Made by a program: the position numbers and the translations under genes. A DNA stretch of 64,000 nucleotides from Kineosporia succinea (GTDB lineage: Bacteria > Actinomycetota > Actinomycetes > Actinomycetales > Kineosporiaceae): positions 372,001 to 436,000 of the forward strand of contig NZ_JAUSQZ010000001.1 in assembly GCF_030811555.1 (NCBI RefSeq). The letters are read 5' to 3'. Below, piece after piece: positions 1 through 64,000 of this stretch. Numbering within the stretch: the stretch's first letter is position 1; every line of letters starts with the position of its first letter. Under the pieces are notes generated by a model. It did not search any database. It was given only the letters and a program-made list of their open reading frames with translations, and was not told the DNA's origin.

Positions 1-110
1 GCACTCACGGTGTAGAAGACGCCGTTCGCGGTGGCGGACGCCATGGTCGCCAGGGTGAGAGCGCGGACGGTGGGATGGTCGGGACGCAGGATCTGTTTCA
101 GCCGGTGCAC
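1..110 (-). CDS. MFS transporter, N-terminal fragment (runs off the left edge)
   Basis: Only the first 36 codons are in the window, read leftward from a GTG at 110-108. The peptide begins MHRLKQILRP, reaches LATMASATANGVFY and goes into a first membrane helix. A basic cytoplasmic leader followed by a helix ending in NGVFYTVSA is typical of actinobacterial major facilitator drug-type transporters. It is divergent from the ArsR-like regulator at 167, a common exporter/regulator pairing. The ATG two bases upstream is in another frame and hits a stop after four codons, so GTG is the start. Substrate cannot be inferred from this fragment. Confidence 0.55.
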   Translation of the reverse strand, partial: MHRLKQILRPDHPTVRALTLATMASATANGVFYTVS

Positions 111-166
111 ATCGCAGTTCTTCCAGGCGGGTCAGGCCCGGCGGAAAGCATTTAGCATTGTGCTTC

Positions 167-1126
167 ATGATGGTTCGCTACGAGCTCGCCCCGGCCGATC
201 TCGCCGAGGTGCGGTTCGCGGTCTCCCCGCTGCACGAGACGGCGCTCTCGCTCAAGGTTTTCCGTGATCCCGGGCGGTTCCCGCTGCACCTGCCGTTCGT
301 CACGCAGGTGCAGGCGGCGCTGCCCGACCTCGACGGTGAGGTGCTGCTGGCCCTGACCAACGAGGTGATGTCGCTGCCCGACCTGCTCACGCCCCGCCCG
401 GAGCTGCCGCTGGGCCGCTTCGACCAGCAGCTGGCCGCGCTGGCCGCCCAGCCCCCGCGCCGCCTGCTCGCCGACCTGGCGGCGGTGCACCCGAAAGGCC
501 TGCCCCCGGCCCTGACCGGGCGCGGGGTGTCCGTGCGGCGGCGGGTGGTGCGGGCGCTGCAGGAGTACTGGGACGCCTGTCTGGCGGCGCACTGGCCCCG
601 GCTGAAGGCGCTGCTCGAGGCCGACGTGGCCCACCGCGGCCGGGAGATGGTGCGGCACGGGGCCGCGACGATGTTCGGGGGCCTGTCCGACGCGATCCGG
701 CTGCGCGACGGGGTGCTCGAGATCCGCCGTCACGGCCCGCTCGGATACACCCGCGGCACCGACGGCAGCGGGCTCACTCTGGTGCCGACCACGTTCACGC
801 GCAACGCGATGACACCCATCTCGGCCGCCGAGGAACCGGCCGTGATGTACGCGGCCCGCGGCGTCGGCACGCTCTGGCAGCCCCCGCGCCCGGTCACGCC
901 GGAGGCCCTGCGCAACCTGATCGGCCGGGTGCGGGCGGAGCTGCTGGCCGAGCTCGGGGTGCCCGCGTCGTCCACCGAGCTGGCCGTGCGCCGGGGCACC
1001 ACGGCGGCGGCCGTCACCCAGCACCTGCGGGCCCTGCACGACGCCGGGCTGCTGACCTCGGAACGCTCCGGCCGGTCGGTGCTCTACCGGCGCTCCCACC
1101 TGGGTGACGCCCTCATGCGGGCCTGA
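167..1126 (+). CDS. ArsR-type winged-helix transcriptional regulator (DUF5937-like N-terminus)
   Basis: A 319-residue protein. The last ~80 residues form a winged helix: STELAVRRGTTAAAVTQHL is the recognition helix region and LLTSERSGRSVLYRRS the wing. The long N-terminal part (~240 residues, with PADLAEVRFAVSPLHE near the start) matches the general layout of actinobacterial ArsR-like regulators with a DUF5937-type sensor domain. No metal-binding cysteine motif is visible, so a small-molecule ligand is more likely than a metal. The reading frame is open from a TTG at 158, but the tandem ATG codons at 167 and 170 are better starts; no clear Shine-Dalgarno precedes them. It is divergent from the MFS fragment at 1-110, which it probably controls. 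Confidence 0.75.
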   Translation: MMVRYELAPADLAEVRFAVSPLHETALSLKVFRDPGRFPLHLPFVTQVQAALPDLDGEVLLALTNEVMSLPDLLTPRPELPLGRFDQQLAALAAQPPRRLLADLAAVHPKGLPPALTGRGVSVRRRVVRALQEYWDACLAAHWPRLKALLEADVAHRGREMVRHGAATMFGGLSDAIRLRDGVLEIRRHGPLGYTRGTDGSGLTLVPTTFTRNAMTPISAAEEPAVMYAARGVGTLWQPPRPVTPEALRNLIGRVRAELLAELGVPASSTELAVRRGTTAAAVTQHLRALHDAGLLTSERSGRSVLYRRSHLGDALMRA

Positions 1127-1235
1127 CCACCACGTCCACCCGACCACCTGACCACCACGTCCACCTGACCACCACGTCCACCACGTCCACCACGTCCACC
1201 ACGTCCACCGTCATGCGCCCGACCACCACGTCCGG
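1127..1235 (+). repeat. 9-bp tandem repeat array (CCACCACGT units)
   Basis: Directly after the stop of the ArsR-like gene the unit CCACCACGT or its variant (with CTGACCACCACGT and CGACCACC spacers) recurs about eight times, with four back-to-back copies of CCACGTCCA phase at 1170-1208. Weaker copies (CCACCCCGACCACCCCGT) continue to about 1290. The array fills most of the gap to the GntR gene. Any reading of it as protein (VDVVDVVDVV on the minus strand) is a by-product of the repeat. Confidence 0.85.
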
Positions 1236-1329
1236 CGCCACCCCGACCACCCCGTCCCCTGACCTCCGTCGCCACCCCGACCACCCCGTGAACCGTTGGC
1301 CCGCCCCAAACCACCGATAGCGTGCGCGG

Positions 1330-2043
1330 ATGAGCCACGGACGGCGTTCACTCCTGCTCGAGGCCCTGGTCCCGCACCGCACGGGCAGCCCGCAGCAGGT
1401 GATCCTCGACGAGCTGCGGCGGGTGATCCTCGAGGGCGGTGTGCCGCCGGGTACCCCGATCCCGCTCGCCGAAGTCGCGAACCTGTTCGGCGTCAGCCCG
1501 ATCCCGGTGCGCGAGGCCCTGAAGACCCTGGTCGGCGAGAACCTGGTGGCCCACCGCCCCAACGCCGGGTACGTGGTGGCCCAGCTGACCCGCCGGGAGC
1601 TGGCCGAGATCTACCTGGTGCGTGGGGTGCTCGAGTCGGCGGCGCTGCGGGCCGCGGTCGAGACGGCGACGACGGACGACGTGGTCGCCGTCCGCGCGGC
1701 CCACGCGGCTCTGGCGGCACTCCAGACCGACTGGGATCCCCGGGCCTACCACCGCGAGAGCCGGCACTTCCACCTCGCCCTGATCGCACCGTGCCGGATG
1801 CGGCGGCTGCTGCGGATGTTCACGTCGGCCTGGAACGTGACCGAGCCGTTCCAGCCGATGCGCTGGCTGGAACGGTCCGAGCGGGAGCGGCTGCACGACG
1901 AGCACACCGCGATGCTGGAGGCGTTCGTCGACCGGGACGGCGAACGGCTGCTGGCGGTGGCGGAACGGCACCACCGGCGGCTGGAGTCGGTGATCGCGGT
2001 GCTGCCCGAACGGGCCGGGTTCCTGACCGATCCCGGCCGCTGA
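1330..2043 (+). CDS. GntR-family (FadR subfamily) transcriptional regulator
   Basis: A 237-residue protein. Residues ~20-85 are a GntR winged helix (QQVILDELRRVILEGGVPPG, then LAEVANLFGVSPIPVREALK and the wing NAGYVVAQLTRRELAEIYLV). The remainder is an all-helical FCD ligand-binding domain with acidic/His metal-binding positions (REsRHFHLAL, DEHTAML, ERHHRRLE). It sits 87 bp upstream of, and parallel to, an NCS1 permease and a hydantoin/Asp racemase, so it most likely responds to a hydantoin, allantoin or ureido substrate and controls that pair. The gap 2044-2130 contains an AT-rich element with a short dyad (ATGT-N6-ACAT at 2053-2066) that could be its operator; this is only a suggestion. 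Confidence 0.85.
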   Translation: MSHGRRSLLLEALVPHRTGSPQQVILDELRRVILEGGVPPGTPIPLAEVANLFGVSPIPVREALKTLVGENLVAHRPNAGYVVAQLTRRELAEIYLVRGVLESAALRAAVETATTDDVVAVRAAHAALAALQTDWDPRAYHRESRHFHLALIAPCRMRRLLRMFTSAWNVTEPFQPMRWLERSERERLHDEHTAMLEAFVDRDGERLLAVAERHHRRLESVIAVLPERAGFLTDPGR

Positions 2044-2130
2044 GCAAGATATATGTGCGGCGACATCCGGTAGCAACAAAGCGGGCCTAGCGTCGGACGA
2101 GCCCCCTCCGCCTGCCCCGGGAGTTGTTTC

Positions 2131-3621
2131 ATGGCTGACGATCTCACTGTCCATCCGGCCGGAGCACCGGCCCTGAAGGACAGCTACGACCCCCGCCTCA
2201 CCAACGACGACCTGGCACCCCTGGCCGAGCAGACCTGGGGTACCTACAACATCTTCGCGTTCTGGATGTCCGACGTGCACAGTGTCGGCGGATACCTCAC
2301 CGCCGGAAGCCTTTTCGCGCTCGGCCTGACCTCTTGGCAGGTACTCGTCGCGCTGGTCACCGGCATCGTCATCGTGCAGTTCTTCTGCAACCTGGTGGCG
2401 AAACCCAGCCAGGTGGCGGGTGTTCCGTACCCGGTGATCTGCCGGGCGCCGTTCGGGGTGAGGGGCGCGAACATCCCGGCCATCATCCGCGGCTCGATCG
2501 CGGTGGCCTGGTACGGCATCCAGACCTACCTGGCCTCGGCCGCGCTCGACGTGGTGCTGGTGCGGCTCTTCGACGGCCTGGCCCCCTACGGTCCGTCCGG
2601 ATCACACAGCTTCCTGGGCCTGTCGGCGCTGGGCTGGGGCACCTACGCCCTGCTCTGGGTGCTGCAGGCCGGGGTGTTCTGGATGGGCATGGAGAGCATC
2701 CGGCGGTTCATCGACTTCTGCGGCCCGGCCGTCTACGTGGTGATGTTCGCGCTGTGCGGCTACCTGCTCCACACGTCGGGCTGGCACGTGTCGCTCAACC
2801 TGTCGTCGCAGAACCTGACCGGCTGGAGCGTCGTCGGCACCATGTTCTCGGCGATCGCGCTGGTCGTCTCCTACTTCTCCGGCCCGATGCTGAACTTCGG
2901 TGACTTCTCGCGCTACGGACGCAGTTTCGAGGCGGTCAAGCGTGGCAACCTGCTCGGGCTGCCGGTGAACTTCTTCCTGTTCTCGATCCTCACGGTGCTC
3001 ACCGCCGCCGCCACCCTGCCGGTGTTCGGCGAGCTGATCACCGACCCGGTCGAGACCGTCTCGCGCATCGACAACACGTTCGCCATCGTGCTCGGCGCCC
3101 TGACCTTCACCACCGCCACGATCGGCATCAACATCGTCGCGAACTTCATCTCCCCGGCCTTCGACTTCTCGAACGTGTCGCCGCAGCGCATCAGCTGGCG
3201 GGCCGGCGGGATGATCGCGGCGGTCGGCTCGGTGATCCTCACGCCCTGGAACTGGTACGACAACGCCGACGCCATCCAGTACACGCTGGGCGTGCTCGGC
3301 GCGCTGATCGGGCCGTTGTTCGGGGTGCTGATCGCCGACTACTACCTGATCCGCCGGGAGCGGGTGGTGGTGGACGACCTGTTCACGATGTCCGAGGGCG
3401 GACGGTACTGGTATTCCGGGGGTTACAACCCGGACGCGGTGCTGGCCACCGCCGTCGCCGGGCTGTTCTCGATCGCCTCGGTGGTGATCCCCTCGGTCAC
3501 CGGCTCGGGTGGCTGGGTCAGTGACTACAGCTGGTTCATCGGCTGCGGCATCGGTTTCGTGGCCTACCGCCTGCTCGCCGGGCGGGTCGGGTCGGCCACG
3601 CAGCGGGCGCTGGCCGGATGA
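2131..3621 (+). CDS. NCS1-family nucleobase/hydantoin/allantoin:cation symporter
   Basis: A 496-residue integral membrane protein of the usual NCS1 length (about 12 helices). Family hallmarks are seen in order: NDDLAPLAEQTWGTYNIFAFW before helix 1, KPSQVAGVPYPVICRAPFGV in the helix 2-3 region, then IRGSIAVAWYGIQTYLAS, and late ALIGPLFGVLIADYYLIRR. The set WGTYNI / AWYGIQTYL / DYYLIR marks the PucI/Mhp1-like subgroup that imports allantoin, hydantoins or related ureido compounds with Na+ or H+. Its stop overlaps the racemase start (ATGA), indicating co-transcription and translational coupling. The permease/racemase pairing favours a hydantoin-type substrate; specificity is inferred. Confidence 0.88.
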   Translation: MADDLTVHPAGAPALKDSYDPRLTNDDLAPLAEQTWGTYNIFAFWMSDVHSVGGYLTAGSLFALGLTSWQVLVALVTGIVIVQFFCNLVAKPSQVAGVPYPVICRAPFGVRGANIPAIIRGSIAVAWYGIQTYLASAALDVVLVRLFDGLAPYGPSGSHSFLGLSALGWGTYALLWVLQAGVFWMGMESIRRFIDFCGPAVYVVMFALCGYLLHTSGWHVSLNLSSQNLTGWSVVGTMFSAIALVVSYFSGPMLNFGDFSRYGRSFEAVKRGNLLGLPVNFFLFSILTVLTAAATLPVFGELITDPVETVSRIDNTFAIVLGALTFTTATIGINIVANFISPAFDFSNVSPQRISWRAGGMIAAVGSVILTPWNWYDNADAIQYTLGVLGALIGPLFGVLIADYYLIRRERVVVDDLFTMSEGGRYWYSGGYNPDAVLATAVAGLFSIASVVIPSVTGSGGWVSDYSWFIGCGIGFVAYRLLAGRVGSATQRALAG

Positions 3622-4373
3622 CCGTCGTCCGCGTCGTCAACCCCAACACCACGGCCTCGATGACCGCGACGATCTCCCGGGCCGCCCGCGCGGTGGCCCT
3701 CCCGGGCACGGTCGTCGAGGCGGTGAACCCGGACACCGGCCCGGCGTCGATCGAGAGCCACTACGACGAGGCCCTGGCCGTGCCCGGGCTGCTCGCCGAG
3801 ATCGCCCGCGCCGGGGCCGACGGCCACGTGATCGCCTGCTTCGGCGACCCCGGGCTGGACGCGGCCCGGGAGCTGGCGAGCGGTCCGGTGGTGGGTATCG
3901 CGGAGGCCGCCATGCACGCGGCGTCGCTGCTCGGGCGGGGTTTCAGCGTCGTCACCACGCTGGCGCGCACCGAGGGCCGGGCCTGGGACCTGGCCCGGGC
4001 CTACGGATTCGGCGAGCGCTGCCGGGGTGTGCACAGCTGCGAGATCCCGGTGCTGGCGCTGGAGACCGATCCGGGGGCGCGGGCCGTGATCACGTCGGTG
4101 TGCCGCCGGGCGCTGGAGACCGACGGGTCGGACGCGATCGTGCTGGGATGCGCGGGTATGGCCGATCTGTGCGGCGAGATCTCGGCGGCGGTGGGGGTGC
4201 CGGTGGTGGACGGGGTGGCCGCCGCCACGGTTCTCGTCGAGTCACTGGTGCGGCTGGGTCTGTCGACGGGGAAGCTGGGCGAGTTCGCCCGGCCGCCGGT
4301 GAAGCCGTACGCCGGGATACTGCAGCCGTGGGCCCTGACGGGTTCCTCGAATTGCCCGGATCCACCCGTTTGA
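3618..4373 (+). CDS. Asp/Glu/hydantoin racemase family protein
   Basis: A 251-residue cytosolic enzyme that would invert the C5 or alpha stereocentre of a hydantoin or amino-acid-like substrate by a two-base mechanism. The two catalytic cysteines are visible: Cys74 in VIACFGDPGL and Cys178 in IVLGCAGM. The N-terminal NPNT motif (residues 8-11) is typical of the hydantoin-racemase branch. Translation is coupled to the NCS1 permease by a 4-nt overlap. No hydantoinase or carbamoylase lies next to it, so the downstream enzymes must be elsewhere or the substrate is different. The last ~12 residues (after LQPW) look like an unconserved tail. Confidence 0.88.
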   Translation: MTVVRVVNPNTTASMTATISRAARAVALPGTVVEAVNPDTGPASIESHYDEALAVPGLLAEIARAGADGHVIACFGDPGLDAARELASGPVVGIAEAAMHAASLLGRGFSVVTTLARTEGRAWDLARAYGFGERCRGVHSCEIPVLALETDPGARAVITSVCRRALETDGSDAIVLGCAGMADLCGEISAAVGVPVVDGVAAATVLVESLVRLGLSTGKLGEFARPPVKPYAGILQPWALTGSSNCPDPPV

Positions 4374-4457
4374 CCATGCTGGTGACCGGGTCGGCCGGCC
4401 GCCCCGGCCGGTCGGCGCACTCCGGTCTGTCGGCTTCCCCGGTCTGGAAGGCCCCGC

Positions 4458-5399
4458 ATGCTCAGCCGCACCAGCGTCAGCCAGGCCCTCGGGCTGCCCG
4501 TGGTGTCGGCCCTGGCCCTGGTTCTGACGATGCTTCTGGCTCTGTCCGGGTGTTCCGCGGCCACCCCCGAGGCCCCGCCGCCCCTGCGTCCCCTGCCCGA
4601 ACAGGCCCGCCAGGACAACGGTGACCTCTACGCCCGGGGCTGTTCGTCCGGCTACAAGGATCCGGAGGTGCACCCGTGCGTCTTCGACGACTCGGCGGCC
4701 GAGGACTCCCCCGTGGTGGTGGCCGTGGGTGACTCGAAGGTGGCCCAGTGGATGCCGGCGCTGCAGGAGCTGGCCACGCGGCACCACTGGAAGCTGATCA
4801 GCATGACCAAGTCCGGGTGCCCGTTCTCGGAGATCCACCGGCAGCGGGTGAAGGGCGAGTACACCTCGTGCGTCACCTGGAACGACGCGGCGCTCGAGCA
4901 GGTGAAGGAGCTGAAACCCGATCTGCTCGTCACCACGCAGTTCCCCCGGTACCCGGCGCTCGTGAACGGCCGGCGGGTCGACGACCCGGCGAACCGCGAG
5001 GAGCTGGTGCGCGGGCTGAGCGCGCGGATCAGTGCGGTGCAGGACGCGGGGATCCCGGTGGCCACCATCGCCGAGACCCCGATCATGGGCTTCAACACCC
5101 CGGCCTGCGTGCAGCAGCATCCCGACGACCTCGACCTCTGCGCCCGCCCCCGGGCCGAGGTGACGGCCGACTCCGGCCTGGTGGCCGCCGCGGCCGGGCG
5201 CAGCGGCGCCCCGGTCGTCGACCTGATCGACGACTTCTGCACCGAGACCACCTGCCCGGCCGTGCGTGACGGCTACCTGCTGTACCGCGACGATCACCAC
5301 ACCACCGCCACCTTCATCCGCACGCTCGCCCCCGACCTGGCCGCCGGTCTCACGAGCGGTCTCGAAACCGGCCTGAGCACAAGGCTCCTCGGCCCCTGA
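4458..5399 (+). CDS. Secreted SGNH-type esterase/acetyltransferase-like lipoprotein
   Basis: A 313-residue exported protein. The signal peptide (residues 1-31) ends in a lipobox LALSGC with the lipidated Cys at 32. Residues ~86-100 give SGNH block I, VVVAVGDSKVAQW, with Ser93 as candidate nucleophile. The C-terminal D278-D279-H280-H281 in YRDDHHTT fits the DxxH catalytic pair. This domain normally forms the C-terminal half of OafA/AlgX-type acyltransferases (SGNH attached to an acyltransferase-3 membrane domain). Here it stands alone as a lipoprotein, suggesting surface glycan deacylation or acyl transfer. Six or more cysteines suggest disulfides. It follows the racemase gene by 84 bp and may be separately transcribed. 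Confidence 0.75.
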   Translation: MLSRTSVSQALGLPVVSALALVLTMLLALSGCSAATPEAPPPLRPLPEQARQDNGDLYARGCSSGYKDPEVHPCVFDDSAAEDSPVVVAVGDSKVAQWMPALQELATRHHWKLISMTKSGCPFSEIHRQRVKGEYTSCVTWNDAALEQVKELKPDLLVTTQFPRYPALVNGRRVDDPANREELVRGLSARISAVQDAGIPVATIAETPIMGFNTPACVQQHPDDLDLCARPRAEVTADSGLVAAAAGRSGAPVVDLIDDFCTETTCPAVRDGYLLYRDDHHTTATFIRTLAPDLAAGLTSGLETGLSTRLLGP

Positions 5400-5405
5400 C
5401 CTATA

Positions 5406-5615
5406 GTGACGCGGGTGGAGATCGCCATCCTGATCGTCGTCCTGGTCGCCGCCGTGGTCGTGATGGGCCTGACCCTGCGGGTCGTGATCGCCGCGGTCAA
5501 GGCCTCACGCAAGGGTTTCGTGCCCACCGACGAGCAGCGCACCCAGATCATGCGCCTGGGCGGTGCCGGTCTGGTCCTGACGCTGCTGGCCCTGCTCATC
5601 CCGGTGCTGTTCTGA
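5406..5615 (+). CDS. Small two-helix membrane protein, unknown function
   Basis: A 69-residue protein starting at GTG 5406. It has an N-terminal membrane helix (residues ~4-27, EIAILIVVLVAAVVVMG), a short basic/polar loop (KASRKGFVPTDEQRTQIMR) and a second helix (~51-68, GGAGLVLTLLALLIPVLF) at the C-terminus. Its stop overlaps the next start by one base (TGATG), so it is very likely co-translated with the ASCH protein. It starts seven bases after the SGNH lipoprotein stop. I do not recognise the family. Confidence 0.6.
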   Translation: MTRVEIAILIVVLVAAVVVMGLTLRVVIAAVKASRKGFVPTDEQRTQIMRLGGAGLVLTLLALLIPVLF

Positions 5616-6007
5616 TGCCCTGGCCCCGGATCGACGGCCTGCGCACGATGGAGATCGGCAGTCCCGGTGCCATGCGCGCCGAGCTCACCGGCCTGGTGCT
5701 GGCCGGGCACAAGGTCGGCACGGCCGGCCTGTTCGACGACTATGCCGGAGACGGTGAGGAGCTCGAGCACGTCGGCGAGATCCTCGTGCTGGTCGACGAC
5801 GTCGGCGCCGAGATCGGCCGGATCCGCGTCACCCAGGTCGTGACCGTGCCATTCACCGAGGTCACCGACGAGTTCGCGCGGTCGGAGGGTGAGGGCTACG
5901 CCGGCTGGCAGGAGTGGGCCGACTCGCACCGGGCGTTCTGGGAGCAGTACGTGGAGGCCGTCACCGACGACACCCTGGTCACCTGCATCAGCTTCGAACT
6001 CGTCTGA
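5615..6007 (+). CDS. ASCH-domain protein
   Basis: A 130-residue soluble protein with an ASCH fold pattern: LTGLVLAGHKVGTAGL near the start (the loop normally reading G.KT.T), IRVTQVVTVPFTEVTDEFARSEGEG in the centre and a WADSHRAFWEQY helix, ending in a strand (TLVTCISFELV). ASCH domains are PUA-like and linked to RNA or modified-nucleobase binding, sometimes with hydrolase activity. Start ATG 5615 overlaps the preceding stop. Family identity is good; a specific role cannot be given. Confidence 0.75.
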   Translation: MPWPRIDGLRTMEIGSPGAMRAELTGLVLAGHKVGTAGLFDDYAGDGEELEHVGEILVLVDDVGAEIGRIRVTQVVTVPFTEVTDEFARSEGEGYAGWQEWADSHRAFWEQYVEAVTDDTLVTCISFELV

Positions 6008-6048
6008 ACACTCTGGGCAACAGCGTTACGCCGTCGTAATGTGAGGCG

Positions 6049-6192
6049 ATGAAGCCGTCGTCCTGGGTGTGGATCGGGTGCGGGCTGGCACTGCTGCTCG
6101 CCGCCGCCCTCGCCTTCTCCGGTGCCCTGTTCCCCGCGGTCATCGTGCTGGTGCTGGTGTGCGGGGTGCTGGTGGCCCACCGGCTGCGCTGA
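6049..6192 (+). CDS. Very small membrane protein (47 aa)
   Basis: An ATG at 6049 opens a 47-codon frame beginning MKPSSWVWIG and made almost entirely of two hydrophobic stretches (CGLALLLAAALAFSG and FPAVIVLVLVCGVLVA) before a basic end, HRLR. The weak upstream GTGAGG may act as ribosome binding site. The hydrophobic, positive-inside layout suggests a genuine membrane microprotein rather than chance, but no homolog is recognised. It lies between the ASCH gene and the ABC exporter operon. Confidence 0.45.
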   Translation: MKPSSWVWIGCGLALLLAAALAFSGALFPAVIVLVLVCGVLVAHRLR

Positions 6193-6269
6193 TCTCCGTC
6201 CTGAGTCGGACACGGGTCTCCCCCTCGCGGCCGAGGCCGGGCCCCCACCGCTGAGATCAGCCTGGACGC

Positions 6270-6935
6270 ATGGACATGATCCGGGCCGACGCCCTGACCA
6301 AACGCTACGGCCGCGCCACCGTGGTCGACCACGCCTCGTTCACCGTGCGGGCCGGAGCCGTCACCGGCTTCTTCGGCCCCAACGGCGCCGGCAAGACCAG
6401 CGCCCTGAAGATGATCACCGGACTCGCCCGGCCCACCTCGGGGTCGGTGTCCGTCGCCGGCCCCTCGTCGATGGGCGTGTACATCGAGCCCTGCGGCGCC
6501 CATCCGGGCCGCACCGCGCACGCCCACCTCACCGCGCTCGCCCGGATCGCCGGGCTCCCCCGGCGAAGGGTCGGCGAGGTGCTCGACGAGGTCGGCCTGC
6601 AGGACGCCGCCCGCCGCCGGGTGGGCGGCTTCTCGCTCGGCATGCGGCAGCGCCTCGGCCTGGCCGCCGCGCTGCTGGCCGACCCGCCCCTGCTGGTGCT
6701 CGACGAACCGGTCAACGGCCTCGACCCGGCCGGGATGCGCTGGCTGCGCAACCTGCTGCGGGACAGGGCTTCCCGGGGCGGGACCGTGCTGCTGTCCAGC
6801 CACGTGCTGAGCGAGGCGGACCGCACCGTCGACGACGTCATCGTGATCGACCGGGGCCGGGTGCTGCACCAGGGCCCGACCCCGGATTCCCTCGAAGACC
6901 TGTTCTTCGAGCTCGTGGAAGGAGCCCGGCCGTGA
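6270..6935 (+). CDS. ABC-2 type exporter, ATP-binding subunit
   Basis: A 221-residue ATPase, shorter than the ~300-residue family norm because it ends soon after the Walker B/H-loop region. Motifs in order: Walker A GPNGAGKT (residues ~38-45), signature FSLGMRQRLGL, Walker B LLVLDEPVNGLDP, and the H-loop in LLSSHVLSEAD. It pairs with the permease whose GTG overlaps its stop (GTGA). A kinase and a response regulator follow in the same operon, the layout of self-regulated exporters for membrane-active peptides or lantibiotics. Substrate unknown. Confidence 0.9.
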   Translation: MDMIRADALTKRYGRATVVDHASFTVRAGAVTGFFGPNGAGKTSALKMITGLARPTSGSVSVAGPSSMGVYIEPCGAHPGRTAHAHLTALARIAGLPRRRVGEVLDEVGLQDAARRRVGGFSLGMRQRLGLAAALLADPPLLVLDEPVNGLDPAGMRWLRNLLRDRASRGGTVLLSSHVLSEADRTVDDVIVIDRGRVLHQGPTPDSLEDLFFELVEGARP

Positions 6936-7651
6936 TCGGCATCCTGCGCGGTGAACTCGGCAAGACCCTCAGCACCCGCACGCTCTACGCCTTCGTGCTG
7001 ATCAGCGCCGGGTTCGGGGCGCTCAACGCGGTGGTCATCGGCGCCGCCTCGGGTGAGCTCGACACCATCGGTGAGAAGAAGGAGGCCTTCACCTGCCTGC
7101 CCGTGCTGCTCCTGGTGTGGGGCCTGGTCGGCGTGGCCGGTGAGTACCGGCACCGCACCGCCGCCCCGGCCGCGCTGGCCTCGGGCCGAAGCCGGGAAAC
7201 CGTGCTCGGCCTGCGCATTCTCGTGTACACGGCCACCGGGCTGGCCCTCGGCGCGATCACCTCGACCGTGTCGTTCGCCGTGGCCCTGCCGCTGGTCGGC
7301 GACATGCCCGGTGAGCAGCTGACCCGTGCCGACCTGGGCGCACTGGCCGTCGCCAACCTCGCCGCGTCGGTCCTGGCCACCGTGCTCGGGGCCGCGCTGG
7401 GGGCACTGATCCGCAACCAGGTCGCCGGGGTCGTCACCGCGCTCGTGCTCGACTTCGCCGTGGTACCGCTCGTCGGTGGGGCCGACGAGGACCTGGCGAA
7501 CCTCACCCCGTTCGGCGCCGCCTCGGTACTCTCGGGCATGACCCACCACACCACGCTGACCGTGCCGCAGGCCGGGTCGGTGCTGGCGGCCTGGACCGCG
7601 GCGCTGGTGTTCGCCGCCCTGATCGTGGAGAGGCGACGGGACCTGGCGTGA
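6932..7651 (+). CDS. ABC-2 type exporter, permease subunit
   Basis: A 239-residue membrane protein with about six hydrophobic helices. It starts with an amphipathic leader (VIGILRGELGKTLSTRTLYA), as in ABC-2 permeases, and ends ...LIVERRRDLA. The frame is open far upstream, but the GTG at 6932 overlapping the ATPase stop is the credible start because everything before it is out of phase with the ATPase gene. Its stop overlaps the kinase start at 7648. Confidence 0.88.
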   Translation: MIGILRGELGKTLSTRTLYAFVLISAGFGALNAVVIGAASGELDTIGEKKEAFTCLPVLLLVWGLVGVAGEYRHRTAAPAALASGRSRETVLGLRILVYTATGLALGAITSTVSFAVALPLVGDMPGEQLTRADLGALAVANLAASVLATVLGAALGALIRNQVAGVVTALVLDFAVVPLVGGADEDLANLTPFGAASVLSGMTHHTTLTVPQAGSVLAAWTAALVFAALIVERRRDLA

Positions 7652-8718
7652 ACGTGAGGGCCCGGCTGCTCGACCTGCCCCTGGCCGCGGGCACGATCGG
7701 CATCGAGATCGGCCTGCTGTCCGACAGTCTCGGTGCCCCGGGCACACCCGCGCCCGTCTTGACCGTGGCGCTGAGCGTGGTGGCCGGCCTGCTGCTCCTG
7801 GTCCATCGCCGGTGGCCGCTGGCCGTGCTGGCGGCGGTGGTGGGCATCGAGGCCGGGCTCGCCGCCGCCGGTTCCTACCCGGGCGGGGCTCCCGCCCTGG
7901 TGGCGCTCGGGCTGGTGGCCCTTCACGAAGAACGGCGGCGCTCACTGCCGGCCCTGGCGGTGACCGCGGTGGTGCTCCAGGCCGGCTCGATCAGCGCCGT
8001 ACCGGTTCCCGTCATCGCTTGGGGCGTGGGCTATTTCGCGCAGACCCAGCTGCGCTACATCGCGACCCTGGAAGACCGCAACGCCCAGGTGGCCCGCAAC
8101 GCCGCCCAGGCCGAGCGGGCCGCCGTCGCCCGCGAACTGCACGACATCGTGGCTCATTCCGTCACCGTGATGCTGCTGGGGGTGCGTGGGGCCCGGGACA
8201 CGCTGCGCACCGATCCCGACCTGGCCGAGGAGGCACTGCGCCGGGTGGAGAAGAGCGGTGAGGAGAGCATCGCCGAACTGCGGCGCATGCTGGCGGTGCT
8301 GCGCGACGAGCCTCACGCCGACCGGGCGCCCGCCCCCACCATCGCCCGGATCCCCGAGCTGGTGGCCGCGCACCGGGCGGCCGGAATGCCCGTCCACCTG
8401 CGGGTTCCGGATGACGAGCGGGCGGCGGCGGGCATCGAGCTGACCGCCTATCGTGTGGTTCAGGAGGGTCTCACCAATGTCGCCCGGCACGCCGTCAACC
8501 CCACGAGGGTGGACGTGTCGGTCACCTTCACCGACAGCCACCTGGAGGTCTCGGTGGAGGACGACGGCCAGGCGGTCGTCCCCGGGATCTCCACCCCGGG
8601 CCGCGGTCTCGTCGGGCTGCGCGAGAGAACACGCACCGCGGGCGGCACCCTGAGCACCGGCCCGGCCGCCACCGGCGGTTTCCGGCTGACAGCCCACCTC
8701 CCGAGGACATCCCCGTGA
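7648..8718 (+). CDS. NarL-family sensor histidine kinase
   Basis: A 356-residue kinase. Residues ~1-125 carry four to five short membrane helices with little extracytoplasmic sequence, typical of intramembrane-sensing kinases linked to ABC transporters. The phosphoacceptor is the His in RELHDIVAHSVTVM (HisKA_3 type, residue ~165), followed by ELRRMLAVLR. The ATPase part has the N-box RVVQEGLTNVARHA and G-boxes VEDDGQAV and GRGLVGLRER. It overlaps the permease upstream and the response regulator downstream by 4 nt each, so signal and exporter are made together. Confidence 0.92.
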   Translation: MNVRARLLDLPLAAGTIGIEIGLLSDSLGAPGTPAPVLTVALSVVAGLLLLVHRRWPLAVLAAVVGIEAGLAAAGSYPGGAPALVALGLVALHEERRRSLPALAVTAVVLQAGSISAVPVPVIAWGVGYFAQTQLRYIATLEDRNAQVARNAAQAERAAVARELHDIVAHSVTVMLLGVRGARDTLRTDPDLAEEALRRVEKSGEESIAELRRMLAVLRDEPHADRAPAPTIARIPELVAAHRAAGMPVHLRVPDDERAAAGIELTAYRVVQEGLTNVARHAVNPTRVDVSVTFTDSHLEVSVEDDGQAVVPGISTPGRGLVGLRERTRTAGGTLSTGPAATGGFRLTAHLPRTSP

Positions 8719-9377
8719 CCATTCGCCTCCTCCTCGCCGACGACCAGGAACTCGTGCGCCTCGGCCTGCGCATGGTGCTCGGCACCTTCGACGATCTCGA
8801 CGTGGTGGGCGAGGCCGCCGACGGCGAGCAGGCCGTCACCGAGACCCGGCGCCTGGTGCCCGACGTCGTGCTCATGGACATCCGCATGCCCGGCACCGAC
8901 GGCATCACCGCCACGGCCCGCATCACCGAAACCCGGCCGGGAACCCGGGTTCTCGTGCTCACCACCTTCGAGGAGGACGAGTACGTGTTCGGCGCGCTCC
9001 GGGCCGGAGCCGCCGGGTTCCTGCTGAAGGACGCGTCGCGCGACAAGCTCGTCGAGGCCATCCGCGTGGTGCACCAGGGCGACTCGCTGCTGTCGCCCGC
9101 CGTGACCCGCCGCCTGATAGAGGTCTTCTCCCGCCGCCCGCAGCCGGTGCCGGTGAGCACCGCCACCGAAAGGCTCACAGCCCGTGAACGCGAGACGCTC
9201 GTCCAGGTGGCCAGGGGGCGGTCGAACGCCGAGATCGGCGTGATTCTGCACGTCACCGAGGCCACCGTGAAGACGCACGTCAGCAGCGTTCTGCTGAAAC
9301 TCGGTCTGCGCGACCGGGTGCAGGCCGTGGTCTTCGCCTACGAGAACGGCCTGGTGGTGGCCGGGCAGGACGACTGA
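8715..9377 (+). CDS. NarL/FixJ-family response regulator
   Basis: A 220-residue two-domain regulator. The receiver has LLLADDQELV, the phosphoacceptor Asp in VVLMDIRMPG (residue ~55), Thr in VLVLTTF and Lys in FLLKDAS. The C-terminal LuxR-type helix-turn-helix reads LTARERETLVQVARG and NAEIGVILHVTEATVKTHV. It starts at a GTG overlapping the kinase stop and forms the cognate partner of that kinase. It likely controls the ABC exporter operon. Confidence 0.93.
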   Translation: MTIRLLLADDQELVRLGLRMVLGTFDDLDVVGEAADGEQAVTETRRLVPDVVLMDIRMPGTDGITATARITETRPGTRVLVLTTFEEDEYVFGALRAGAAGFLLKDASRDKLVEAIRVVHQGDSLLSPAVTRRLIEVFSRRPQPVPVSTATERLTARERETLVQVARGRSNAEIGVILHVTEATVKTHVSSVLLKLGLRDRVQAVVFAYENGLVVAGQDD

Positions 9378-9429
9378 AGCGACCCTCGTCCCAGCCCTCG
9401 CCCCCAGCCCTCGTCCCGCCCCTCAGCAA

Positions 9430-9463
9430 GGGACGACGTGCGCACTGGTGCGCACGTCGTCCC
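9430..9463. terminator. Bidirectional terminator hairpin
   Basis: A perfect 16-bp inverted repeat (arms 9430-9445 and 9448-9463) separated by only two bases. It lies between the convergent response regulator (plus) and proW (minus). There is no T-run, as usual in high-GC actinobacteria. Confidence 0.85.
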
Positions 9464-9477
9464 CCGTCGAGAACCGA

Positions 9478-10398
9478 TCAGCCGGCGGCGGCCAGCTCCC
9501 GGGACTCCGGCTGCACCTGCGCCTGCTCGAGCCCTTCGGAGGCCTTGCGGCGCGGCCACCACGACGGGTTGCCCCGGCCCTGACCACCCAGGGCGGCGGA
9601 GACCCGGTCGAGGTAGATCGCGAGAACCACCACGGCCAGACCACCCTCGATCGACGCGCCGATCTGCAGGCTCTGCACCGACGAGACCACCACGCCACCC
9701 AGGCCCTCACCACCGACCAGACCGGCGACGACCACCATCGACAGCGCCAGCATGATCACCTGGTTCACGCCCGCCATGATCGACGCCCGGGCCAGCGGAA
9801 GCTGCACCTCCCGCAGGATCTCCCAGCGCGACCCCCCGAAAGCGGCCGAGGCCTCGACCGTCTCGGGGTCGACCTGGCGGATACCGAGCTGGGTCAGCCG
9901 CACCGCGGGCGGCGCCGCGAACACGATCGTCGCGATCATGCCCGGCACCGCCCCGATACCGAAGAACAGCACCGTCGGCAGCAGGTACACGAAAGTCGGC
10001 ACGGTCTGCATGAAGTCGAGCAGCGGCGCCACGATCGCCCGTGCCACCGGGTTGAAAGCCGTCCAGATGCCCACCGGGATGCCGATGACCAGCGCGATGA
10101 TCGTGGCCACGAGAACCGTCGCCAGGCTCTGCATCGTCTCGTACCACAGGCCCATCGAGTCGACGAGCAGCAGCCCGACCACGAGCAGCGCCGTCAGCCC
10201 GATGCGCCGGGTGATGACCAGCGCGATCACGGCGAACACGATCGTCATGGGCAGCGGCTGCAGCCCCGCGACGATGTCGTAGGTCCAGCGCAGCAGGTGG
10301 CTGAGCCAGGTGGTGAGGAAGTCGAAAAGGCCTTCGAAGTGCTTCGTGAACCAGTTGATGACGTCTTCGCCGTGCTGGCCGATCTTCAGGTCAGGCAT
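9478..10398 (-). CDS. proW: Glycine betaine/proline ABC transporter permease
   Basis: A 306-residue permease with about seven helices. The binding-protein-dependent transport motif is EASAAFGGSRWEILREVQLPLAR (here cited around residues 190-212), the EAA loop that docks the ATPase. The frame stays open upstream to 10491, but the ATG at 10398 (MPDLKIGQHG) overlapping the end of proV by 8 nt is the natural start. Together with the ATPase and binding protein it forms an importer for quaternary amine osmolytes such as glycine betaine, protecting against osmotic stress. The C-terminal ~35 residues are low-complexity and hydrophilic. Confidence 0.9.
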   Translation of the reverse strand: MPDLKIGQHGEDVINWFTKHFEGLFDFLTTWLSHLLRWTYDIVAGLQPLPMTIVFAVIALVITRRIGLTALLVVGLLLVDSMGLWYETMQSLATVLVATIIALVIGIPVGIWTAFNPVARAIVAPLLDFMQTVPTFVYLLPTVLFFGIGAVPGMIATIVFAAPPAVRLTQLGIRQVDPETVEASAAFGGSRWEILREVQLPLARASIMAGVNQVIMLALSMVVVAGLVGGEGLGGVVVSSVQSLQIGASIEGGLAVVVLAIYLDRVSAALGGQGRGNPSWWPRRKASEGLEQAQVQPESRELAAAG

Positions 10399-11593
10399 TG
10401 ACGGTCGCCTCCTCGCGCACCTCGGCCACGTTCGACAGGCTGGACAGGATCGCGGCCCGCGGCACCACCCCGGCGAGCTTGCCGTCCTCACCCACCACCG
10501 TCACCGGAACCACCTGACGCCCGGCCAGGTGCATGAAATCGCCCACCACGTCAGAGGGTTTCACGGCGTGATAGTCCTTCGTGACGGCGAGCGCCAGGTC
10601 GGTGCGGCCGCGGTTGATCGCCTCGTGCAGGTTGGTGTCGGTGACGACGCCGAGCAGGTGCCCGTCGTCTTCCAGCACGAACGCGCCGACGGCCTCGTTG
10701 TCGGCCAGCCGGGTGAGCGCCGAGCGCGGCGGCTCCCCGACCGTGAACGTGAGCAGCGCCGGGCGCACCAGGTCGGCGGCCGTGAGCACGCGGGCCCGGT
10801 CGACGTCGGCCACGAACTCGCTGACGTAGTCGTCGGCGGGCTTGGCCACGATCTCGACGCCGGAACCGATCTGCACCACCTTGCCGTCACGCATGACCAT
10901 GATGCGGTCTCCGATGCGCATGGCCTCGTTCAGGTCGTGCGTCACGAACACGGTGGTGCGCTGGTCCTCGGCCTGCAGTTGCACGAGCAGGTCTTGCATG
11001 TCACGGCGGATCAGAGGGTCGAGGGCCGAGAACGGCTCGTCCATCAGCAGGATCGGCGGGTCGACGGCCAGCGCGCGGGCCAGGCCGACGCGCTGGCGCA
11101 TACCGCCCGACAGCTCGTGCGGGTACTTCGAGCCGCGCCCGTCGAGCCCGACCCGCTTCAGCGCGGCCTCGGCCTTCTCGAAACGCTCGGCCTTCGAGAC
11201 ACCGCGCACCTTCAGCCCGTAGGCCGCGTTCTCGAGAACCGTGCGGTGCGGGAACAGCGAGAAGTGCTGGAAGACCATGCCGATCTTCTGGTTACGGATC
11301 TGCCGCAGACGCGAGTCGGGCACCCCGACGATGTCCTCACCGTCGATCAGCAGCTCTCCGGCGCTGGGCTCGTTGAGACGGTTGATCATCCGCAGCACCG
11401 TCGACTTGCCCGAGCCCGAAAGGCCCATGACGACGAACATCTCGCCGGTCTCGATGCGGAAGTTCACGTCGTGCGCGCCCAGGTAGCCGCCCGCCCGGGC
11501 CACCGCGGCGGCCGGGTCGTCACTGGCCAGCGCGCGCCGTGCGGCCGAGTCGCTCAGCCCGTAGGCCTTGCTCAGTCCCTTGCCCTCGATCAT
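10391..11593 (-). CDS. proV: Glycine betaine/proline ABC transporter ATP-binding protein
   Basis: A 400-residue ATPase of ProV/OpuAA length. Walker A is GLSGSGKST, signature LSGGMRQRVGLARAL, Walker B ILLMDEPFSALDP. After residue ~275 come two CBS domains (ending ...VVPRAAILSSLSNVAEV), which in OpuA sense ionic strength or cyclic-di-AMP. The N-terminal helix IEGKGLSKAYGLSDSAARRAL is the regulatory leader seen in this family. It overlaps proX by 4 nt and proW by 8 nt, so the operon reads proX-proV-proW on the minus strand. Confidence 0.95.
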   Translation of the reverse strand: MIEGKGLSKAYGLSDSAARRALASDDPAAAVARAGGYLGAHDVNFRIETGEMFVVMGLSGSGKSTVLRMINRLNEPSAGELLIDGEDIVGVPDSRLRQIRNQKIGMVFQHFSLFPHRTVLENAAYGLKVRGVSKAERFEKAEAALKRVGLDGRGSKYPHELSGGMRQRVGLARALAVDPPILLMDEPFSALDPLIRRDMQDLLVQLQAEDQRTTVFVTHDLNEAMRIGDRIMVMRDGKVVQIGSGVEIVAKPADDYVSEFVADVDRARVLTAADLVRPALLTFTVGEPPRSALTRLADNEAVGAFVLEDDGHLLGVVTDTNLHEAINRGRTDLALAVTKDYHAVKPSDVVGDFMHLAGRQVVPVTVVGEDGKLAGVVPRAAILSSLSNVAEVREEATVNA

Positions 11594-12573
11594 TTGATGA
11601 TCACCGATTCCGCGTCCTGGCCGTCACTGGATTTCACGCCCTGCAGGAATTCCCGCACCTTGTCGGGGTTCTCATTGATCCACGCGGCCGCGATGTCGGA
11701 CAGGGACTTCGCGTCCTTGTCCTTGTCGAAGTAGAACTGCCCGGCCTCGTCGGTGGTGAAGGTCAGGTTCTTGACGAACGTGGCGATGTTCGGGTTGTTC
11801 TCGGCCCAGCCCTTGCGCGAGACCGTGCGGATCTCCCCGGCGCCGCCCCAGACCTTGTCCGGGTCCTCGAGGAACGTCGCCCCGAACTGGACGGTCATCC
11901 AGTGCGGGCTCCAGCCCAGGAAAGCGATGGCCTGGCCGGAGGAGTCGGCCTTCTGCACCTGGGTCAGCATCGCCGCGGTGCCGCTGGCCACGAGCTTCCA
12001 GTCGCCGAGACCGTAGGCGTCGTCGTCGATGGCCTTCTGGATCGTCTCGTTGCCCGGGGAGCCGGCCTCGATGCCGTAGATGCGCCGGCCGAACTCGTCA
12101 CCGTGCTGGTCGAGGTCGGCCAGGGACTTGATGTTCAGCCGCTCCGCGGTCTTCGCGGGCACGGCCGGGGCGTACTCGGTGCCCTCGAGGATCGTCGAGT
12201 TCACCGTCACGTCGCCCTTGTCGATCAGGTCGCCGAAGGTCGGCTGCTGCGAGGGCCACCAGTTGCCCAGGTAGGCGTCCGCGTCACCGGTCGACAGCGC
12301 CTGCGCGCCGAGCTCGACCGAGACCTCGTCGACCTTCACCGAGTAGCCCAGTTCCTCGAGGATCTGCTTGCTGATCTCGTTCTCGACCTGGAGATCGACC
12401 CAGGGCTGCTGGATCAGGGTGACCGACTCCTGGCCGTCCTCGCCGCCGCCGGAGTCGGCGACCAGGGCGAAGTCGCCCTTGTCCTCGGCGCTGGAGCAGC
12501 CCGTCGTGACCGCCACCGCACAGACCGCGAGGGCCAGCATCCTTAGACCGCGTCGTCTGCCGGGAGGCTTCAT
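11590..12573 (-). CDS. proX: Glycine betaine-type substrate-binding lipoprotein
   Basis: A 327-residue exported binding protein. The signal peptide ends at the lipobox VAVTTGC (Cys ~26). An OpuAC-type domain follows; the family features GNWWPSQ (aromatic cage contribution), EAGSPGNETIQKAI and FLGWSPHWM are all visible, supplying the Trp residues that box a trimethylammonium group. It is the first gene of the operon, preceded by a GGAG at about 10 bases. The mature N-terminus is acidic and Gly-rich. Confidence 0.92.
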   Translation of the reverse strand: MKPPGRRRGLRMLALAVCAVAVTTGCSSAEDKGDFALVADSGGGEDGQESVTLIQQPWVDLQVENEISKQILEELGYSVKVDEVSVELGAQALSTGDADAYLGNWWPSQQPTFGDLIDKGDVTVNSTILEGTEYAPAVPAKTAERLNIKSLADLDQHGDEFGRRIYGIEAGSPGNETIQKAIDDDAYGLGDWKLVASGTAAMLTQVQKADSSGQAIAFLGWSPHWMTVQFGATFLEDPDKVWGGAGEIRTVSRKGWAENNPNIATFVKNLTFTTDEAGQFYFDKDKDAKSLSDIAAAWINENPDKVREFLQGVKSSDGQDAESVIIK

Positions 12574-13113
12574 CCTGCTTCTCCTTCTGCCAGTGGTACT
12601 TCGGGGGGTGACGGCCGGATCGCGACCGAAAATCCTTGGGACGGGCGGCGCTCGGCGCCCGTGAAATGGCTCACTGATGGCACACGACGTCCTCGGCGCG
12701 CGGTTCGGGGCATACCACCATGCCAGGAATCCGGTGCGGAAGCCCGTTCAGGCGAGGATTTCGGCGGTCGTTACCACAGCCGCCCGGGGCCACCTCGGGT
12801 GGGCGTCGGGTGATGAGGGACGGCGTGGTCACCGATGCGTTCGCCTCACCGGCCGTCGGGGTCGTGACGGCGAAGGCGTGGCACACCGGTGTCGTGAGCG
12901 CACCGGTCGCCGGGGTGATGACGGACGACGTGGTCGCCCGGGCCCGCACGTCCGGTTCCCGGAGCGGCACGGCACCCGCGAGGAACGTGTCCGCGTTCGG
13001 CACCCTTGGCTCCCATCGACCGGTTCACCCGATCGTGACAGCCCGCGCAGCCGGGGTCGATAGCCCTGACCTGCGAACACCGACTATTTCTCTCTCAATC
13101 CTATAGAGATTAT
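12574..13113. other. Intergenic region upstream of proX; possible small ORF remnant
   Basis: A 540-bp stretch between proX and the LysR gene, both on the minus strand. It must hold the proX promoter. No protein family is recognised. One plus-strand frame (12813-13106, beginning MRDGVVTDAF) has strong third-position GC in its first 50 codons and a recurrent GVVT/GVVS/GVMT pattern, but it lacks a convincing ribosome site and its last 40 codons lose that codon pattern. It could be a decayed or very diverged gene; I do not call it as a CDS. Confidence 0.4.
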
Positions 13114-13117
13114 CTAT
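13103..13117. promoter_or_regulatory. LysR-type box (ATAG-N7-CTAT) over the LysR gene stop
   Basis: A perfect ATAG-N7-CTAT dyad (extended: ATAGA-N5-TCTAT) of the T-N11-A class bound by LysR-type regulators. It sits in a short AT-rich island (13080-13118) unusual for this genome and overlaps the TAG stop of the LysR gene. It lies about 530 bp upstream of proX. Assignment to this LysR protein is an inference. Confidence 0.4.
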
Positions 13118-13998
13118 GCCTCGTCGGCGAACAGCGACCCCGCGAGGGCCCGGAAGTGCTCCCCCGGACTGCTGAGCCCACGCGAGCGCCAGATCAGGTG
13201 CACGGCGGCCACCGTGGGCCGGCGCAGGGGCAGCACCCGGGCGCCCCGGCGCGAGGCGTCCTCGGCCAGCCCCTCCGGCAGCAGCGCCGCCCCCGCCCCG
13301 GCGAGCACCAGCGGGATCACCGACGCCAGGTGCGCGGTCTCCACGGCGATCTCGGAAGCCTCACCGGCCACGTGCAGTTCGTTGTCGAGCATCTCCCGCA
13401 GCGCGGTGCCGCGCAAGGTGCACACGATGCCCGACGGGACCAGGTCGGACACGCTCACCGTGGTCTGCCCGGGCAGCGCGCCGGGCGGGAGCACGGCCAC
13501 CAGCCGGTGCTCGGCGAGCCATCGGCTCTCCAGCACCCCGGCGGGCGGAGTGCCGTCGATCAGCCCGAAGTCGGCGTCCCCGGAGCGCACGGCCTCCAGC
13601 ACGTCCGAGCGCCGTACCGGGTCGCCGACACTGAACTGCACGGCCGGGTGCGCCTGCCGGAACTCGCCGATCAGCTGGGTCAGCGGCTCGATCGCCCAGA
13701 GCGTGTTCGAGATGACCGTGAGCCGCCCGAACCCGATGTCACTGACGCTGCGCACGGCCGAGGCCGCGAGCTGGAACGAACGCAGGGTTCGCCGGGCGGG
13801 CAGCAGCAGGGCCTGGCCCGCCGCGGTCAGGCGCACGCCGCGGCCCAGGCGCTCGAACAGCGGCGAGCCGAGCTCCCGTTCGAGCAGACCGATGGCGTGA
13901 GAGAGGCTGGGCTGAGCGATGGTCAGGGCCGCCGCGGCCCGGGTGAAGCTGCCGCACTCGGCGACCGCGAGGAAGTACTCGAGCTGGCGACGGTCCAC
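13114..13998 (-). CDS. LysR-family transcriptional regulator
   Basis: A 294-residue LTTR starting at GTG 13998. The N-terminal winged helix is canonical (LEYFLAVAECGSFTRAAAALTIAQPSLSHAIGLLE begins at residue ~6; quoted here in part), followed by the linker helix and a periplasmic-binding-like effector domain (LRRSDVLEAVRSG, VAVLPPGA). It is divergent from the RTX-repeat protein gene at 14118 and lies upstream of proXVW in the same direction, so either could be its target. Confidence 0.9.
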   Translation of the reverse strand: MDRRQLEYFLAVAECGSFTRAAAALTIAQPSLSHAIGLLERELGSPLFERLGRGVRLTAAGQALLLPARRTLRSFQLAASAVRSVSDIGFGRLTVISNTLWAIEPLTQLIGEFRQAHPAVQFSVGDPVRRSDVLEAVRSGDADFGLIDGTPPAGVLESRWLAEHRLVAVLPPGALPGQTTVSVSDLVPSGIVCTLRGTALREMLDNELHVAGEASEIAVETAHLASVIPLVLAGAGAALLPEGLAEDASRRGARVLPLRRPTVAAVHLIWRSRGLSSPGEHFRALAGSLFADEA

Positions 13999-14117
13999 CG
14001 GGCCACGGTAGTGGTCACGAACATGAGAGGGCCTTCATCTCGTTCTCCTTCTGCCCTCACGGCCCACCGGTGAAGTAGGTGACGTCAGCAAGAAACGCCG
14101 ATGTCACAGGAGCCACC

Positions 14118-14639
14118 ATGAAGCGCACGATCCCCCTCGCCCTCACCGCCGCCGCCGCGATCGGCGCGGGCACCTTCCTTCTCGCCGGCCCCGCGCAGGC
14201 CGCTCCCTCGGCCGCTGCCGCGAAGAGCCACACCTGCAACGGTGTGAAGGCGACGATTGTCGGTACCAACGGCAGCGACGAGATCGAGGGCACCCGGGGC
14301 CGTGACGTGATCGTGGCGCTCGGCGGCCACGACGAGATCGACGGCAACGGCGGCAACGACCTGATCTGCGGCGGGGCCGGGGCCGACGAGATCGACGGCG
14401 GGGCCGGGGCGGACACCGTCTTCGGGGGCTCCGGCAATGACGAGATCGACGGCGAGTCGGGCAACGACAAGCTGTACGGCGGCGCGGGTCACGACGAGAT
14501 CCAGGGCGGGTCCGGCCACGACCGGCTCTGGGGCAACTCGGGCAACGACCGGCTCGAGGGTGAGTCCGGCCGGGACAAGCTGTCCGGCGGGGCCGGCCGC
14601 GACCGCGTGTACCAGGGCGAGGAGCCGGACGAGGACTGA
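14118..14639 (+). CDS. Secreted calcium-binding RTX-repeat protein
   Basis: A 173-residue exported protein. The signal peptide (residues 1-28) ends at AQA. From residue ~48 to ~165 there are about 13 nonapeptide-like repeats of the hemolysin/RTX type (GGxGxDxI/L: GGHDEIDGN, GGNDLICGG, GAGADTVFG, GSGNDEIDG and so on), which wind into a Ca2+-binding beta-roll. Two cysteines (40 and 84) could form a disulfide. The frame is open from 14079, but ATG 14118 preceded by GGAG at 14109 is the start. There is no enzymatic domain; such stand-alone RTX proteins are common in actinobacteria and their role is unknown. Confidence 0.88.
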   Translation: MKRTIPLALTAAAAIGAGTFLLAGPAQAAPSAAAAKSHTCNGVKATIVGTNGSDEIEGTRGRDVIVALGGHDEIDGNGGNDLICGGAGADEIDGGAGADTVFGGSGNDEIDGESGNDKLYGGAGHDEIQGGSGHDRLWGNSGNDRLEGESGRDKLSGGAGRDRVYQGEEPDED

Positions 14640-14720
14640 GCCCGTCCCGTCCCCCCGGTCTCTTCACGCCGGCCTCCCCACGCCGGCATCCTCACCTCGG
14701 CCGCAGGGCGTCCTCCGGGC

Positions 14721-15113
14721 TCAGACGTCCTGCGGGCCGAGGTCGAAGCCCTTGAACCGGGTGCCCTGATAGGTGAGGCGACCGCGGTCGCCCTCCCGGA
14801 GCGTCCCCCATTGGCTGCCCTTGATCGGAAGCTCGACGCGCTGGTGCCCCGGCAGCTCGAAGCCCAGGAAGTACGACGTGCTCGAGCTGTCGTCACTGCG
14901 CCGGGTCTCCTGCCGCTTACCGATGACGGTGGCGGGGACGGTGAGCACGGGCGAGTTGTTGTTGCGGTTCCAGGCCGAGATGCCCTTGCCCACGGCGATC
15001 ACGATGACCGCGAACACGATCAGGAAGACCAGCAGGATCACGACGGCGAAGACGACGAAGATGACGCCGAAGGCGGTCATCCCGCTCTCGACACTGCTGA
15101 ACGGGTCGTCCAC
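14721..15113 (-). CDS. DUF2500-like membrane-anchored protein
   Basis: A 130-residue protein starting at GTG 15113 with AGGAGG six bases upstream. One strong membrane helix (residues ~13-40, AFGVIFVVFAVVILLVFLIV) is followed by a soluble beta-rich domain with LTVPATVIGKRQETRR, TSYFLGFELPGHQRVELP and a closing GDRGRLTYQGTRFKGF. That pattern (TVxxKR... YFVTFE... GD.G.L..QG.RF..F) is typical of DUF2500 proteins, whose function is unknown. The frame extends upstream to 15380 but without a matching ribosome site. Confidence 0.75.
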   Translation of the reverse strand: MDDPFSSVESGMTAFGVIFVVFAVVILLVFLIVFAVIVIAVGKGISAWNRNNNSPVLTVPATVIGKRQETRRSDDSSSTSYFLGFELPGHQRVELPIKGSQWGTLREGDRGRLTYQGTRFKGFDLGPQDV

Positions 15114-15486
15114 GGTGCACCTCCTGGTTGCGTTCGGTCCGGCACCGGTCAGACGCGGCCGGCCCACCTTTTGATGCACGCACTCCCGTGACTCGCACGT
15201 GGTGATCGTCATGGTTCGCGGCCCGGGCCCGGGTCGGGCTGCGTGTGGGGACGATCGGTGACCTGCTGTTCGACCGGTACGACTGGGACGGCGTCCGGGT
15301 ACATCCCTTTTTCCCGAAGATGCACGTGAACAGCACTGTGCCGGGTCTTGCCCCCTTCGCGGTGCTAGTACTGTTTTCATCCGCTCATGAGACCGCCGGT
15401 CTCACCGATGAAAGCCTGGTGCACCTCCACGTGTCCGCAGAACCTGCGATCAAGACATCCCGCCGCCCCGTCGTCGCGACGTTGGC
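15114..15486. other. Intergenic region with a 7-bp inverted repeat
   Basis: A 373-bp divergent region between the DUF2500-like gene (minus) and the polysaccharide deacetylase (plus). It contains a perfect dyad TGAGACC-GCC-GGTCTCA at 15388-15404, about 85 bp before the deacetylase start, a plausible operator for a TetR- or MarR-type regulator. A frame at 15245-15505 shows no recognisable protein. Confidence 0.45.
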
Positions 15487-16287
15487 GTGGCCCGGCGCCC
15501 GGTGAAGGCGCTCGACAAGGCGATCCGTCGCCGCTCGCTCTTCGGGGGATCCCTGCTGGCCGTCGGCGGCGCCGGAACCGGCCTGCTAATCGACGAACTG
15601 CTCGTGCCGGAACGGCCGCCGCCCCTCGACGGCGGGTACGCCGCCGCCGCCGACCAGCTCGGCCGCCTGACGCACGGAGGGGTCCGGATCCACTACCGGG
15701 CCGAGACCGACGCGAAGGTCATCGCGCTGACGTTCGACGACGGCCCCAAGCCGGACTGGACGCCCCGGTTCCTCGACGTGCTCGACGAGGCCGACGTCCC
15801 GGCCACCTTCTTCCTGGTCGGCAAGAACCTGGTCGAGCACGCGGACCTGCTGCGCGGCCGGCTCGACCGGCACGAGGTCGGCAACCACTCCTGGTCGCAC
15901 GCCGATCTGGCCACCCTCGACCTGGCCGGGGTACGGAACCAGCTCGAGTCCACGCACGACGCGATCGTGAAGCACACCGGGCGCACACCGACCCTGATGC
16001 GGCCCCCGTACGGCCACCTCGGCGGCTCGACGGTGCTGGCCGCCGTCGGCATGGGCTACGACATCGCGCTCTGGACGCGTTCGGTGAACGAGCGCGTGTT
16101 CGCCGGTGATTCGGCCGGGATGGCCGCCGACCTCGCCGAGACACTGCACCCCGGCTCGATCGTGCTGGCTCACGACGTCGGTCACAAGGGCCGCCTGGTC
16201 ACCCTCGGCGCCCTGCCCGCGACCATCGCCGGGCTCAAGGCCAAGGGCTACTCGTTCGCGACGGTGTCCGAGCTCGTCGCCGGCTGA
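15487..16287 (+). CDS. Polysaccharide deacetylase (NodB homology domain, CE4)
   Basis: A 266-residue enzyme that removes acetyl groups from N-acetylglucosamine-type glycans, probably peptidoglycan, outside the membrane. NodB motifs: MT1 TFDDGP (Asp84-Asp85; catalytic base and metal ligand), MT2 HSWSH (His134 and His138 metal ligands), MT3 RPPYG (~172-176), and MT5 IVLAHDVG near the end. The N-terminus has a twin-arginine-like stretch (IRRRSLFGGSLLAVGGAG), suggesting Tat export or a membrane anchor. Start is GTG 15487. It ends just before a strong bidirectional terminator. Confidence 0.9.
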   Translation: MARRPVKALDKAIRRRSLFGGSLLAVGGAGTGLLIDELLVPERPPPLDGGYAAAADQLGRLTHGGVRIHYRAETDAKVIALTFDDGPKPDWTPRFLDVLDEADVPATFFLVGKNLVEHADLLRGRLDRHEVGNHSWSHADLATLDLAGVRNQLESTHDAIVKHTGRTPTLMRPPYGHLGGSTVLAAVGMGYDIALWTRSVNERVFAGDSAGMAADLAETLHPGSIVLAHDVGHKGRLVTLGALPATIAGLKAKGYSFATVSELVAG

Positions 16288-16294
16288 GCTGTCA

Positions 16295-16342
16295 CGAAAG
16301 AGGGCCCGGTGAGCGGAATTCCGCTCACCGGGCCCTCTTTCG
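16295..16342. terminator. 48-bp perfect palindrome, bidirectional terminator
   Basis: The whole 16295-16342 segment reads the same on both strands, with GAATTC at its centre and AAAGAGGGCCCGG arms ending in CTCTTT. It lies between the convergent deacetylase (plus) and nrdJ (minus) genes and gives short T-runs in both directions. Confidence 0.92.
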
Positions 16343-16358
16343 CACTGTCAGGTGCGGA

Positions 16359-19295
16359 TCAGCTGCAGCCGGACGTGCTGCCGCAGCCCTCGCACACGTA
16401 GCAGGAACCGGCCGGGCGCATCTTCGTGCCACAGGTGAAGCACATCGGCGCGTCGGACGTGCGGCCCTGCATGGCCTCGAACAGCTCGGCCGAGGAGTGC
16501 ACCGCGGTCGGGGCCGACTTGGCGGTGGCGGCACCGTCGACGTTCACGGTCGTCTTGGCGGTGCTCGTCGCGGTGCCCGTGTTCAGGGGCTCCGGCTTGT
16601 GCTCCGGCTTGGCCTCCTGCTTGGCCGGGGCCGACTGGGCGAGCGTCTCGAGTTCCTCCTCGACGTCGTCACCGTCTTCGTCCACCGGCAGGTACGAACC
16701 GGTGGCCAGCTCCCGGGCCCGCTCGTCGGCCGAGTAGATGCCGAGCGCCGAGCGCTCCTCGAACGACAGGTGGTCGAGCGCCAGGCGCCGGAACACGTAG
16801 TCCATGATGCTGGAGCTCATCCGCACGTCCGGGTCGTCGGTCAGGCCGGCCGGCTCGAAACGCAGGTTGGTGAACTTCTCCACGTACGTCTGCAGCGGAA
16901 CCCCGTGCTGCAGAGCGATGCTCACGGCCACGGAGAACGAGTCCATCATGCCGGCCAGGGTGGAGCCCTGCTTGCCGAGCTTGATGAAGACCTCGCCCAG
17001 GCCGTCGTCGGGGTAGCTGCCGGCCGTCATGTAGCCCTTGGCACCGCCCACGGTGAAGCGGGTGGTGATCGACGGACGCGACTTCGGCAGGCGCTTGCGG
17101 GTCGGACGGTACTCCACGACCTTCTCGACGACCTTCTCGACCGCCACCGGCGCGTCGGCCTTCTTGGCCTTGGCGTCGGAGAGCGGCTGGCCGACCTTGC
17201 AGTTGTCGCGGTACACGGCCAGCGCCTTCAGGCCGAGCTTCCAGCCCTGGAAGTACACGTCGCCGATGTTCTCGACGGTCGCGCTCTCGGGCAGGTTGAC
17301 CGTCTTGGAGATGGCACCCGACAGGAACGGCTGCGTGGCCGCCATCATCCGGACGTGGCCCATGGGCTTGATCGCCCGCTCGCCCATCGCGCAGTCGAAG
17401 ACCTCGTAGTGCTCGGTCTTCAGGCCGGGCGCGTCGATGACGTGGCCCTTCTCGGAGATGTACTCGACGATCGCCTCGACCGTCTCCTCGGCGTAGCCGA
17501 GCTTGCGCAGCGCGCGCGGGATGGTCTGGTTGACGATCTGCATCGAGCCGCCGCCGACCAGCTTCTTGAACTTGACCAGCGAGAAGTCCGGCTCGATACC
17601 GGTGGTGTCGCAGTCCATCATGAAGCCGATGGTGCCGGTGGGCGCCAGCAGCGAGGCCTGCGCGTTGCGCCAGCCGTTGACCTCACCGATCTTCAGCGAC
17701 GCCTCCCACTCCTTGGTGGCGGCGCGCTGCACGGCGACGTCCATGGGGTGCAGGGTGCGGATCGTGTCGTTGGCCGCGGCGTGCTTGCGCATGACCCGGC
17801 GGTGCGCCTCGGCGTTGCGGGCGTAACCGTCGTAAGCGCCCACCACACCGGCCAGTTCGGCGGAGCGGCGGTAGGCCGCGCCCGTCATCAGCGAGGTGAT
17901 CGAGGCGGCCAGCGCGCGGCCACCGTCGGAGTCGTAGCCCAGGCCCGACTCCATCAGCAGGGCACCGAGGTTGGCGTAGCCGATGCCGAGCTGGCGGTAG
18001 GCGCGGGTGGTCTCGGTGATCGCCGCGGTCGGGAAGTCGGCGAAGCAGATCGAGATGTCCATCGCGGTGATGACCATCTCGACGGCCCGGGTGAACTTCT
18101 CGACGTCGAAACCACCGTCGGCCTGCACGAACTTGAGCAGGTTCAGCGAGGCCAGGTTGCAGCTGGAGTTGTCGAGGTGCATGTACTCCGAGCACGGGTT
18201 GCTGGCGGTGATGCGGCCCGACTCCGGCGTGGTGTGCCAGTCGTTGATCACGCCGTCGTACTGGATGCCCGGGTCGGCGCACTCCCACGCGGCGAGCGCC
18301 ATCTTGTCGAAAAGGGCCTTGGCGTCGACGTACTCGATGACCTCACCGGTGGTGCGGCTGGTCAGGCCGAACTGCTCGCCGAACTCGACGGCACGCATGA
18401 ACTCGTCGGTGACGCGCACCGAGTTGTTGGCGTTCTGGTACTGGACGCTGGTGATGTCCTTGCCACCGAGGTCCATGTCGAAACCGGCGTCGCGCAGGGC
18501 GCGGATCTTGTTCTCTTCCTTGGCCTTGGTCTCGATGAACTCCTCGATGTCGGGGTGGTCGACATCGAGAACGACCATCTTCGCCGCGCGGCGGGTGGCG
18601 CCACCGGACTTGATGGTTCCGGCCGAGGCGTCGGCGCCGCGCATGAAGGAGACCGGGCCGGAGGCGGTGCCGCCGGAGTTCAGCAGCTCCTTGGAGGAGC
18701 GGATGCGGGAGAGGTTCAGGCCGGCGCCGGAGCCGCCCTTGAAGATGAAACCCTCTTCCTTGTACCAGTTCAGGATCGAGTCCATCGAGTCGTCGACCGA
18801 CAGGATGAAGCACGCGCTGACCTGCTGCGGGGCGCTGGTGCCGACGTTGAACCAGACCGGCGAGTTGAACGCGAAGACCTGGTTGAGCAGCATCCAGGTG
18901 AGCTCGTGCTCGAACACGTCGCCGTCTTCCTCGGTGAGGAAGTAGCCGTTGTCGCGGCCGGCCTTGGTGTAGGTCAGCACGACGCGGTCGATGAGCTGCT
19001 TGAGGCTGGACTCGCGCGAGTCCGAGCCGACCGCACCACGGAAGTACTTGGTGGTGACGATGGTGGACGCGTTGAGGCTCCAGAAGTCGGGGAACTCGAC
19101 GCCCTTCTGCTCGAAGATCGTCTCACCCGACTTCCAGTTCGTCTGGACGACGTCGCGTCGCTCCCAGGTCACCTGGTCGTAGGGGTGGACCCCTTCGGTG
19201 GTGTAGATCCGCTCGATCTTCAGGCCGGTGCGGCGCACCTGGGGTGCGTCGTTTCGCGTCTTACGCGAGCCTCGGCCCGACGCGGTCTCCGTCAT
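16359..19295 (-). CDS. nrdJ: Adenosylcobalamin-dependent (class II) ribonucleoside-diphosphate reductase
   Basis: A 978-residue enzyme of typical NrdJ length that makes deoxyribonucleotides using a B12-derived thiyl radical, independent of oxygen. Seen in order: VWFNVG and SACFILSVDDSMDSI (N-terminal active-site Cys), FKGGSGAGLNLSRIRS, the finger-loop NPCSEYMHLDNSSCNLASLNL with the radical Cys, LLAPTGTIGFMMDCDTTGIEPD, and a C-terminal tail with CFTCGTKM..CYVCEGC and GCGSTSGCS providing the redox-shuttle and zinc-type cysteines. The frame extends to 19343, but ATG 19295 with AAAGGGGA upstream is the preferred start. nrdR lies 146 bp upstream on the same strand, separated by a strong hairpin. 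Confidence 0.96.
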   Translation of the reverse strand: MTETASGRGSRKTRNDAPQVRRTGLKIERIYTTEGVHPYDQVTWERRDVVQTNWKSGETIFEQKGVEFPDFWSLNASTIVTTKYFRGAVGSDSRESSLKQLIDRVVLTYTKAGRDNGYFLTEEDGDVFEHELTWMLLNQVFAFNSPVWFNVGTSAPQQVSACFILSVDDSMDSILNWYKEEGFIFKGGSGAGLNLSRIRSSKELLNSGGTASGPVSFMRGADASAGTIKSGGATRRAAKMVVLDVDHPDIEEFIETKAKEENKIRALRDAGFDMDLGGKDITSVQYQNANNSVRVTDEFMRAVEFGEQFGLTSRTTGEVIEYVDAKALFDKMALAAWECADPGIQYDGVINDWHTTPESGRITASNPCSEYMHLDNSSCNLASLNLLKFVQADGGFDVEKFTRAVEMVITAMDISICFADFPTAAITETTRAYRQLGIGYANLGALLMESGLGYDSDGGRALAASITSLMTGAAYRRSAELAGVVGAYDGYARNAEAHRRVMRKHAAANDTIRTLHPMDVAVQRAATKEWEASLKIGEVNGWRNAQASLLAPTGTIGFMMDCDTTGIEPDFSLVKFKKLVGGGSMQIVNQTIPRALRKLGYAEETVEAIVEYISEKGHVIDAPGLKTEHYEVFDCAMGERAIKPMGHVRMMAATQPFLSGAISKTVNLPESATVENIGDVYFQGWKLGLKALAVYRDNCKVGQPLSDAKAKKADAPVAVEKVVEKVVEYRPTRKRLPKSRPSITTRFTVGGAKGYMTAGSYPDDGLGEVFIKLGKQGSTLAGMMDSFSVAVSIALQHGVPLQTYVEKFTNLRFEPAGLTDDPDVRMSSSIMDYVFRRLALDHLSFEERSALGIYSADERARELATGSYLPVDEDGDDVEEELETLAQSAPAKQEAKPEHKPEPLNTGTATSTAKTTVNVDGAATAKSAPTAVHSSAELFEAMQGRTSDAPMCFTCGTKMRPAGSCYVCEGCGSTSGCS

Positions 19296-19387
19296 CTTGT
19301 GCGTTCCCCTTTGTGTCGCCGCGACCGGAGGCAGACCGGGCACGGCGTAGTGGTGGCCTTCATGACCGGGTATGAGCTTCGTTACGG

Positions 19388-19427
19388 ACCGCTGTCGCCC
19401 GGCCTTCCCCAGCCGGGCGACAGCGGT
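19388..19427. terminator. 16-bp perfect hairpin between nrdR and nrdJ
   Basis: Arms 19388-19403 and 19412-19427 pair perfectly around an 8-nt loop, 14 bases after the nrdR stop. In structure it is a strong intrinsic terminator or attenuator; no T-run follows. It would set a lower nrdJ level than nrdR on a shared transcript, or separate the two units. Confidence 0.75.
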
Positions 19428-19441
19428 GACTCGGAGGTGAT

Positions 19442-19918
19442 TCAGGTGGTACCCGGCTCGACGCCGGTGGGCTCCCGCTCGGCGCGGAGCACCGTGATCG
19501 CGGACTCGAAGTCCTCGAGGGACTCGAACGCCTGGTAGACGCTGGCGAACCGCAGGTAGGCGACCTCGTCGAGCTCGCGCAGCGGGCCGAGGATGGAGAG
19601 CCCGACCTCGTGCGCGTCGATCTCGGCGCAGCCGGTGGTGCGGATCGCCTCCTCGACCTTCTGCGCCAGGCGGGCCAGGTCGTCCTCACCGACGGGCCGG
19701 CCCTGGCAGGCCTTGCGCACACCGTTGGCCACCTTGGCACGGCTGAACGGCTCGGTGGCGCCGGACCGCTTGACCACGGTCAGGCTGGCCGTCTCGAGCG
19801 TGCTGAAGCGGCGGCCGCACTCGGGACACTGCCGGCGCCGGCGGATGGCGGCACCGTCGTCGGTGCTGCGGGAGTCGACGACCCGGGAATCGGTGTTGCG
19901 GCAGAAGGGACAGTGCAC
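19442..19918 (-). CDS. nrdR: Transcriptional repressor NrdR
   Basis: A 158-residue repressor of ribonucleotide reductase genes. It has an N-terminal zinc ribbon (MHCPFC at 1-6 and CPECGRRF at ~34-41, four Cys) and an ATP-cone domain ([21 protein letters not shown] onward) that reads ATP/dATP. Family length is 150-160. Two NrdR boxes lie just upstream (20000-20046), so it is autoregulated. It precedes nrdJ on the same strand, as in Streptomyces nrdRJ. Confidence 0.96.
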
Positions 19919-19999
19919 GGCGCGACTCCTCCCGGGACACTCGCAGGGCCGGGCCGAGATGGCACCGGGACGCCCTGTGGGTAACCGTTGACTGGTTGT

Positions 20000-20046
20000 T
20001 GACTAGATGTGGAGCTTCACAGCTCTGTAACTACTACATCTGGGGG
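20000..20046 (-). promoter_or_regulatory. Tandem NrdR boxes upstream of nrdR
   Basis: Two 16-bp elements at 20000-20015 and 20031-20046 each match the known NrdR-box consensus (aCaCwAtATaTwGtgt) at about nine positions including the AT centre; on the minus strand the core reads AGATGTAGT in the upstream box and ACATCTAGT in the other. Their start-to-start distance is 31 bp, about three helical turns, which is the spacing expected for cooperative NrdR binding. They lie directly downstream of the predicted -10 element. Confidence 0.7.
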
Positions 20047-20048
20047 TA

Positions 20049-20077
20049 ACGCTAGGCCTGTGGCCGACGCGTTGCAA
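20049..20077 (-). promoter_or_regulatory. Predicted nrdR promoter
   Basis: On the minus strand TTGCAA (20077-20072) and TAGCGT (20054-20049) are separated by exactly 17 bp. The NrdR boxes begin three bases downstream, covering the transcription start, which fits a repressed promoter. Upstream to 20390 (about 310 bp) I see no gene; a 12-bp palindrome GCAGTTAACTGC overlaps the LysM gene stop at 20387-20398. Confidence 0.5.
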
Positions 20078-20390
20078 GCCGGTCCCATGGCTCGGACAGC
20101 CCGCCCGGCCCACTGCGGCGACGCCCCAGGATAGGTTCCGGACAGGATCCCCGGGGCCGGTTCTGCATTCCCCGCACCTCCTCGGGCGACCCGCACTCCT
20201 GCGTGCGACCTGCGTCTTTACCGGCCTCACTCACCCACCCGAGTGACTACCGGCCGCAACTATAAAGCTACTTTCAGCCACCATCGAGGGGTGTCCGCAT
20301 CGCGGGACACGCCCGGCGGAACAGTGGCGCGATCGACACTGACGCCCTACATCTTGTGGCCCGCGCTCAGCACCGACCGAACATGCGCAG

Positions 20391-20864
20391 TTAACTGCCC
20401 GGAAGGGCGATGCGCTGCCCGGCCCCCACGGCCGCACCCGGCAGGGCGTTGAGCTCGATGATCTCGGCGACGGTGTCGCGCCGGTCGGTGCCGGGCGCGA
20501 CGTCACCGGCGATCTCCCAGAGCGTCTCGCCCGGGAGCACCCGGTGATAGCTGACCGGCACGTGGCCAACGGCGGAGCCCGCCTCGGCGGGACGGGTGAG
20601 CAGCAGCACCCCGGCCACCACGGCGACGACCCCGAGCAGGAGCACACCTCCGCGCACCACCAGGCGGCCACGCCGGGTCAGGCGCAGCGGCGGCGGCCCG
20701 GACAGCGCCCGCTCGTTCTCCCCCACCACCCGCAGCCGGGGCCGGGGGCGAGGGTGGGGCGACCCGGCCAGCAGGGGGTGCACCGGACGACGGTCAGAAC
20801 GGCCGGAGCGCATGCGCGGCGCGACCCGGGACCGGGCGGACGGCGAAGCGGACATCAGGCTCAT
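20391..20864 (-). CDS. LysM-domain membrane protein divergent from lexA (SOS-linked candidate)
   Basis: A 157-residue protein. A basic, proline/arginine-rich cytoplasmic segment (residues 1-70) is followed by one membrane helix (~72-92, [19 protein letters not shown]) and a C-terminal LysM domain ([20 protein letters not shown]...INELNAL-type pattern) that would bind peptidoglycan. The frame opens at 20906, but that start lies inside a LexA box; ATG 20864 with GGAG six bases upstream is preferred. The position next to lexA and the membrane+LysM architecture match SOS-induced division inhibitors such as YneA and mycobacterial ChiZ (Rv2719c). Function is inferred from context. Confidence 0.8.
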
Positions 20865-20898
20865 CCTGGACTCCAATCGGTGAGCGAGAGAATCATCT

Positions 20899-20930
20899 TC
20901 GAACACAGGTTCGATCGAACAGGTGTTCCA
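20899..20930. promoter_or_regulatory. Two abutting LexA (SOS) boxes
   Basis: TCGAACACAGGTTCGA (20899-20914) is a perfect match to the actinobacterial/Gram-positive SOS box TCGAAC-N4-GTTCGA; TCGAACAGGTGTTCCA (20915-20930) matches at all but one dyad position. They abut with no gap, 35-66 bp before the LysM gene start. Confidence 0.9.
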
Positions 20931-20966
20931 TGTCTACCACTCGAGCCCGGAAAACTCGCGACACGT

Positions 20967-20982
20967 TCGAACACTTGTTTGA
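20967..20982. promoter_or_regulatory. Third LexA (SOS) box, lexA side
   Basis: TCGAACACTTGTTTGA differs from the SOS consensus at a single dyad position. It lies about 70 bp upstream of the lexA ATG and should mediate lexA autoregulation, while the pair at 20899-20930 faces the LysM gene. Confidence 0.88.
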
Positions 20983-21053
20983 AAGTGTCGCCGGGCTTTC
21001 CTAGGGTGATCACGTCCGGTGGACTGCCGGGCACAGGGTCATGGAGGTGGCAG

Positions 21054-21791
21054 ATGGCGAACAATCCGACCGCCGGCGCGGCGGAACCGGAGAAGGGGGG
21101 CGCTACGGTGCGCACGCTCCCCGACGGGCCTCCCGACGGCGACGGTCTGACCGTGCGCCAGCGGCGGGTGCTCGAGACCATCCGGGAGACCGTCGACCGG
21201 CGTGGCTACCCGCCGAGCATGCGCGAGATCGGTGAGGCCGTCGGCCTGACCAGCCCGAGCAGCGTCGCCCACCAGCTCACCAGCCTGGAGAAGAAGGGCT
21301 TCGTGCGCCGCGACCCGAACCGGCCGCGCGCGATCGAGGTGATCATGCCGGGCGAGCGGGGCGAGCTCGACCGCACGTCCGCCTTCGGGGCCGACGCCGG
21401 TGGCGAGACCCAGCCGGCGCCCTCGTACGTGCCGCTGGTCGGCCGGATCGCTGCCGGTGGCCCGATCCTCGCCGAGCAGGCCGTGGAAGACGTCTTCGCC
21501 CTGCCCCGCCAGCTGGTCGGCGACGGTGAGCTGTTCCTGCTGAAGGTCGTCGGTGACTCGATGATCGACGCGGCGATCTGCGACGGCGACCTGGTCGCGG
21601 TGCGCCGCCAGCCGGTGGCCGAGAACGGTGAGGTGGTGGCCGCGATGATCGACGGCGAGGCCACCGTCAAGACGTTCAAGCGCAAGGACGGCGACATCTG
21701 GCTGCTCCCGCACAACGAGGCCTACCAGCCGATCCCGGGCAACGACGCGACGATCCTGGGCCGCGTGGTCGCGGTCATGCGCCGCGTCTGA
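21054..21791 (+). CDS. lexA: LexA repressor (SOS master regulator, S24 family)
   Basis: A 245-residue repressor. N-terminal winged helix ~32-95 ([37 protein letters not shown]). The autocleavage site is Ala134-Gly135 in GRIAAGGPI; the catalytic dyad is Ser169 (VGDSMID) and Lys206 (ATVKTFK). The reading frame is open from 20544, but ATG 21054 with GGAGG at 21043 is the start. It has an N-terminal extension of ~30 residues before the DNA-binding domain, as common in actinobacteria. Three LexA boxes lie upstream. Confidence 0.97.
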
Positions 21792-21854
21792 TTCAGCTCC
21801 TGCCGCGAGCACACCCGAACGGCCTCCGCACGGAAGCGGGGGCACCCCATGGGC

Positions 21855-21893
21855 CGAAGCCGGCTCCGCCTGGCCTGTGCGGAGCCGGCTTCG
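21855..21893 (+). terminator. lexA terminator hairpin
   Basis: A perfect 15-bp stem (21855-21869 with 21879-21893) around a 9-nt loop, about 65 bp after the lexA stop. The rest of the 392-bp gap to 22183 shows no gene; it must contain the promoter of the next gene. Confidence 0.85.
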
Positions 21894-22183
21894 TCGTGTC
21901 CGGGGCAGCTGCACGAGCTCACCCCAGGGCCTGTCCAGTGCCCTTCGCCCGTGAACGCCACCGGCCGGGTGTCTGATATCTCACCGGGTCCGATCAGGGG
22001 TTTGACCGGCCGCGGCGCTTTTCCGGCCTCGGCGCCGCGCTACTGTCCTGCGGACGTCAAGCGTGTTTCACCCAGGTTGCACGAGTGGTGACGGGCGGGA
22101 ACGGCGTCGCTGAAGTCTCTGGCAGATACGTGTCACCGACCCGGCCCGGGCTGATCCCGGCCGGCCGGACAGGAAGGATCGCT

Positions 22184-22447
22184 GTGCCCGATCCCGTGGT
22201 TGTCGACCTCACGGTCGTGGAACTCGACTCGGCCGTGCGCGCCGTCGTCGCCCAGCAGCTCCGGCTGCCCACCGCCGAGCTCTCCCCCGGCGCGCCCGTG
22301 CGGCTCGACCTGGACGAGGCCGAGCGCCCCCAGCTGCTGACCGCCATGGGCGAGGTGTTCGACGCGACCTTCCCCGACGACTTCCTCGACGGCGTCCACA
22401 CGGTCGCCGACCTGAGTGACGCGGTGCGGGTGTCGCTCCGGGCCTGA
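22184..22447 (+). CDS. Acyl-carrier-protein-like protein lacking the phosphopantetheine Ser
   Basis: An 87-residue acidic protein starting at GTG 22184 with AGGAAGG six bases upstream. It has the four-helix ACP pattern: AVRAVVAQQLRLPTAELSPG, then the position of the DSL motif, a helix LLTAMGEVFDATFPDDF and the closing VHTVADLSDAV. Where carriers have LGLDSLD, this one reads LDLDEAE, so the Ser that carries phosphopantetheine appears replaced by Glu. It may be a structural or regulatory ACP-like protein rather than an acyl carrier. It is monocistronic and convergent with dinG. Confidence 0.65.
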   Translation: MPDPVVVDLTVVELDSAVRAVVAQQLRLPTAELSPGAPVRLDLDEAERPQLLTAMGEVFDATFPDDFLDGVHTVADLSDAVRVSLRA

Positions 22448-22518
22448 GAGCCCGGGAAAGCCCGACCTCCCGAAAAGCCCGGAAGCCCTGGAGCCCGGGA
22501 AACCCGGAAAGCCATGCA

Positions 22519-22544
22519 GCCCGGCCTGCTCGAACAGGCCGGGC
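22519..22544. terminator. Bidirectional terminator hairpin
   Basis: A perfect 10-bp stem GCCCGGCCTG with a CTCGAA loop, between the convergent ACP-like gene (plus) and dinG (minus). Confidence 0.85.
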
Positions 22545-22553
22545 CCGCTGCCC

Positions 22554-24788
22554 TCAGGCGTCGTCGGCCGCCTCGTCGATGCGCCGCAGTGCCTTGAGCA
22601 CCACGTCCTTGTCGGTCGTGGTCCAGAACGCCGGCAGCGAGGCCCGCAGGAAGTTGCCGTAGCGGGCCGTGGCCAGGCGCGGGTCGAGCACCGCGACCAC
22701 CCCCTTGTCGCCCGATGACCGGATCAGCCGCCCCACCCCCTGTGCCAGGCGCAGCGCCGCGTGGGTCGCCGCGACCGACATGAACCCGTTGCCCCCGGCC
22801 TTGGCCACGGCGCGCTGACGAGCCGAGGCCAGCGGGTCGTCGGGACGTGGGAACGGGATCCGGTCGACCACCACCAGCTGGCACGAGGGCCCGGGCACGT
22901 CCACGCCCTGCCACAGCGTCAGTGTGCCGAACAGGCAGGTGCGCGGATCGGCGGCGAACTCCTTGACCAGCGTGTTCATGCTGTCGTCGCCCTGGCACAG
23001 GATCGGCACGTCGAGGCGTTCGCGCAGTTCCTCGGCGGCGGCCTCGGCGGCCCGGCGCGACGAGAACAGCCCCAGCGTGCGCCCGCCGGAGGCCTTGATC
23101 AGCTCTTCCAGCTCATCCATGGCCTGCGTCGGCGTGCCGTCGCGACCGGGCTGGGGCAGGTGCTTGGCCAGGTAGAGGATGCCCTGCCGGGGGTAGTCGA
23201 AGGGGCTGCCGACGTCGAGCCCCGTCCACTCCGGGGCCCCCTCACCGCCCAGCCCGACCCCGCCCGCAGCCGAGTCGAAGTTGCCCCCGATGGTCAGCGT
23301 GGCCGAGGTCAGCACCACCGTGCGGCTCTCGAACAGCCGCTCGCGCAGCAGCCCGGCCACCGACAGCGGCGCCACGTGCAGACCGACCCGTTCGCCCCCG
23401 TCGGGCCGCCGGGTGCGCGAGACCCAGATGACGTCGTAGGCCTGGGCCTGCGCCGCGGCCTGGATGAACCGCTCGGCGACGTCGAAGACCTCCTGCACGG
23501 CGGCCCGCGCCACCTGCAGCGCGCCGTCGCCCTCGCCGCCCTTCTCGTCTTTCGAGAGCTGCTGGATCGACGACGTGACGGCCCGGGCGTTGTCGCGCAC
23601 CGAGCTGATCGCGGCCAGGAGCCCGTCGGGGACACCGTGTTCGAGGCGCCCGGCGGGCAGGTCTTCCAGCACCGCCTCGAGCGTCTCGCCCGCCACCTCG
23701 AGCAGCGTGGTGTCGCCGACACCGACCCGGCGGGCGCCGCGCGAGGCCGATTCGATCATCGGGCCGGTCATCTCGTCGGTGGTGACCGAGGTGACCCGGT
23801 CGGCGAACTCGTGCGCCTCGTCCAGAATCAGCACCTCGTGCTCGGGCAGCATCTGCCGGCCCTCGAACGAGTCGATCGCCACCAGCGCGTGGTTCGTCAC
23901 GACGATGTCGACGTCGCGAGCGCGCTCACGCGCCAGCTCCACGTGGCAGTCGCCCGCCATCGGGCAGCGCGAGGCGCCGAGGCACTCGTGGGCGCTGACC
24001 GAGACCTGCCGCCAGGCCTTCTCGGACACGCCCGGCACCAGCTCGTCGCGGTCACCGGTGCGGGTGGTCTCGGCCCATTCACGCAGCCGCACGACCTCCC
24101 GCCCGAGCTTGCCCGCGGCCGCGCTGTAGGTCACGCCGGTCACCGGGGCCGGGTGGGAGACACCCTTGTCGGTCTGGTCGTGCAGCGGGAGTTCCGACGG
24201 CGCGTCGAAGAGCGTGTCCTCGTCGGGGAAACCACCGGCCAGCTTGTGCACACAGACGTAGTTGCGGCGCCCCTTCACCAGCTGCCAGCTCGGGGAGCGG
24301 CCCAGCTTCTCGGTGAGGGCGCCGGCCAGGCGCGGCAGGTCGCGCTCCACGATCTGTGCCTGCAGGGCCAGCGTCGCGGTCGAGATCACCACCGGCCGTT
24401 CGGAGTTCACGGCCTTCTTGACCGAGGGCACCAGGTAGCCGAGCGACTTGCCGGTGCCGGTGCCGGCCTGCACGAGCAGGTGCCGGCGGGCGTTGATCGC
24501 CTCGTCGACGGCCTCGGCCATCTGCACCTGGCCCTCGCGCGGCACCCCACCGATCTCGGCGACCGCGGCCGAGAGCAGGTCGGTCACCTTGCGCCGGCGG
24601 CCCTTCGAGGATGTCTTCGACGACGGACGCGCCGGTGCGGTTCCCGGGGACCCGTCACCTTCGGGAGCCGAGGGTTCTGCCGCGGTCTCCGCGTCGTCTT
24701 CAAGCTCGTGGTTCCCAGGTGTCTCAGGTGACGCATCGGGCTCCGTCCCGATCCTCGTGTCCTGCTCGGGATCGGTGCTGGAAGCCAT
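22554..24788 (-). CDS. dinG: DinG-family ATP-dependent DNA helicase (XPD-like)
   Basis: A 744-residue superfamily 2 helicase. After a 65-residue acidic/basic low-complexity N-terminus come REGQVQM, Walker A AGTGTGKSLGYL (~108-119), four spaced cysteines for an iron-sulfur cluster (CVHK..., CLGASRCPMAGDCH), the DEAH box LILDEAHEF, and C-terminal motifs TLWQGVDVPG and QGVGRLIRSSGDKG. It is predicted to unwind damaged or R-loop DNA 5' to 3'. It is called DinG by similarity; no LexA box is visible before it, so SOS control is not supported here. Confidence 0.92.
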   Translation of the reverse strand: MASSTDPEQDTRIGTEPDASPETPGNHELEDDAETAAEPSAPEGDGSPGTAPARPSSKTSSKGRRRKVTDLLSAAVAEIGGVPREGQVQMAEAVDEAINARRHLLVQAGTGTGKSLGYLVPSVKKAVNSERPVVISTATLALQAQIVERDLPRLAGALTEKLGRSPSWQLVKGRRNYVCVHKLAGGFPDEDTLFDAPSELPLHDQTDKGVSHPAPVTGVTYSAAAGKLGREVVRLREWAETTRTGDRDELVPGVSEKAWRQVSVSAHECLGASRCPMAGDCHVELARERARDVDIVVTNHALVAIDSFEGRQMLPEHEVLILDEAHEFADRVTSVTTDEMTGPMIESASRGARRVGVGDTTLLEVAGETLEAVLEDLPAGRLEHGVPDGLLAAISSVRDNARAVTSSIQQLSKDEKGGEGDGALQVARAAVQEVFDVAERFIQAAAQAQAYDVIWVSRTRRPDGGERVGLHVAPLSVAGLLRERLFESRTVVLTSATLTIGGNFDSAAGGVGLGGEGAPEWTGLDVGSPFDYPRQGILYLAKHLPQPGRDGTPTQAMDELEELIKASGGRTLGLFSSRRAAEAAAEELRERLDVPILCQGDDSMNTLVKEFAADPRTCLFGTLTLWQGVDVPGPSCQLVVVDRIPFPRPDDPLASARQRAVAKAGGNGFMSVAATHAALRLAQGVGRLIRSSGDKGVVAVLDPRLATARYGNFLRASLPAFWTTTDKDVVLKALRRIDEAADDA

Positions 24789-24990
24789 CGGACCAGCCTA
24801 ATGGCCCGTCGGCCAAAGACCTGAATGTGCCGCTCCGGCCCCCGGCAAAGCGCCCTCGTACTGCACCTTTGTCCTTAGCTGCCGAGCAGGTGTCCTCGGC
24901 TGCGTCGTGGGGTTCGACCGCGGCGCAGAGGTCCTGGACCGCGGCGCGGGACGACGAGGCCGCAGACCGGCGTACTGGAGGAACGTGCGG

Positions 24991-25455
24991 ATGAGCACCA
25001 CCCGGCAGGCCGACCAGTGGGCTGCCCGTTCCGGCGACTGGGCCCGGTACCAGTGGGCCACGTCCGGGTTCACCGGCTGGCGGCTCGAGACCGGCGACGC
25101 CGCGCACGTCCCCCGGGTGCGGCACCAGGTGATGGCCGCACTGCGGCTGCGCGCCGCCCTCGGAAGCGACCTGGACTCGGCCGAGATCGTGGTGGCCGAA
25201 CTGCTGAGCAACACGCTCGCCCACACCACCGGACCGGCCTGGCTGACTCTGAGCTGGAACGGGCCGCATCCCCTGCTCAGCGTCGCGGACAGCGGACCCG
25301 GCTTCGACCGGCTGCCCACGCTGCCCGACGACGCGCTGGCCGAGGGCGGGCGGGGGCTCTACCTGATCGCGCAGCTCACGCACGACCTGGTGGTGACCCC
25401 CCGCCCGTCCGGCGGCAGCGTGGTCTCGGTGACGCTGAAACTGCGCCACCGGTAA
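24991..25455 (+). CDS. RsbW-like ATP-binding regulatory protein (histidine-kinase-type ATPase)
   Basis: A 154-residue GHKL-fold protein without a His phosphoacceptor domain. N-box EIVVAELLSNTLAHT, G1 VADSGPGFD, G2 GGRGLYLIAQL are clear. This is the anti-sigma/serine-kinase type abundant in sporulating actinobacteria, which usually pairs with STAS antagonists or sigma factors; none is adjacent. ATG 24991 follows GGAGGA by 8 bases and is chosen over the in-frame GTG at 24985 and the longer frame from 24907. It is divergent from dinG and convergent with hflX (4-bp gap). Confidence 0.85.
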   Translation: MSTTRQADQWAARSGDWARYQWATSGFTGWRLETGDAAHVPRVRHQVMAALRLRAALGSDLDSAEIVVAELLSNTLAHTTGPAWLTLSWNGPHPLLSVADSGPGFDRLPTLPDDALAEGGRGLYLIAQLTHDLVVTPRPSGGSVVSVTLKLRHR

Positions 25456-25459
25456 CCCC

Positions 25460-26944
25460 TTACGCCACGGGCGTGCCCGTGCGGTACGACGCGAGCAGGT
25501 GGGCCAGCCCGGAGTTCACCCGCGCGGTGATCCGGGTGCCCTCCGCGACGTGCTCGGAGTTCAGCACCTCGCCCCGCTCGTGGATCTTGCTGACCAGGTC
25601 GCCCCGGTCGTAGGGAACCAGCACGTCGATCTCGACGTCGGGGCGGGGCAGCTCGTCCTGGATCAGGTCGAGCAGCTTGTCGACCCCCTCGCCGGTGCGC
25701 GCCGACACCGCGATCACCCGGGGCTCGCGCAGCACGATCCGGTTGATCACCTCCGGGTCGGCGGCGTCGATCTTGTTGATGACGACGATCTCCAGCGGCA
25801 CGTCGCCCTTGAGCTCGGCCAGCACCGAACGCACGGCGCTGATCTGGCCCTCCGGGTCGGGGTGGCTGCCGTCGACCACGTGCAGGAGCAGGTCGGAGTT
25901 GCCGACCTCCTCGAGCGTCGAGCGGAACGCCTCGACCAGCTGGGTCGGCAGGCTGCGCACGAACCCGACCGTGTCGGCGAGCGTGAACTCGCGACCGTCC
26001 GGGGTCGACGCCCGGCGGATCGTCGGGTCGAGGGTGGCGAACAGCGCGTTCTCCACCAGCACCCCCGCGCCCGTGAGCCGGTTCAGCAGACTGGACTTGC
26101 CGGCGTTGGTGTAGCCGGCGATGGCGACGCTGGGCACCGCGTTCCGCTTACGCGAGTCGCGCATCGTCACCCGGGACGTCTTCATCGCCGCGATCTCACG
26201 CCGCAACTTGGCCATCTTGGAGCGGATGCGCCGGCGGTCGAGCTCGATCTTCGTCTCACCGGGACCACGCGAGCCCATGCCGTTACCGGCACCCACCTGG
26301 CCACCGGCCTGGCGGGACATCGACTCACCCCAACCACGAAGACGCGGCAGCAGATACTCGTACTGGGCGAGCTCGACCTGTGCCTTGCCCTCCTTGGACT
26401 TGGCGTGCTGGGCGAAGATGTCGAGGATGAGCGCGGTGCGGTCGATGACCTTGACCTTCACCACGTCTTCCAGGCCACGGCGCTGCGAGGGCGAGAGCTC
26501 GCCGTCGCACACCACGGTGTCGGCGCCGCTCGCCTCGACGATGACGCGCAGCTCGTCGGCCTTGCCCTGGCCCAGGTAGGTGCCCGGGTCGGGCGACTGG
26601 CGACGCTGCATCACGCCGTCGAGAACCTCCGAGCCGGCCGTCTCGGCGAGGGCCGCGAGCTCGCGGATCGAGTTCTCCGCGTCGGTCGCGGTGCCGGTGG
26701 TCCAGACCCCGGCCAGCACGACCTTCTCGAGGCGCAGCTGCCGGTACTCGACCTCGGTGACATCCTCGAGTTCGGTCGACAGCCCGGAGACCCGGCGCAG
26801 TGCCTGGCGGTCCGCCAGATCGGTCTGGTCGCCGTCGTGCTCACCCCAGCGTGTGGTTCCCTCGGCGAGCGCGGTCCCCTGGCGGGACAGGATGCGCTCG
26901 ACGGCGTCACTGCGGTCGGCGGTGCTGCGATCCTTGTTACTCAG
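25460..26944 (-). CDS. hflX: GTPase HflX, apparent CTG start
   Basis: A 494-residue ribosome-associated GTPase. The G domain has P-loop GYTNAGKSSL, DTVGFVRSLP (G3) and NKID (G4); the HflX N-domain includes SPDPGTYLGQGKADEL and DGELSPSQ. The only ATG/GTG/TTG in frame is GTG 26719, which would remove the first 75 residues. Yet the frame stays open upstream and encodes conserved-looking HflX sequence (ALRRVSGLSTELEDVTEVEY). A CTG at 26944 preceded by GGAGG five to six bases upstream is the best start; an in-frame stop lies at 26975-26977. It is divergent from the methyltransferase at 27062. Confidence 0.9.
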   Translation of the reverse strand: MSNKDRSTADRSDAVERILSRQGTALAEGTTRWGEHDGDQTDLADRQALRRVSGLSTELEDVTEVEYRQLRLEKVVLAGVWTTGTATDAENSIRELAALAETAGSEVLDGVMQRRQSPDPGTYLGQGKADELRVIVEASGADTVVCDGELSPSQRRGLEDVVKVKVIDRTALILDIFAQHAKSKEGKAQVELAQYEYLLPRLRGWGESMSRQAGGQVGAGNGMGSRGPGETKIELDRRRIRSKMAKLRREIAAMKTSRVTMRDSRKRNAVPSVAIAGYTNAGKSSLLNRLTGAGVLVENALFATLDPTIRRASTPDGREFTLADTVGFVRSLPTQLVEAFRSTLEEVGNSDLLLHVVDGSHPDPEGQISAVRSVLAELKGDVPLEIVVINKIDAADPEVINRIVLREPRVIAVSARTGEGVDKLLDLIQDELPRPDVEIDVLVPYDRGDLVSKIHERGEVLNSEHVAEGTRITARVNSGLAHLLASYRTGTPVA

Positions 26945-27061
26945 GGCATCCTCCGTAGTTCGGACTGGCTGGACTTACGGCATCCAGCCTGACACGTCAA
27001 CACCGCAGGTGGCGACTGAGATTCCCGGCGCTTCGCCCGGTGGCTCTATCGTGTACGCGCG

Positions 27062-27685
27062 ATGACCAGCGAATCTTCCGAACCTCACTACTTCCGCACT
27101 CCTGCCCGGCCGTCGGCCCGGCAGGACGTCGAGATCACCCTGGCCGGCCGTGAGGTCACGGTGACCACGGCCGGCGGCGTCTTCAGCGGTGACCGTCTCG
27201 ACCTGGGCACCCGGGTGCTCCTGCGCGAGGCGCCCACTCCCCCACCCACCGGTGACCTGCTCGATCTCGGGTGCGGCTGGGGCCCGATCGCGATGACGCA
27301 GGCGCTGCTGTCGCCGGAGGCGAAGGTCTGGGCGATCGACGTCAACGAGCTCGCGCTCGAGCTGACCGGCCTGAACGCCCGCCGCGCGGGCGCCCCGGTC
27401 ACCGCGGTGCTGCCCGATCAGGTGCCCGACGACGTGCGGTTCGCCGCGATCTGGTCGAACCCTCCGATCCGCGTGGGCAAGGCCGAGCTGCACGCGATGC
27501 TGCTGCGCTGGCTCCCCCGCTTGCTGCCCGAGGCGTCCGCGCACCTGGTGGTGCAGCGCAACCTGGGGGCCGACTCTCTGCACGGGTGGCTGCAGACCGC
27601 CCTGCCCACGGGCTGGACGGTGGTGCGCGCGGGGAGCGCCAAGGGTTTCCGGGTCCTGCGGGTCACGGCTCCGTCGTCGAATTGA
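27062..27685 (+). CDS. RsmC-like class I SAM-dependent methyltransferase
   Basis: A 207-residue enzyme. SAM-binding motif I is LLDLGCGWGPIAM (~65-77), the acidic ribose-binding residue follows in VWAIDVNELAL, and the catalytic NPP motif is seen in IWSNPPIRVGK (normally NPPFH). This marks N2-guanine or N6-adenine methyltransferases of the RsmC/MTS family, which act on 16S rRNA; here only the catalytic domain is present. The start codon follows the divergent hflX promoter region. Confidence 0.85.
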   Translation: MTSESSEPHYFRTPARPSARQDVEITLAGREVTVTTAGGVFSGDRLDLGTRVLLREAPTPPPTGDLLDLGCGWGPIAMTQALLSPEAKVWAIDVNELALELTGLNARRAGAPVTAVLPDQVPDDVRFAAIWSNPPIRVGKAELHAMLLRWLPRLLPEASAHLVVQRNLGADSLHGWLQTALPTGWTVVRAGSAKGFRVLRVTAPSSN

Positions 27686-27709
27686 GGACGTCGTGGTGCC
27701 CCGGGGTGC

Positions 27710-27734
27710 CGGGGTGCGCCTGAGGCGCACCCCG
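27710..27734. terminator. Bidirectional terminator hairpin
   Basis: An 11-bp perfect stem (CGGGGTGCGCC with GGCGCACCCCG) around TGA, between the convergent methyltransferase and dapF genes. Confidence 0.85.
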
Positions 27735-27739
27735 ACTTC

Positions 27740-28627
27740 TCAGGAGACCACCACGTCCACCAGCTCGCCCTCGGCCACGATGACCGCGGGCCCCGTCAGC
27801 TTCGCCGAATCACCCTCGCTGGACGTGCCTTCGGCGTCGACGTAGAGTGTGCCGCCGGGGACGTCGACGCGCCAGTGGTCGGGCGCGAGGTCACCGCCCC
27901 AGGCCCGGGCGGCGATGGCGGCGGCGACGGTTCCGGTTCCGCAGGAACGGGTCTCGCCGGAACCACGCTCGTGCACCCGCATCCTCAGGTGCCCCAGCTC
28001 GTTCTGGATGCTCTGGTCGTGCATCGGCACCACGATCTCGACGTTGGTGCCGTGCGGCGGGGCGGGCTCGACGACCGGCGGAACGGTCAGGTCGAGGGCC
28101 TCGAGGGTAGCGACGTCGGGCAGCACGACCACGACGTGCGGGTTGCTCAGGGCCACGGAAAGGCCTGGCAGGGGAGGCATTCCGGGGAAGGTGACCGTGA
28201 CGTCGCCGCCCGCCGTGACCGCGGCCGGGCCACCGGCGACCTGCCAGGCGCCCAGGTCGATGCTGAACAGGTCGCCCCGGCGGCTCACCGGCAGGACGCC
28301 GCCGCGGGTGGTGATCGCGACCTCGTCACCGTCGCCGAGGGTGATCCAGCCCCGGCGCAGCAGGTGGGCCACGAAGACCCGGCTGCCGTTGCCGCACATC
28401 TCGGCCGCGCTGCCGTCGGAGTTCCAGTAGTCCATGAACCACTCGCCGGCCGCGTCCTGACCCGCGGCGGCGCTGCGCACCACGCGGATCACCCCGTCGG
28501 CGCCCAGACCGGCCCGGCGATCGGCGAGGTGCCGGATCAGCTCGGGCGTCAGGTCGAGGGTGCCCTCGGGGTCGTCGAGCAGCACGAAATCGTTCTCCGT
28601 GCCGTGGCCCTTCACGAACGTCGTCAC
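27740..28627 (-). CDS. dapF: Diaminopimelate epimerase
   Basis: A 295-residue enzyme converting LL- to meso-diaminopimelate for lysine and peptidoglycan synthesis. The two catalytic cysteines lie in MCGNGSRVF and [10 protein letters not shown], each within the family motif; the N-terminus has [16 protein letters not shown]. The ATG overlaps the miaA stop by 4 nt, so the operon order is dioxygenase-like, miaA, dapF. Confidence 0.97.
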
Positions 28628-29562
28628 GGGGTAAGGCTACGCGGGCCGGCGATCGCCGCGAGCGCCTGCTCCTTCAGGTCCGGGGCGTCGTACGGCAACC
28701 AGGTGACCCGGGTGTCCCGGCGGAACCAGGACTCCTGCCGCCGGGCGAACTTGCGGGTGGTGTTGACGGTGTCGACCTGGGCCTCGACCTCGTCGAGCTC
28801 GCCCTCGAGCATGCGCAGCACCTGGGCGTAGCCGAGGGCGCGGGGCGCGGTCCTGCCGTCGAGCAGGCCCTCCGACACCAGCCGGACCGTCTCCTCGACC
28901 AGCCCGTCACGCCACATGCGCACGACCCGGGCGGCGATCCGGTCGTCGAGTTCCTCGCGGGGGGCCAGCAGGCCGATCTGCACGGCGGGGGTGTCGTACT
29001 CCGGCCTCGGCAGGGTCGCGCTGAACGGACGGCCGGTCAGCTCGATCACCTCCAGTGCCCGCACGATGCGGCGCAGGTTGCCCGGCAGGATCGCGATCGC
29101 CGCGGCCGGGTCCTGGGCGGCCAGCCGGCGGTGCATCTCCTCGGCGCCCGCCTTCTCGCCCTCACGCTCCAGGCGCAGGCGCACCCGGGGGTCGGTCGGC
29201 GGGATCTCGAGCTGGTCGAGCACCGCGCGGACGTAGAGGCCGGAACCGCCCGCCAGGATCGGCACCTTGCCCCGGGCCTGGATGTCGTCGCGGGCGGCAC
29301 GGGCCTCCCTCTGGTACGCGGCGAGGCTCGCCTCCTCGGTCACGTCGAGCACGTCGAGCAGATGATGAGGGACGCCCCGACGCTCGGACGGCGGGAGCTT
29401 GGCCGTGCCGATGTCCATGCCCCGGTAGAGCTGCATGGCGTCGGCGTTGATCACCTCGCCGTCCAGGGCCTCCGCGAGATCCAGGGCCAGGTCTGATTTT
29501 CCGCTGGCGGTGGGACCGACCACCGCGATGACGCCAGGGGTGTTCACGCTCTCCTCGTTCAT
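28624..29562 (-). CDS. miaA: tRNA dimethylallyltransferase
   Basis: A 312-residue enzyme adding dimethylallyl to A37 of tRNAs reading UNN codons. P-loop [13 protein letters not shown], substrate motif [17 protein letters not shown], and [20 protein letters not shown] are characteristic. Its product is the substrate of MiaB, whose gene lies 12 kb away beyond the rRNA operon. Both ends overlap neighbours by 4 nt. Confidence 0.97.
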
Positions 29563-30938
29563 GCCCGGAAGTCCCAGCCTGCCACCAGATAGGCGACGCC
29601 GAAGGGGGCTCCCTCGTACCGCAACGTGCTCCTGCCCGTGCTGCTTCCTGTGCCTGTTGCTGTGCCTGCTGCTGCGCCTACGGCTGTTCCGGCGCCTGCT
29701 CCCGTGTCGTCGCTGCCCGCGCCTGCTCCCGCGTCGTCGCCACCTGCGCCTGTTCCCGTGTCGTCGCTGCCCGCGCCTGTTCTCGTGTCGTCGCTGCCCG
29801 CGCCCGTTCCCACGTCGTCGCCACCTGCGCCCGTTCCCACGTCGTCGCCACCTGCACCCGTGCTCCGGAGTGCACCGGCGGCGACCTGCCAGGCGACCCG
29901 GCCCCGGCAGCCCAGCTCGACGGCGAGGGTGGGGTCGATGGCCGCGAGCCGCTCCGGGTCGAGCGCGCCGAGGGCTCCGGCCACTTCGGCGTCGAACGCG
30001 GACGCGCGGGGATCCTCGAAGCCCGGCGACCGGATGCCGCGCCGGTTGCTGCCGTCGCCGAGCACGAGCCAGGCCGCGTCCGGACCGGCCTCCTGCGCGA
30101 GCTCACGTCCCAGCCGCAGACATTCATCGGGGGACGCGGCGGCCGAGACCTCCTGCACGATCAACCGGGTGGGCGGCTCGTTCTCGTCGGCGCGTTCGTT
30201 CTCGCCGGCCCGCCAGCTCTCGCCCGCCTGCCGGTTCTCGCCCGCCCCCCGGTTCTCGCCCGCCTGCCGGTTACTGTCGGCCCGCTGGTTCTCGCCCGCC
30301 CGCTGGGTCTCGCCGACCTGCCAGTTCCTGTCAGCCCGCTGGTTCTCGCCCGCCCTCCGGTTCACGCCGGCCCGGTCGAGCAGCCAGCGTCCGATGGTCA
30401 GGGACAAGGGGAGTTCGGGGACAGTTGCCTCGTCGTGCTCCCGCGGCGCCTCGACCTCCGCGCCGTAGCCCGCGAGGGTGCCCCAGGCCCCGGCCGCGTG
30501 ACGACGGGTCTGCTCGCCCGGGCCGACGAGGACCAGCGTCCGAGGCCCCGGCGAGCTCATGATGCGGACGGAGGCCTCTGCCCCAGAACGGGTTTCGGAC
30601 CGGTTCTCGGTGACGGACGCCGCCGTGGGTCGTCGTAGCGTCTGGATCAGGGCGGCCACCTCTTGGTCACACGCGTGCAGGAGAGGCCCGGTCTGGGCGG
30701 CCAGCGATTCCCCGGCGCCGGCGGCCATGCCGTCGCTGTCACCGATCGTGGGCCGGAACGGCCGAGCCATCTCCGACCCCACGACCCCGCTGACTCGGCC
30801 GCCCTTGCTTGCCTCAGTGACCGACACCGCCCACCCGTCAACAGCCTCGCCCGGCACAGCTCGCTCACCGACCGGTACGCCCGTGAGTTCCGGGACCAGC
30901 AGCGGGGGGCAAGGGACGAACGCAGCGACGAGCACCAC
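29559..30938 (-). CDS. Class III extradiol dioxygenase-like protein with two in-frame minisatellites
   Basis: A 459-residue protein. The N-terminus ([18 protein letters not shown]) and C-terminus ([17 protein letters not shown]) match the ~250-residue actinobacterial protein usually found upstream of miaA and related to the LigB-type dioxygenase fold. The family core is preserved around residues 255-360 ([32 protein letters not shown]). Two repeat blocks are inserted: residues 192-254 (six-residue RAGENQ-type units) and 361-434 (nine-residue GAGGDDVGT-type units). Metal ligands could not be assigned with confidence. Its stop overlaps miaA. Confidence 0.75.
29688..29858 (-). repeat. 27-bp in-frame minisatellite (GTGAGGDDV units)
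   Basis: Six consecutive 27-bp units inside the dioxygenase-like gene encode nine-residue repeats GTGAGGDDV / GTGAGSDDT / GAGAGSDDT. Substitutions keep the frame and the Gly/Asp composition. The unit degenerates into [11 protein letters not shown] toward 29637. Confidence 0.9.
30177..30365 (-). repeat. 18-bp in-frame minisatellite (RAGENQ units)
   Basis: About ten 18-bp units in the same gene encode six-residue repeats of the type [18 protein letters not shown], giving a hydrophilic Asn/Glu/Arg-rich insertion. Confidence 0.88.
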
Positions 30939-30991
30939 CCGACCCTAACGCCGGTGACGTCATGCCGCCGTGCACCACCAGCTCGTAAGCA

Positions 30992-31173
30992 CCTGCCCTG
31001 CCCTGCCCAGCCCTGCCCAGCCCTGCCCTGCCCAGCCCTGCCCTGCCCAGCCCTGCCCAGCCCTGCCCAGCCCTGCCCTGCCCAGCCCTGCCCAGCCCAG
31101 CTCTGCCCAGCCCTGCCCAGCCCTGCCCAGCCCTGCCCTGCCCAGCCCTGCCCTGCCCAGCCCTGCCCAGCCC
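30992..31173. repeat. Decameric minisatellite CCCTGCCCAG
   Basis: About 180 bp built from CCCTGCCCAG and the half-unit CCCTG, in patterns such as (CCCAGCCCTG)n, in the gap before the dioxygenase-like gene and after the LuxR-type regulator gene (both minus strand). It is open in several frames (PALPSPAQPCPAQP), which is a consequence of the repeat and not evidence of a gene. Confidence 0.95.
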
Positions 31174-31227
31174 GCAGGACCGGGCTCCCGCTCATCTGCC
31201 CCGGCACAGACCCGGACCCCTGCCCAC

Positions 31228-34200
31228 TCATGGGATCAGGCCCACGCGACTCATGATCGCCACCGCCTCGGTGCGCCCGGACGCCCCCAGCTTCGCCAGG
31301 ACGTTGGACACGTGCACACTCGCCGTCTTCTCGCTGATGTGCAGGCGCTCGCCGATCGCGCGGTTGGTGAGGCCTTCCGCGACCAGCGTCATGACCTGGC
31401 GCTCGCGCGGAGTCAGCGAGGCCTCGATGGCTTGTGAAGTCGTGGCGGCCCCAGACGTTGCCGAGCTCGTGGGCCCGGCCACCGCGGACCCCCTTCGCTC
31501 GCTCTCGCCGCCAGACGCTGCTCCGGCGCCCTGCCCGGCGGGCAGGTCGGGCTCACGGGCCGATTCGGCGTCGGCCGGCAGGGGTTCGAGGTCGAGCCCG
31601 GCCTTCTGGGCCAGCTTCTCGAGCTCGCCCAGCAAGGGTTTCGCCCCCAGCTCCGCTGCACACCGGCGGGCGGCGATGATGTTTTGCTCGGCCTCGTGCG
31701 TGCGGCCGTCGCGCACCAGCACCTGCGCGGCGCGCCACTGGGCCCGGGCCACCTCGAACACCGAGACGCCCTCGAATGCCCTCGCCAGCTCCAGCCAGCC
31801 CTCCGCCTCGGCGATGCCCTGGGCGCGGGCCCATTCCATCTCCAGGCGCAGAATCCACGCGTTGCCCTCCGGCCCCATCACCCCGCGCCGTGGGAGCCCG
31901 AGTCTGGCGCGGGTGCGGCCGTCTTCGAGGAAGTATCCGATCTCGGCCAGGGTCTGGCGCTCGGCCTCCAGATCACCGGCACGCCGTGCTTCTTCCACGC
32001 CGTCGGCCAGCGCACTGATGGCGCGGGTATCGGTCTCGATGCCTGACAGGTGCCAGTGCTCGGCATCGGCGAGCGCATAGCCGAGTGCCAGGCGAGCCTC
32101 GGCCGCCGCCTCTTCCCACCGCCCCAGCCAGTTCAGGGCCTCGGCCCGCGCCTTGAGGTGCACCGGCCGTTCCCAGGCGTCGTCGACCACGACCAGCCAC
32201 TCGTCGGCGCGCAGCACCTGCTCCGGATCGCGAGTGGCAATCACCGGAAGCTCGAACAGCTTCAGGTGGGTGACCAGCGCCATCGGCAGCCGGGACGCCC
32301 CCATGTCGGGACGGACCACTTTCAGCGCTCGCTCGACGTCACCGGCGTGCCAGAACGTGAGAATCAGCAGTTGCCGCGCGTTGGCCCCGTAGACGCTGGC
32401 GGCCAGGCCGCTGGAGTCGGCGGCCTCGATCGCGGTGAGGAGATCGGCGATGCCGGCCGTGAGGTCGCCCTGGTCAAGGTGATTCAGGGCGAGGTTGTAG
32501 TGCACGCGAACAGCGCCGGCCGTGTCACCGGACAGCTCGGCCGCGGCCTTGGCCAGCCGGAAGGACCTGGCCGAGTCTTCGTCTCGACGCAACATGCCCT
32601 GGGCCACGGCCTGGGTGGTGAGGAGCTCGACCTGCAGGGCGGTCATCCCCAGCGCCTGCGACTCGGCCAGTGCCTGCACCACCGCCTTCAGGGCATCTTG
32701 CGGATTGCCCGCGCCGAGATGCGCACGCGCCACGATCGACCAGGTCAGCGCTCGGGCCGACGAGGGATCGCGATCGTCGGCCAGGTCGTTGATCACCCGC
32801 AGCGCCTGCTCGAGAGCCTCTTCCGGACGGTCGGCGAGAAACGTGTGCAGGGCCAGCGCCGCCCGGGCCCGGGCCATGGCGACCGCATCTCCCTCGAGCT
32901 CGGCCTCGCCGGTCGCGGCCTGGGCCAGGCCGACGGCACGCTCCAGCAGCCCGGCGTCACTCGCCACGCTGGCCGCCCGCAGGCTCACGTCGCTACGGGA
33001 GGTGTCGTCGTCGCGCTGCTGCGGCGGAACGACATCCCACAGCTGAAGCGCCTGTTCGTAGTGCTGCAGCGCTTCGGCGGGGGCGTTGGCACAGGCCGCG
33101 AACCAGGCGGCCCGCAGCGAGGCGTTCAGGGCGCTCGGCATGTCGTTGGCGGCCAGGCTGTGCCGTGCCGTTTCCGCCGCGATGCCGCGCGCCCCGGGGC
33201 TGGCCATGAGCGGACGCAGGTAGTCGGCAATGCTCTTGTGCAGCCGAACCCGCTCTCCGGGCAACAGGTCTGAGTAGATGGCCTCTTGCAGGAGCGCATG
33301 CCGGAACCGGTAACGGTCGAGATCTTCCGGCACCAGGACCTGCTGGGCGACCGCCTCACGCAGGGCACTCTCGAGAGCATCCGGATCGAGCCGGTCGTGG
33401 GCATCCGGACCACTGAGGATCGCGCGGAGCAACGCGTCTCCGATACGCGCCGAGCTGTGCACCGACGCCAGCCGCACCACTCTCTGGGCGGGCGCCGACA
33501 GCTGCTCCAGGCGGTCGAGCAGCAGATCGGTGAGCCCCTCGGGCAGGCGGCCGCTCTCTCCGGCCGCGAGGAGTTCTTGTGCGTAGTAGGGGTTTCCGGC
33601 AGAACGGGCCACGATTCGCCTCAGCAGCGCCGGCTTGACCGGGCCACCGTTCAGACCGGCCAGCAACTGGCCCAGTTCTGTGTGCGACAGCGGCGGCAGA
33701 TCCATCTGCTCGACCCGCGGCAGGCGGGTGAGCTCTCCGACCAGGGGCCGAAGCGGATGCCTGCGGTGCAGGTCATCGGCCCGGTAGCTGACCAGTACCA
33801 GGAGGTGGTCGGGACCGAGCCGGCTGAAGAGGAAGCGGACCAGGTCGCGGGTGGATGAGTCGGCCCAGTGCAGGTCTTCGAGCACCAGCAGCAGCGGTGC
33901 GACCTCAGACCCGATGCGACTCAGGACGTGGGCGACGGACTCGAACAGAGCCAGCCGGTCGAGCCCCGCCTCGCCGACACTGCGCAGTGGGACGTCGGCC
34001 GCCGCGCCGACGATCTGCGCCAGCCCTGGCCGCTCGGCCGAGACCTGCCGGATGATCTCGGCCGTGCGGCTCTTCTCGGCGCTGTCCCGCTCTCCCCACC
34101 GGAGCGGCTGGCTGAGGGCCTCGGCGAACGGCAAGTACGGCAGGGACCCGGTGCCCAGGTCGACACACCGGCCGAGGAGCACCTGGAACCCCGTGGCCGT

Positions 34201-34377
34201 GGCATGCTGAGCGACCTCGGTGAGGGTGCGGGTCTTGCCGACCCCGGCATCCCCACCGACGATCACCCCGGTCGCAGTACCGGAGCGGGCCAGGCCCATC
34301 AGCTCCCGGAAGCGCTCCAGCTGCCCGACCCGCGCGACGAAGGGCGCGGCAGAACCGACGAAAGCCACGCCATCCAT
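31228..34377 (-). CDS. Large ATP-binding LuxR-family regulator (LAL type)
   Basis: A 1049-residue regulator. N-terminal AAA/NTPase domain: Walker A VGGDAGVGKTRT (~30-41), LLLVLEDLHWADSST (Walker B), then a winged-helix part and a long helical-repeat (TPR-like) region (~400-950). The C-terminal ~65 residues are a LuxR HTH: LTPRERQVMTLVAEGLTNRA and HISEKTASVHVSNVLAKLG. A 40-residue Ser/Ala/Gly-rich linker precedes it. ATG 34377 after GGAGG is preferred to the upstream frame to 34449. LAL proteins often activate secondary metabolism or sugar regulons; no obvious target lies adjacent. Confidence 0.93.
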   Translation of the reverse strand: MDGVAFVGSAAPFVARVGQLERFRELMGLARSGTATGVIVGGDAGVGKTRTLTEVAQHATATGFQVLLGRCVDLGTGSLPYLPFAEALSQPLRWGERDSAEKSRTAEIIRQVSAERPGLAQIVGAAADVPLRSVGEAGLDRLALFESVAHVLSRIGSEVAPLLLVLEDLHWADSSTRDLVRFLFSRLGPDHLLVLVSYRADDLHRRHPLRPLVGELTRLPRVEQMDLPPLSHTELGQLLAGLNGGPVKPALLRRIVARSAGNPYYAQELLAAGESGRLPEGLTDLLLDRLEQLSAPAQRVVRLASVHSSARIGDALLRAILSGPDAHDRLDPDALESALREAVAQQVLVPEDLDRYRFRHALLQEAIYSDLLPGERVRLHKSIADYLRPLMASPGARGIAAETARHSLAANDMPSALNASLRAAWFAACANAPAEALQHYEQALQLWDVVPPQQRDDDTSRSDVSLRAASVASDAGLLERAVGLAQAATGEAELEGDAVAMARARAALALHTFLADRPEEALEQALRVINDLADDRDPSSARALTWSIVARAHLGAGNPQDALKAVVQALAESQALGMTALQVELLTTQAVAQGMLRRDEDSARSFRLAKAAAELSGDTAGAVRVHYNLALNHLDQGDLTAGIADLLTAIEAADSSGLAASVYGANARQLLILTFWHAGDVERALKVVRPDMGASRLPMALVTHLKLFELPVIATRDPEQVLRADEWLVVVDDAWERPVHLKARAEALNWLGRWEEAAAEARLALGYALADAEHWHLSGIETDTRAISALADGVEEARRAGDLEAERQTLAEIGYFLEDGRTRARLGLPRRGVMGPEGNAWILRLEMEWARAQGIAEAEGWLELARAFEGVSVFEVARAQWRAAQVLVRDGRTHEAEQNIIAARRCAAELGAKPLLGELEKLAQKAGLDLEPLPADAESAREPDLPAGQGAGAASGGESERRGSAVAGPTSSATSGAATTSQAIEASLTPRERQVMTLVAEGLTNRAIGERLHISEKTASVHVSNVLAKLGASGRTEAVAIMSRVGLIP

Positions 34378-34452
34378 CGTGTCACCTCCCCCCAGTTTGA
34401 TGCCTGCGAGTTGTTCGCCCGTGGGACGACTTCTCAGAGCTGACGACACCGC

Positions 34453-34665
34453 TTACTTCTTCTTGCTCGCGGCACGCTCCTGCTTGCGGCTCTGCCGCCG
34501 GTTCTGCCACCGCGTCGCCTCTTCGAGCAGGCGCTGCTGCCGGTAACGCATCTCGGCCTCCGCGTTGCTCTCGAGCCGCTGGTAGGGCAGCGAGACTCCA
34601 CGAGCGATGCCGACCGTCGACGTGACGGCGAGGTCCGAACGAAAACCACTGAATGACGTACCCAT
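34453..34665 (-). CDS. Small basic protein, unknown function
   Basis: A 70-residue protein beginning MGTSFSGFRSDLA. Its C-terminal half is a charged helix (AEAEMRYRQQRLLEEATRWQ) ending in a strongly basic tail (NRRQSRKQERAASKKK). It may bind RNA or DNA. Preceded by GGGGGC; a longer frame to 34710 is possible. The neighbouring LuxR-type gene is 75 bp downstream on the same strand. Not recognised. Confidence 0.55.
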   Translation of the reverse strand: MGTSFSGFRSDLAVTSTVGIARGVSLPYQRLESNAEAEMRYRQQRLLEEATRWQNRRQSRKQERAASKKK

Positions 34666-34860
34666 CACACGTGCCCCCAACCGGTCTGGTGTCTGTCTTT
34701 CTCGGTACATCCAGATTCCGGCTAAGGCCCCACCTCGCGGATCGGGCAGTCACGCAGTCCTGATGGTCGGCAAACCTCAGATTTTCGTGGTCGGCGGTCT
34801 AAGGGCCTTAGGGCGAAGACCGCCGACTAAGGCTCAGCCATGGGCAGACCGAATCGTTGC

Positions 34861-35277
34861 TCAGCTCGTCAGGATCTCTTCGAAGACCTGGGCATAGCTG
34901 GGATGCGCCAGGTCCAGCCTCGCGAGCTCGGGCAGCGCCACCCACCGCATGTCGTCGTGCTCGGCCGGCTCCCGGTTCACCGGCGTGCCGAGCCAGGTCC
35001 GGACCACCCAGATGCCCTGCCGGAGAACGCCTTCCGGGGCGTCCTCGGCTCCGCCGCGGATGCGCGCGTGAGGCTCCGCATCAAACGCGCGGATCTCGAC
35101 GCCGACCTCTTCCCGCAGCTCGCGGCGCAGGGCATCCGTCTCACTCTCGCCAGCTTCGACATGTCCACCCGGCAGATCCCAGACGTTCGGGTACCAGCGT
35201 CGGGAGGGCGACCGGTGACAGAGAAGCAGGTGGCCTTCTTCGACCAGGGCCGCGGTCACTACCCGATGGATGGTCAC
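34861..35277 (-). CDS. Nudix hydrolase
   Basis: A 138-residue enzyme hydrolysing a nucleoside diphosphate linked to another moiety. The Nudix box spans residues 37-59: G-H-V-E-A-G-E, then seven residues and RELREEVGV, complete for metal binding. The N-terminus reads VTIHRVVTAALVEEGHLLLC. GTG 35277 follows GAGGAG and is favoured; the frame extending to 35502 would run through the rRNA terminator and 5S gene. Similar to MutT/8-oxo-dGTP-type proteins, substrate unknown. Confidence 0.88.
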   Translation of the reverse strand: MTIHRVVTAALVEEGHLLLCHRSPSRRWYPNVWDLPGGHVEAGESETDALRRELREEVGVEIRAFDAEPHARIRGGAEDAPEGVLRQGIWVVRTWLGTPVNREPAEHDDMRWVALPELARLDLAHPSYAQVFEEILTS

Positions 35278-35296
35278 ACAGCTCCTCTGCCAAACG

Positions 35297-35349
35297 CAGA
35301 AGTGGCGGCCCGCGCCGCCTTCTTTCGAAGGCGGGGGCCGCCACTTCTG
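35297..35349 (-). terminator. rRNA operon terminator
   Basis: A 14-bp perfect outer stem (CAGAAGTGGCGGCC with its complement, 35297-35310 / 35336-35349) and an inner CGCCTT/AAGGCG stem with a CTTTCG loop, 14 bases beyond the 5S 3' end in the direction of rRNA transcription. It ends ~20 bases before the Nudix gene start. Confidence 0.92.
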
Positions 35350-35362
35350 TCTTTCAATGATT

Positions 35363-35481
35363 GTCCGGCGATGTCCTACTCTCCCACACCGTAACCAGTG
35401 CAGTACCATCGGCGCAGGCAGGCTTAGCTTCCGGGTTCGGAATGAGACCGGGCGTTTCCCTGCCGCTATGATCGCCGTAAC
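35363..35481 (-). rRNA. rrf: 5S ribosomal RNA
   Basis: On the minus strand the sequence begins GTTACGGCGATCATAGCGGC, includes the universally conserved CCGAACCCGGAAGCTAAG region and GATGGTACTGCA, and ends GGACATCGCCGGA pairing with the start (helix I). About 119 nt. It is the last gene of the rRNA operon. Confidence 0.97.
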
Positions 35482-35584
35482 TCTACCGGCACAACCAGCC
35501 ACCCTCAGGGGTGGGCGTGGTCGTTTCCCGTGAACCGCATAGTGGACGTGAACAATCTTTACGCGCTCAACTCAACGAGTGAGT

Positions 35585-40660
<5,076 letters not shown>

Positions 40661-41168
40661 ATAATCTTCTAGGAAGACTTTTAGCGAAGTGTTGCAAGAA
40701 TCCTGACCGAAAGAACCAGACCCGAACCGAACACCTCGACGGGGGTCGAGATATCCGAAGCCTGATCCATCAGCCAAGAAGACCGTCCCAATCGGGACAA
40801 TCATTTGGCATCGGTTGTTCAGATGCACTGTTGAGTTCTCAAGGAGCGGACGCTCACCATCAGACCCTCTTCCGAAGGCCTTTCGGGGCAACCTCTCTAA
40901 CTTACCCGGCTGACCGAGCGGTGTAAACCTTACCAGAAGGTCTTCGCTGCTCCGTCCATCCGGACTCCCAGGCGAACCTCTGGAGGCTCAACCCGCATGG
41001 GTTGAACCTCGGCAAGAAGTTCGGGGAAGTTGACCCGGGACCGGCCACTTGCGTGTCCGTGCCTCCCGCGCTGCCAACACGTAGAACTTTACGGAGATGC
41101 CACCACCAGGTCAAATCGACGTGACATCCACACGCCGATGTGCCCCAAAGGGGCCACACCCCAAGGGA
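40661..41168 (-). promoter_or_regulatory. rRNA promoter and leader; best promoter at 40899-40927
   Basis: The 508-bp gap between 16S and miaB. On the minus strand TTTACA (40927-40922) and TAAGTT (40904-40899) are separated by exactly 17 bp, a good vegetative promoter. The leader then contains CTCCTTGAGAACTCAACAGTGC (only part cited), the antitermination-type element found before actinobacterial 16S genes. A hairpin at 40983-41010 lies upstream of the promoter. No gene is seen. Confidence 0.7.
40983..41010 (-). terminator. Probable miaB terminator hairpin
   Basis: A 12-bp stem with one mismatch (GAGGCTCAACCC / GGGTTGAACCTC, GCAT loop) about 160 bp past the miaB stop and upstream of the rRNA promoter, so it would insulate the two units. 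Confidence 0.5.
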
Positions 41169-42677
41169 TCAGCCCCGGCGCAGCACCGGGATCCCGAGGG
41201 AGACCCCACCACCGGAGGCCGCCGGAGCGACAGGACCACACGCGTCCACCTGCCGGCGCTCCCAGGCGTCACCCGCGGGACTGCGACGCACCGCGTACTC
41301 ACTGCCCAGATCGTCGGCGACCAGGTGGTGCGGGGCCCCGTAGGAGATGCGCACCGTGGCGAAGTCACCGGGACGGGGCGAATCGGCACCGTCGGGCACG
41401 GTGAAGTGCACCAGCCGGTTGTCGGGAGCCCGGCCGGACAGACGGGTCGTCGCGCCGTCTTTACGCCCCTGGCTCTCGGTGACGAGAAGCTCGACCACGC
41501 GTCCTTCGAGCTTCTGGTTCTCGCGCCAGGAGATCTCTTCCTGCAGCTTCAGGAGCCGTTCGTAGCGCTCCTGCACGACCTTCTTCGGCAGCTGGTCGGG
41601 CAGGGTCGCCGCGGGAGTGCCCGGCCGCTGCGAGTACTGGAACGTGAAGGCCTGGGCGAACCGGGCCTGCGCGACCACGTCGAGCGTGCCCTGGAAGTCT
41701 TCTTCGGTCTCTCCGGGGAAGCCGACGATGATGTCCGTCGAGATCGCGGCGTGCGGGATCTGCTCGCGCACCTTCTCGAGGATCCCGAGGAACTTCTTCG
41801 AGCGGTACGAGCGGCGCATCTCCTTGAGCATGCGGTCGGACCCCGACTGCAGCGGCATGTGCAGCTGCGGCATCACCGTGGGGGTGGCCGCCATCGCCTC
41901 GATCACGTCGTCGGTGAACGCGGCCGGGTGCGGGCTGGTGAAGCGCACCCGCTCGAGACCCGGGATCGAGCCGACGGCGCGCAGCAGCGCCGCGAACGCG
42001 CCCCGGTCGCCGAACTCCACGCCGTAGGTGTTCACGTTCTGCCCGAGCAGGGTCACCTCGACCACGCCCTCGGCGACGAGCGCCTCGACCTCGGCGAGGA
42101 TCTCGCCGGGCCGGCGGTCGCGCTCCTTGCCGCGCAGCGAGGGCACGATGCAGAACGTGCAGGTGTTGTTGCACCCGACGCTGATCGAGACCCAGGCCGC
42201 GGCGGCCGAGTCGCGCCGCGTGGGCAACGTCGAGGGGAAGACCTCGAGCGACTCCAGGATCTCGACCTGCGCCTCGGCGTTGTGCCGGGCGCGCTCGAGC
42301 AGCACCGGCAGCGACCCGATGTTGTGCGTGCCGAAGACGACGTCGACCCAGGGGGCCTTCTTGACGATCGTGTCGCGGTCTTTCTGGGCCAGGCAGCCCC
42401 CGACCGCGATCTGCATCCCGGGCTTGCCTGCCTTCACCGGGGCCAGCTGGCCGAGGTTGCCGTAGAGCTTGTTGTCGGCGTTCTCACGGACCGCGCAGGT
42501 GTTGAAGACGACCAGGTCGGCGCCCTCTCCCCCCGGGTCGGCGGGCACGTAGCCGGCCGCGTCGAGCATGCCGGAGAGGCGCTCGGAGTCGTGGACGTTC
42601 ATCTGGCAGCCGAAGGTGCGCACCTCGTAGGTGCGGGCATCGGCCCCGGCGGAGGGCGCTGATTCGATCGTCGTCAT
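41169..42677 (-). CDS. miaB: tRNA-2-methylthio-N6-dimethylallyladenosine synthase
   Basis: A 502-residue radical-SAM methylthiotransferase that completes ms2i6A37 in tRNA after MiaA. Domains in order: UPF0004 N-domain with [17 protein letters not shown] and GGCLAQKD (three Cys of the auxiliary cluster), radical SAM motif CNNTCTFC, and a C-terminal TRAM domain ([18 protein letters not shown]). A ~35-residue tail follows the TRAM domain. ATG 42677 is the family start. It is separated from the MFS gene on the same strand by 42 bp. Confidence 0.97.
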
Positions 42678-42719
42678 GGCAGGTCAATGCTACGACGCCG
42701 GATTGTCGTGTGAGTTCAG

Positions 42720-44018
42720 CTACCGGGAGCGCCGGTAACGTCCCACGACGTCACGCAGCGGGGGCACGTGGACACCGTGGGAAGCCATGAGCACCCGCAG
42801 CCTCCGCCGGTTGTGCAGCACCCCGATCACGCCGACCAGCCAGATCAGGTACCAGCCGCAGAACGCGTTGCGGAAGGCGTGCAGGTCGTAGGTGTCCGGC
42901 GTCCCCGCCCCCTGCAGGTCGAGCAGCACCCCCAGCATCAGCACCCCGAGGAGCGAGGCGAAGAACCCGGCGCTGTTGGCCAGCCCGGTGGCACTGCTGA
43001 TCAGGTGCGGCGGGTTCGAGGTGCGGGCGAAGTCGAGGCCGACCAGCGATCCCGGGCCGCCCGCGCCCAGGCACATCACGAACAGCACCAGTTGCCACAG
43101 CGGTGCCTCGTCCGGCCTCACCACCAGCGAGAGCAGGGCCAGGGCCTGGATCGCGACCACCGCCAGCACCACCCACGAGCGGCGCAGCGGGTGGCGTCCG
43201 GCGAAACGCCCGATCAGCAGCCCGAAGGCGCCGTTGGCGATGACGTAGAGGGTGAGCAGCCCCTGGGCGCGGCCGTTGCTGAGCCCCTCCCCCGCCGTCA
43301 GGTAGGGGAATCCCCAGAGCAACGCGAACACGTTGCCCCCGGCCGGGGTCACGAAGTGCGTCCAGAAGCCCAGGCGGGTGCCCGGGTTGGCCCAGATCTC
43401 GAGAACCTGCTTGCGGACGCCCGGGGCGGCCGGGAGGTCGGGTGCCGGTCGGTCGGTGGGCTGGTTGCGAACCGTCACGGCCACCGCGACGGCCACCAGC
43501 AGCAGGCAGGCCGAGAGGGTGAGGAACGCCGGGGTCCAGCCGCGCGCGTGCACCAGTGCCAGGAACGGCACCACGCTGATGATCTGCCCGGCCTGAGCCA
43601 CCACGCCCGTCACCTGGGTCAGCAACGGCGCGCTGCGCGCCGGGAACCAGGCGATGATCAGCCGCACCACCGACACGAAGATGGTCGCGTCGCCCGCACC
43701 GACCAGGATCCGCGCGGCGAACGCGCCCGGCACGCTCCCGGTGACCGCGAGAAGTGCCTGCCCACAGGCCATCACGAGCAGGCCCACGGTGAGCACCCGA
43801 CGGGGCCCGGCGCGGTCGAGGATGAGCCCGACCGGCAGCTGCATCGCCCCGTACACGCCCAGCTGGAGCACGGCGAAGGTGGAGAGGGTGGCCGCCGCGA
43901 TGCCGAAACGGTCGGAGGTCTCGACCGCGACCGCGGACAGCGACGAGCGGCTGGCGATGGCGAGGACGTAGCCCAGCAGGCCGATCGACCAGACCAGCCA
44001 GGCCCGGGTGGTGCTCAC
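42720..44018 (-). CDS. MFS transporter
   Basis: A 432-residue major facilitator with about 12 helices; MFS signature-like loops DRAGPRRVLTVG (between helices 2 and 3) and GRFAGRHPLRRSW. GTG 44018 (VSTTRAWLVW) starts the first helix correctly; the upstream frame to 44132 would add a non-hydrophobic leader. Substrate unknown. It is divergent from the TAXI binding-protein gene. Its 3' end is close to miaB, on the same strand. Confidence 0.85.
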   Translation of the reverse strand: MSTTRAWLVWSIGLLGYVLAIASRSSLSAVAVETSDRFGIAAATLSTFAVLQLGVYGAMQLPVGLILDRAGPRRVLTVGLLVMACGQALLAVTGSVPGAFAARILVGAGDATIFVSVVRLIIAWFPARSAPLLTQVTGVVAQAGQIISVVPFLALVHARGWTPAFLTLSACLLLVAVAVAVTVRNQPTDRPAPDLPAAPGVRKQVLEIWANPGTRLGFWTHFVTPAGGNVFALLWGFPYLTAGEGLSNGRAQGLLTLYVIANGAFGLLIGRFAGRHPLRRSWVVLAVVAIQALALLSLVVRPDEAPLWQLVLFVMCLGAGGPGSLVGLDFARTSNPPHLISSATGLANSAGFFASLLGVLMLGVLLDLQGAGTPDTYDLHAFRNAFCGWYLIWLVGVIGVLHNRRRLRVLMASHGVHVPPLRDVVGRYRRSR

Positions 44019-44217
44019 GGAAGGCACTTCTTTCTGCGCGGGAAACCAGTGGCCGTCACCCCCGTCGTCCCCCGTGCACGCGCCGGTGACGATCAAGACG
44101 TCGCCGGCCCGTACCCAAGAGTTGTATCGCACCCGTCCGGCGCACGGCCGTCACGGGATGTGTTTCGGGTGTATTGCCGGTTGGGTCCCCGCCCCTCGGA
44201 TCAGGCATGGTGGGGCG

Positions 44218-45183
44218 ATGCGGCAGGTACGGGCTCTCGTGGTGGCGATGCTCCTCGTGCTGCCCCTGGCCTGCTCCGTGTCAGCCTCGGGCGATCAGCG
44301 GGCGCTGTCCGACGAGGAGCCGATCAGCGACCGCATCGTGATCACCACCGGCACCACCGCCGGCGTCTACTACGCCTGGGGTCTCGCCCTGCGCGACCAG
44401 CTCCGCGAGGCGCACCCGTCGCTCGACGTCGAGGTGGTGCCCTCCAGCGGCAGCATCGAGAACCTGCAACGACTCTCCGACGGCACGGCCGACCTGGCGG
44501 TGAGCGCGGGCGACGCCGCCGAGCGCACGGCCTCCGAGAACGAGACCGAGAGCGGTTCGGTGCCGCTGCGGGCGGTCGCGCGGATCTACGACGACTACTA
44601 CCACCTGATCGTGCCGCGCGGGTCGACGCTGCGGTCGGTCGACGACCTGGCCGGTCACCGGGTCGCGATCGGTGACCCCGGGTCGGGAACGGCCCTGATC
44701 GCACGGCGTCTGCTCGGCCTGGCCGAGGTCGGGGTGAAGGAGAAGGAGCTCGGCATCGTCGACGGGCTCCAGGCGCTGGAGAAGGGCGAGGTCGACGCGG
44801 TGTTCTGGTCGGGCGGCGTGCCCACGACCGCGGTCGAGGACGCCAGCGAGCGCATGCCCCTGCGCCTGCTGGGGCTGGGCGACCTGGCCCGGCGGATGCG
44901 CGCGGAGTTCGGCGCGGTCTACCGGCCGGCGGCGATCCCGCCCGGGCGCTACGGGATCGGTGAGCAGGTCGACACCCTGGCGCTGGCCAATCTGCTGGTG
45001 GTGCGGGCCGACGCGGACGACGAGCTGGTGACGGCCGTGACCTCGACGATCTTCGACCACCGGGCGGCGATCGCCGAGCGGGTCCCGGCGGCGAACCAGA
45101 CCGACCGGCGCTCGGCCATCTTCACCGGTGGCCTGCCGCTGCACCCGGCGGCGGAGGCGTACTACCGCAAGGCCAAGCTGTGA
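44218..45183 (+). CDS. TAXI-family solute-binding lipoprotein (TRAP-type)
   Basis: A 321-residue exported binding protein, lipobox VLPLAC with Cys19. The TAXI signature follows: ITTGTTAGVYYAWGLAL (~43-59), VEVVPSSGSIENLQRL, VPRGSTLRSVDDLAGHRVAIG and GDPGSGTALIARRLL. TAXI proteins bind carboxylates such as glutamate or oxoglutarate and normally feed a fused TRAP membrane subunit; none is nearby. It is convergent with a two-component pair whose kinase has a TctE-like architecture, suggesting a signalling role. Start ATG 44218 is preceded by GGTGGGG. Confidence 0.88.
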   Translation: MRQVRALVVAMLLVLPLACSVSASGDQRALSDEEPISDRIVITTGTTAGVYYAWGLALRDQLREAHPSLDVEVVPSSGSIENLQRLSDGTADLAVSAGDAAERTASENETESGSVPLRAVARIYDDYYHLIVPRGSTLRSVDDLAGHRVAIGDPGSGTALIARRLLGLAEVGVKEKELGIVDGLQALEKGEVDAVFWSGGVPTTAVEDASERMPLRLLGLGDLARRMRAEFGAVYRPAAIPPGRYGIGEQVDTLALANLLVVRADADDELVTAVTSTIFDHRAAIAERVPAANQTDRRSAIFTGGLPLHPAAEAYYRKAKL

Positions 45184-45225
45184 ACGGCGGAACCAGCGCC
45201 AGGGTCGGTCCCGCGGATCAGGGCC

Positions 45226-46764
45226 CTAGCGAGGGCCGGGCACCGGTGGCACCCACAGCCGGACGCTGAGGCCACTCTCCTCCCCCGCGGTCACGTCGAG
45301 GGTGCCGTCGTGGCGTCCCATCAGGGTTTTCGCGATCGACATGCCCAGGCCGGTGCCCTCGGTCTCGGACGCCTCCGAGGCCTCGGAACGCCAGAACCGG
45401 TCGCCCACCCGGGGCAGCTCCTCCGCGGGCACCCCGGGGCCGTCGTCACTCACGATCACCTCGACCCCCGTGTCCGGGGCGGGTGGGGTGCTCACCAGGG
45501 CCAGAACGGGGGACGAACTGGGCCCGGCGAGCGGCACCGGCGGCGGTTGCGGGGTGGTCACCGACGACGGACGCACGAGCACGGTCACGGTGCCGCCCTC
45601 CGGTGAGTACTTGAGGGCGTTGTCGAGGACGGCGTCGAGCGCCCCGGCCAGCGCGCCGGCGTCGTGCTGGGCCCGGGCGTGCGCGGCGCCGCGCCGCACC
45701 AGGTGGATGTCCCGACGGTCGGCGACGACCATCCAGAAGGCGAGCCGCTCGTCCACCACCTCGGCGACGTCGAGCGGGGCGGCCGGGGCACCGCCGTTCT
45801 CGACCCGGGCCAGCGCGAGCATCCGGTCGAGGGTGCCGGCCAGGTGCTTGCCGTCGGCGAGCGCGCGTTCCATCGCCTCGCTCTGCCGGGCCGGTGAGGC
45901 GCCGGGCAGGTCGGCGGCGAGATTGAGGGCCTCGAGCCGCATGAGCAGGGCGGCCAGCGGGTTGCGGAGCTGGTGGCTGGCGTCGGCGACGAACGCGCGC
46001 TGGGCCTCGACGGCGTCCTGGACGTGCACGGCCATCTCGTTGAACGAGGTCTCGAGGCGGCGCAGTTCGGGTGGGCCGGAGCCGGTGGGGACGCGGGCGG
46101 ACAGGTCGCCGGCGGAGATCTGGTGGGCCGCCTCGTCGAGCCGCCCGACCGGTTTGAGCAGCCAGCGGGCCAGCCGGTCGGCGAGCGCGACGGCGCCGAC
46201 CAGGGCGATGAGCTCGAGGGCGATGAGGATCGACCAGCGCTGCAGCACGCGCCCGGCGGCCGAGTCGACGGGTGACACGCTGACCACCGCGCCGACCACG
46301 TCACCGTCGCGCACCACCGGCTGGGCGGCGACGAGGGGCTCGGAGTCCCAGGGCTGGATCTGGTCCCAGACCTCGGTGAGGCGGCCGGACAGGGCGGTGT
46401 CGAGGGCGGCGTCCTGGGCCGGGGTGATCTGGGGAGCGGTGTTCTCGTGGCCGCTGAAGCGGGGCACGCGGGCGGCGTCGTAGACGGTGACGGAGACGTC
46501 GTAGAGATCTTCGTAGCGGCGCAGGTCGCGTTCGAGGGCGAGTTCCTCGACCGCGGCGTCGTCCGGGTCGAACTGCACCTTGCTGACGAACAGCGAGAGG
46601 TCGGCCATCCGGTCGGTGTGCAGGGTGCGGGCCTCGTCGGAGGCGATGCCGGACATCAGCGGCACCCCGAGCGAGGCGAGCACGACACCCATGAGCAGGA
46701 GGAGCAGGGCGGAGAGACGGGTTCTCAAGGGAATGCGCTCAGGTCCAGGTACTGCTCGCCGCAC
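45226..46764 (-). CDS. TctE-like sensor histidine kinase
   Basis: A 512-residue membrane kinase. Helix 1 ~17-38, an extracytoplasmic sensor ~40-170 (with LSLFVSKVQFD and YDVSVTVYDAARVPRF), helix 2 ~177-197, a HAMP domain, then HisKA with the phospho-His in DASHQLRNPLAALL and an ATPase domain (DNALKYSPEGG, VSDDGPGVP, GTGLGMSIAKTL). A proline-rich insertion of ~30 residues splits the ATPase domain. The GTG at 46764 overlaps the response-regulator gene by 26 bp. The 2CSK-like sensor and the facing TAXI gene suggest carboxylate sensing. Confidence 0.92.
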   Translation of the reverse strand: MRRAVPGPERIPLRTRLSALLLLLMGVVLASLGVPLMSGIASDEARTLHTDRMADLSLFVSKVQFDPDDAAVEELALERDLRRYEDLYDVSVTVYDAARVPRFSGHENTAPQITPAQDAALDTALSGRLTEVWDQIQPWDSEPLVAAQPVVRDGDVVGAVVSVSPVDSAAGRVLQRWSILIALELIALVGAVALADRLARWLLKPVGRLDEAAHQISAGDLSARVPTGSGPPELRRLETSFNEMAVHVQDAVEAQRAFVADASHQLRNPLAALLMRLEALNLAADLPGASPARQSEAMERALADGKHLAGTLDRMLALARVENGGAPAAPLDVAEVVDERLAFWMVVADRRDIHLVRRGAAHARAQHDAGALAGALDAVLDNALKYSPEGGTVTVLVRPSSVTTPQPPPVPLAGPSSSPVLALVSTPPAPDTGVEVIVSDDGPGVPAEELPRVGDRFWRSEASEASETEGTGLGMSIAKTLMGRHDGTLDVTAGEESGLSVRLWVPPVPGPR

Positions 46765-47506
46765 CGATCGCCAGCCGGTACCCGACGCCGCGCACCGTCT
46801 CGATCAGCCCGGGTGACCCGGTCTTGGAACGCACCGCGGCCACGTGCACCTCGAGGGTGCGGCCGAGTCCGTCCCAGGTGGACTGCCAGACCTCGCTGAT
46901 GATCTGCTCGCGCCGGAACACCACGCCCGGATGGCGGGCGAGCAGGGCCAGCAGGTCGAACTCCTTGCGGGTCAGGGCGATCGCGGTGCCTCCCTTGACC
47001 ACGGTGCGGCTGCTGACGTCGATGACGATCTCGTCGGGTGACAACCCGGGCGGCTCCTCGGTGACCGGTGCGTCACCGGTTCCCAGAGGCGTCCGCAGTT
47101 CGGGGTCGTCGGCGGGATCCGTGGCGCCCGGGCCGGACGGGACCGAGTCCCGTTTGTGCCGCCGGGAGATGGCGTGCAGGCGGGCGAGCAGCTCGCGCAC
47201 GTCGTAGGGCTTGACCAGGTAGTCGTCGGCGCCGAGGTTGAGGCCGTGCACCCGGGCCGTGAGGTCGGAGCGGGCCGTGGCCATCAGGATCGGCACGTCG
47301 TGCGTGCGGCGGATGCGGCTGCAGACCTCGAAGCCGTCACGGTCGGGCAGGCCCAGGTCGAGCACGACCGCCTCGGTGCGGGCGTTCAGCCGGGACAGCG
47401 CCATGCGGGCCGTGGTGACGTGCTCGACCTCCATGCCGTGCACACGCAGCACGTCGGACAACGCGGCTCCGAGCCGCGCGTCGTCTTCCACCAGCAGCAC
47501 ACGCAT
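46739..47506 (-). CDS. OmpR/PhoB-family response regulator (TctD-like)
   Basis: A 255-residue regulator with an intact receiver (LLVEDD, phosphoacceptor in VVLDLGLPDRDG, Lys in DDYLVKPYDV) and a C-terminal winged helix (LTRKEFDLLALLARHPGVVF, REQIISEVW, VRGVGYRL). A ~50-residue linker rich in Pro/Gly/Asp is longer than usual. ATG 47506 gives the conserved MRVLLVEDD start; an ATG five codons earlier (47521) is also possible. Upstream of and overlapping its partner kinase; divergent from gluA. Confidence 0.92.
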   Translation of the reverse strand: MRVLLVEDDARLGAALSDVLRVHGMEVEHVTTARMALSRLNARTEAVVLDLGLPDRDGFEVCSRIRRTHDVPILMATARSDLTARVHGLNLGADDYLVKPYDVRELLARLHAISRRHKRDSVPSGPGATDPADDPELRTPLGTGDAPVTEEPPGLSPDEIVIDVSSRTVVKGGTAIALTRKEFDLLALLARHPGVVFRREQIISEVWQSTWDGLGRTLEVHVAAVRSKTGSPGLIETVRGVGYRLAIGAASSTWT

Positions 47507-47581
47507 CCCCCTACCATCCATCAGCGGGGTGTTTCGGGGAAGTCACGTAACCAGACGGTGACCTCAGAGGATCCTCAATTG

Positions 47582-47602
47582 ACCTTCTCCCTGGGGGAAG
47601 GT
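47582..47602. promoter_or_regulatory. 21-bp dyad in the gluA control region
   Basis: ACCTTCTCCC-T-GGGGGAAGGT, ten-base arms with one G-T type mismatch, 45 bp upstream of the gluA start and between two divergent genes. A TTGACC that could be a -35 overlaps its left edge. Candidate operator for gluABCD; regulator unknown. Confidence 0.45.
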
Positions 47603-47646
47603 GTTCCCTACCTTCCAGACACACGATGCCGGAGGAGGAATCAGCC

Positions 47647-48453
<807 letters not shown>

Positions 48454-48518
48454 GGCGTTTCCGCTCTGTCCAGCGAGAAGTCCAGCCCGTACTCCAGCGA
48501 AAGAGATTGGCGCACACG

Positions 48519-49424
48519 ATGAAGACCAGCAGCATGCGCATCAGCAAGGCCGCCGCGGCCGCGGCCGTCGCCGTCCTGGCCCTCACCGCCTGCGGCGGGG
48601 GCAGCGACTCCGACGACACCGGCGCGGCGGCGGTGAACGACGACGCCACCTTCGAGGCCGGCACCACGATGGAGACCCTGCAGAAGGCCGGCAAGATCAC
48701 CATCGGCACCAAGTTCGACCAGCCCGGCTTCGGCCTCAAGGGCCTGAGCGACGCCCCCGAGGGCTTCGACGTCGAGATCGCCAAGATCATCGCGGCCGGC
48801 CTGGGCATCGACGACGACGGCATCACCTGGGTCGAGACCCCGTCCGCCGTGCGCGAGACCAAGATCGAGGACGGCGAGGTCAGCCTGGTCGCCGCCACGT
48901 ACACGATCAACGACGAGCGCAAGAAGCGCATCACGTTCGCCGGCCCGTACTACGAGGCCGGCCAGCAGATCATGGTGCGCAGCGACGACTCGGCGATCAC
49001 CGGGCCGGACTCCTTCAAGGAGAACTCCGCGCTCAAGGTGTGCTCGGTGGCCGGTTCGACGCCCGCCGACAACATCGGTGAGTACCTCGCGAGCAAGAGC
49101 CAGCTGGTCACGTTCGACGTGTACAGCAAGTGCGCCGACGCCCTGCGCACCAAGCAGGTCGACGCCGTCACCACCGACAACGTCATTCTGCTGGGCCTGG
49201 TCGGCGACTCCGACGGCGCGTTCAAGGTGGTCGGCGACACCTTCACCAAGGAGCCCTACGGCATCGGCATCAAGAAGGGTGACGTCGCCTTCTGCAACTA
49301 CATCGTCGACACCCTGAAGAAGGCCTCGGAAGACGGCTCGTACGAGAAGGCCTGGACCGAGACGGCCGGCAAGGTCGAGGGCGCCCAGACGCCGACCCTG
49401 CCCACCGCCGACGCCTGCGCCTGA
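48519..49424 (+). CDS. gluB: Glutamate-type amino-acid ABC transporter substrate-binding lipoprotein
   Basis: A 301-residue SBP_bac_3 protein. Signal peptide with lipobox LALTAC, then an acidic linker. Binding-domain landmarks: ITIGTKFDQPGFGLKG, EGFDVEIAKIIAAGLG, and the hinge segment KKRITFAGPYYEAGQQIMV, plus VAGSTPADNIGEYL. ATG 48519 is chosen; an in-frame TTG at 48507 lies upstream. A strong hairpin (49432-49470) directly follows. Confidence 0.93.
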   Translation: MKTSSMRISKAAAAAAVAVLALTACGGGSDSDDTGAAAVNDDATFEAGTTMETLQKAGKITIGTKFDQPGFGLKGLSDAPEGFDVEIAKIIAAGLGIDDDGITWVETPSAVRETKIEDGEVSLVAATYTINDERKKRITFAGPYYEAGQQIMVRSDDSAITGPDSFKENSALKVCSVAGSTPADNIGEYLASKSQLVTFDVYSKCADALRTKQVDAVTTDNVILLGLVGDSDGAFKVVGDTFTKEPYGIGIKKGDVAFCNYIVDTLKKASEDGSYEKAWTETAGKVEGAQTPTLPTADACA

Positions 49425-49431
49425 TGTCCTG

Positions 49432-49470
49432 ACGGGTCCGGCACCGGCGCTCCCGCGGTGCCGGACCCGT
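49432..49470 (+). terminator. Intra-operon hairpin between gluB and gluC
   Basis: A perfect 15-bp stem (ACGGGTCCGGCACCG and its complement) with a 9-nt loop, seven bases after the gluB stop and ~32 before gluC. Such hairpins act as partial terminators or 3' stabilisers that keep binding protein in excess of permease. Confidence 0.75.
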
Positions 49471-49502
49471 GACCGTCCCGGAGCTGAAAGGAGTCACTGG
49501 TC

Positions 49503-50153
49503 GTGAGCGTCATCACGAACAACTTCGACCTGTTCTTCCAGGGATTCCTGAAAACCCTGGGTATCTGCATCATCTGCCTGTTCGGGTCGCTGGCCCTCGG
49601 CACCGTCATCGCCGGATTCCGGGTCTCCCCGGTGGCCCCGCTGCGCGGCGTCGGCACGCTCTACGTGAACGTGGTGCGCAACTGCCCGCTCACGGTCGTG
49701 CTGTTCCTCATCGCGTTCGGGCTGCCCGAGATCGGGATCAACCAGTCCTACTACGTTTTCGGCTGCGCGTCGCTGATCATCTACACCGCCGCGTTCGTCT
49801 GTGAGGCCCTGCGCTCGGGCATCAACGCCATCCCGGCCGGCCAGGCCGAGGCGGCCCGGGCCATCGGCCTGACCTTCTCGCAGAACCTCGGCTCGGTGAT
49901 CCTTCCGCAGGCGTTCCGCACCGCGATCCCGCCCGTCGGCAGCGTCATCATCGCCATGTTCAAGAACTCGGCCATCCTGGGCGCCTTCGGCGTCAGCGGT
50001 GACCTGCTGAGCAACGCGATCATGCTGACCAGCTCGCGCGGTCAGGACCCGACCCCGGTCTACCTCAGCATCGGCTTCTTCTTCCTGCTGATCACGATCC
50101 CCGCCGGTCTGCTTCTGATGTACCTCGAGCGCAAGGCGGTGATCCTGCGATGA
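49503..50153 (+). CDS. gluC: Glutamate-type amino-acid ABC transporter permease
   Basis: A 216-residue HisM/GlnP-type permease with five helices. The EAA loop is EAARAIGLTFSQNLGSVILPQAF. Starts at GTG 49503 after AAAGGAG; overlaps gluD by 4 nt. Forms the heterodimeric channel with GluD. Confidence 0.93.
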   Translation: MSVITNNFDLFFQGFLKTLGICIICLFGSLALGTVIAGFRVSPVAPLRGVGTLYVNVVRNCPLTVVLFLIAFGLPEIGINQSYYVFGCASLIIYTAAFVCEALRSGINAIPAGQAEAARAIGLTFSQNLGSVILPQAFRTAIPPVGSVIIAMFKNSAILGAFGVSGDLLSNAIMLTSSRGQDPTPVYLSIGFFFLLITIPAGLLLMYLERKAVILR

Positions 50154-51043
50154 GCACGCCCAACCTGAGCGTTCTGTACGACGCGCCCGGCCCGAAGGCC
50201 CGCCGCCGGGCCCTGATCGGCAGCGGCGTGGTGGCCGTGGTCCTCCTGGCCGTGCTCTACGTCGTCTACGTCCGGCTCGCCGACCAGGGCCAGTTCGACC
50301 GCGACCGCTGGGCCCCGCTGTTCGACCCGTCCGACGACCTCTTCCAGCCGGTCTGGGAGAACATCTGGTCCGGCTTCCAGAAGACCATGACGGCGGCCGT
50401 GCTGGCGATCGTGCTGTCCATGGTCATCGGCACCGCGTTCGGCGTGGCCCGGGTGATGTCCCGTCCCGCGCCCCGCATCCCGCTGGTCGTGGTGATCGAG
50501 ACGCTGCGTGGCCTGCCCGTCATCGTGCTGATCTACATGGCCTACCAGCTTCTGCCCGACCTGGGCGTGAACTACGACCCGCTGCCGGGCGAGAACGCGC
50601 TCTGGTACGTCGTGGTCGGCCTGACCGCCTACAACTCGGTGGTCATCGCCGAGATCCTGCGCTCGGGGGTGGCCTCCCTCCCCCGCGGCCAGCGGGAGGC
50701 CGGGCTCGTCATCGGGCTGACGCCGCTGCAGACCATGGTGCAGATCCAGCTGCCCCAGGCGTTCCGCACGATGCTGCCGGCGCTGATCAGCCAGATGGTC
50801 GTCATCCTGAAAGACACCTCGCTGGTCACGTTCATCGGTGGCTACGACGAACTGCTCAACACGGCCAAGCGGATCTTCCAGACGGCGAACAACCCGCTGC
50901 AGACCCTGCTGCTCATCGGCCTGATCTTCATCGTCATCAACTTCGCGCTGTCGCAGCTGGCGGTCTTCGCCGAGAAGCGGATGTCGCGCCGCTCGGCCGG
51001 CCGCGGGGTCAACACCCTGCACGTCGATCCCGGCACCACCTGA
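50150..51043 (+). CDS. gluD: Glutamate-type amino-acid ABC transporter permease
   Basis: A 297-residue permease, longer than GluC by an N-terminal cytoplasmic segment and extra helix (VVAVVLLAVLYVVYVRL). Conserved ETLRGLPVIVLIYMAYQLLP and EAA loop REAGLVIGLTPLQTMVQIQLPQAF. Last gene of the operon; followed by a terminator at 51087. Confidence 0.93.
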   Translation: MSTPNLSVLYDAPGPKARRRALIGSGVVAVVLLAVLYVVYVRLADQGQFDRDRWAPLFDPSDDLFQPVWENIWSGFQKTMTAAVLAIVLSMVIGTAFGVARVMSRPAPRIPLVVVIETLRGLPVIVLIYMAYQLLPDLGVNYDPLPGENALWYVVVGLTAYNSVVIAEILRSGVASLPRGQREAGLVIGLTPLQTMVQIQLPQAFRTMLPALISQMVVILKDTSLVTFIGGYDELLNTAKRIFQTANNPLQTLLLIGLIFIVINFALSQLAVFAEKRMSRRSAGRGVNTLHVDPGTT

Positions 51044-51086
51044 CGCCCGGCGGCCTGGGCCGATCGGGTGACTGCCTGAGTGCGTG

Positions 51087-51129
51087 AGGCGCCGGCGCGC
51101 GGGACACTGGGTCCCTCGCACCGGCGCCT
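51087..51129 (+). terminator. gluABCD terminator
   Basis: AGGCGCCGG pairs with CCGGCGCCT (51087-51095 / 51121-51129) with an inner GGGAC/GTCCC stem, 44 bp after the gluD stop. Confidence 0.8.
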
Positions 51130-51159
51130 TCTCATGAGCGCCCCGCGGCAGGAGGAGCC

Positions 51160-51657
51160 ATGACTCTGACCGGCGAAGAAGCCCGGAAGTATCTCGGCCG
51201 AACCGTTTTCGACGCCGACCACGTGCTGGTCGGCCAGGTCGACGGCATCTACTTCAACGACGCCACGGGCACCCCCGACTGGGTCGCCTTCCACACCGAC
51301 TTCTTCGCGGAGCGCGACGCTTTCGTGCCCTCCGCGCAGATCATCCCGTTCGCGGAGGGACTCTCGATCCCGCTCGGCCGCGACGTGATCATGCTGATGC
51401 CCCGCATCAAGCCCCGTGACCACGCGCTCTCCAGCGCCCAGGTGGCCCGGCTGCACGAGTTCTTCGGCACCTTCTCGGGCGAGCACTTCACCTCCGCCCA
51501 CGAGGGCGCGCCGATGTTCCCGCAGCGCAACCTCGTGCCTGACCCGCGCAGTCGGTTCAGCGGCCGCTCGCACGAAACCGCCTTCGGCACCGGGGCTCCC
51601 GGGCCCAACGAGCCGCACGACGTCACGCTCCAGGGCACCGGGAACCACGCTCCCTAG
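51160..51657 (+). CDS. PRC-barrel domain protein (paralog of 59304-59789)
   Basis: A 165-residue protein. Residues ~8-75 look like a PRC-barrel (YLGRTVFDADHVLVGQVDGIYFND, then WVAFHTDFF...AFVPSAQ). The second half has DHALSSAQVARLHEFFGTF and the tail EPHDVTLQGTGNHAP. The protein at 59304 shares the same layout and near-identical C-terminal motifs, so the two are duplicates. Start ATG after GGAGGAG. Its TAG stop overlaps, tail to tail, the stop of the acyl-CoA ligase. The family is common in actinobacteria but its role is unknown. Confidence 0.8.
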   Translation: MTLTGEEARKYLGRTVFDADHVLVGQVDGIYFNDATGTPDWVAFHTDFFAERDAFVPSAQIIPFAEGLSIPLGRDVIMLMPRIKPRDHALSSAQVARLHEFFGTFSGEHFTSAHEGAPMFPQRNLVPDPRSRFSGRSHETAFGTGAPGPNEPHDVTLQGTGNHAP

Positions 51658-53135
51658 AGAAGCCTGAGAGCGTTCTTGTCGGGTTTCCCGGCGGACGTCA
51701 GCGGCACCGCGTCGATCACCGTGAACGCCCGGGGCACGCACACCTCCCCCAGACGCTCCCCCACGATCCGGCGCAGCTCGTCGTCCAGCCCGGCCACCAC
51801 GTCCTCACGCAACACCACGAAGGCCTCGATCGCCTCACCGGTCGCGGGGTCGGGCACCCCCACCACGTAGGCCTGGTCGACGGCCGGGTGGGAGGCCAGG
51901 GCGCGCTCGATCGGGCCCGCGTACTGCACGTTCGCGTTCACGATGATCACGTCGCGGGCCCGGCCGGACAGGTGCAGGAACCCCTCGCCGTCGAGACCGC
52001 CGAGGTCCCGCGTGCGGATCCAGCCGTCGTCGGTGAAGACCTCGGCCTGCTCGCGCACGATGTCGCCCTCGTTGACGTAGCCGATCGTCTGCTGCGGCGT
52101 GCGCACGTAGATCTCACCGTCACGGGTCTCGACGAGGTTGCGCGGCAGCGGGCGTCCCACCGAGGTCAGGGCGTTCTCCGAGGCCAGTGCCTGCGACGGC
52201 GCGAGCATGCTGATCAGCCCGCACTCGGTCTGCCCGTACCCCTGGAACACGATCGGGCCGAGCAACTCGAGGGCCTCGGCGTAACGGCGTGGGTCGAGGG
52301 GCGACCCGGAGACCATCACCCCCTTCAGCGAGCTCACGTCACCCGTGCCCGCCCGCACCACCGACAGCAGCTCGAGCAGCTTCGGCACCGTCACGATGCT
52401 GCCCGTGATGCGGTGCCGCTCGACGATTTCGGCGAAGGAACCGCCGGCCGAGGGGATCACCAGACGGCCCCCGTGCACCAGGCACACGAGCGCGTAGTCG
52501 ACCATCACGACGCTGTTCAGCGTGCCGTGCAGCAGGTACCGGTCGAGCCGGGACCCCAGATCACTCAGGACCTCGTTGTGCAGCTCCGCGCGCGAGGGCC
52601 ACTCCTGCTCGAACGCGGCGTAGGTCTGCGCGGCGCCCTTCGGATTGCCGGTGCTCCCACTGGTGTAGGTCACCCGGGCGACATCCTCCGGCCGGCCCCG
52701 AGGTGTCAGGTCGTCGTCCTCGTCGAGTCCCATAACGTCCGGAGCCCCCAGAGGCCCCAGGTCCACCAGCACCAGATCCGGCCGCGCCTTGACCACGGCC
52801 GAGACGTCGGTCGACGCGTCCACCACCGCCCAGCCGACGCGGTCGTCGAGCAGGTGGGCGAGCTGCTCGGCGGTGAGGCCCGGACGCACCCCGCTCACCC
52901 GCGTCCCCACCAGGTGCACCGCCAGCAGCGCGGCGAAGCCGACCGGGGTGACCCCGGGCATGAACGCGACCCCTGAACCGGGACCCGCCCCGGCCGAGCG
53001 CAGGGCAGCGGTGACTCTCCGCACCAGCCGCAGCATCCCGGCGGCGGTGACCTCGCCCCCGGGCCACTCGAGCACGACGGCGTCGTCGAGCTCTTCCAGG
53101 CGGTTCAGGACGCGGGCAGGAAACCGGTCGCTCAC
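51654..53135 (-). CDS. AMP-binding acyl-CoA/aryl-acid ligase
   Basis: A 493-residue adenylate-forming enzyme. P-loop VTYTSGSTGNPKG (~155-167), GYGQTECGLISM (A5), FLHLSGRARDVIIVNAN (A7/A8 region) and AGKPDKNAL at the C-terminus with the likely catalytic Lys484. It would activate a carboxylic acid with ATP for transfer to CoA or a carrier. GTG 53135 overlaps the response-regulator stop; the longer upstream frame lies over that gene in another phase. Last gene of the six-gene operon. Acid specificity cannot be read. Confidence 0.9.
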   Translation of the reverse strand: MSDRFPARVLNRLEELDDAVVLEWPGGEVTAAGMLRLVRRVTAALRSAGAGPGSGVAFMPGVTPVGFAALLAVHLVGTRVSGVRPGLTAEQLAHLLDDRVGWAVVDASTDVSAVVKARPDLVLVDLGPLGAPDVMGLDEDDDLTPRGRPEDVARVTYTSGSTGNPKGAAQTYAAFEQEWPSRAELHNEVLSDLGSRLDRYLLHGTLNSVVMVDYALVCLVHGGRLVIPSAGGSFAEIVERHRITGSIVTVPKLLELLSVVRAGTGDVSSLKGVMVSGSPLDPRRYAEALELLGPIVFQGYGQTECGLISMLAPSQALASENALTSVGRPLPRNLVETRDGEIYVRTPQQTIGYVNEGDIVREQAEVFTDDGWIRTRDLGGLDGEGFLHLSGRARDVIIVNANVQYAGPIERALASHPAVDQAYVVGVPDPATGEAIEAFVVLREDVVAGLDDELRRIVGERLGEVCVPRAFTVIDAVPLTSAGKPDKNALRLL

Positions 53136-53812
53136 AGCTCTCCCAGTTGATAGCCGAGTTTGTGCACGGTTCGGACAGCGGTGCGGCCCAGCTTGCGGCG
53201 CAGGTAGTAGACGTAGGTGGCGACCAGCGAGGCCGATGTCGCGTCCTCGAAGACGCGGCGCGCCAGCTCTTCCCGCGGGTGCACCGAGGCGGGCCGGTCG
53301 GCCAGGATCCGGATCAGGTGGAACTCGCGGTCGGACAGCTGGATCCGGCCTCCGGCGGGCAGCACGGCGGTGCGGCTGCCGAGGTCGAGCCGGCCCTCCC
53401 CGATGCGCAGCTCCCGGGCCAGCTCCGCCGGCCGACGGCACAGCGCCCGCAGCCGCGCGGTGAGCTCGCCGAACTCGACCGGCCAGGGCAGGTAGTCGTC
53501 GGCCCCGGCGTCCAGGGCCTCCACCAGCTCGGTCGTGGTGCGGCCGGGCGCCAGCAGCAGCGCCCGCCCGGTGACGGCCTGGGCCCGCAGTCGCCGCACC
53601 AGATCCACACCCCCCACCACCGGCAGCGAGCGCGACAGCACCAGGACGTCGTACTCCCGGGTGAGGGCCCGGTGCAGAGCGGTCTGCCCGTCCCGCACAT
53701 GGTCGACGAGGTAGCCCTCGTGACGAAGCACCGGGATCAGACAGGAGAGGGGCTCGGTCTGCCCCTCCGCGAGGAGCAGACGCACAGGCCGTCGACGTTC
53801 GGTGCTTGCCAT
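53132..53812 (-). CDS. Atypical OmpR-type regulator with degenerate receiver domain
   Basis: A 226-residue protein with a receiver fold (1-120) and an OmpR winged helix (LSDREFHLIRILADRPASVH; VRTVHKLGYQLG). The receiver lacks every catalytic position: the acidic pair (normally EDD) reads AEGQ at 15-18, the phosphoacceptor Asp is Ser60 in VLVLSRSLP, and the conserved Lys is Trp110 (DDYLPWPVEF). It cannot be phosphorylated in the normal way and has no partner kinase. Such atypical regulators (JadR1 and RedZ are known examples) often control antibiotic pathways, sometimes by binding end products. It lies inside a six-gene oxidative operon. Confidence 0.88.
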   Translation of the reverse strand: MASTERRRPVRLLLAEGQTEPLSCLIPVLRHEGYLVDHVRDGQTALHRALTREYDVLVLSRSLPVVGGVDLVRRLRAQAVTGRALLLAPGRTTTELVEALDAGADDYLPWPVEFGELTARLRALCRRPAELARELRIGEGRLDLGSRTAVLPAGGRIQLSDREFHLIRILADRPASVHPREELARRVFEDATSASLVATYVYYLRRKLGRTAVRTVHKLGYQLGEL

Positions 53813-53874
53813 CGTTTGAAAGTGACATACGGTACGTAAAGGACAGCATCACGGCACGATAAAAGTTGAAAGTT
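53813..53874 (-). promoter_or_regulatory. Internal control region with two TTGAAAGT repeats
   Basis: The only real gap in the six-gene operon (60 bp, AT-rich for this genome). Two direct copies of TTGAAAGT lie at 53817-53824 and 53867-53874, 50 bp apart (about five turns); the first abuts the regulator start. A related GAAAGTT occurs at 59217-59223 in the operon's upstream region. A candidate internal promoter and binding sites for the atypical regulator. Confidence 0.45.
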
Positions 53875-55129
53875 ACGCTATCTCCTGAGGAATCCGGGCC
53901 GTCGCGCGCCGGGCCTCCAACCGGTCGATCAGCGTCAGCGCGGGCGTCGTCATCAGCGTGGTCACCAGCGCCACGAGCACCAGCGCCGTGAACATCCGGT
54001 CGCTCACGATCCCCGCCTCCAGGCCGACGTTCAGCGCGATCAGCTGCATCAGGCCGCGGGCGTTCATCAGCGCCCCGACCCGCGCGGCCACCAGGGGCGG
54101 CTGCCCGGAGGCCCGGGCGGCGACCCAGCAGGCACCGAACTTGCCGACGACCGCGGTGAGCACGCAGGCCAGCGCGAACAGCAGCACCGCAGGATCACCG
54201 AGCAGCCCGAACTTCGTGTTCAGCCCGGAGTAGGTGAAGAACAACGGCAGGAACAGGCCGGTGCCGAGTGGGGCGACCGCTCCCATCACCTCCTCGCTCT
54301 CGGCCCGGCGCGGCAGCACCAGTCCCACGCAGAAGGCGCCGAACACCGCGTACAGGCCGATCTCGTCGGTGTACCAGGCCACCGCGAGCAGCAGCAGGAG
54401 CACACCGATCAGGCGTTTCTGCGGGTCGAACCGGGTGCGCTCGAACAGCGCCGTGGTGACCCGCCGGCCGCCCAGCCCCAGGCCGACCGCGAACAGGATC
54501 GCACCGCCCACCGTGAGCAGGGCCGGGCCGAACTCGCCGGAGGCCGTGGCCAGCACGAACGCCAGCAGGATCCAGGCCACCACGTCGTCGATCGCCCCGC
54601 TGGCCAGGGCCAGCGAACCGTGGGGAGTGCCGGCGTGCCCGCGCTCGGTGACGATGCGCGCCAGCATCGGGAAGGCGGTGATGGCCAGGGCCACGCCGAC
54701 GAACGCGGCCGAGACCGGGGTCGACACCCCCTCGGCGAACACGTCCACGTGGTCACGGGCCACGAACGTCAGTGCCACCCCCAGCGTGAGTGGGGCGAGA
54801 ATGCCTGCCAGCGAGACGATTCCGGCGGTCCCGGCGATCTTCCCGGGCCGGTGCGCGGCGAACTCGTACCCGGCCGTGAACATGAACAGGATCAGGCCGA
54901 TCTGCCCCAGCACGTAGAGCACCGGACGCAACTGGTCGGGGAACAGCGCGTCCTGCACCCCCGGCAGCAGCAGGCCGAGCAGGCTGGGCCCGAGCAGCAC
55001 GCCGGCCAGCATCTCGCTGACCACCGGCGGCTGACCGGCCTTGCCGAGCAGCCAGGCGGCACCCCGGCAGACCAGCACGATGACGACCATGGCGATGAAG
55101 AGCCGGGGCGCGAGCTCGGACGGGGTCAC
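53873..55129 (-). CDS. Cation/proton antiporter (CPA2 family)
   Basis: A 418-residue membrane protein with about 12-13 helices and no cytosolic RCK domain. Seen: LLGKAGQPPVVSEMLAGVLLGPSLLG (helices 1-2), FAHRPGKIAGTAGI, ALASGAIDDVVAWILLAFV (the DD ion-binding pair) and ARVGALMNARGLMQLIALNVGL. Close to antiporters found in some antibiotic clusters, where they may act in export or pH homeostasis. GTG 55129 overlaps the P450 stop. Confidence 0.9.
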   Translation of the reverse strand: MTPSELAPRLFIAMVVIVLVCRGAAWLLGKAGQPPVVSEMLAGVLLGPSLLGLLLPGVQDALFPDQLRPVLYVLGQIGLILFMFTAGYEFAAHRPGKIAGTAGIVSLAGILAPLTLGVALTFVARDHVDVFAEGVSTPVSAAFVGVALAITAFPMLARIVTERGHAGTPHGSLALASGAIDDVVAWILLAFVLATASGEFGPALLTVGGAILFAVGLGLGGRRVTTALFERTRFDPQKRLIGVLLLLLAVAWYTDEIGLYAVFGAFCVGLVLPRRAESEEVMGAVAPLGTGLFLPLFFTYSGLNTKFGLLGDPAVLLFALACVLTAVVGKFGACWVAARASGQPPLVAARVGALMNARGLMQLIALNVGLEAGIVSDRMFTALVLVALVTTLMTTPALTLIDRLEARRATARIPQEIA

Positions 55130-56496
55130 CGGTTCACCTCCTGCCTCGAGGCCGGGCCGTGTTCCGGATGATCGTCGAAGTAGCTCGCGCAGAGCCGTTT
55201 CCGGCGGGCGTCGGCCACCATGTACGTGCCCAGCACGAGCTGCGTGAGGCTGATGGTCACGTCGTCGACGCGGTCGCGGGCGCGCATCCGGGCCAGGCGC
55301 GGCCTCAGGTCGGCGTCCGGATCGCGCACCAGCAGACAGGGCCCGCGGTTCGGCATCGAGCGGGTGTGCGAGGCCGACGAGGCCAGACCGTGACGGCGCA
55401 GCACCTCCCGGGCCGCCGCGCGCATCATCACCGGGGCCATGCCGCGCGCCGGGCAGGCCCGATTGGCCGTCACCCCGAACGGGATGAAGTGAGCGTCCCT
55501 GCGTTTCAGCGTCTTCCAGCGGTCGGGGCGGAAGTCGTCGTCCGCGGCCGGGCCGGTGCGCTGGAAGGCCAGGTAGTTGAACAGCAGCACCGATCCGGTG
55601 GGCAGGGTGCGGCCGGGCAGCTCGATCGGGGCGGTGGTCACCCGGTGCGCGATGCCGAACAGGGGGTTCACGCGCAGGCCCTCGTCGATGACGCGGTCGA
55701 GAGCGTCGTCGTCGTGCAGGTTCTCCCGCAGGTCACGCTGCACGTCGGGATGCTGCGCGATCACCATCAGCAGGTGCGCCATCGCCTCCGACATCTGCAC
55801 GACCGCGGTGTTGAAGAACGCGCCCTGCAGGTACCAGGCGGTCTCCCGGGTGCTGAACTCGTCGGCGGGCAGGGTGACCAGTGACTCCCCGGCCTCCAGG
55901 CGCTTTTCGAGATAACGGGTCAGGGCGTCGCGGCGGTCCATGTGCCGCAGGCTGCAGCCCTTCAGCGCGGTGATGACGTCGTCGGCGTTACCCACGATCA
56001 GGTCGCGGGCCTCACGCGGGCAGGGTTCGCCGAAGACCAGTTCGTAGTAGGCCTCCGCCCAGATCGGCATCATCAGATCGCGCAGCCTGACCGCGGTGAC
56101 GTCTTCCAGCGGCAGCTCGTCGAGGATCTTCGCGGTCTTCTCGTGCGCCAGTCGCTCCGCGTCGGCCAGCGGGATCGCGAGCGCCTGCCGCGTCGCCCTC
56201 GCCACGGTGCGGTAGCGAGGGCCAGGTTCCAGGTGTTCCTGGTGCATCTGCGGTCCGGGGGCGAGCCAGTACCAGAACAGGTCCGAGAGGCCCGCTCCCA
56301 CACTGCGGCCGTCGGCGGCGGGGTGTGAGTAGAGCGTCTCGAAGTGCTCAGCGCCGATCGCCGGGCCGGGCACCGGGATGCCCTCCTCGCCGTTGATCCA
56401 GGTGAAGATGTTCTCGCGCAGGCGGATCACGGCCGGGGGCAACCACCAGGGGGCGGTCGCGGTCACGGCCGCGGCGGCCAGGGTGCGGCCGATCAT
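55126..56496 (-). CDS. Cytochrome P450 with a non-canonical heme loop
   Basis: A 456-residue P450. A short hydrophobic N-terminus (1-25), helix K ExxR at Glu272-Arg275 (DEGLRVNP), and the heme-ligand Cys348 in FIPFGVTANRACPARG. Relative to the usual FGxGxRxCxG the loop has one extra residue between Phe and Cys and Ala at the Cys+2 position. The I-helix region (QGAFFNTAVVQM) lacks the usual AGxDT, keeping only Asn-Thr. It presumably hydroxylates or couples a product of the operon. ATG 56496 with GGAGG six bases upstream overlaps the FMN oxidase stop; the upstream frame to 57039 is spurious. Confidence 0.88.
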   Translation of the reverse strand: MIGRTLAAAAVTATAPWWLPPAVIRLRENIFTWINGEEGIPVPGPAIGAEHFETLYSHPAADGRSVGAGLSDLFWYWLAPGPQMHQEHLEPGPRYRTVARATRQALAIPLADAERLAHEKTAKILDELPLEDVTAVRLRDLMMPIWAEAYYELVFGEPCPREARDLIVGNADDVITALKGCSLRHMDRRDALTRYLEKRLEAGESLVTLPADEFSTRETAWYLQGAFFNTAVVQMSEAMAHLLMVIAQHPDVQRDLRENLHDDDALDRVIDEGLRVNPLFGIAHRVTTAPIELPGRTLPTGSVLLFNYLAFQRTGPAADDDFRPDRWKTLKRRDAHFIPFGVTANRACPARGMAPVMMRAAAREVLRRHGLASSASHTRSMPNRGPCLLVRDPDADLRPRLARMRARDRVDDVTISLTQLVLGTYMVADARRKRLCASYFDDHPEHGPASRQEVNR

Positions 56497-57584
56497 GGGT
56501 GGCCTCCAGGGTGCTTGGGGACGCGGCGGTGAGTCGGTGGGCCGGTCCAGATGACGTCGGGGTCGAGGTGGTCCGGACGGCTCACCCCGCAGAGTGCGAG
56601 GGCCTCGTCGACCTCGGTGCGCAGCAGGTCGAGCACCTGGCTGACGCCGTCCTGACCGCCGGCGGCGAGCCCCCAGAGCACCGGCCGGCCGATACCGACG
56701 GCGCTCGCCCCGAGGGCCAGGGCCCGCACCACGTCGATGCCGCGGCGCACCCCGCCGTCGAGGATGAGAGGGAACCCGTCCGGCACGGCCTCGGCGATCG
56801 CGGGCAGCGCGTCGATCGTGGCGACCGTCCCGTCGAGCTGACGGCCGCCGTGGTTGGAGACGACGATCCCGGCGACCCCGTGGTCCACGGCCCGGCGCGC
56901 GTCGTCGGGATGCAGCACACCCTTCAGCAGGACCGGCAGCCCGGTGACCGCCCGGAGGCGGTCGACCGACTCCCAGGTGACCGACGCGTCCATCGCGATC
57001 GAGCGCAGGGTGCCCGCGTCGTCCACCATGTTCTCGCACCTCAGGCCCGCCGGGAGATCGTGGAAACCGTTGCGGTGGTCGCGTTCCCGGCGACCGAGAA
57101 CGGGCGAGTCGACCGTGACCACGAGTGCGCCGTACCCGGCCTTCTCGGCCCGCTGCACCAGCGCGGTCGTGAAGTCCCCGTCGGGCTGCAGGTACAGCTG
57201 GAGCCAGCGCTCGGTCTCCTCACCGATCGCCTCGATCCGGGTGGTGGCGGCCATCGACACGATCATCACGGTGTTGGCCGCGGCGACCGCCCGGGCGGTG
57301 GCGATCTCCCCGTCCGGATGGGCGAGCCGGTGGAAGGCGGTCGGGGACACGATCACCGGGGTGTCGAGGTGACGACCGAGCAGGGTGATGCCCGTGCTTC
57401 TGCTCGAGACGTCCCGTAACACCCGTGGCCGCAGCCGGATCCGCTCGAACGCGTCCCGGTTCGACCGGAGCGTGCTCTCGTCACCGGCGGCGCCGGCGAA
57501 GAAGTCCGCGTGCTCCTTGGTCAGGGTGTTCTGAGCGGCCTTCTCGATGTCGTCAAGACTGAACCATCGGGTGTCAGCGGGCAC
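56493..57584 (-). CDS. FMN-dependent alpha-hydroxy-acid oxidase
   Basis: A 363-residue TIM-barrel flavoenzyme of the glycolate/lactate/4-hydroxymandelate oxidase family. Seen: DFFAGAAGDESTLRSN (usually DYY), VIVSPTAFHRLAHPDGE, TVDSPVLGRRERDHRNG, Lys221 in LLKGVL and the catalytic pair His245/Arg248 in VVSNHGGRQLDG. It would oxidise a 2-hydroxy acid to a 2-keto acid. It overlaps the monooxygenase by 11 nt upstream and the P450 by 4 nt downstream. Confidence 0.9.
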   Translation of the reverse strand: MPADTRWFSLDDIEKAAQNTLTKEHADFFAGAAGDESTLRSNRDAFERIRLRPRVLRDVSSRSTGITLLGRHLDTPVIVSPTAFHRLAHPDGEIATARAVAAANTVMIVSMAATTRIEAIGEETERWLQLYLQPDGDFTTALVQRAEKAGYGALVVTVDSPVLGRRERDHRNGFHDLPAGLRCENMVDDAGTLRSIAMDASVTWESVDRLRAVTGLPVLLKGVLHPDDARRAVDHGVAGIVVSNHGGRQLDGTVATIDALPAIAEAVPDGFPLILDGGVRRGIDVVRALALGASAVGIGRPVLWGLAAGGQDGVSQVLDLLRTEVDEALALCGVSRPDHLDPDVIWTGPPTHRRVPKHPGGHP

Positions 57585-59187
57585 CCAGCTGCTCCTTGAC
57601 GAAGGCGATCAGGGGTTCCACGTGCACGGCGGGCCGGTCCCACTCGTTCTCGAGGTTCTCGGCCAGATGATGCGTGCCGGCCAGCTCGCCGTCGCGGTAG
57701 TGCCGCACCACCGGGTGCAAGTAGGCCGCGTCGTGCGCCTGACCAGGGGTGTCCTGGGCGATGCGGGTCACCGTGATGTCGAACGGGTCGACCTTGTCGT
57801 GGTCGGGGCCGTACTCCAGCGTGACCAGGAACGCATGCTCGGGACTGCCGATGCCGCCGTCCTTGAAGTACGCGACCGGTACCTCCTCGAGGTAACTCGC
57901 CCGGCCGTCCTGCGCGTCCTGCCCGCCTTGCAGGCTTTGCACGCCTTGCCCACCTTGCACGGTGACGACGTCGGCCAGCACGTCGAACTGCTGCCAGAGC
58001 GCGGAGGTGCGGTTGATGCGCTCGATGATCTTGCCGGTGATCGCCTCCGGGGTGGCCTCGATGCCTCGCGACGGCCATTCCTGGTTCTCGTACCGCTGGT
58101 CGAGGATCTTGCCCAGAGCCCTCACACCGTAACGGAATCCGTGGATGAACCCGTTCGTGGACTTCTTGAAGTCGCGCACCTGGCTCAGCGTTCCCGCGAT
58201 GTACAGGCCGGGCACGTTGGTCGACTCCCAGGCCGAGGTCTGGTTCGGGAAGCGGTCGTTGATCACCAGCTCGGGCCGGGCGTCGCCCTCGAAGATGCTC
58301 GCGTCGAAACGGAACCCGGTGCAGGCGATCACCCGGTCGTAGGTGAGCTCCTTCTGCACCTCGTCGGCCCGGGAGAAGCTGAACACCACGGTGTAGGTGC
58401 CGTTCTCGTTATTGCGGATGCTCTTGACGGTGCCGTCGAGGATCGCGTTCTGCGACTTGAGCTGGTAGGTGTCGAGGAAGTTGTTGTTGACGGCGCGCAG
58501 GTGACCCACGTAGTGCGTGCGCCAGGCCAGCCGTATCGGGCTCGCACCGGCCACGTGCAGCACGGCGGCGGTCTCGACCAGGTTGTCGGCGGTCTCGAAG
58601 GCCGAGTTGCCCTTGCCCAGGATGAGGACGCGCTGGTCGATGAAGTCGTCGGGGTCGACGGAGACGGTGTCGTAGCGCTCGATCGTGTCGGCGCCCTCGA
58701 CGTCGGGGAAGTTGAGCTTGGACACGCCCGTGGCGACGATGACCGTTCTCGCCGTGAGGGTTTCGTGACGGGTGATGATCTCGAACAGGCCCTGCTTCTT
58801 GACGACGTTCTCCACGCGACTGTCGTAGCTCACGTTCACACCGGTCTTCTCGGCGAAGTCCCGCAGGTAGCGCACGAGTTCGTCGGCGTCCGGGAAGTAC
58901 TTCCGGGTGCGGGCGGTGAAGAGCAGACTCGGGTCGTTGTCGTCGGTGTCGCTGCTGAGGATCGAGTTCCAGTCCATGCGCAGGCTGAACTCGGGATCGC
59001 TCGAGCCGGTGTACCGCTTGTTGACCGAGATCAGCGTCCGGTGCCGGGGGTACGTCTCGAAGAACGTCCCGGGACCCCCGCCCGCCTCGAGCACCCGGTA
59101 GTTGCGGCCGGAGCGCTCCAGACGGGCCGCGAGCTGCAGTCCCGCCGGCCCGGCGCCGATGATCAGGTAGTCGATCGTCCCAGTCAT
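57574..59187 (-). CDS. FAD/NAD(P)-dependent monooxygenase-like flavoprotein
   Basis: A 537-residue two-dinucleotide-domain flavoenzyme. FAD-binding GAGPAG at 11-16 followed by ARLERSGRNYRVLEAGG; second Rossmann motif LILGKGNSAFETA (188-200); ATG and ACTGF signatures typical of flavin monooxygenase and FOXRED2-like proteins. It has an in-frame repeat of Gly/Gln near residues 410-428 (VQGGQGVQSLQGGQDAQDG). First gene of the six-gene operon. No Shine-Dalgarno is seen before ATG 59187, so it may be leaderless. Confidence 0.88.
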   Translation of the reverse strand: MTGTIDYLIIGAGPAGLQLAARLERSGRNYRVLEAGGGPGTFFETYPRHRTLISVNKRYTGSSDPEFSLRMDWNSILSSDTDDNDPSLLFTARTRKYFPDADELVRYLRDFAEKTGVNVSYDSRVENVVKKQGLFEIITRHETLTARTVIVATGVSKLNFPDVEGADTIERYDTVSVDPDDFIDQRVLILGKGNSAFETADNLVETAAVLHVAGASPIRLAWRTHYVGHLRAVNNNFLDTYQLKSQNAILDGTVKSIRNNENGTYTVVFSFSRADEVQKELTYDRVIACTGFRFDASIFEGDARPELVINDRFPNQTSAWESTNVPGLYIAGTLSQVRDFKKSTNGFIHGFRYGVRALGKILDQRYENQEWPSRGIEATPEAITGKIIERINRTSALWQQFDVLADVVTVQGGQGVQSLQGGQDAQDGRASYLEEVPVAYFKDGGIGSPEHAFLVTLEYGPDHDKVDPFDITVTRIAQDTPGQAHDAAYLHPVVRHYRDGELAGTHHLAENLENEWDRPAVHVEPLIAFVKEQLGAR

Positions 59188-59303
59188 GGCGGTGACGGTA
59201 GGTCGGTGATTTCAGAGAAAGTTCAACGTCCGGGCGCTCTCGAGTGGTGTTCACGGCCGGTCGCGTGAGACTGGCCAGCACGTGCACGACCCGAGGAGGA
59301 GAC

Positions 59304-59789
59304 GTGGATCTGAAGCCCGAAGAGGCCCGTGACCTGGTGGGCCGTACCCTTCACGACGTGCGGGGCGAGCGCCTCGGTGACGTGAGCGGCGTGTACTTCA
59401 ACGACGCCGGCCATGATGCGGAATGGCTTTCGGTCACGGACGGGGAGAACGTCTCGTTCGTCCCGGCCTCCGCCCTGACCTCCGACGCCTCCGACCAGCT
59501 CTCCCTGACGTTCGACCGGGGCATGCTCGACAACCAGCCGAAGATCGAGCCGCACGACGGCGCGCTGTCGAACGCCCAGGTGGCGCGGCTGCACGAGTTC
59601 TTCCACACGTTCGACGGGCGCACCCGGATCACGAGCGCGACCTCGGGGGCGGCGGCCGACCCGTCGGCCGACCCGGCCGAGACGCCCTTCACCGGGAGGG
59701 CACACGAGGCGGTGTTCGGCACGGGCACCCCGGCGCCGGGTGAGCCGCACGACGTGACCCTGCAGGGGAACGGCAATTTCGCACCGTAG
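59304..59789 (+). CDS. PRC-barrel domain protein (paralog of 51160-51657)
   Basis: A 161-residue protein starting at GTG 59304 with GAGGAGGA upstream. N-terminal PRC-barrel (LVGRTLHDVRGERLGDVSGVYFND), then LSNAQVARLHEFFHTF and the C-terminal EPHDVTLQGNGNFAP, all matching the protein at 51160. It is divergent from the six-gene operon, sharing a 116-bp control region with it. Function unknown; co-location with that operon may be meaningful or coincidental. Confidence 0.78.
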   Translation: MDLKPEEARDLVGRTLHDVRGERLGDVSGVYFNDAGHDAEWLSVTDGENVSFVPASALTSDASDQLSLTFDRGMLDNQPKIEPHDGALSNAQVARLHEFFHTFDGRTRITSATSGAAADPSADPAETPFTGRAHEAVFGTGTPAPGEPHDVTLQGNGNFAP

Positions 59790-59826
59790 GGGCGCGCCGA
59801 TGACGGACGCGTGGCCCGGCGCCGCC

Positions 59827-59857
59827 TGAACCCGGCCCTTGGTTCGGGCCGGGTTCA
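59827..59857 (+). terminator. Terminator after the second PRC-barrel gene
   Basis: A perfect 12-bp stem TGAACCCGGCCC / GGGCCGGGTTCA around a 7-nt loop, 38 bp after the stop codon, between it and the convergent recX gene. Confidence 0.85.
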
Positions 59858-59900
59858 CCTCGGAACCGGCCGACCCGGCGGTGCCGTTTCGGTCGAGGCG

Positions 59901-60018
59901 GGCGTCAGTCGAGGTCGGCGGCAGGTCTAGGCGGGCGGCAGGTCGAGACAGGCGCCAGGTCCGGGCAGGCGCCAGGTCCGGGCAGGCGCCAGGTCCGGGC
60001 AGGCGCCAGGTCTGGGCA
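59901..60018. repeat. 17-bp tandem repeats and duplicated recX end
   Basis: Four consecutive 17-bp units GGCGCCAGGTCCGGGCA occupy 59951-60018 (the last with one change). The 18-bp sequence GGCGTCAGTCGAGGTCGG at 60019-60036, which contains the recX stop, is repeated exactly at 59901-59918, so the end of recX has been duplicated together with the array. Confidence 0.85.
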
Positions 60019-60022
60019 GGCG

Positions 60023-61273
60023 TCAGTCGAGGTCGGGGTGGTCCAGGGCCTCGGCGTCGAGGTCGGCGAGTTCTTCCCGGATGGCCTGGTAGGCGATGCC
60101 GGAGCTGTAGCCCTTGCGGGCGAGCATCCCGGCGAGGCGGCGGAGGCGGCGTTCCGGGTCGTCTTTCATCATGCTGCGGGCCTTCTTGCGCACCAGGTCG
60201 CGGGCGGTGGCGAGTTCGTCGTCGGAGCTGAGCTGGTCGACGGCCTCACGGACCGTCTCGTCGGCCACGCCCTTCTGCCGCAGCTCGTAGGCCAGGGCAC
60301 GCTTGGCCAGGCCCTTGCCCGAGTGCCGGGTCTCGACGTACTGCTGGGAGAACGCCGCGTCGTCGACCAGGTCGACCTCTTCGAACCGGTCGAGCACGGC
60401 GGACGCCACGTCGTCGGGAATCTCCTTCTGCGCCAGCACTTTCGCCAGCTGCGAGCGGGTGCGGGCACCGGCATGCAGCTGCCTCAGCAGGATGTCGCGG
60501 GCTTCCTGCTCGGGATCGGCGGGCGGACGGGGCCGCTCCCGGCCGGCCTCGCGACCAGCCCTACCGCTCTCGTCGTCACCCTCAGAGGTCTCGAGCCCGG
60601 GGTTCTCCGCGTCGTCGGCATCACGTCGCTCCGACCTCGGACGCCGGCGCAGCGAATTGCCCGACCTCCCCCACGGCGAATCCCCCGCCTCACGACGTTG
60701 CCGGTTCAGCCCTCGGGGCTTACGGGCGCCGGGCGTGCTCTCACCGGGGGACGCGACCTCTTCACGGGCGGTTCGGCCCACGCGGGATTTCGCGGTGGCC
60801 GGCCCCCAGCCGGGAGTCGACCACTGCGGCTGGACCTCGCCGTTCCCGGCACCCGGATCGGTGTCCGGGAGAACGTCGGCACCGCTACCGGTCGCGCGAC
60901 GGCTCTCGGCCCTGCGGCTCTCGGCCCCGCGACTCTCGGCCCCGCGACGGCCACTGGCACCGTGACGGTTGCCGCCATCGTCGCTGTCTTCGGCAGCGCC
61001 CTGACCGGCCCGCCACTCGGCTTCTTTCTGGGCGATCATGTCGCGCAGATCGTGCTGGTTCAGCCGGGTGCCGTCGAGGCTCACGACAGCGCCCGCGTCT
61101 GACGCAGCGTCACCGGGACTGCTCTTGCCTACCTTGCGTTTTCGCGCCGGGCGACTGTCGTCGGATGCACCGGCTGCACCGCTGCCCCGTCCGGAAAAAA
61201 GATCGTGGACAGACGCCAGCCCCGGGGTGCCCCCCTCCGGGACCCCCCGGGGCCGTCGCTGGTCTTCGGTCAT
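60023..61273 (-). CDS. recX: RecX regulatory protein with a very long N-terminal extension
   Basis: A 416-residue protein, against 150-270 for usual RecX. The RecX domain is in the last ~160 residues: ARDILLRQLHAGARTRSQL, DDAAFSQQYVETRHSGKGLAKRAL, ELRQKGVADETVREAV and RKGYSSGIAYQAIREEL. Residues 1-250 are low-complexity (Arg/Gly/Glu/Ser-rich, with RRGAESRGAESRRAESRRA) and probably disordered. RecX limits RecA filament growth. ATG 61273 (MTEDQRR) is favoured; lies 110 bp downstream of recA. Confidence 0.92.
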   Translation of the reverse strand: MTEDQRRPRGVPEGGTPGLASVHDLFSGRGSGAAGASDDSRPARKRKVGKSSPGDAASDAGAVVSLDGTRLNQHDLRDMIAQKEAEWRAGQGAAEDSDDGGNRHGASGRRGAESRGAESRRAESRRATGSGADVLPDTDPGAGNGEVQPQWSTPGWGPATAKSRVGRTAREEVASPGESTPGARKPRGLNRQRREAGDSPWGRSGNSLRRRPRSERRDADDAENPGLETSEGDDESGRAGREAGRERPRPPADPEQEARDILLRQLHAGARTRSQLAKVLAQKEIPDDVASAVLDRFEEVDLVDDAAFSQQYVETRHSGKGLAKRALAYELRQKGVADETVREAVDQLSSDDELATARDLVRKKARSMMKDDPERRLRRLAGMLARKGYSSGIAYQAIREELADLDAEALDHPDLD

Positions 61274-61382
61274 GCCTTCGTCACCTTTCAGGCCCCACCA
61301 CAAGGCCGTGTGAGGCCCGCTACGAACACCGACCGGTACCGGAGGAGGTCGGCCGGAACCCGCAGCGGGACGTCACGAGGGA

Positions 61383-62417
61383 TCAGAAAGCGACCGCGAC
61401 CTCGGCGGGAGCGTCAGCCTTCGCGCCCACACCAAGCTTTTCCTTGATCTTCTTCTCGAGCTCGTTGGCCAGGTCGGGATTGTCGCGCAGGAAGCCGCGC
61501 GCATTCTCCTTGCCCTGGCCGAGCTGGTCGCCCTCGTAGGTGTACCAGGCGCCGGACTTGCGGATGAACGAGTGCTCGACACCCATGTCGATCAGGCCGC
61601 CCTCACGGGAGATGCCCTGGCCGTAGATGATGTCGAACTCGGCCTGCTTGAACGGCGGGCTCATCTTGTTCTTGACGACCTTGACCCGGGTGCGGTTACC
61701 GACCGCGTCGGTGCCGTCTTTCAGGGTCTCGATGCGGCGCACGTCGAGCCGGACCGAGGCGTAGAACTTGAGGGCCTTACCACCGGTGGTGGTTTCGGGA
61801 GACCCGAACATCACACCGATCTTCTCGCGCAGCTGGTTGATGAAGATCGCGGTGGTGCCCGAGTTGTTCAGCGCACCGGTGATCTTTCGCAGCGCCTGCG
61901 ACATCAGGCGGGCCTGCAGACCAACGTGGCTGTCGCCCATCTCGCCCTCGATTTCCGCCTTCGGCACCAGGGCCGCCACGGAGTCGATGACGATGATGTC
62001 GAGCGCACCGGAACGCACCAGCATGTCGGCGATCTCCAGCGCCTGCTCACCGGTGTCGGGCTGCGACACCAGCAGGGCGTCGGTGTCGACACCGAGCTTC
62101 TTCGCGTACTCCGGGTCGAGCGCGTGCTCGGCGTCGATGAAGGCGGCGATACCGCCGGCTCGCTGGGCGCTGGCCACGGCGTGCAGGGCGACGGTCGTCT
62201 TACCGGAGGACTCCGGGCCGTAGATCTCGACGACACGGCCACGCGGAAGACCGCCGATGCCGAGCGCGATGTCGAGCGCGATGGAGCCCGTCGGGATGAT
62301 CTCGATCGGCGGACGGGTGTCGTCGCCGAGACGCATGACGGAACCCTTGCCGAACTGCCGGTCGATCTGGGCAAGAGCGGCGTCGAGAGCCTTTTCACGG
62401 TCCGCGGGAGCGGGCAT
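61383..62417 (-). CDS. recA: Recombinase RecA
   Basis: A 344-residue strand-exchange ATPase and LexA co-protease. Walker [23 protein letters not shown] near the start, [11 protein letters not shown], the L1/L2 loop segments ([23 protein letters not shown] cited in part; [11 protein letters not shown]) and a shortened acidic tail ending AEVAVAF. Length and order are standard. A LexA palindrome lies 190 bp upstream. Confidence 0.98.
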
Positions 62418-62523
62418 GTGTGTTCACCTCACAGTCGGCCGGCATCGCGGGATCGCGGGCGCCGGGTTCTTCGTCGATGGAAACGCTAGACGTGACCACC
62501 GACAGTCTTGGCCGAGTCTCTTC

Positions 62524-62542
62524 GCCCTGTGGAAAACAGGGC
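62524..62542 (-). other. Small hairpin in the recA leader
   Basis: GCCCTGT-GGAAA-ACAGGGC, a perfect 7-bp stem with a GGAAA loop, in the transcribed leader about 107 nt upstream of the recA start. No role known. Confidence 0.35.
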
Positions 62543-62606
62543 ACTCGATGCGCCGGTGGAAAACACGATCGCCGTTGACCACGACCACCGGAACGCGAGG
62601 ACTCTA

Positions 62607-62624
62607 TCCGAACACGTGTTCGGA
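62607..62624. promoter_or_regulatory. LexA (SOS) box of recA
   Basis: TCCGAACACGTGTTCGGA, an 18-bp perfect palindrome matching the CGAACRNNNGTTCG SOS core. It lies just upstream of a TAGAGT that could be the recA -10. The rest of the 510-bp region 62418-62927 between recA and the ankyrin gene shows no other gene. Confidence 0.93.
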
Positions 62625-62927
62625 CGGGAGCCGGACACGCCGGGGATCCGAACCGTCACGCCAGGGGCGCAAATCAGCGAAAACGCCCACATTGCATTCG
62701 CTGTCCACGATTTCGTGAACCTAGATTTTTAACTCTCTGCAACTGCAGCCCAACACGTTGCGTGATCACAGACAGGAGCCACGAAAGCTCCCAAAGTCAT
62801 GTCACTCTCGCCCCGTAGTTCACTGTTGACACTGCATCATCACTGGCCAGGGCCTTGATGACAAAATCTGGAACACACCGTGACACACGCTCTTATGGGG
62901 TGGCGGTCAGCGTTACTTAGAGGCACA

Positions 62928-63392
62928 ATGCCGGACATGATCGATGCTCTCCGCGAAACTGACGAGTTCGGGCGTACCGCGCTCCACTACGCCGCCGCCG
63001 ACGGTGACGTCGCCGAGGTCGCACGTCTCCTGGCCGAGGGCGCCGACCCGGGCCAGCCCGACGCGGTGCGCTTCACGCCGCTGCACTTCGCCGCCCAGGA
63101 GCAGCACCCCGAGGTGGTCGCCGTGCTGATCGCCGCCGGTGCGCAGACCACCGCCACCGACCGCTGGGGCAACACCCCGCTGTGGCGCGCCGTCTTCACC
63201 GCGCACGGCCAGCGGGCCGCCGCCGAGGCGCTCATGGCCCACGGCGCCGACCCGGACGCCGCGAACTCCACCGGCATCAGCCCGCGCCGTCTGGCCGAGC
63301 GCATGGGGCTCGGCAACCTGACCGGAGACCAGGCCGACCGCACCTCCGCGGCGACCACCGCGTCCATTGCTCTGCCCCGCCAGCGCGACTGA
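62928..63392 (+). CDS. Ankyrin-repeat protein
   Basis: A 154-residue protein starting at ATG 62928 (MPDMIDALRE; an ATG at 62937 is equally close to the AGAGG). About three to four ankyrin repeats: DEFGRTALHYAAADGDVAEVARLLAEGADP, TPLHFAAQEQHPEVVAVLIAAGA, NTPLWRAVFTAHGQRAAAEALMAHGADPD. These form a protein-binding solenoid. No other domain is present; divergent from recA. Confidence 0.85.
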   Translation: MPDMIDALRETDEFGRTALHYAAADGDVAEVARLLAEGADPGQPDAVRFTPLHFAAQEQHPEVVAVLIAAGAQTTATDRWGNTPLWRAVFTAHGQRAAAEALMAHGADPDAANSTGISPRRLAERMGLGNLTGDQADRTSAATTASIALPRQRD

Positions 63393-63431
63393 GCCCTGAG
63401 CCAGAGCCGCGGCAGCGCCCCCTCGGGCCGG

Positions 63432-64000
63432 TCAGGACAGCAGCAACCGCTCCAGCCGACGGCCGGCCAGCAGCAGACCGGCCGCGCCCAGCGCCAGCAG
63501 GTAGAGCACGTGCACGATCAGTGAGGCGTCCGCCGTGCCCAGTACCAGGGCACGCTCCAGCTCGACCCCGTGATACAGCGGGGTGAGCTGAACGAGCACG
63601 CCGAACGCCGCCGGGTAGGTGGAGAGCGGGTAGAACGTGGTGGACAGCAGGAGCAGCGGGAACACCACGAGATTCACCAGGTCGAAGTCCTGCCACGACC
63701 GCATGAACGTCGTCGCCGCCATACCGGCTCCGGCGAAGGCCAGCCCGATCAGCGTGGCGGCCGGCACCGCCAGCACCGCCCACCACGACCTCACATAGCC
63801 CGCCACGAGCAGCACCAGCAGGAACGCCGTGGCGTAGCCCGCCCCGCGCAGCAGAGCCCAGGCGATCTCGCCCGCGGCCACCGCGCGAGGCCGCAGTGGC
63901 GTGGCCAGCATGCCGTCGTAGACGCGGGCGTACTTGAGCTTCCAGAACACGTTGAACGTCGAGTCCGCCACCGCGCCGTTCATGGCCGAGGCCGCCAGCA
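63432..64000 (-). CDS. ABC-2 type transporter permease, C-terminal part (runs off the right edge)
   Basis: At least 189 residues from the right edge to the stop at 63432-63434. The motif LLAASAMNGAVADSTFNVFWKLKYARVYDGMLATPLRP (cited from the part at the edge, first half beyond an internal ATG at 63983) is characteristic of NodJ/DrrB-type permeases, followed by four helices. ATG 63983 is not a real start since the frame continues upstream with conserved sequence. Likely exports a lipid or drug with an ATPase encoded beyond the window. Confidence 0.85.
   Translation of the reverse strand, partial: LAASAMNGAVADSTFNVFWKLKYARVYDGMLATPLRPRAVAAGEIAWALLRGAGYATAFLLVLLVAGYVRSWWAVLAVPAATLIGLAFAGAGMAATTFMRSWQDFDLVNLVVFPLLLLSTTFYPLSTYPAAFGVLVQLTPLYHGVELERALVLGTADASLIVHVLYLLALGAAGLLLAGRRLERLLLS

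Follow-up and report, generated by a model that had tools for sequence, protein, structure and literature searches.

Six genes are packed head to tail on the minus strand of the window, the 64,000-nucleotide stretch of the Kineosporia succinea genome analysed here, and all six frames are open; neighbours overlap by 11, 4, 4 and 4 nt, and a single gap of 60 nt interrupts the row. This arrangement, as originally predicted, is borne out by the gene coordinates, and Pfam matches back the type that had been assigned to every one of the genes. The leading gene (57574-59187) encodes a flavin monooxygenase (FMO) of 537 aa, a FAD/NADPH class-B-type flavoprotein (Pyr_redox_3, E 4e-50). It overlaps by 11 nt the gene for an FMN-dependent 2-hydroxy-acid oxidase/dehydrogenase family enzyme (56493-57584; 363 aa, GTG start; FMN_dh, E 4e-129), which shares 4 nt with a P450 gene (55126-56496; 456 aa, ATG start; Pfam p450), and this in turn shares 4 nt with the gene for a CPA2-type cation/H+ antiporter (53873-55129; 418 aa, GTG start; Na_H_Exchanger, E 2e-53). 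The 60-nt gap (53813-53872) lies upstream of the gene for an OmpR-family regulator with a pseudo-receiver (53132-53812; ATG start; Response_reg and Trans_reg_C), and carries ACTTTC elements at its edge (53873-53868) and inside it (53823-53818), found in the same places in the congener G298 (locus L027). A final 4-nt overlap joins the regulator to an ANL (AMP-forming) acyl/aryl ligase (51654-53135; 493 aa, GTG start; AMP-binding and AMP-binding_C), whose gene meets a convergent plus-strand PRC-barrel gene (51160-51657) with a further 4-nt overlap. Ahead of the FMO lies a candidate operator, GTTGAACTTTCTCTGAAATC (59208-59227, minus strand), with TGA half-sites 11 bp apart, followed by TACCGT at 59200-59195, inferred to be a -10-like element. 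The predicted absence of PKS and NRPS genes holds for the six genes; a tRNA scan found no tRNA, and the sole Rfam match in the window is an rRNA operon elsewhere in it.

The FMO has a conserved C-terminal part of about 165 aa (125 sequences kept after a length cut-off), and the nearest folds to its structure model (pLDDT 84.5) are YpdA and bacterial FMOs; it may also resemble FOXRED2. Assignment as YpdA or ArsO was rejected, the scores lying far below the NCBIfam cut-offs. The oxidase fits the FMN-dependent 2-hydroxy-acid oxidase family in having an FMN_dh domain with the His, Arg, Lys and Asp to which we presume catalytic roles; the SNHGGRQ motif, Lys221 and Asp159 are identical in all 88 sequences kept after a length cut-off, and the first Tyr of the DYY motif, assumed to belong to the active site, is replaced by Phe in 50 of the 88.

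The recurring three-gene core and its partners

A class-wide search of 296 genomes found the P450 in 12, that of K. succinea included. In the other 11 the FMO, oxidase and ligase always adjoin the P450 (11/11), and the regulator and antiporter do so in 9/11 and 8/11, respectively; one of these loci, L026, is a contig of 7 kb in which the ligase is partial and the frames of FMO and oxidase are broken. More broadly, P450 relatives occur in 336 genome stretches, and in the best 80 of these the oxidase adjoins the P450 in 80/80 and the FMO in 79/80, frequencies that describe near relatives because the counts rest on the best 80 of 336. Among 92 loci brought in by either the P450 or the FMO and counted by tblastn (L016-L027 and L029-L108), the P450 has the oxidase next to it in all 92 and the FMO in 91, and the accessory genes are a CPA2 antiporter (73), a response regulator (75), a histidine kinase (72), a ligase (62) and, in about half, an ammonia lyase of the Lyase_aromatic family (45). 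A gene-caller table also has 92 rows (the window, L016-L087, L089-L092 and L094-L108), among them the remnant locus L028; the caller, trained on window codons, lost L088 and L093 and misses some genes, such as the L107 oxidase. In the frames that it draws, oxidase and P450 overlap in 79 of 86 same-strand pairs.

The constant unit is thus FMO-oxidase-P450, whereas the complete six-gene arrangement, ligase and antiporter included, varies; the variable members are the antiporter, the ligase, the two genes of a two-component system, an additional FMO and a gene resembling tyrosine ammonia-lyase. Eight main families recur in 45-90 loci, and every other family, annotated in part, is confined to at most 11. 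The core is spread over actinomycetes and single assemblies labelled as Acidobacteria-type (Sulfopaludibacter), Myxococcales, Melainabacteria and Paraburkholderia. Judged from gene neighbourhoods, the three-gene core is co-inherited, and the operon represents the form that a widespread accessory cluster takes in one lineage. The homologues are strongly co-located, the opposite of the outcome ('never co-located') that the original prediction had named as refuting it. Its further claim that the pathway is undescribed agrees with the open-access literature, in which no paper on an FMO-oxidase-P450 cluster was found, although a description may have been overlooked. A paper on naringenin in S. clavuligerus was considered as such a description and set aside, since as far as could be judged it does not deal with this cluster.

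The regulator, its receiver and the leader repeat

The receiver of the window regulator has exchanged its active-site residues (DD to GQ, D to S, T to A and K to W), as expected of the degenerate response regulator that had been proposed, and the Phe at K+2 has become Val. With these losses and as an orphan with no adjacent kinase, it falls among the pseudo-receiver or atypical response regulators. Length cut-offs left 78 response regulators and 70 kinases for alignment, and 76 regulators lie near a P450 once the window gene at 46739 and an L028 regulator are set apart (of the two in L065, one may be part of a different system). The phospho-acceptor Asp is kept in 74 of the 76, being replaced by Ser only in the window and G298, both of which lack the kinase. 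Thr is also lost in this pair, the acidic pair and Lys are lost in the window, and K+2 is Phe in 75/76.

A kinase is found by tblastn in 72 of the 92 loci; neither the window nor G298 has one, and there the ligase occupies the slot held by the kinase in most relatives. By tblastn, the regulator-bearing loci without a kinase are L027, L068 and L102, which lies at a contig end. Gene-caller rows with a regulator have a kinase in 71 of 76, the exceptions being the window, L027, L068, L028 (which has an unrelated regulator only) and L066 (whose kinase is found by tblastn). Comparison with the kinase-bearing orthologues thus supports, at the level of sequence, the claim of a kinase-independent regulator.

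The two parts of the regulator have diverged unequally. For the window and L027 the ratio of receiver to DNA-binding-domain pN is 2.33; among 848 other pairs of similar divergence, which are not independent of one another, the median is 0.79 and none exceeds 1.72. The argument for the receiver rests on two genomes. Relative to the medians, the receiver is faster (0.184 vs 0.109) and the DNA-binding domain slower (0.079 vs 0.143). In a coarser comparison that mixes divergences, the receiver pN/pS of 0.58 is reached by 517 of 1943 other pairs, so that the signal lies in the contrast with a slow DNA-binding domain more than in the speed of the receiver.

Both the window and G298 retain an 11-bp direct repeat ahead of the FMO. 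In the form YTGA-N7-YTGA, a pattern defined after viewing the same leaders, it occurs in 51 of 86 core-FMO leaders, these two included, and is missing from 35; other periods from 6 to 21 reach at most 14. A stricter version finds 34/86 and misses the window, and the first motif, TCTC[TA]GA, is present in 31 of 72 leaders, where shuffles lead one to expect 1.0. Since the kinase and the Asp have been lost, the receiver is fast, the DNA-binding domain is slow and the direct repeat is kept, the locus looks like a former two-component operon that has become a pseudo-receiver operon. The regulator would bind the 11-bp repeat as a phosphorylation-independent dimer, and either its own abundance or a bound ligand would determine how strongly the operon is expressed.

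A third kinase-less regulator, that of Phycicoccus (L068), keeps Asp and Lys and has lost Thr, and its leader lacks the promoter repeat. The regulator tree joins it to the window pair (support 0.947), whereas the enzyme tree places it with Cellulomonas (0.996). A single ancestral kinase loss was rejected on the strength of the enzyme tree; long-branch attraction has probably affected the regulator tree, and we assume that the kinase was lost twice. One cluster therefore presents three receiver states, canonical with a kinase (most near relatives), kinase-less with Thr lost (L068) and fully degenerate (the window), with G298 between, which makes it a natural before-and-after case for switch proteins that work without their usual signal.

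Proposed chemistry of the encoded pathway

Among 88 P450 sequences kept after a length cut-off, the heme-ligand Cys and the ExxR Arg are present in 88/88 and the ExxR Glu in 86/88. The protein (structure model pLDDT 90.1) has a predicted long N-terminal helix, a noncanonical I-helix and Cys loop, and a conserved C-terminal extension. The position of the I-helix acid, assigned by motif and by its place in the predicted long helix 216-247 since no alignment to a solved P450 is reliable there, is Asn in 85 and Thr in 3 of the 88, forming an Asn-Thr or Thr-Thr pair; the Cys loop is longer in all 88, with a one-residue insertion relative to CYP11B2. From its sequence, the protein seems to have no acid at the usual place in the I-helix, and a crude regular-expression search turned up no convincing ferredoxin gene near the cluster in the 92 loci. 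CYP152 fatty-acid peroxygenases and CYP74 enzymes also lack a normal acid here, but are not known to share the Asn-Thr and NRxCPA motifs. More tentatively, this P450, without a proton-relay acid, would finish the product by rearrangement, dehydration or a peroxide-driven step, and not by classical O2 activation.

There is nevertheless close to an even chance that this is an ordinary monooxygenase fed by ferredoxins encoded elsewhere, for which the absent acid means nothing mechanistically. Its Foldseek matches spread over many P450s, among which CYP175A1, CYP51 and CYP17A1 rank above the CYP152 peroxygenases (ranks 23, 34 and 47-50, at 11-15% identity), and actinomycete P450s frequently lack local redox partners. 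Against this stand the lengthened Cys loop and the Asn or Thr that all 88 aligned members have where the acid is presumed to lie. A bolder proposal, which we hold to be a long shot, is that oxidase and P450 form a natural peroxide-fed pair, in which the oxidase makes H2O2 from a 2-hydroxy acid and the P450, without O2 activation, uses the peroxide or a peroxide-made intermediate, the pair being switched in this lineage by a receiver that is losing phosphorylation control. We know the pairing of an H2O2-making oxidase with a P450 only as an engineered trick. The open-access literature on peroxygenases combined with hydroxy acid oxidases yielded a cascade review.

The antiporter has the Na_H_Exchanger domain of CPA2 proteins and scores below the cut-off of NCBIfam TIGR00932 (126 of 238 bits). 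An MFS gene, present in 6 of the 92 loci, replaces it in some, and one scanned MFS member matches an aromatic-acid/H+ symport model below cut-off (117 of 419 bits). The ligase, with its AMP-binding and C-terminal domains and the TSGSTG and GKPDK motifs that we read as those of ANL ligases, has feruloyl and fatty acyl CoA ligases among the enzymes that it resembles. Its best solved relative, at 196 bits, is 6sq8/6h1b, deposited as 'Fatty acid CoA ligase' and presumably the amide-bond synthetase McbA, and the enzyme could form CoA esters or amides. The lyase of the relatives (43 members of at least 450 aa aligned) has the MIO Ala-Ser-Gly and a TAL-type His-Leu pair, assumed to mark tyrosine selectivity, in 43/43. 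Its closest solved relative, 2o6y, deposited as 'Putative histidine ammonia-lyase' and in our understanding the tyrosine ammonia-lyase of Rhodobacter, has the same pair; a lyase of this kind is missing from the window cluster.

Given the TAL-type lyase of the relatives and an MFS protein weakly like an aromatic-acid/H+ symporter, our best guess for the product is an aromatic acid. More tentatively, the ligase would activate an aromatic (hydroxyphenyl) acid, the FMO and the FMN oxidase would oxidise the activated acid to a 2-oxo-type intermediate, releasing H2O2, and the antiporter would give ion or pH tolerance. The original prediction of a 2-hydroxy-acid or aryl-acid substrate, with an antiporter that exports or protects, is likewise conjectural. 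As a counterpoint in this organism, no His-Leu-type lyase was found in its genome, where three homologues are 27-38% identical and have Ser-His, by eye, at that position.

Alternative explanations and related systems

Taken as a whole, an FMO-oxidase-P450 core cluster that has lost its kinase, is governed by a pseudo-receiver acting on the repeat and carries out aromatic-acid chemistry is an explanation to which we give somewhat better than even chances. It is rather unlikely that the cluster is instead catabolic, taking up or detoxifying plant hydroxycinnamates or similar acids under a plain housekeeping activator. The substitution of the MFS gene for the antiporter, the likeness of the ligase to feruloyl and fatty acyl CoA ligases and the absence of an assembly-line enzyme from the eight main families would all suit such a role, but no ring-cleavage or beta-oxidation enzyme is constant, as families beyond those eight reach at most 11 loci, and a tyrosine-type ammonia lyase in 45 of 92 favours making the acid over eating it.

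The state of the locus in the genus raises the question of decay. Two of six genomes keep the cluster (K. succinea and G298), two hold remnants (G297 and G300), and no cluster gene was detected in G296 or G299; the G298 antiporter reads in two frames. On account of this split frame and the remnants, we read the locus as decaying in the genus, where the cluster may be on its way out. That the receiver residues of the window regulator were themselves lost without selection, in a decaying gene and operon, is a reading with which these observations and the receiver pN/pS agree, but which we consider unlikely: the six window frames are open, operon pN/pS (0.31-0.44) is similar to that of the flanking PRC gene (0.45; recA, 0.03), the DNA-binding domain has changed more slowly than that of other pairs and the operator repeat is retained. 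A regulator that still answers a kinase encoded elsewhere, by a non-phosphoryl contact or another residue, is very improbable. The genome holds 20 kinase-core matches at E 1e-10 or better, but no kinase orthologue was found among them, the best match being 37% identical over the catalytic core only, and neither Asp, Thr and Lys nor the two acidic residues remain in the receiver. Apart from its regulation, the FMO-oxidase-P450 unit is a tractable source of new oxidative chemistry.

JadR1, RedZ, HP1043 and GlnR, as described in a 2025 review (PMC12632262), are like the window regulator in being OmpR-type proteins with neither active-site residues nor a partner kinase. According to the same review, the pathways under the control of JadR1 and RedZ yield end products that inhibit these regulators, the Phe-to-Val direction at K+2 is linked to active conformations, and the mechanisms by which pseudo-receivers are activated and inactivated 'remain a mystery' (PMC12632262). 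The likeness is one of description, and unlike those proteins the window regulator has orthologues with canonical receivers and an adjacent kinase beside the same enzymes. The oxidase shares its fold family and catalytic motif with HAO1, glycolate oxidase, 4-hydroxymandelate oxidase and lactate oxidase, single-domain enzymes that it matches at about 210-300 bits each, and it reaches the cut-off of none of the six NCBIfam models listed (lactate oxidase, 259 of 645 bits). Unlike these known 2-hydroxy-acid oxidases, the cluster oxidase adjoins a P450 in every one of the 92 loci.

The cluster and its relatives

The original prediction described six genes packed head to tail, and both the packing and the family assignments were upheld. 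The genes run from 59187 to 51654 on the minus strand; the first four overlap in turn by 11, 4 and 4 nt, 60 nt lie between the fourth and the fifth, and the last two share 4 nt. Pfam returned the families expected: a flavin monooxygenase (FMO), an FMN oxidase, a P450, a CPA2 antiporter, an OmpR-family response regulator and an AMP-forming ligase. The window spans 372001-436000 of a single-contig genome of 8.07 Mb, which its relatives place among the actinomycetes. PRC-barrel-type genes border the operon on either side, one at 51160-51657 with a Pfam match to PRC and one on the other flank (59244-59789) named from its sequence. Beyond one of them lie genes that look gluABCD-like by sequence, and beyond the other probable recX/recA; a 17-bp tandem repeat in eight copies (59891-60026) separates recX from the PRC-barrel-type gene that marks the right-hand edge of the cluster site. 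Elsewhere in the window, the low-GC stretch at 35363-40661 is an rRNA operon (16S, 23S, 5S; minus strand), and a tRNA search found no tRNA in the window.

The P450 is widespread yet sparse, being present in 12 of 296 genomes of the class (its own included; the other 11 at 54-66% identity) and in 6 of 396 genomes, again including its own, from a second, evenly drawn sample of the phylum. In neighbourhoods of about 20 kb around each of the 11 other P450s (7 kb for one), FMO, oxidase and ligase adjoin it in all 11, the antiporter in eight and the regulator in nine, with a histidine kinase immediately 3' of the regulator in nine. A scan of named genomes yielded 336 stretches encoding P450 relatives, and the best 80 of these, together with 12 loci from class genomes, formed a 92-locus set for tblastn. 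Co-location was borne out for the oxidase (92/92) and the FMO (91/92; absent from L106); the P450 is in 92/92 by construction, except at L027, the locus of congener G298, which entered via its FMO. By these counts FMO, oxidase and P450 form a constant unit. The six genes as a whole do not, since CPA2 is found at only 73 loci, the regulator at 75 and the ligase nearby at 62. The kinase occurs at 72 of the 92, an aromatic ammonia lyase at 45, a sulfotransferase at 12, and DUF6282 and MFS genes at six each. With starts from a custom gene caller, the oxidase frame runs into that of the P450 in 79 of 86 same-strand pairs, and the FMO frame into that of the oxidase in 37 of 87. The unit also appears in single assemblies labelled Candidatus Sulfopaludibacter (L088), Myxococcales (L093), Melainabacteria (L102) and Paraburkholderia (L107), the first three of which look metagenome-derived and may be misbinned.

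Within the genus, six genomes were examined (the window genome G000 and congeners G296-G300), and the PRC-barrel-type pair marks the site in all six, cluster present or not. Because G000 and G298 hold the cluster, and G297 and G300 hold FMO and ligase fragments that differ between them, their common ancestor, that of four or more of the six, probably had the cluster, which was then lost more than once; no cluster genes were detected in G296 and G299. Between G000 and G298 the operon genes have pN/pS of 0.31-0.44, which indicates constraint; a flanking PRC gene is no less constrained (0.45), and recA much more so (0.03). The G298 antiporter (L027:4844-6111) reads in two frames, the break being real or a draft error.

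A regulator without its kinase

In relatives the kinase gene follows that of the regulator, with an overlap of precisely 4 nt in 47 of the 71 pairs that are neighbours on one strand. In the window and L027 the ligase occupies this slot; neither cluster has a kinase gene, and a search for an orthologue elsewhere in the window genome gave at best a match of 37% identity over residues 152-408 only. In the enzyme tree, window and L027 pair up with support 1.0, and their sister group is a clade of 43 loci, 42 of them with the kinase, so that the simplest reading is kinase loss on the window-L027 branch.

Among 76 regulators near a P450, 74 retain the receiver Asp, and only the window and L027 have Ser there. 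Thr is replaced by Ala only in these two and in L068, from Phycicoccus, and by Ser in three more; Lys is retained in 74. At K+2, 75 have Phe and the window has Val. L027, its acidic pair intact, has Ser, Ala and Arg at the D, T and K sites; in the window the pair is GQ and the three sites are Ser, Ala and Trp. The L068 regulator (L068:11415-12074), also without a kinase, still has Asp, Lys and both acidic residues but Ala for Thr, and may show an earlier step of this change, reached independently. Between window and L027, pN is 0.184 in the receiver and 0.079 in the DNA-binding domain (ratio 2.33), compared with medians of 0.109 and 0.143 (ratio 0.79, maximum 1.72) among 848 other pairs matched for overall divergence, which were drawn from 71 sequences and are not independent. 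In an earlier comparison without divergence matching, none of 1943 pairs reached the window-L027 ratio, and 517 of the 1943 equalled or exceeded the receiver's pN/pS. The window shows the shift most strongly: ratios against all other loci are 1.19 for the window and 0.94 for L027 (other pairs, 0.76). Such sequence patterns support the regulatory part of the proposed mechanism, by which a two-component operon would have become a pseudo-receiver operon.

A candidate operator, YTGA-N7-YTGA, occurs in 51 of 86 core-FMO leaders, including those of the window and L027; the 11-bp repeat was not seen in the L068 leader. Periods of 6-10 and 12-21 occur in at most 14 of the 86, and random 180-bp pieces from the same loci gave 0.4 for period 11; the motif was derived from the same leaders, which belong to related loci, and this leaves the spacing control as the chief safeguard. 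Repeats spaced at 11 bp fit an OmpR-type dimer. In the window the candidate (59226-59212) lies 11 bp before TACCGT, which itself ends 7 bp ahead of the FMO ATG, a position that would make the regulator a direct activator. ACTTTC has three copies in 51001-60300, all on the operon strand and in the two upstream regions (53818-53873 and 59217-59222); L027 has it at the same three places and once more on the opposite strand. The 53823-53818 copy stops five bases short of the regulator start codon, and may thus be an autoregulatory site.

Enzymes and cluster forms

The SNHGGRQ motif, Lys221 and Asp159 of the oxidase are identical in 88/88 sequences; at the first position of DYY, 50 have Phe and 38 Tyr. 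The confident P450 model (pLDDT 90.1) has a 32-residue helix (216-247) with GAFFNT near its centre, and the presumed site of the I-helix acid, placed by motif and position, holds Asn in 85 of 88 and Thr in three; the Cys loop, PFGVxANRxCPA, is one residue longer than in canonical P450s (aligned to CYP11B2). In the L025 and L026 P450s about 20 residues before this loop (the meander region) are absent, with other motifs kept. A crude regex test for ferredoxin genes gave four matches in the 92 loci, none convincing by eye. The nearest folds to the FMO, YpdA and bacterial FMOs, span some 370-390 columns in the best rows, leaving its C-terminal part unmatched there, and the best solved relative of the ligase is 6sq8. 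We infer the chemistry of the mechanism, in which the product would derive from an aromatic acid.

Across 92 gene-called rows the lyase and a second FMO co-occur: both are present in 42, the lyase alone in three, two FMOs alone in one and neither in 46. Non-core FMOs fall into one clade in 39 of 40 cases (support 1.0). The lyase matches Lyase_aromatic (two members scanned), its nearest solved relative being 2o6y, presumably the Rhodobacter TAL. Ala-Ser-Gly and His-Leu are present in 43/43 aligned lyases, the His-Leu pair being typical of tyrosine-selective enzymes. No lyase was found in the window cluster; the window genome has three homologues, all with Ser-His.

Relation to known systems

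Among the matches listed from the open-access literature, there is no published description of this gene combination or of a before-and-after receiver series. Pseudo-receivers have been described (PMC12632262), and the enzyme families of the operon are likewise known ones.
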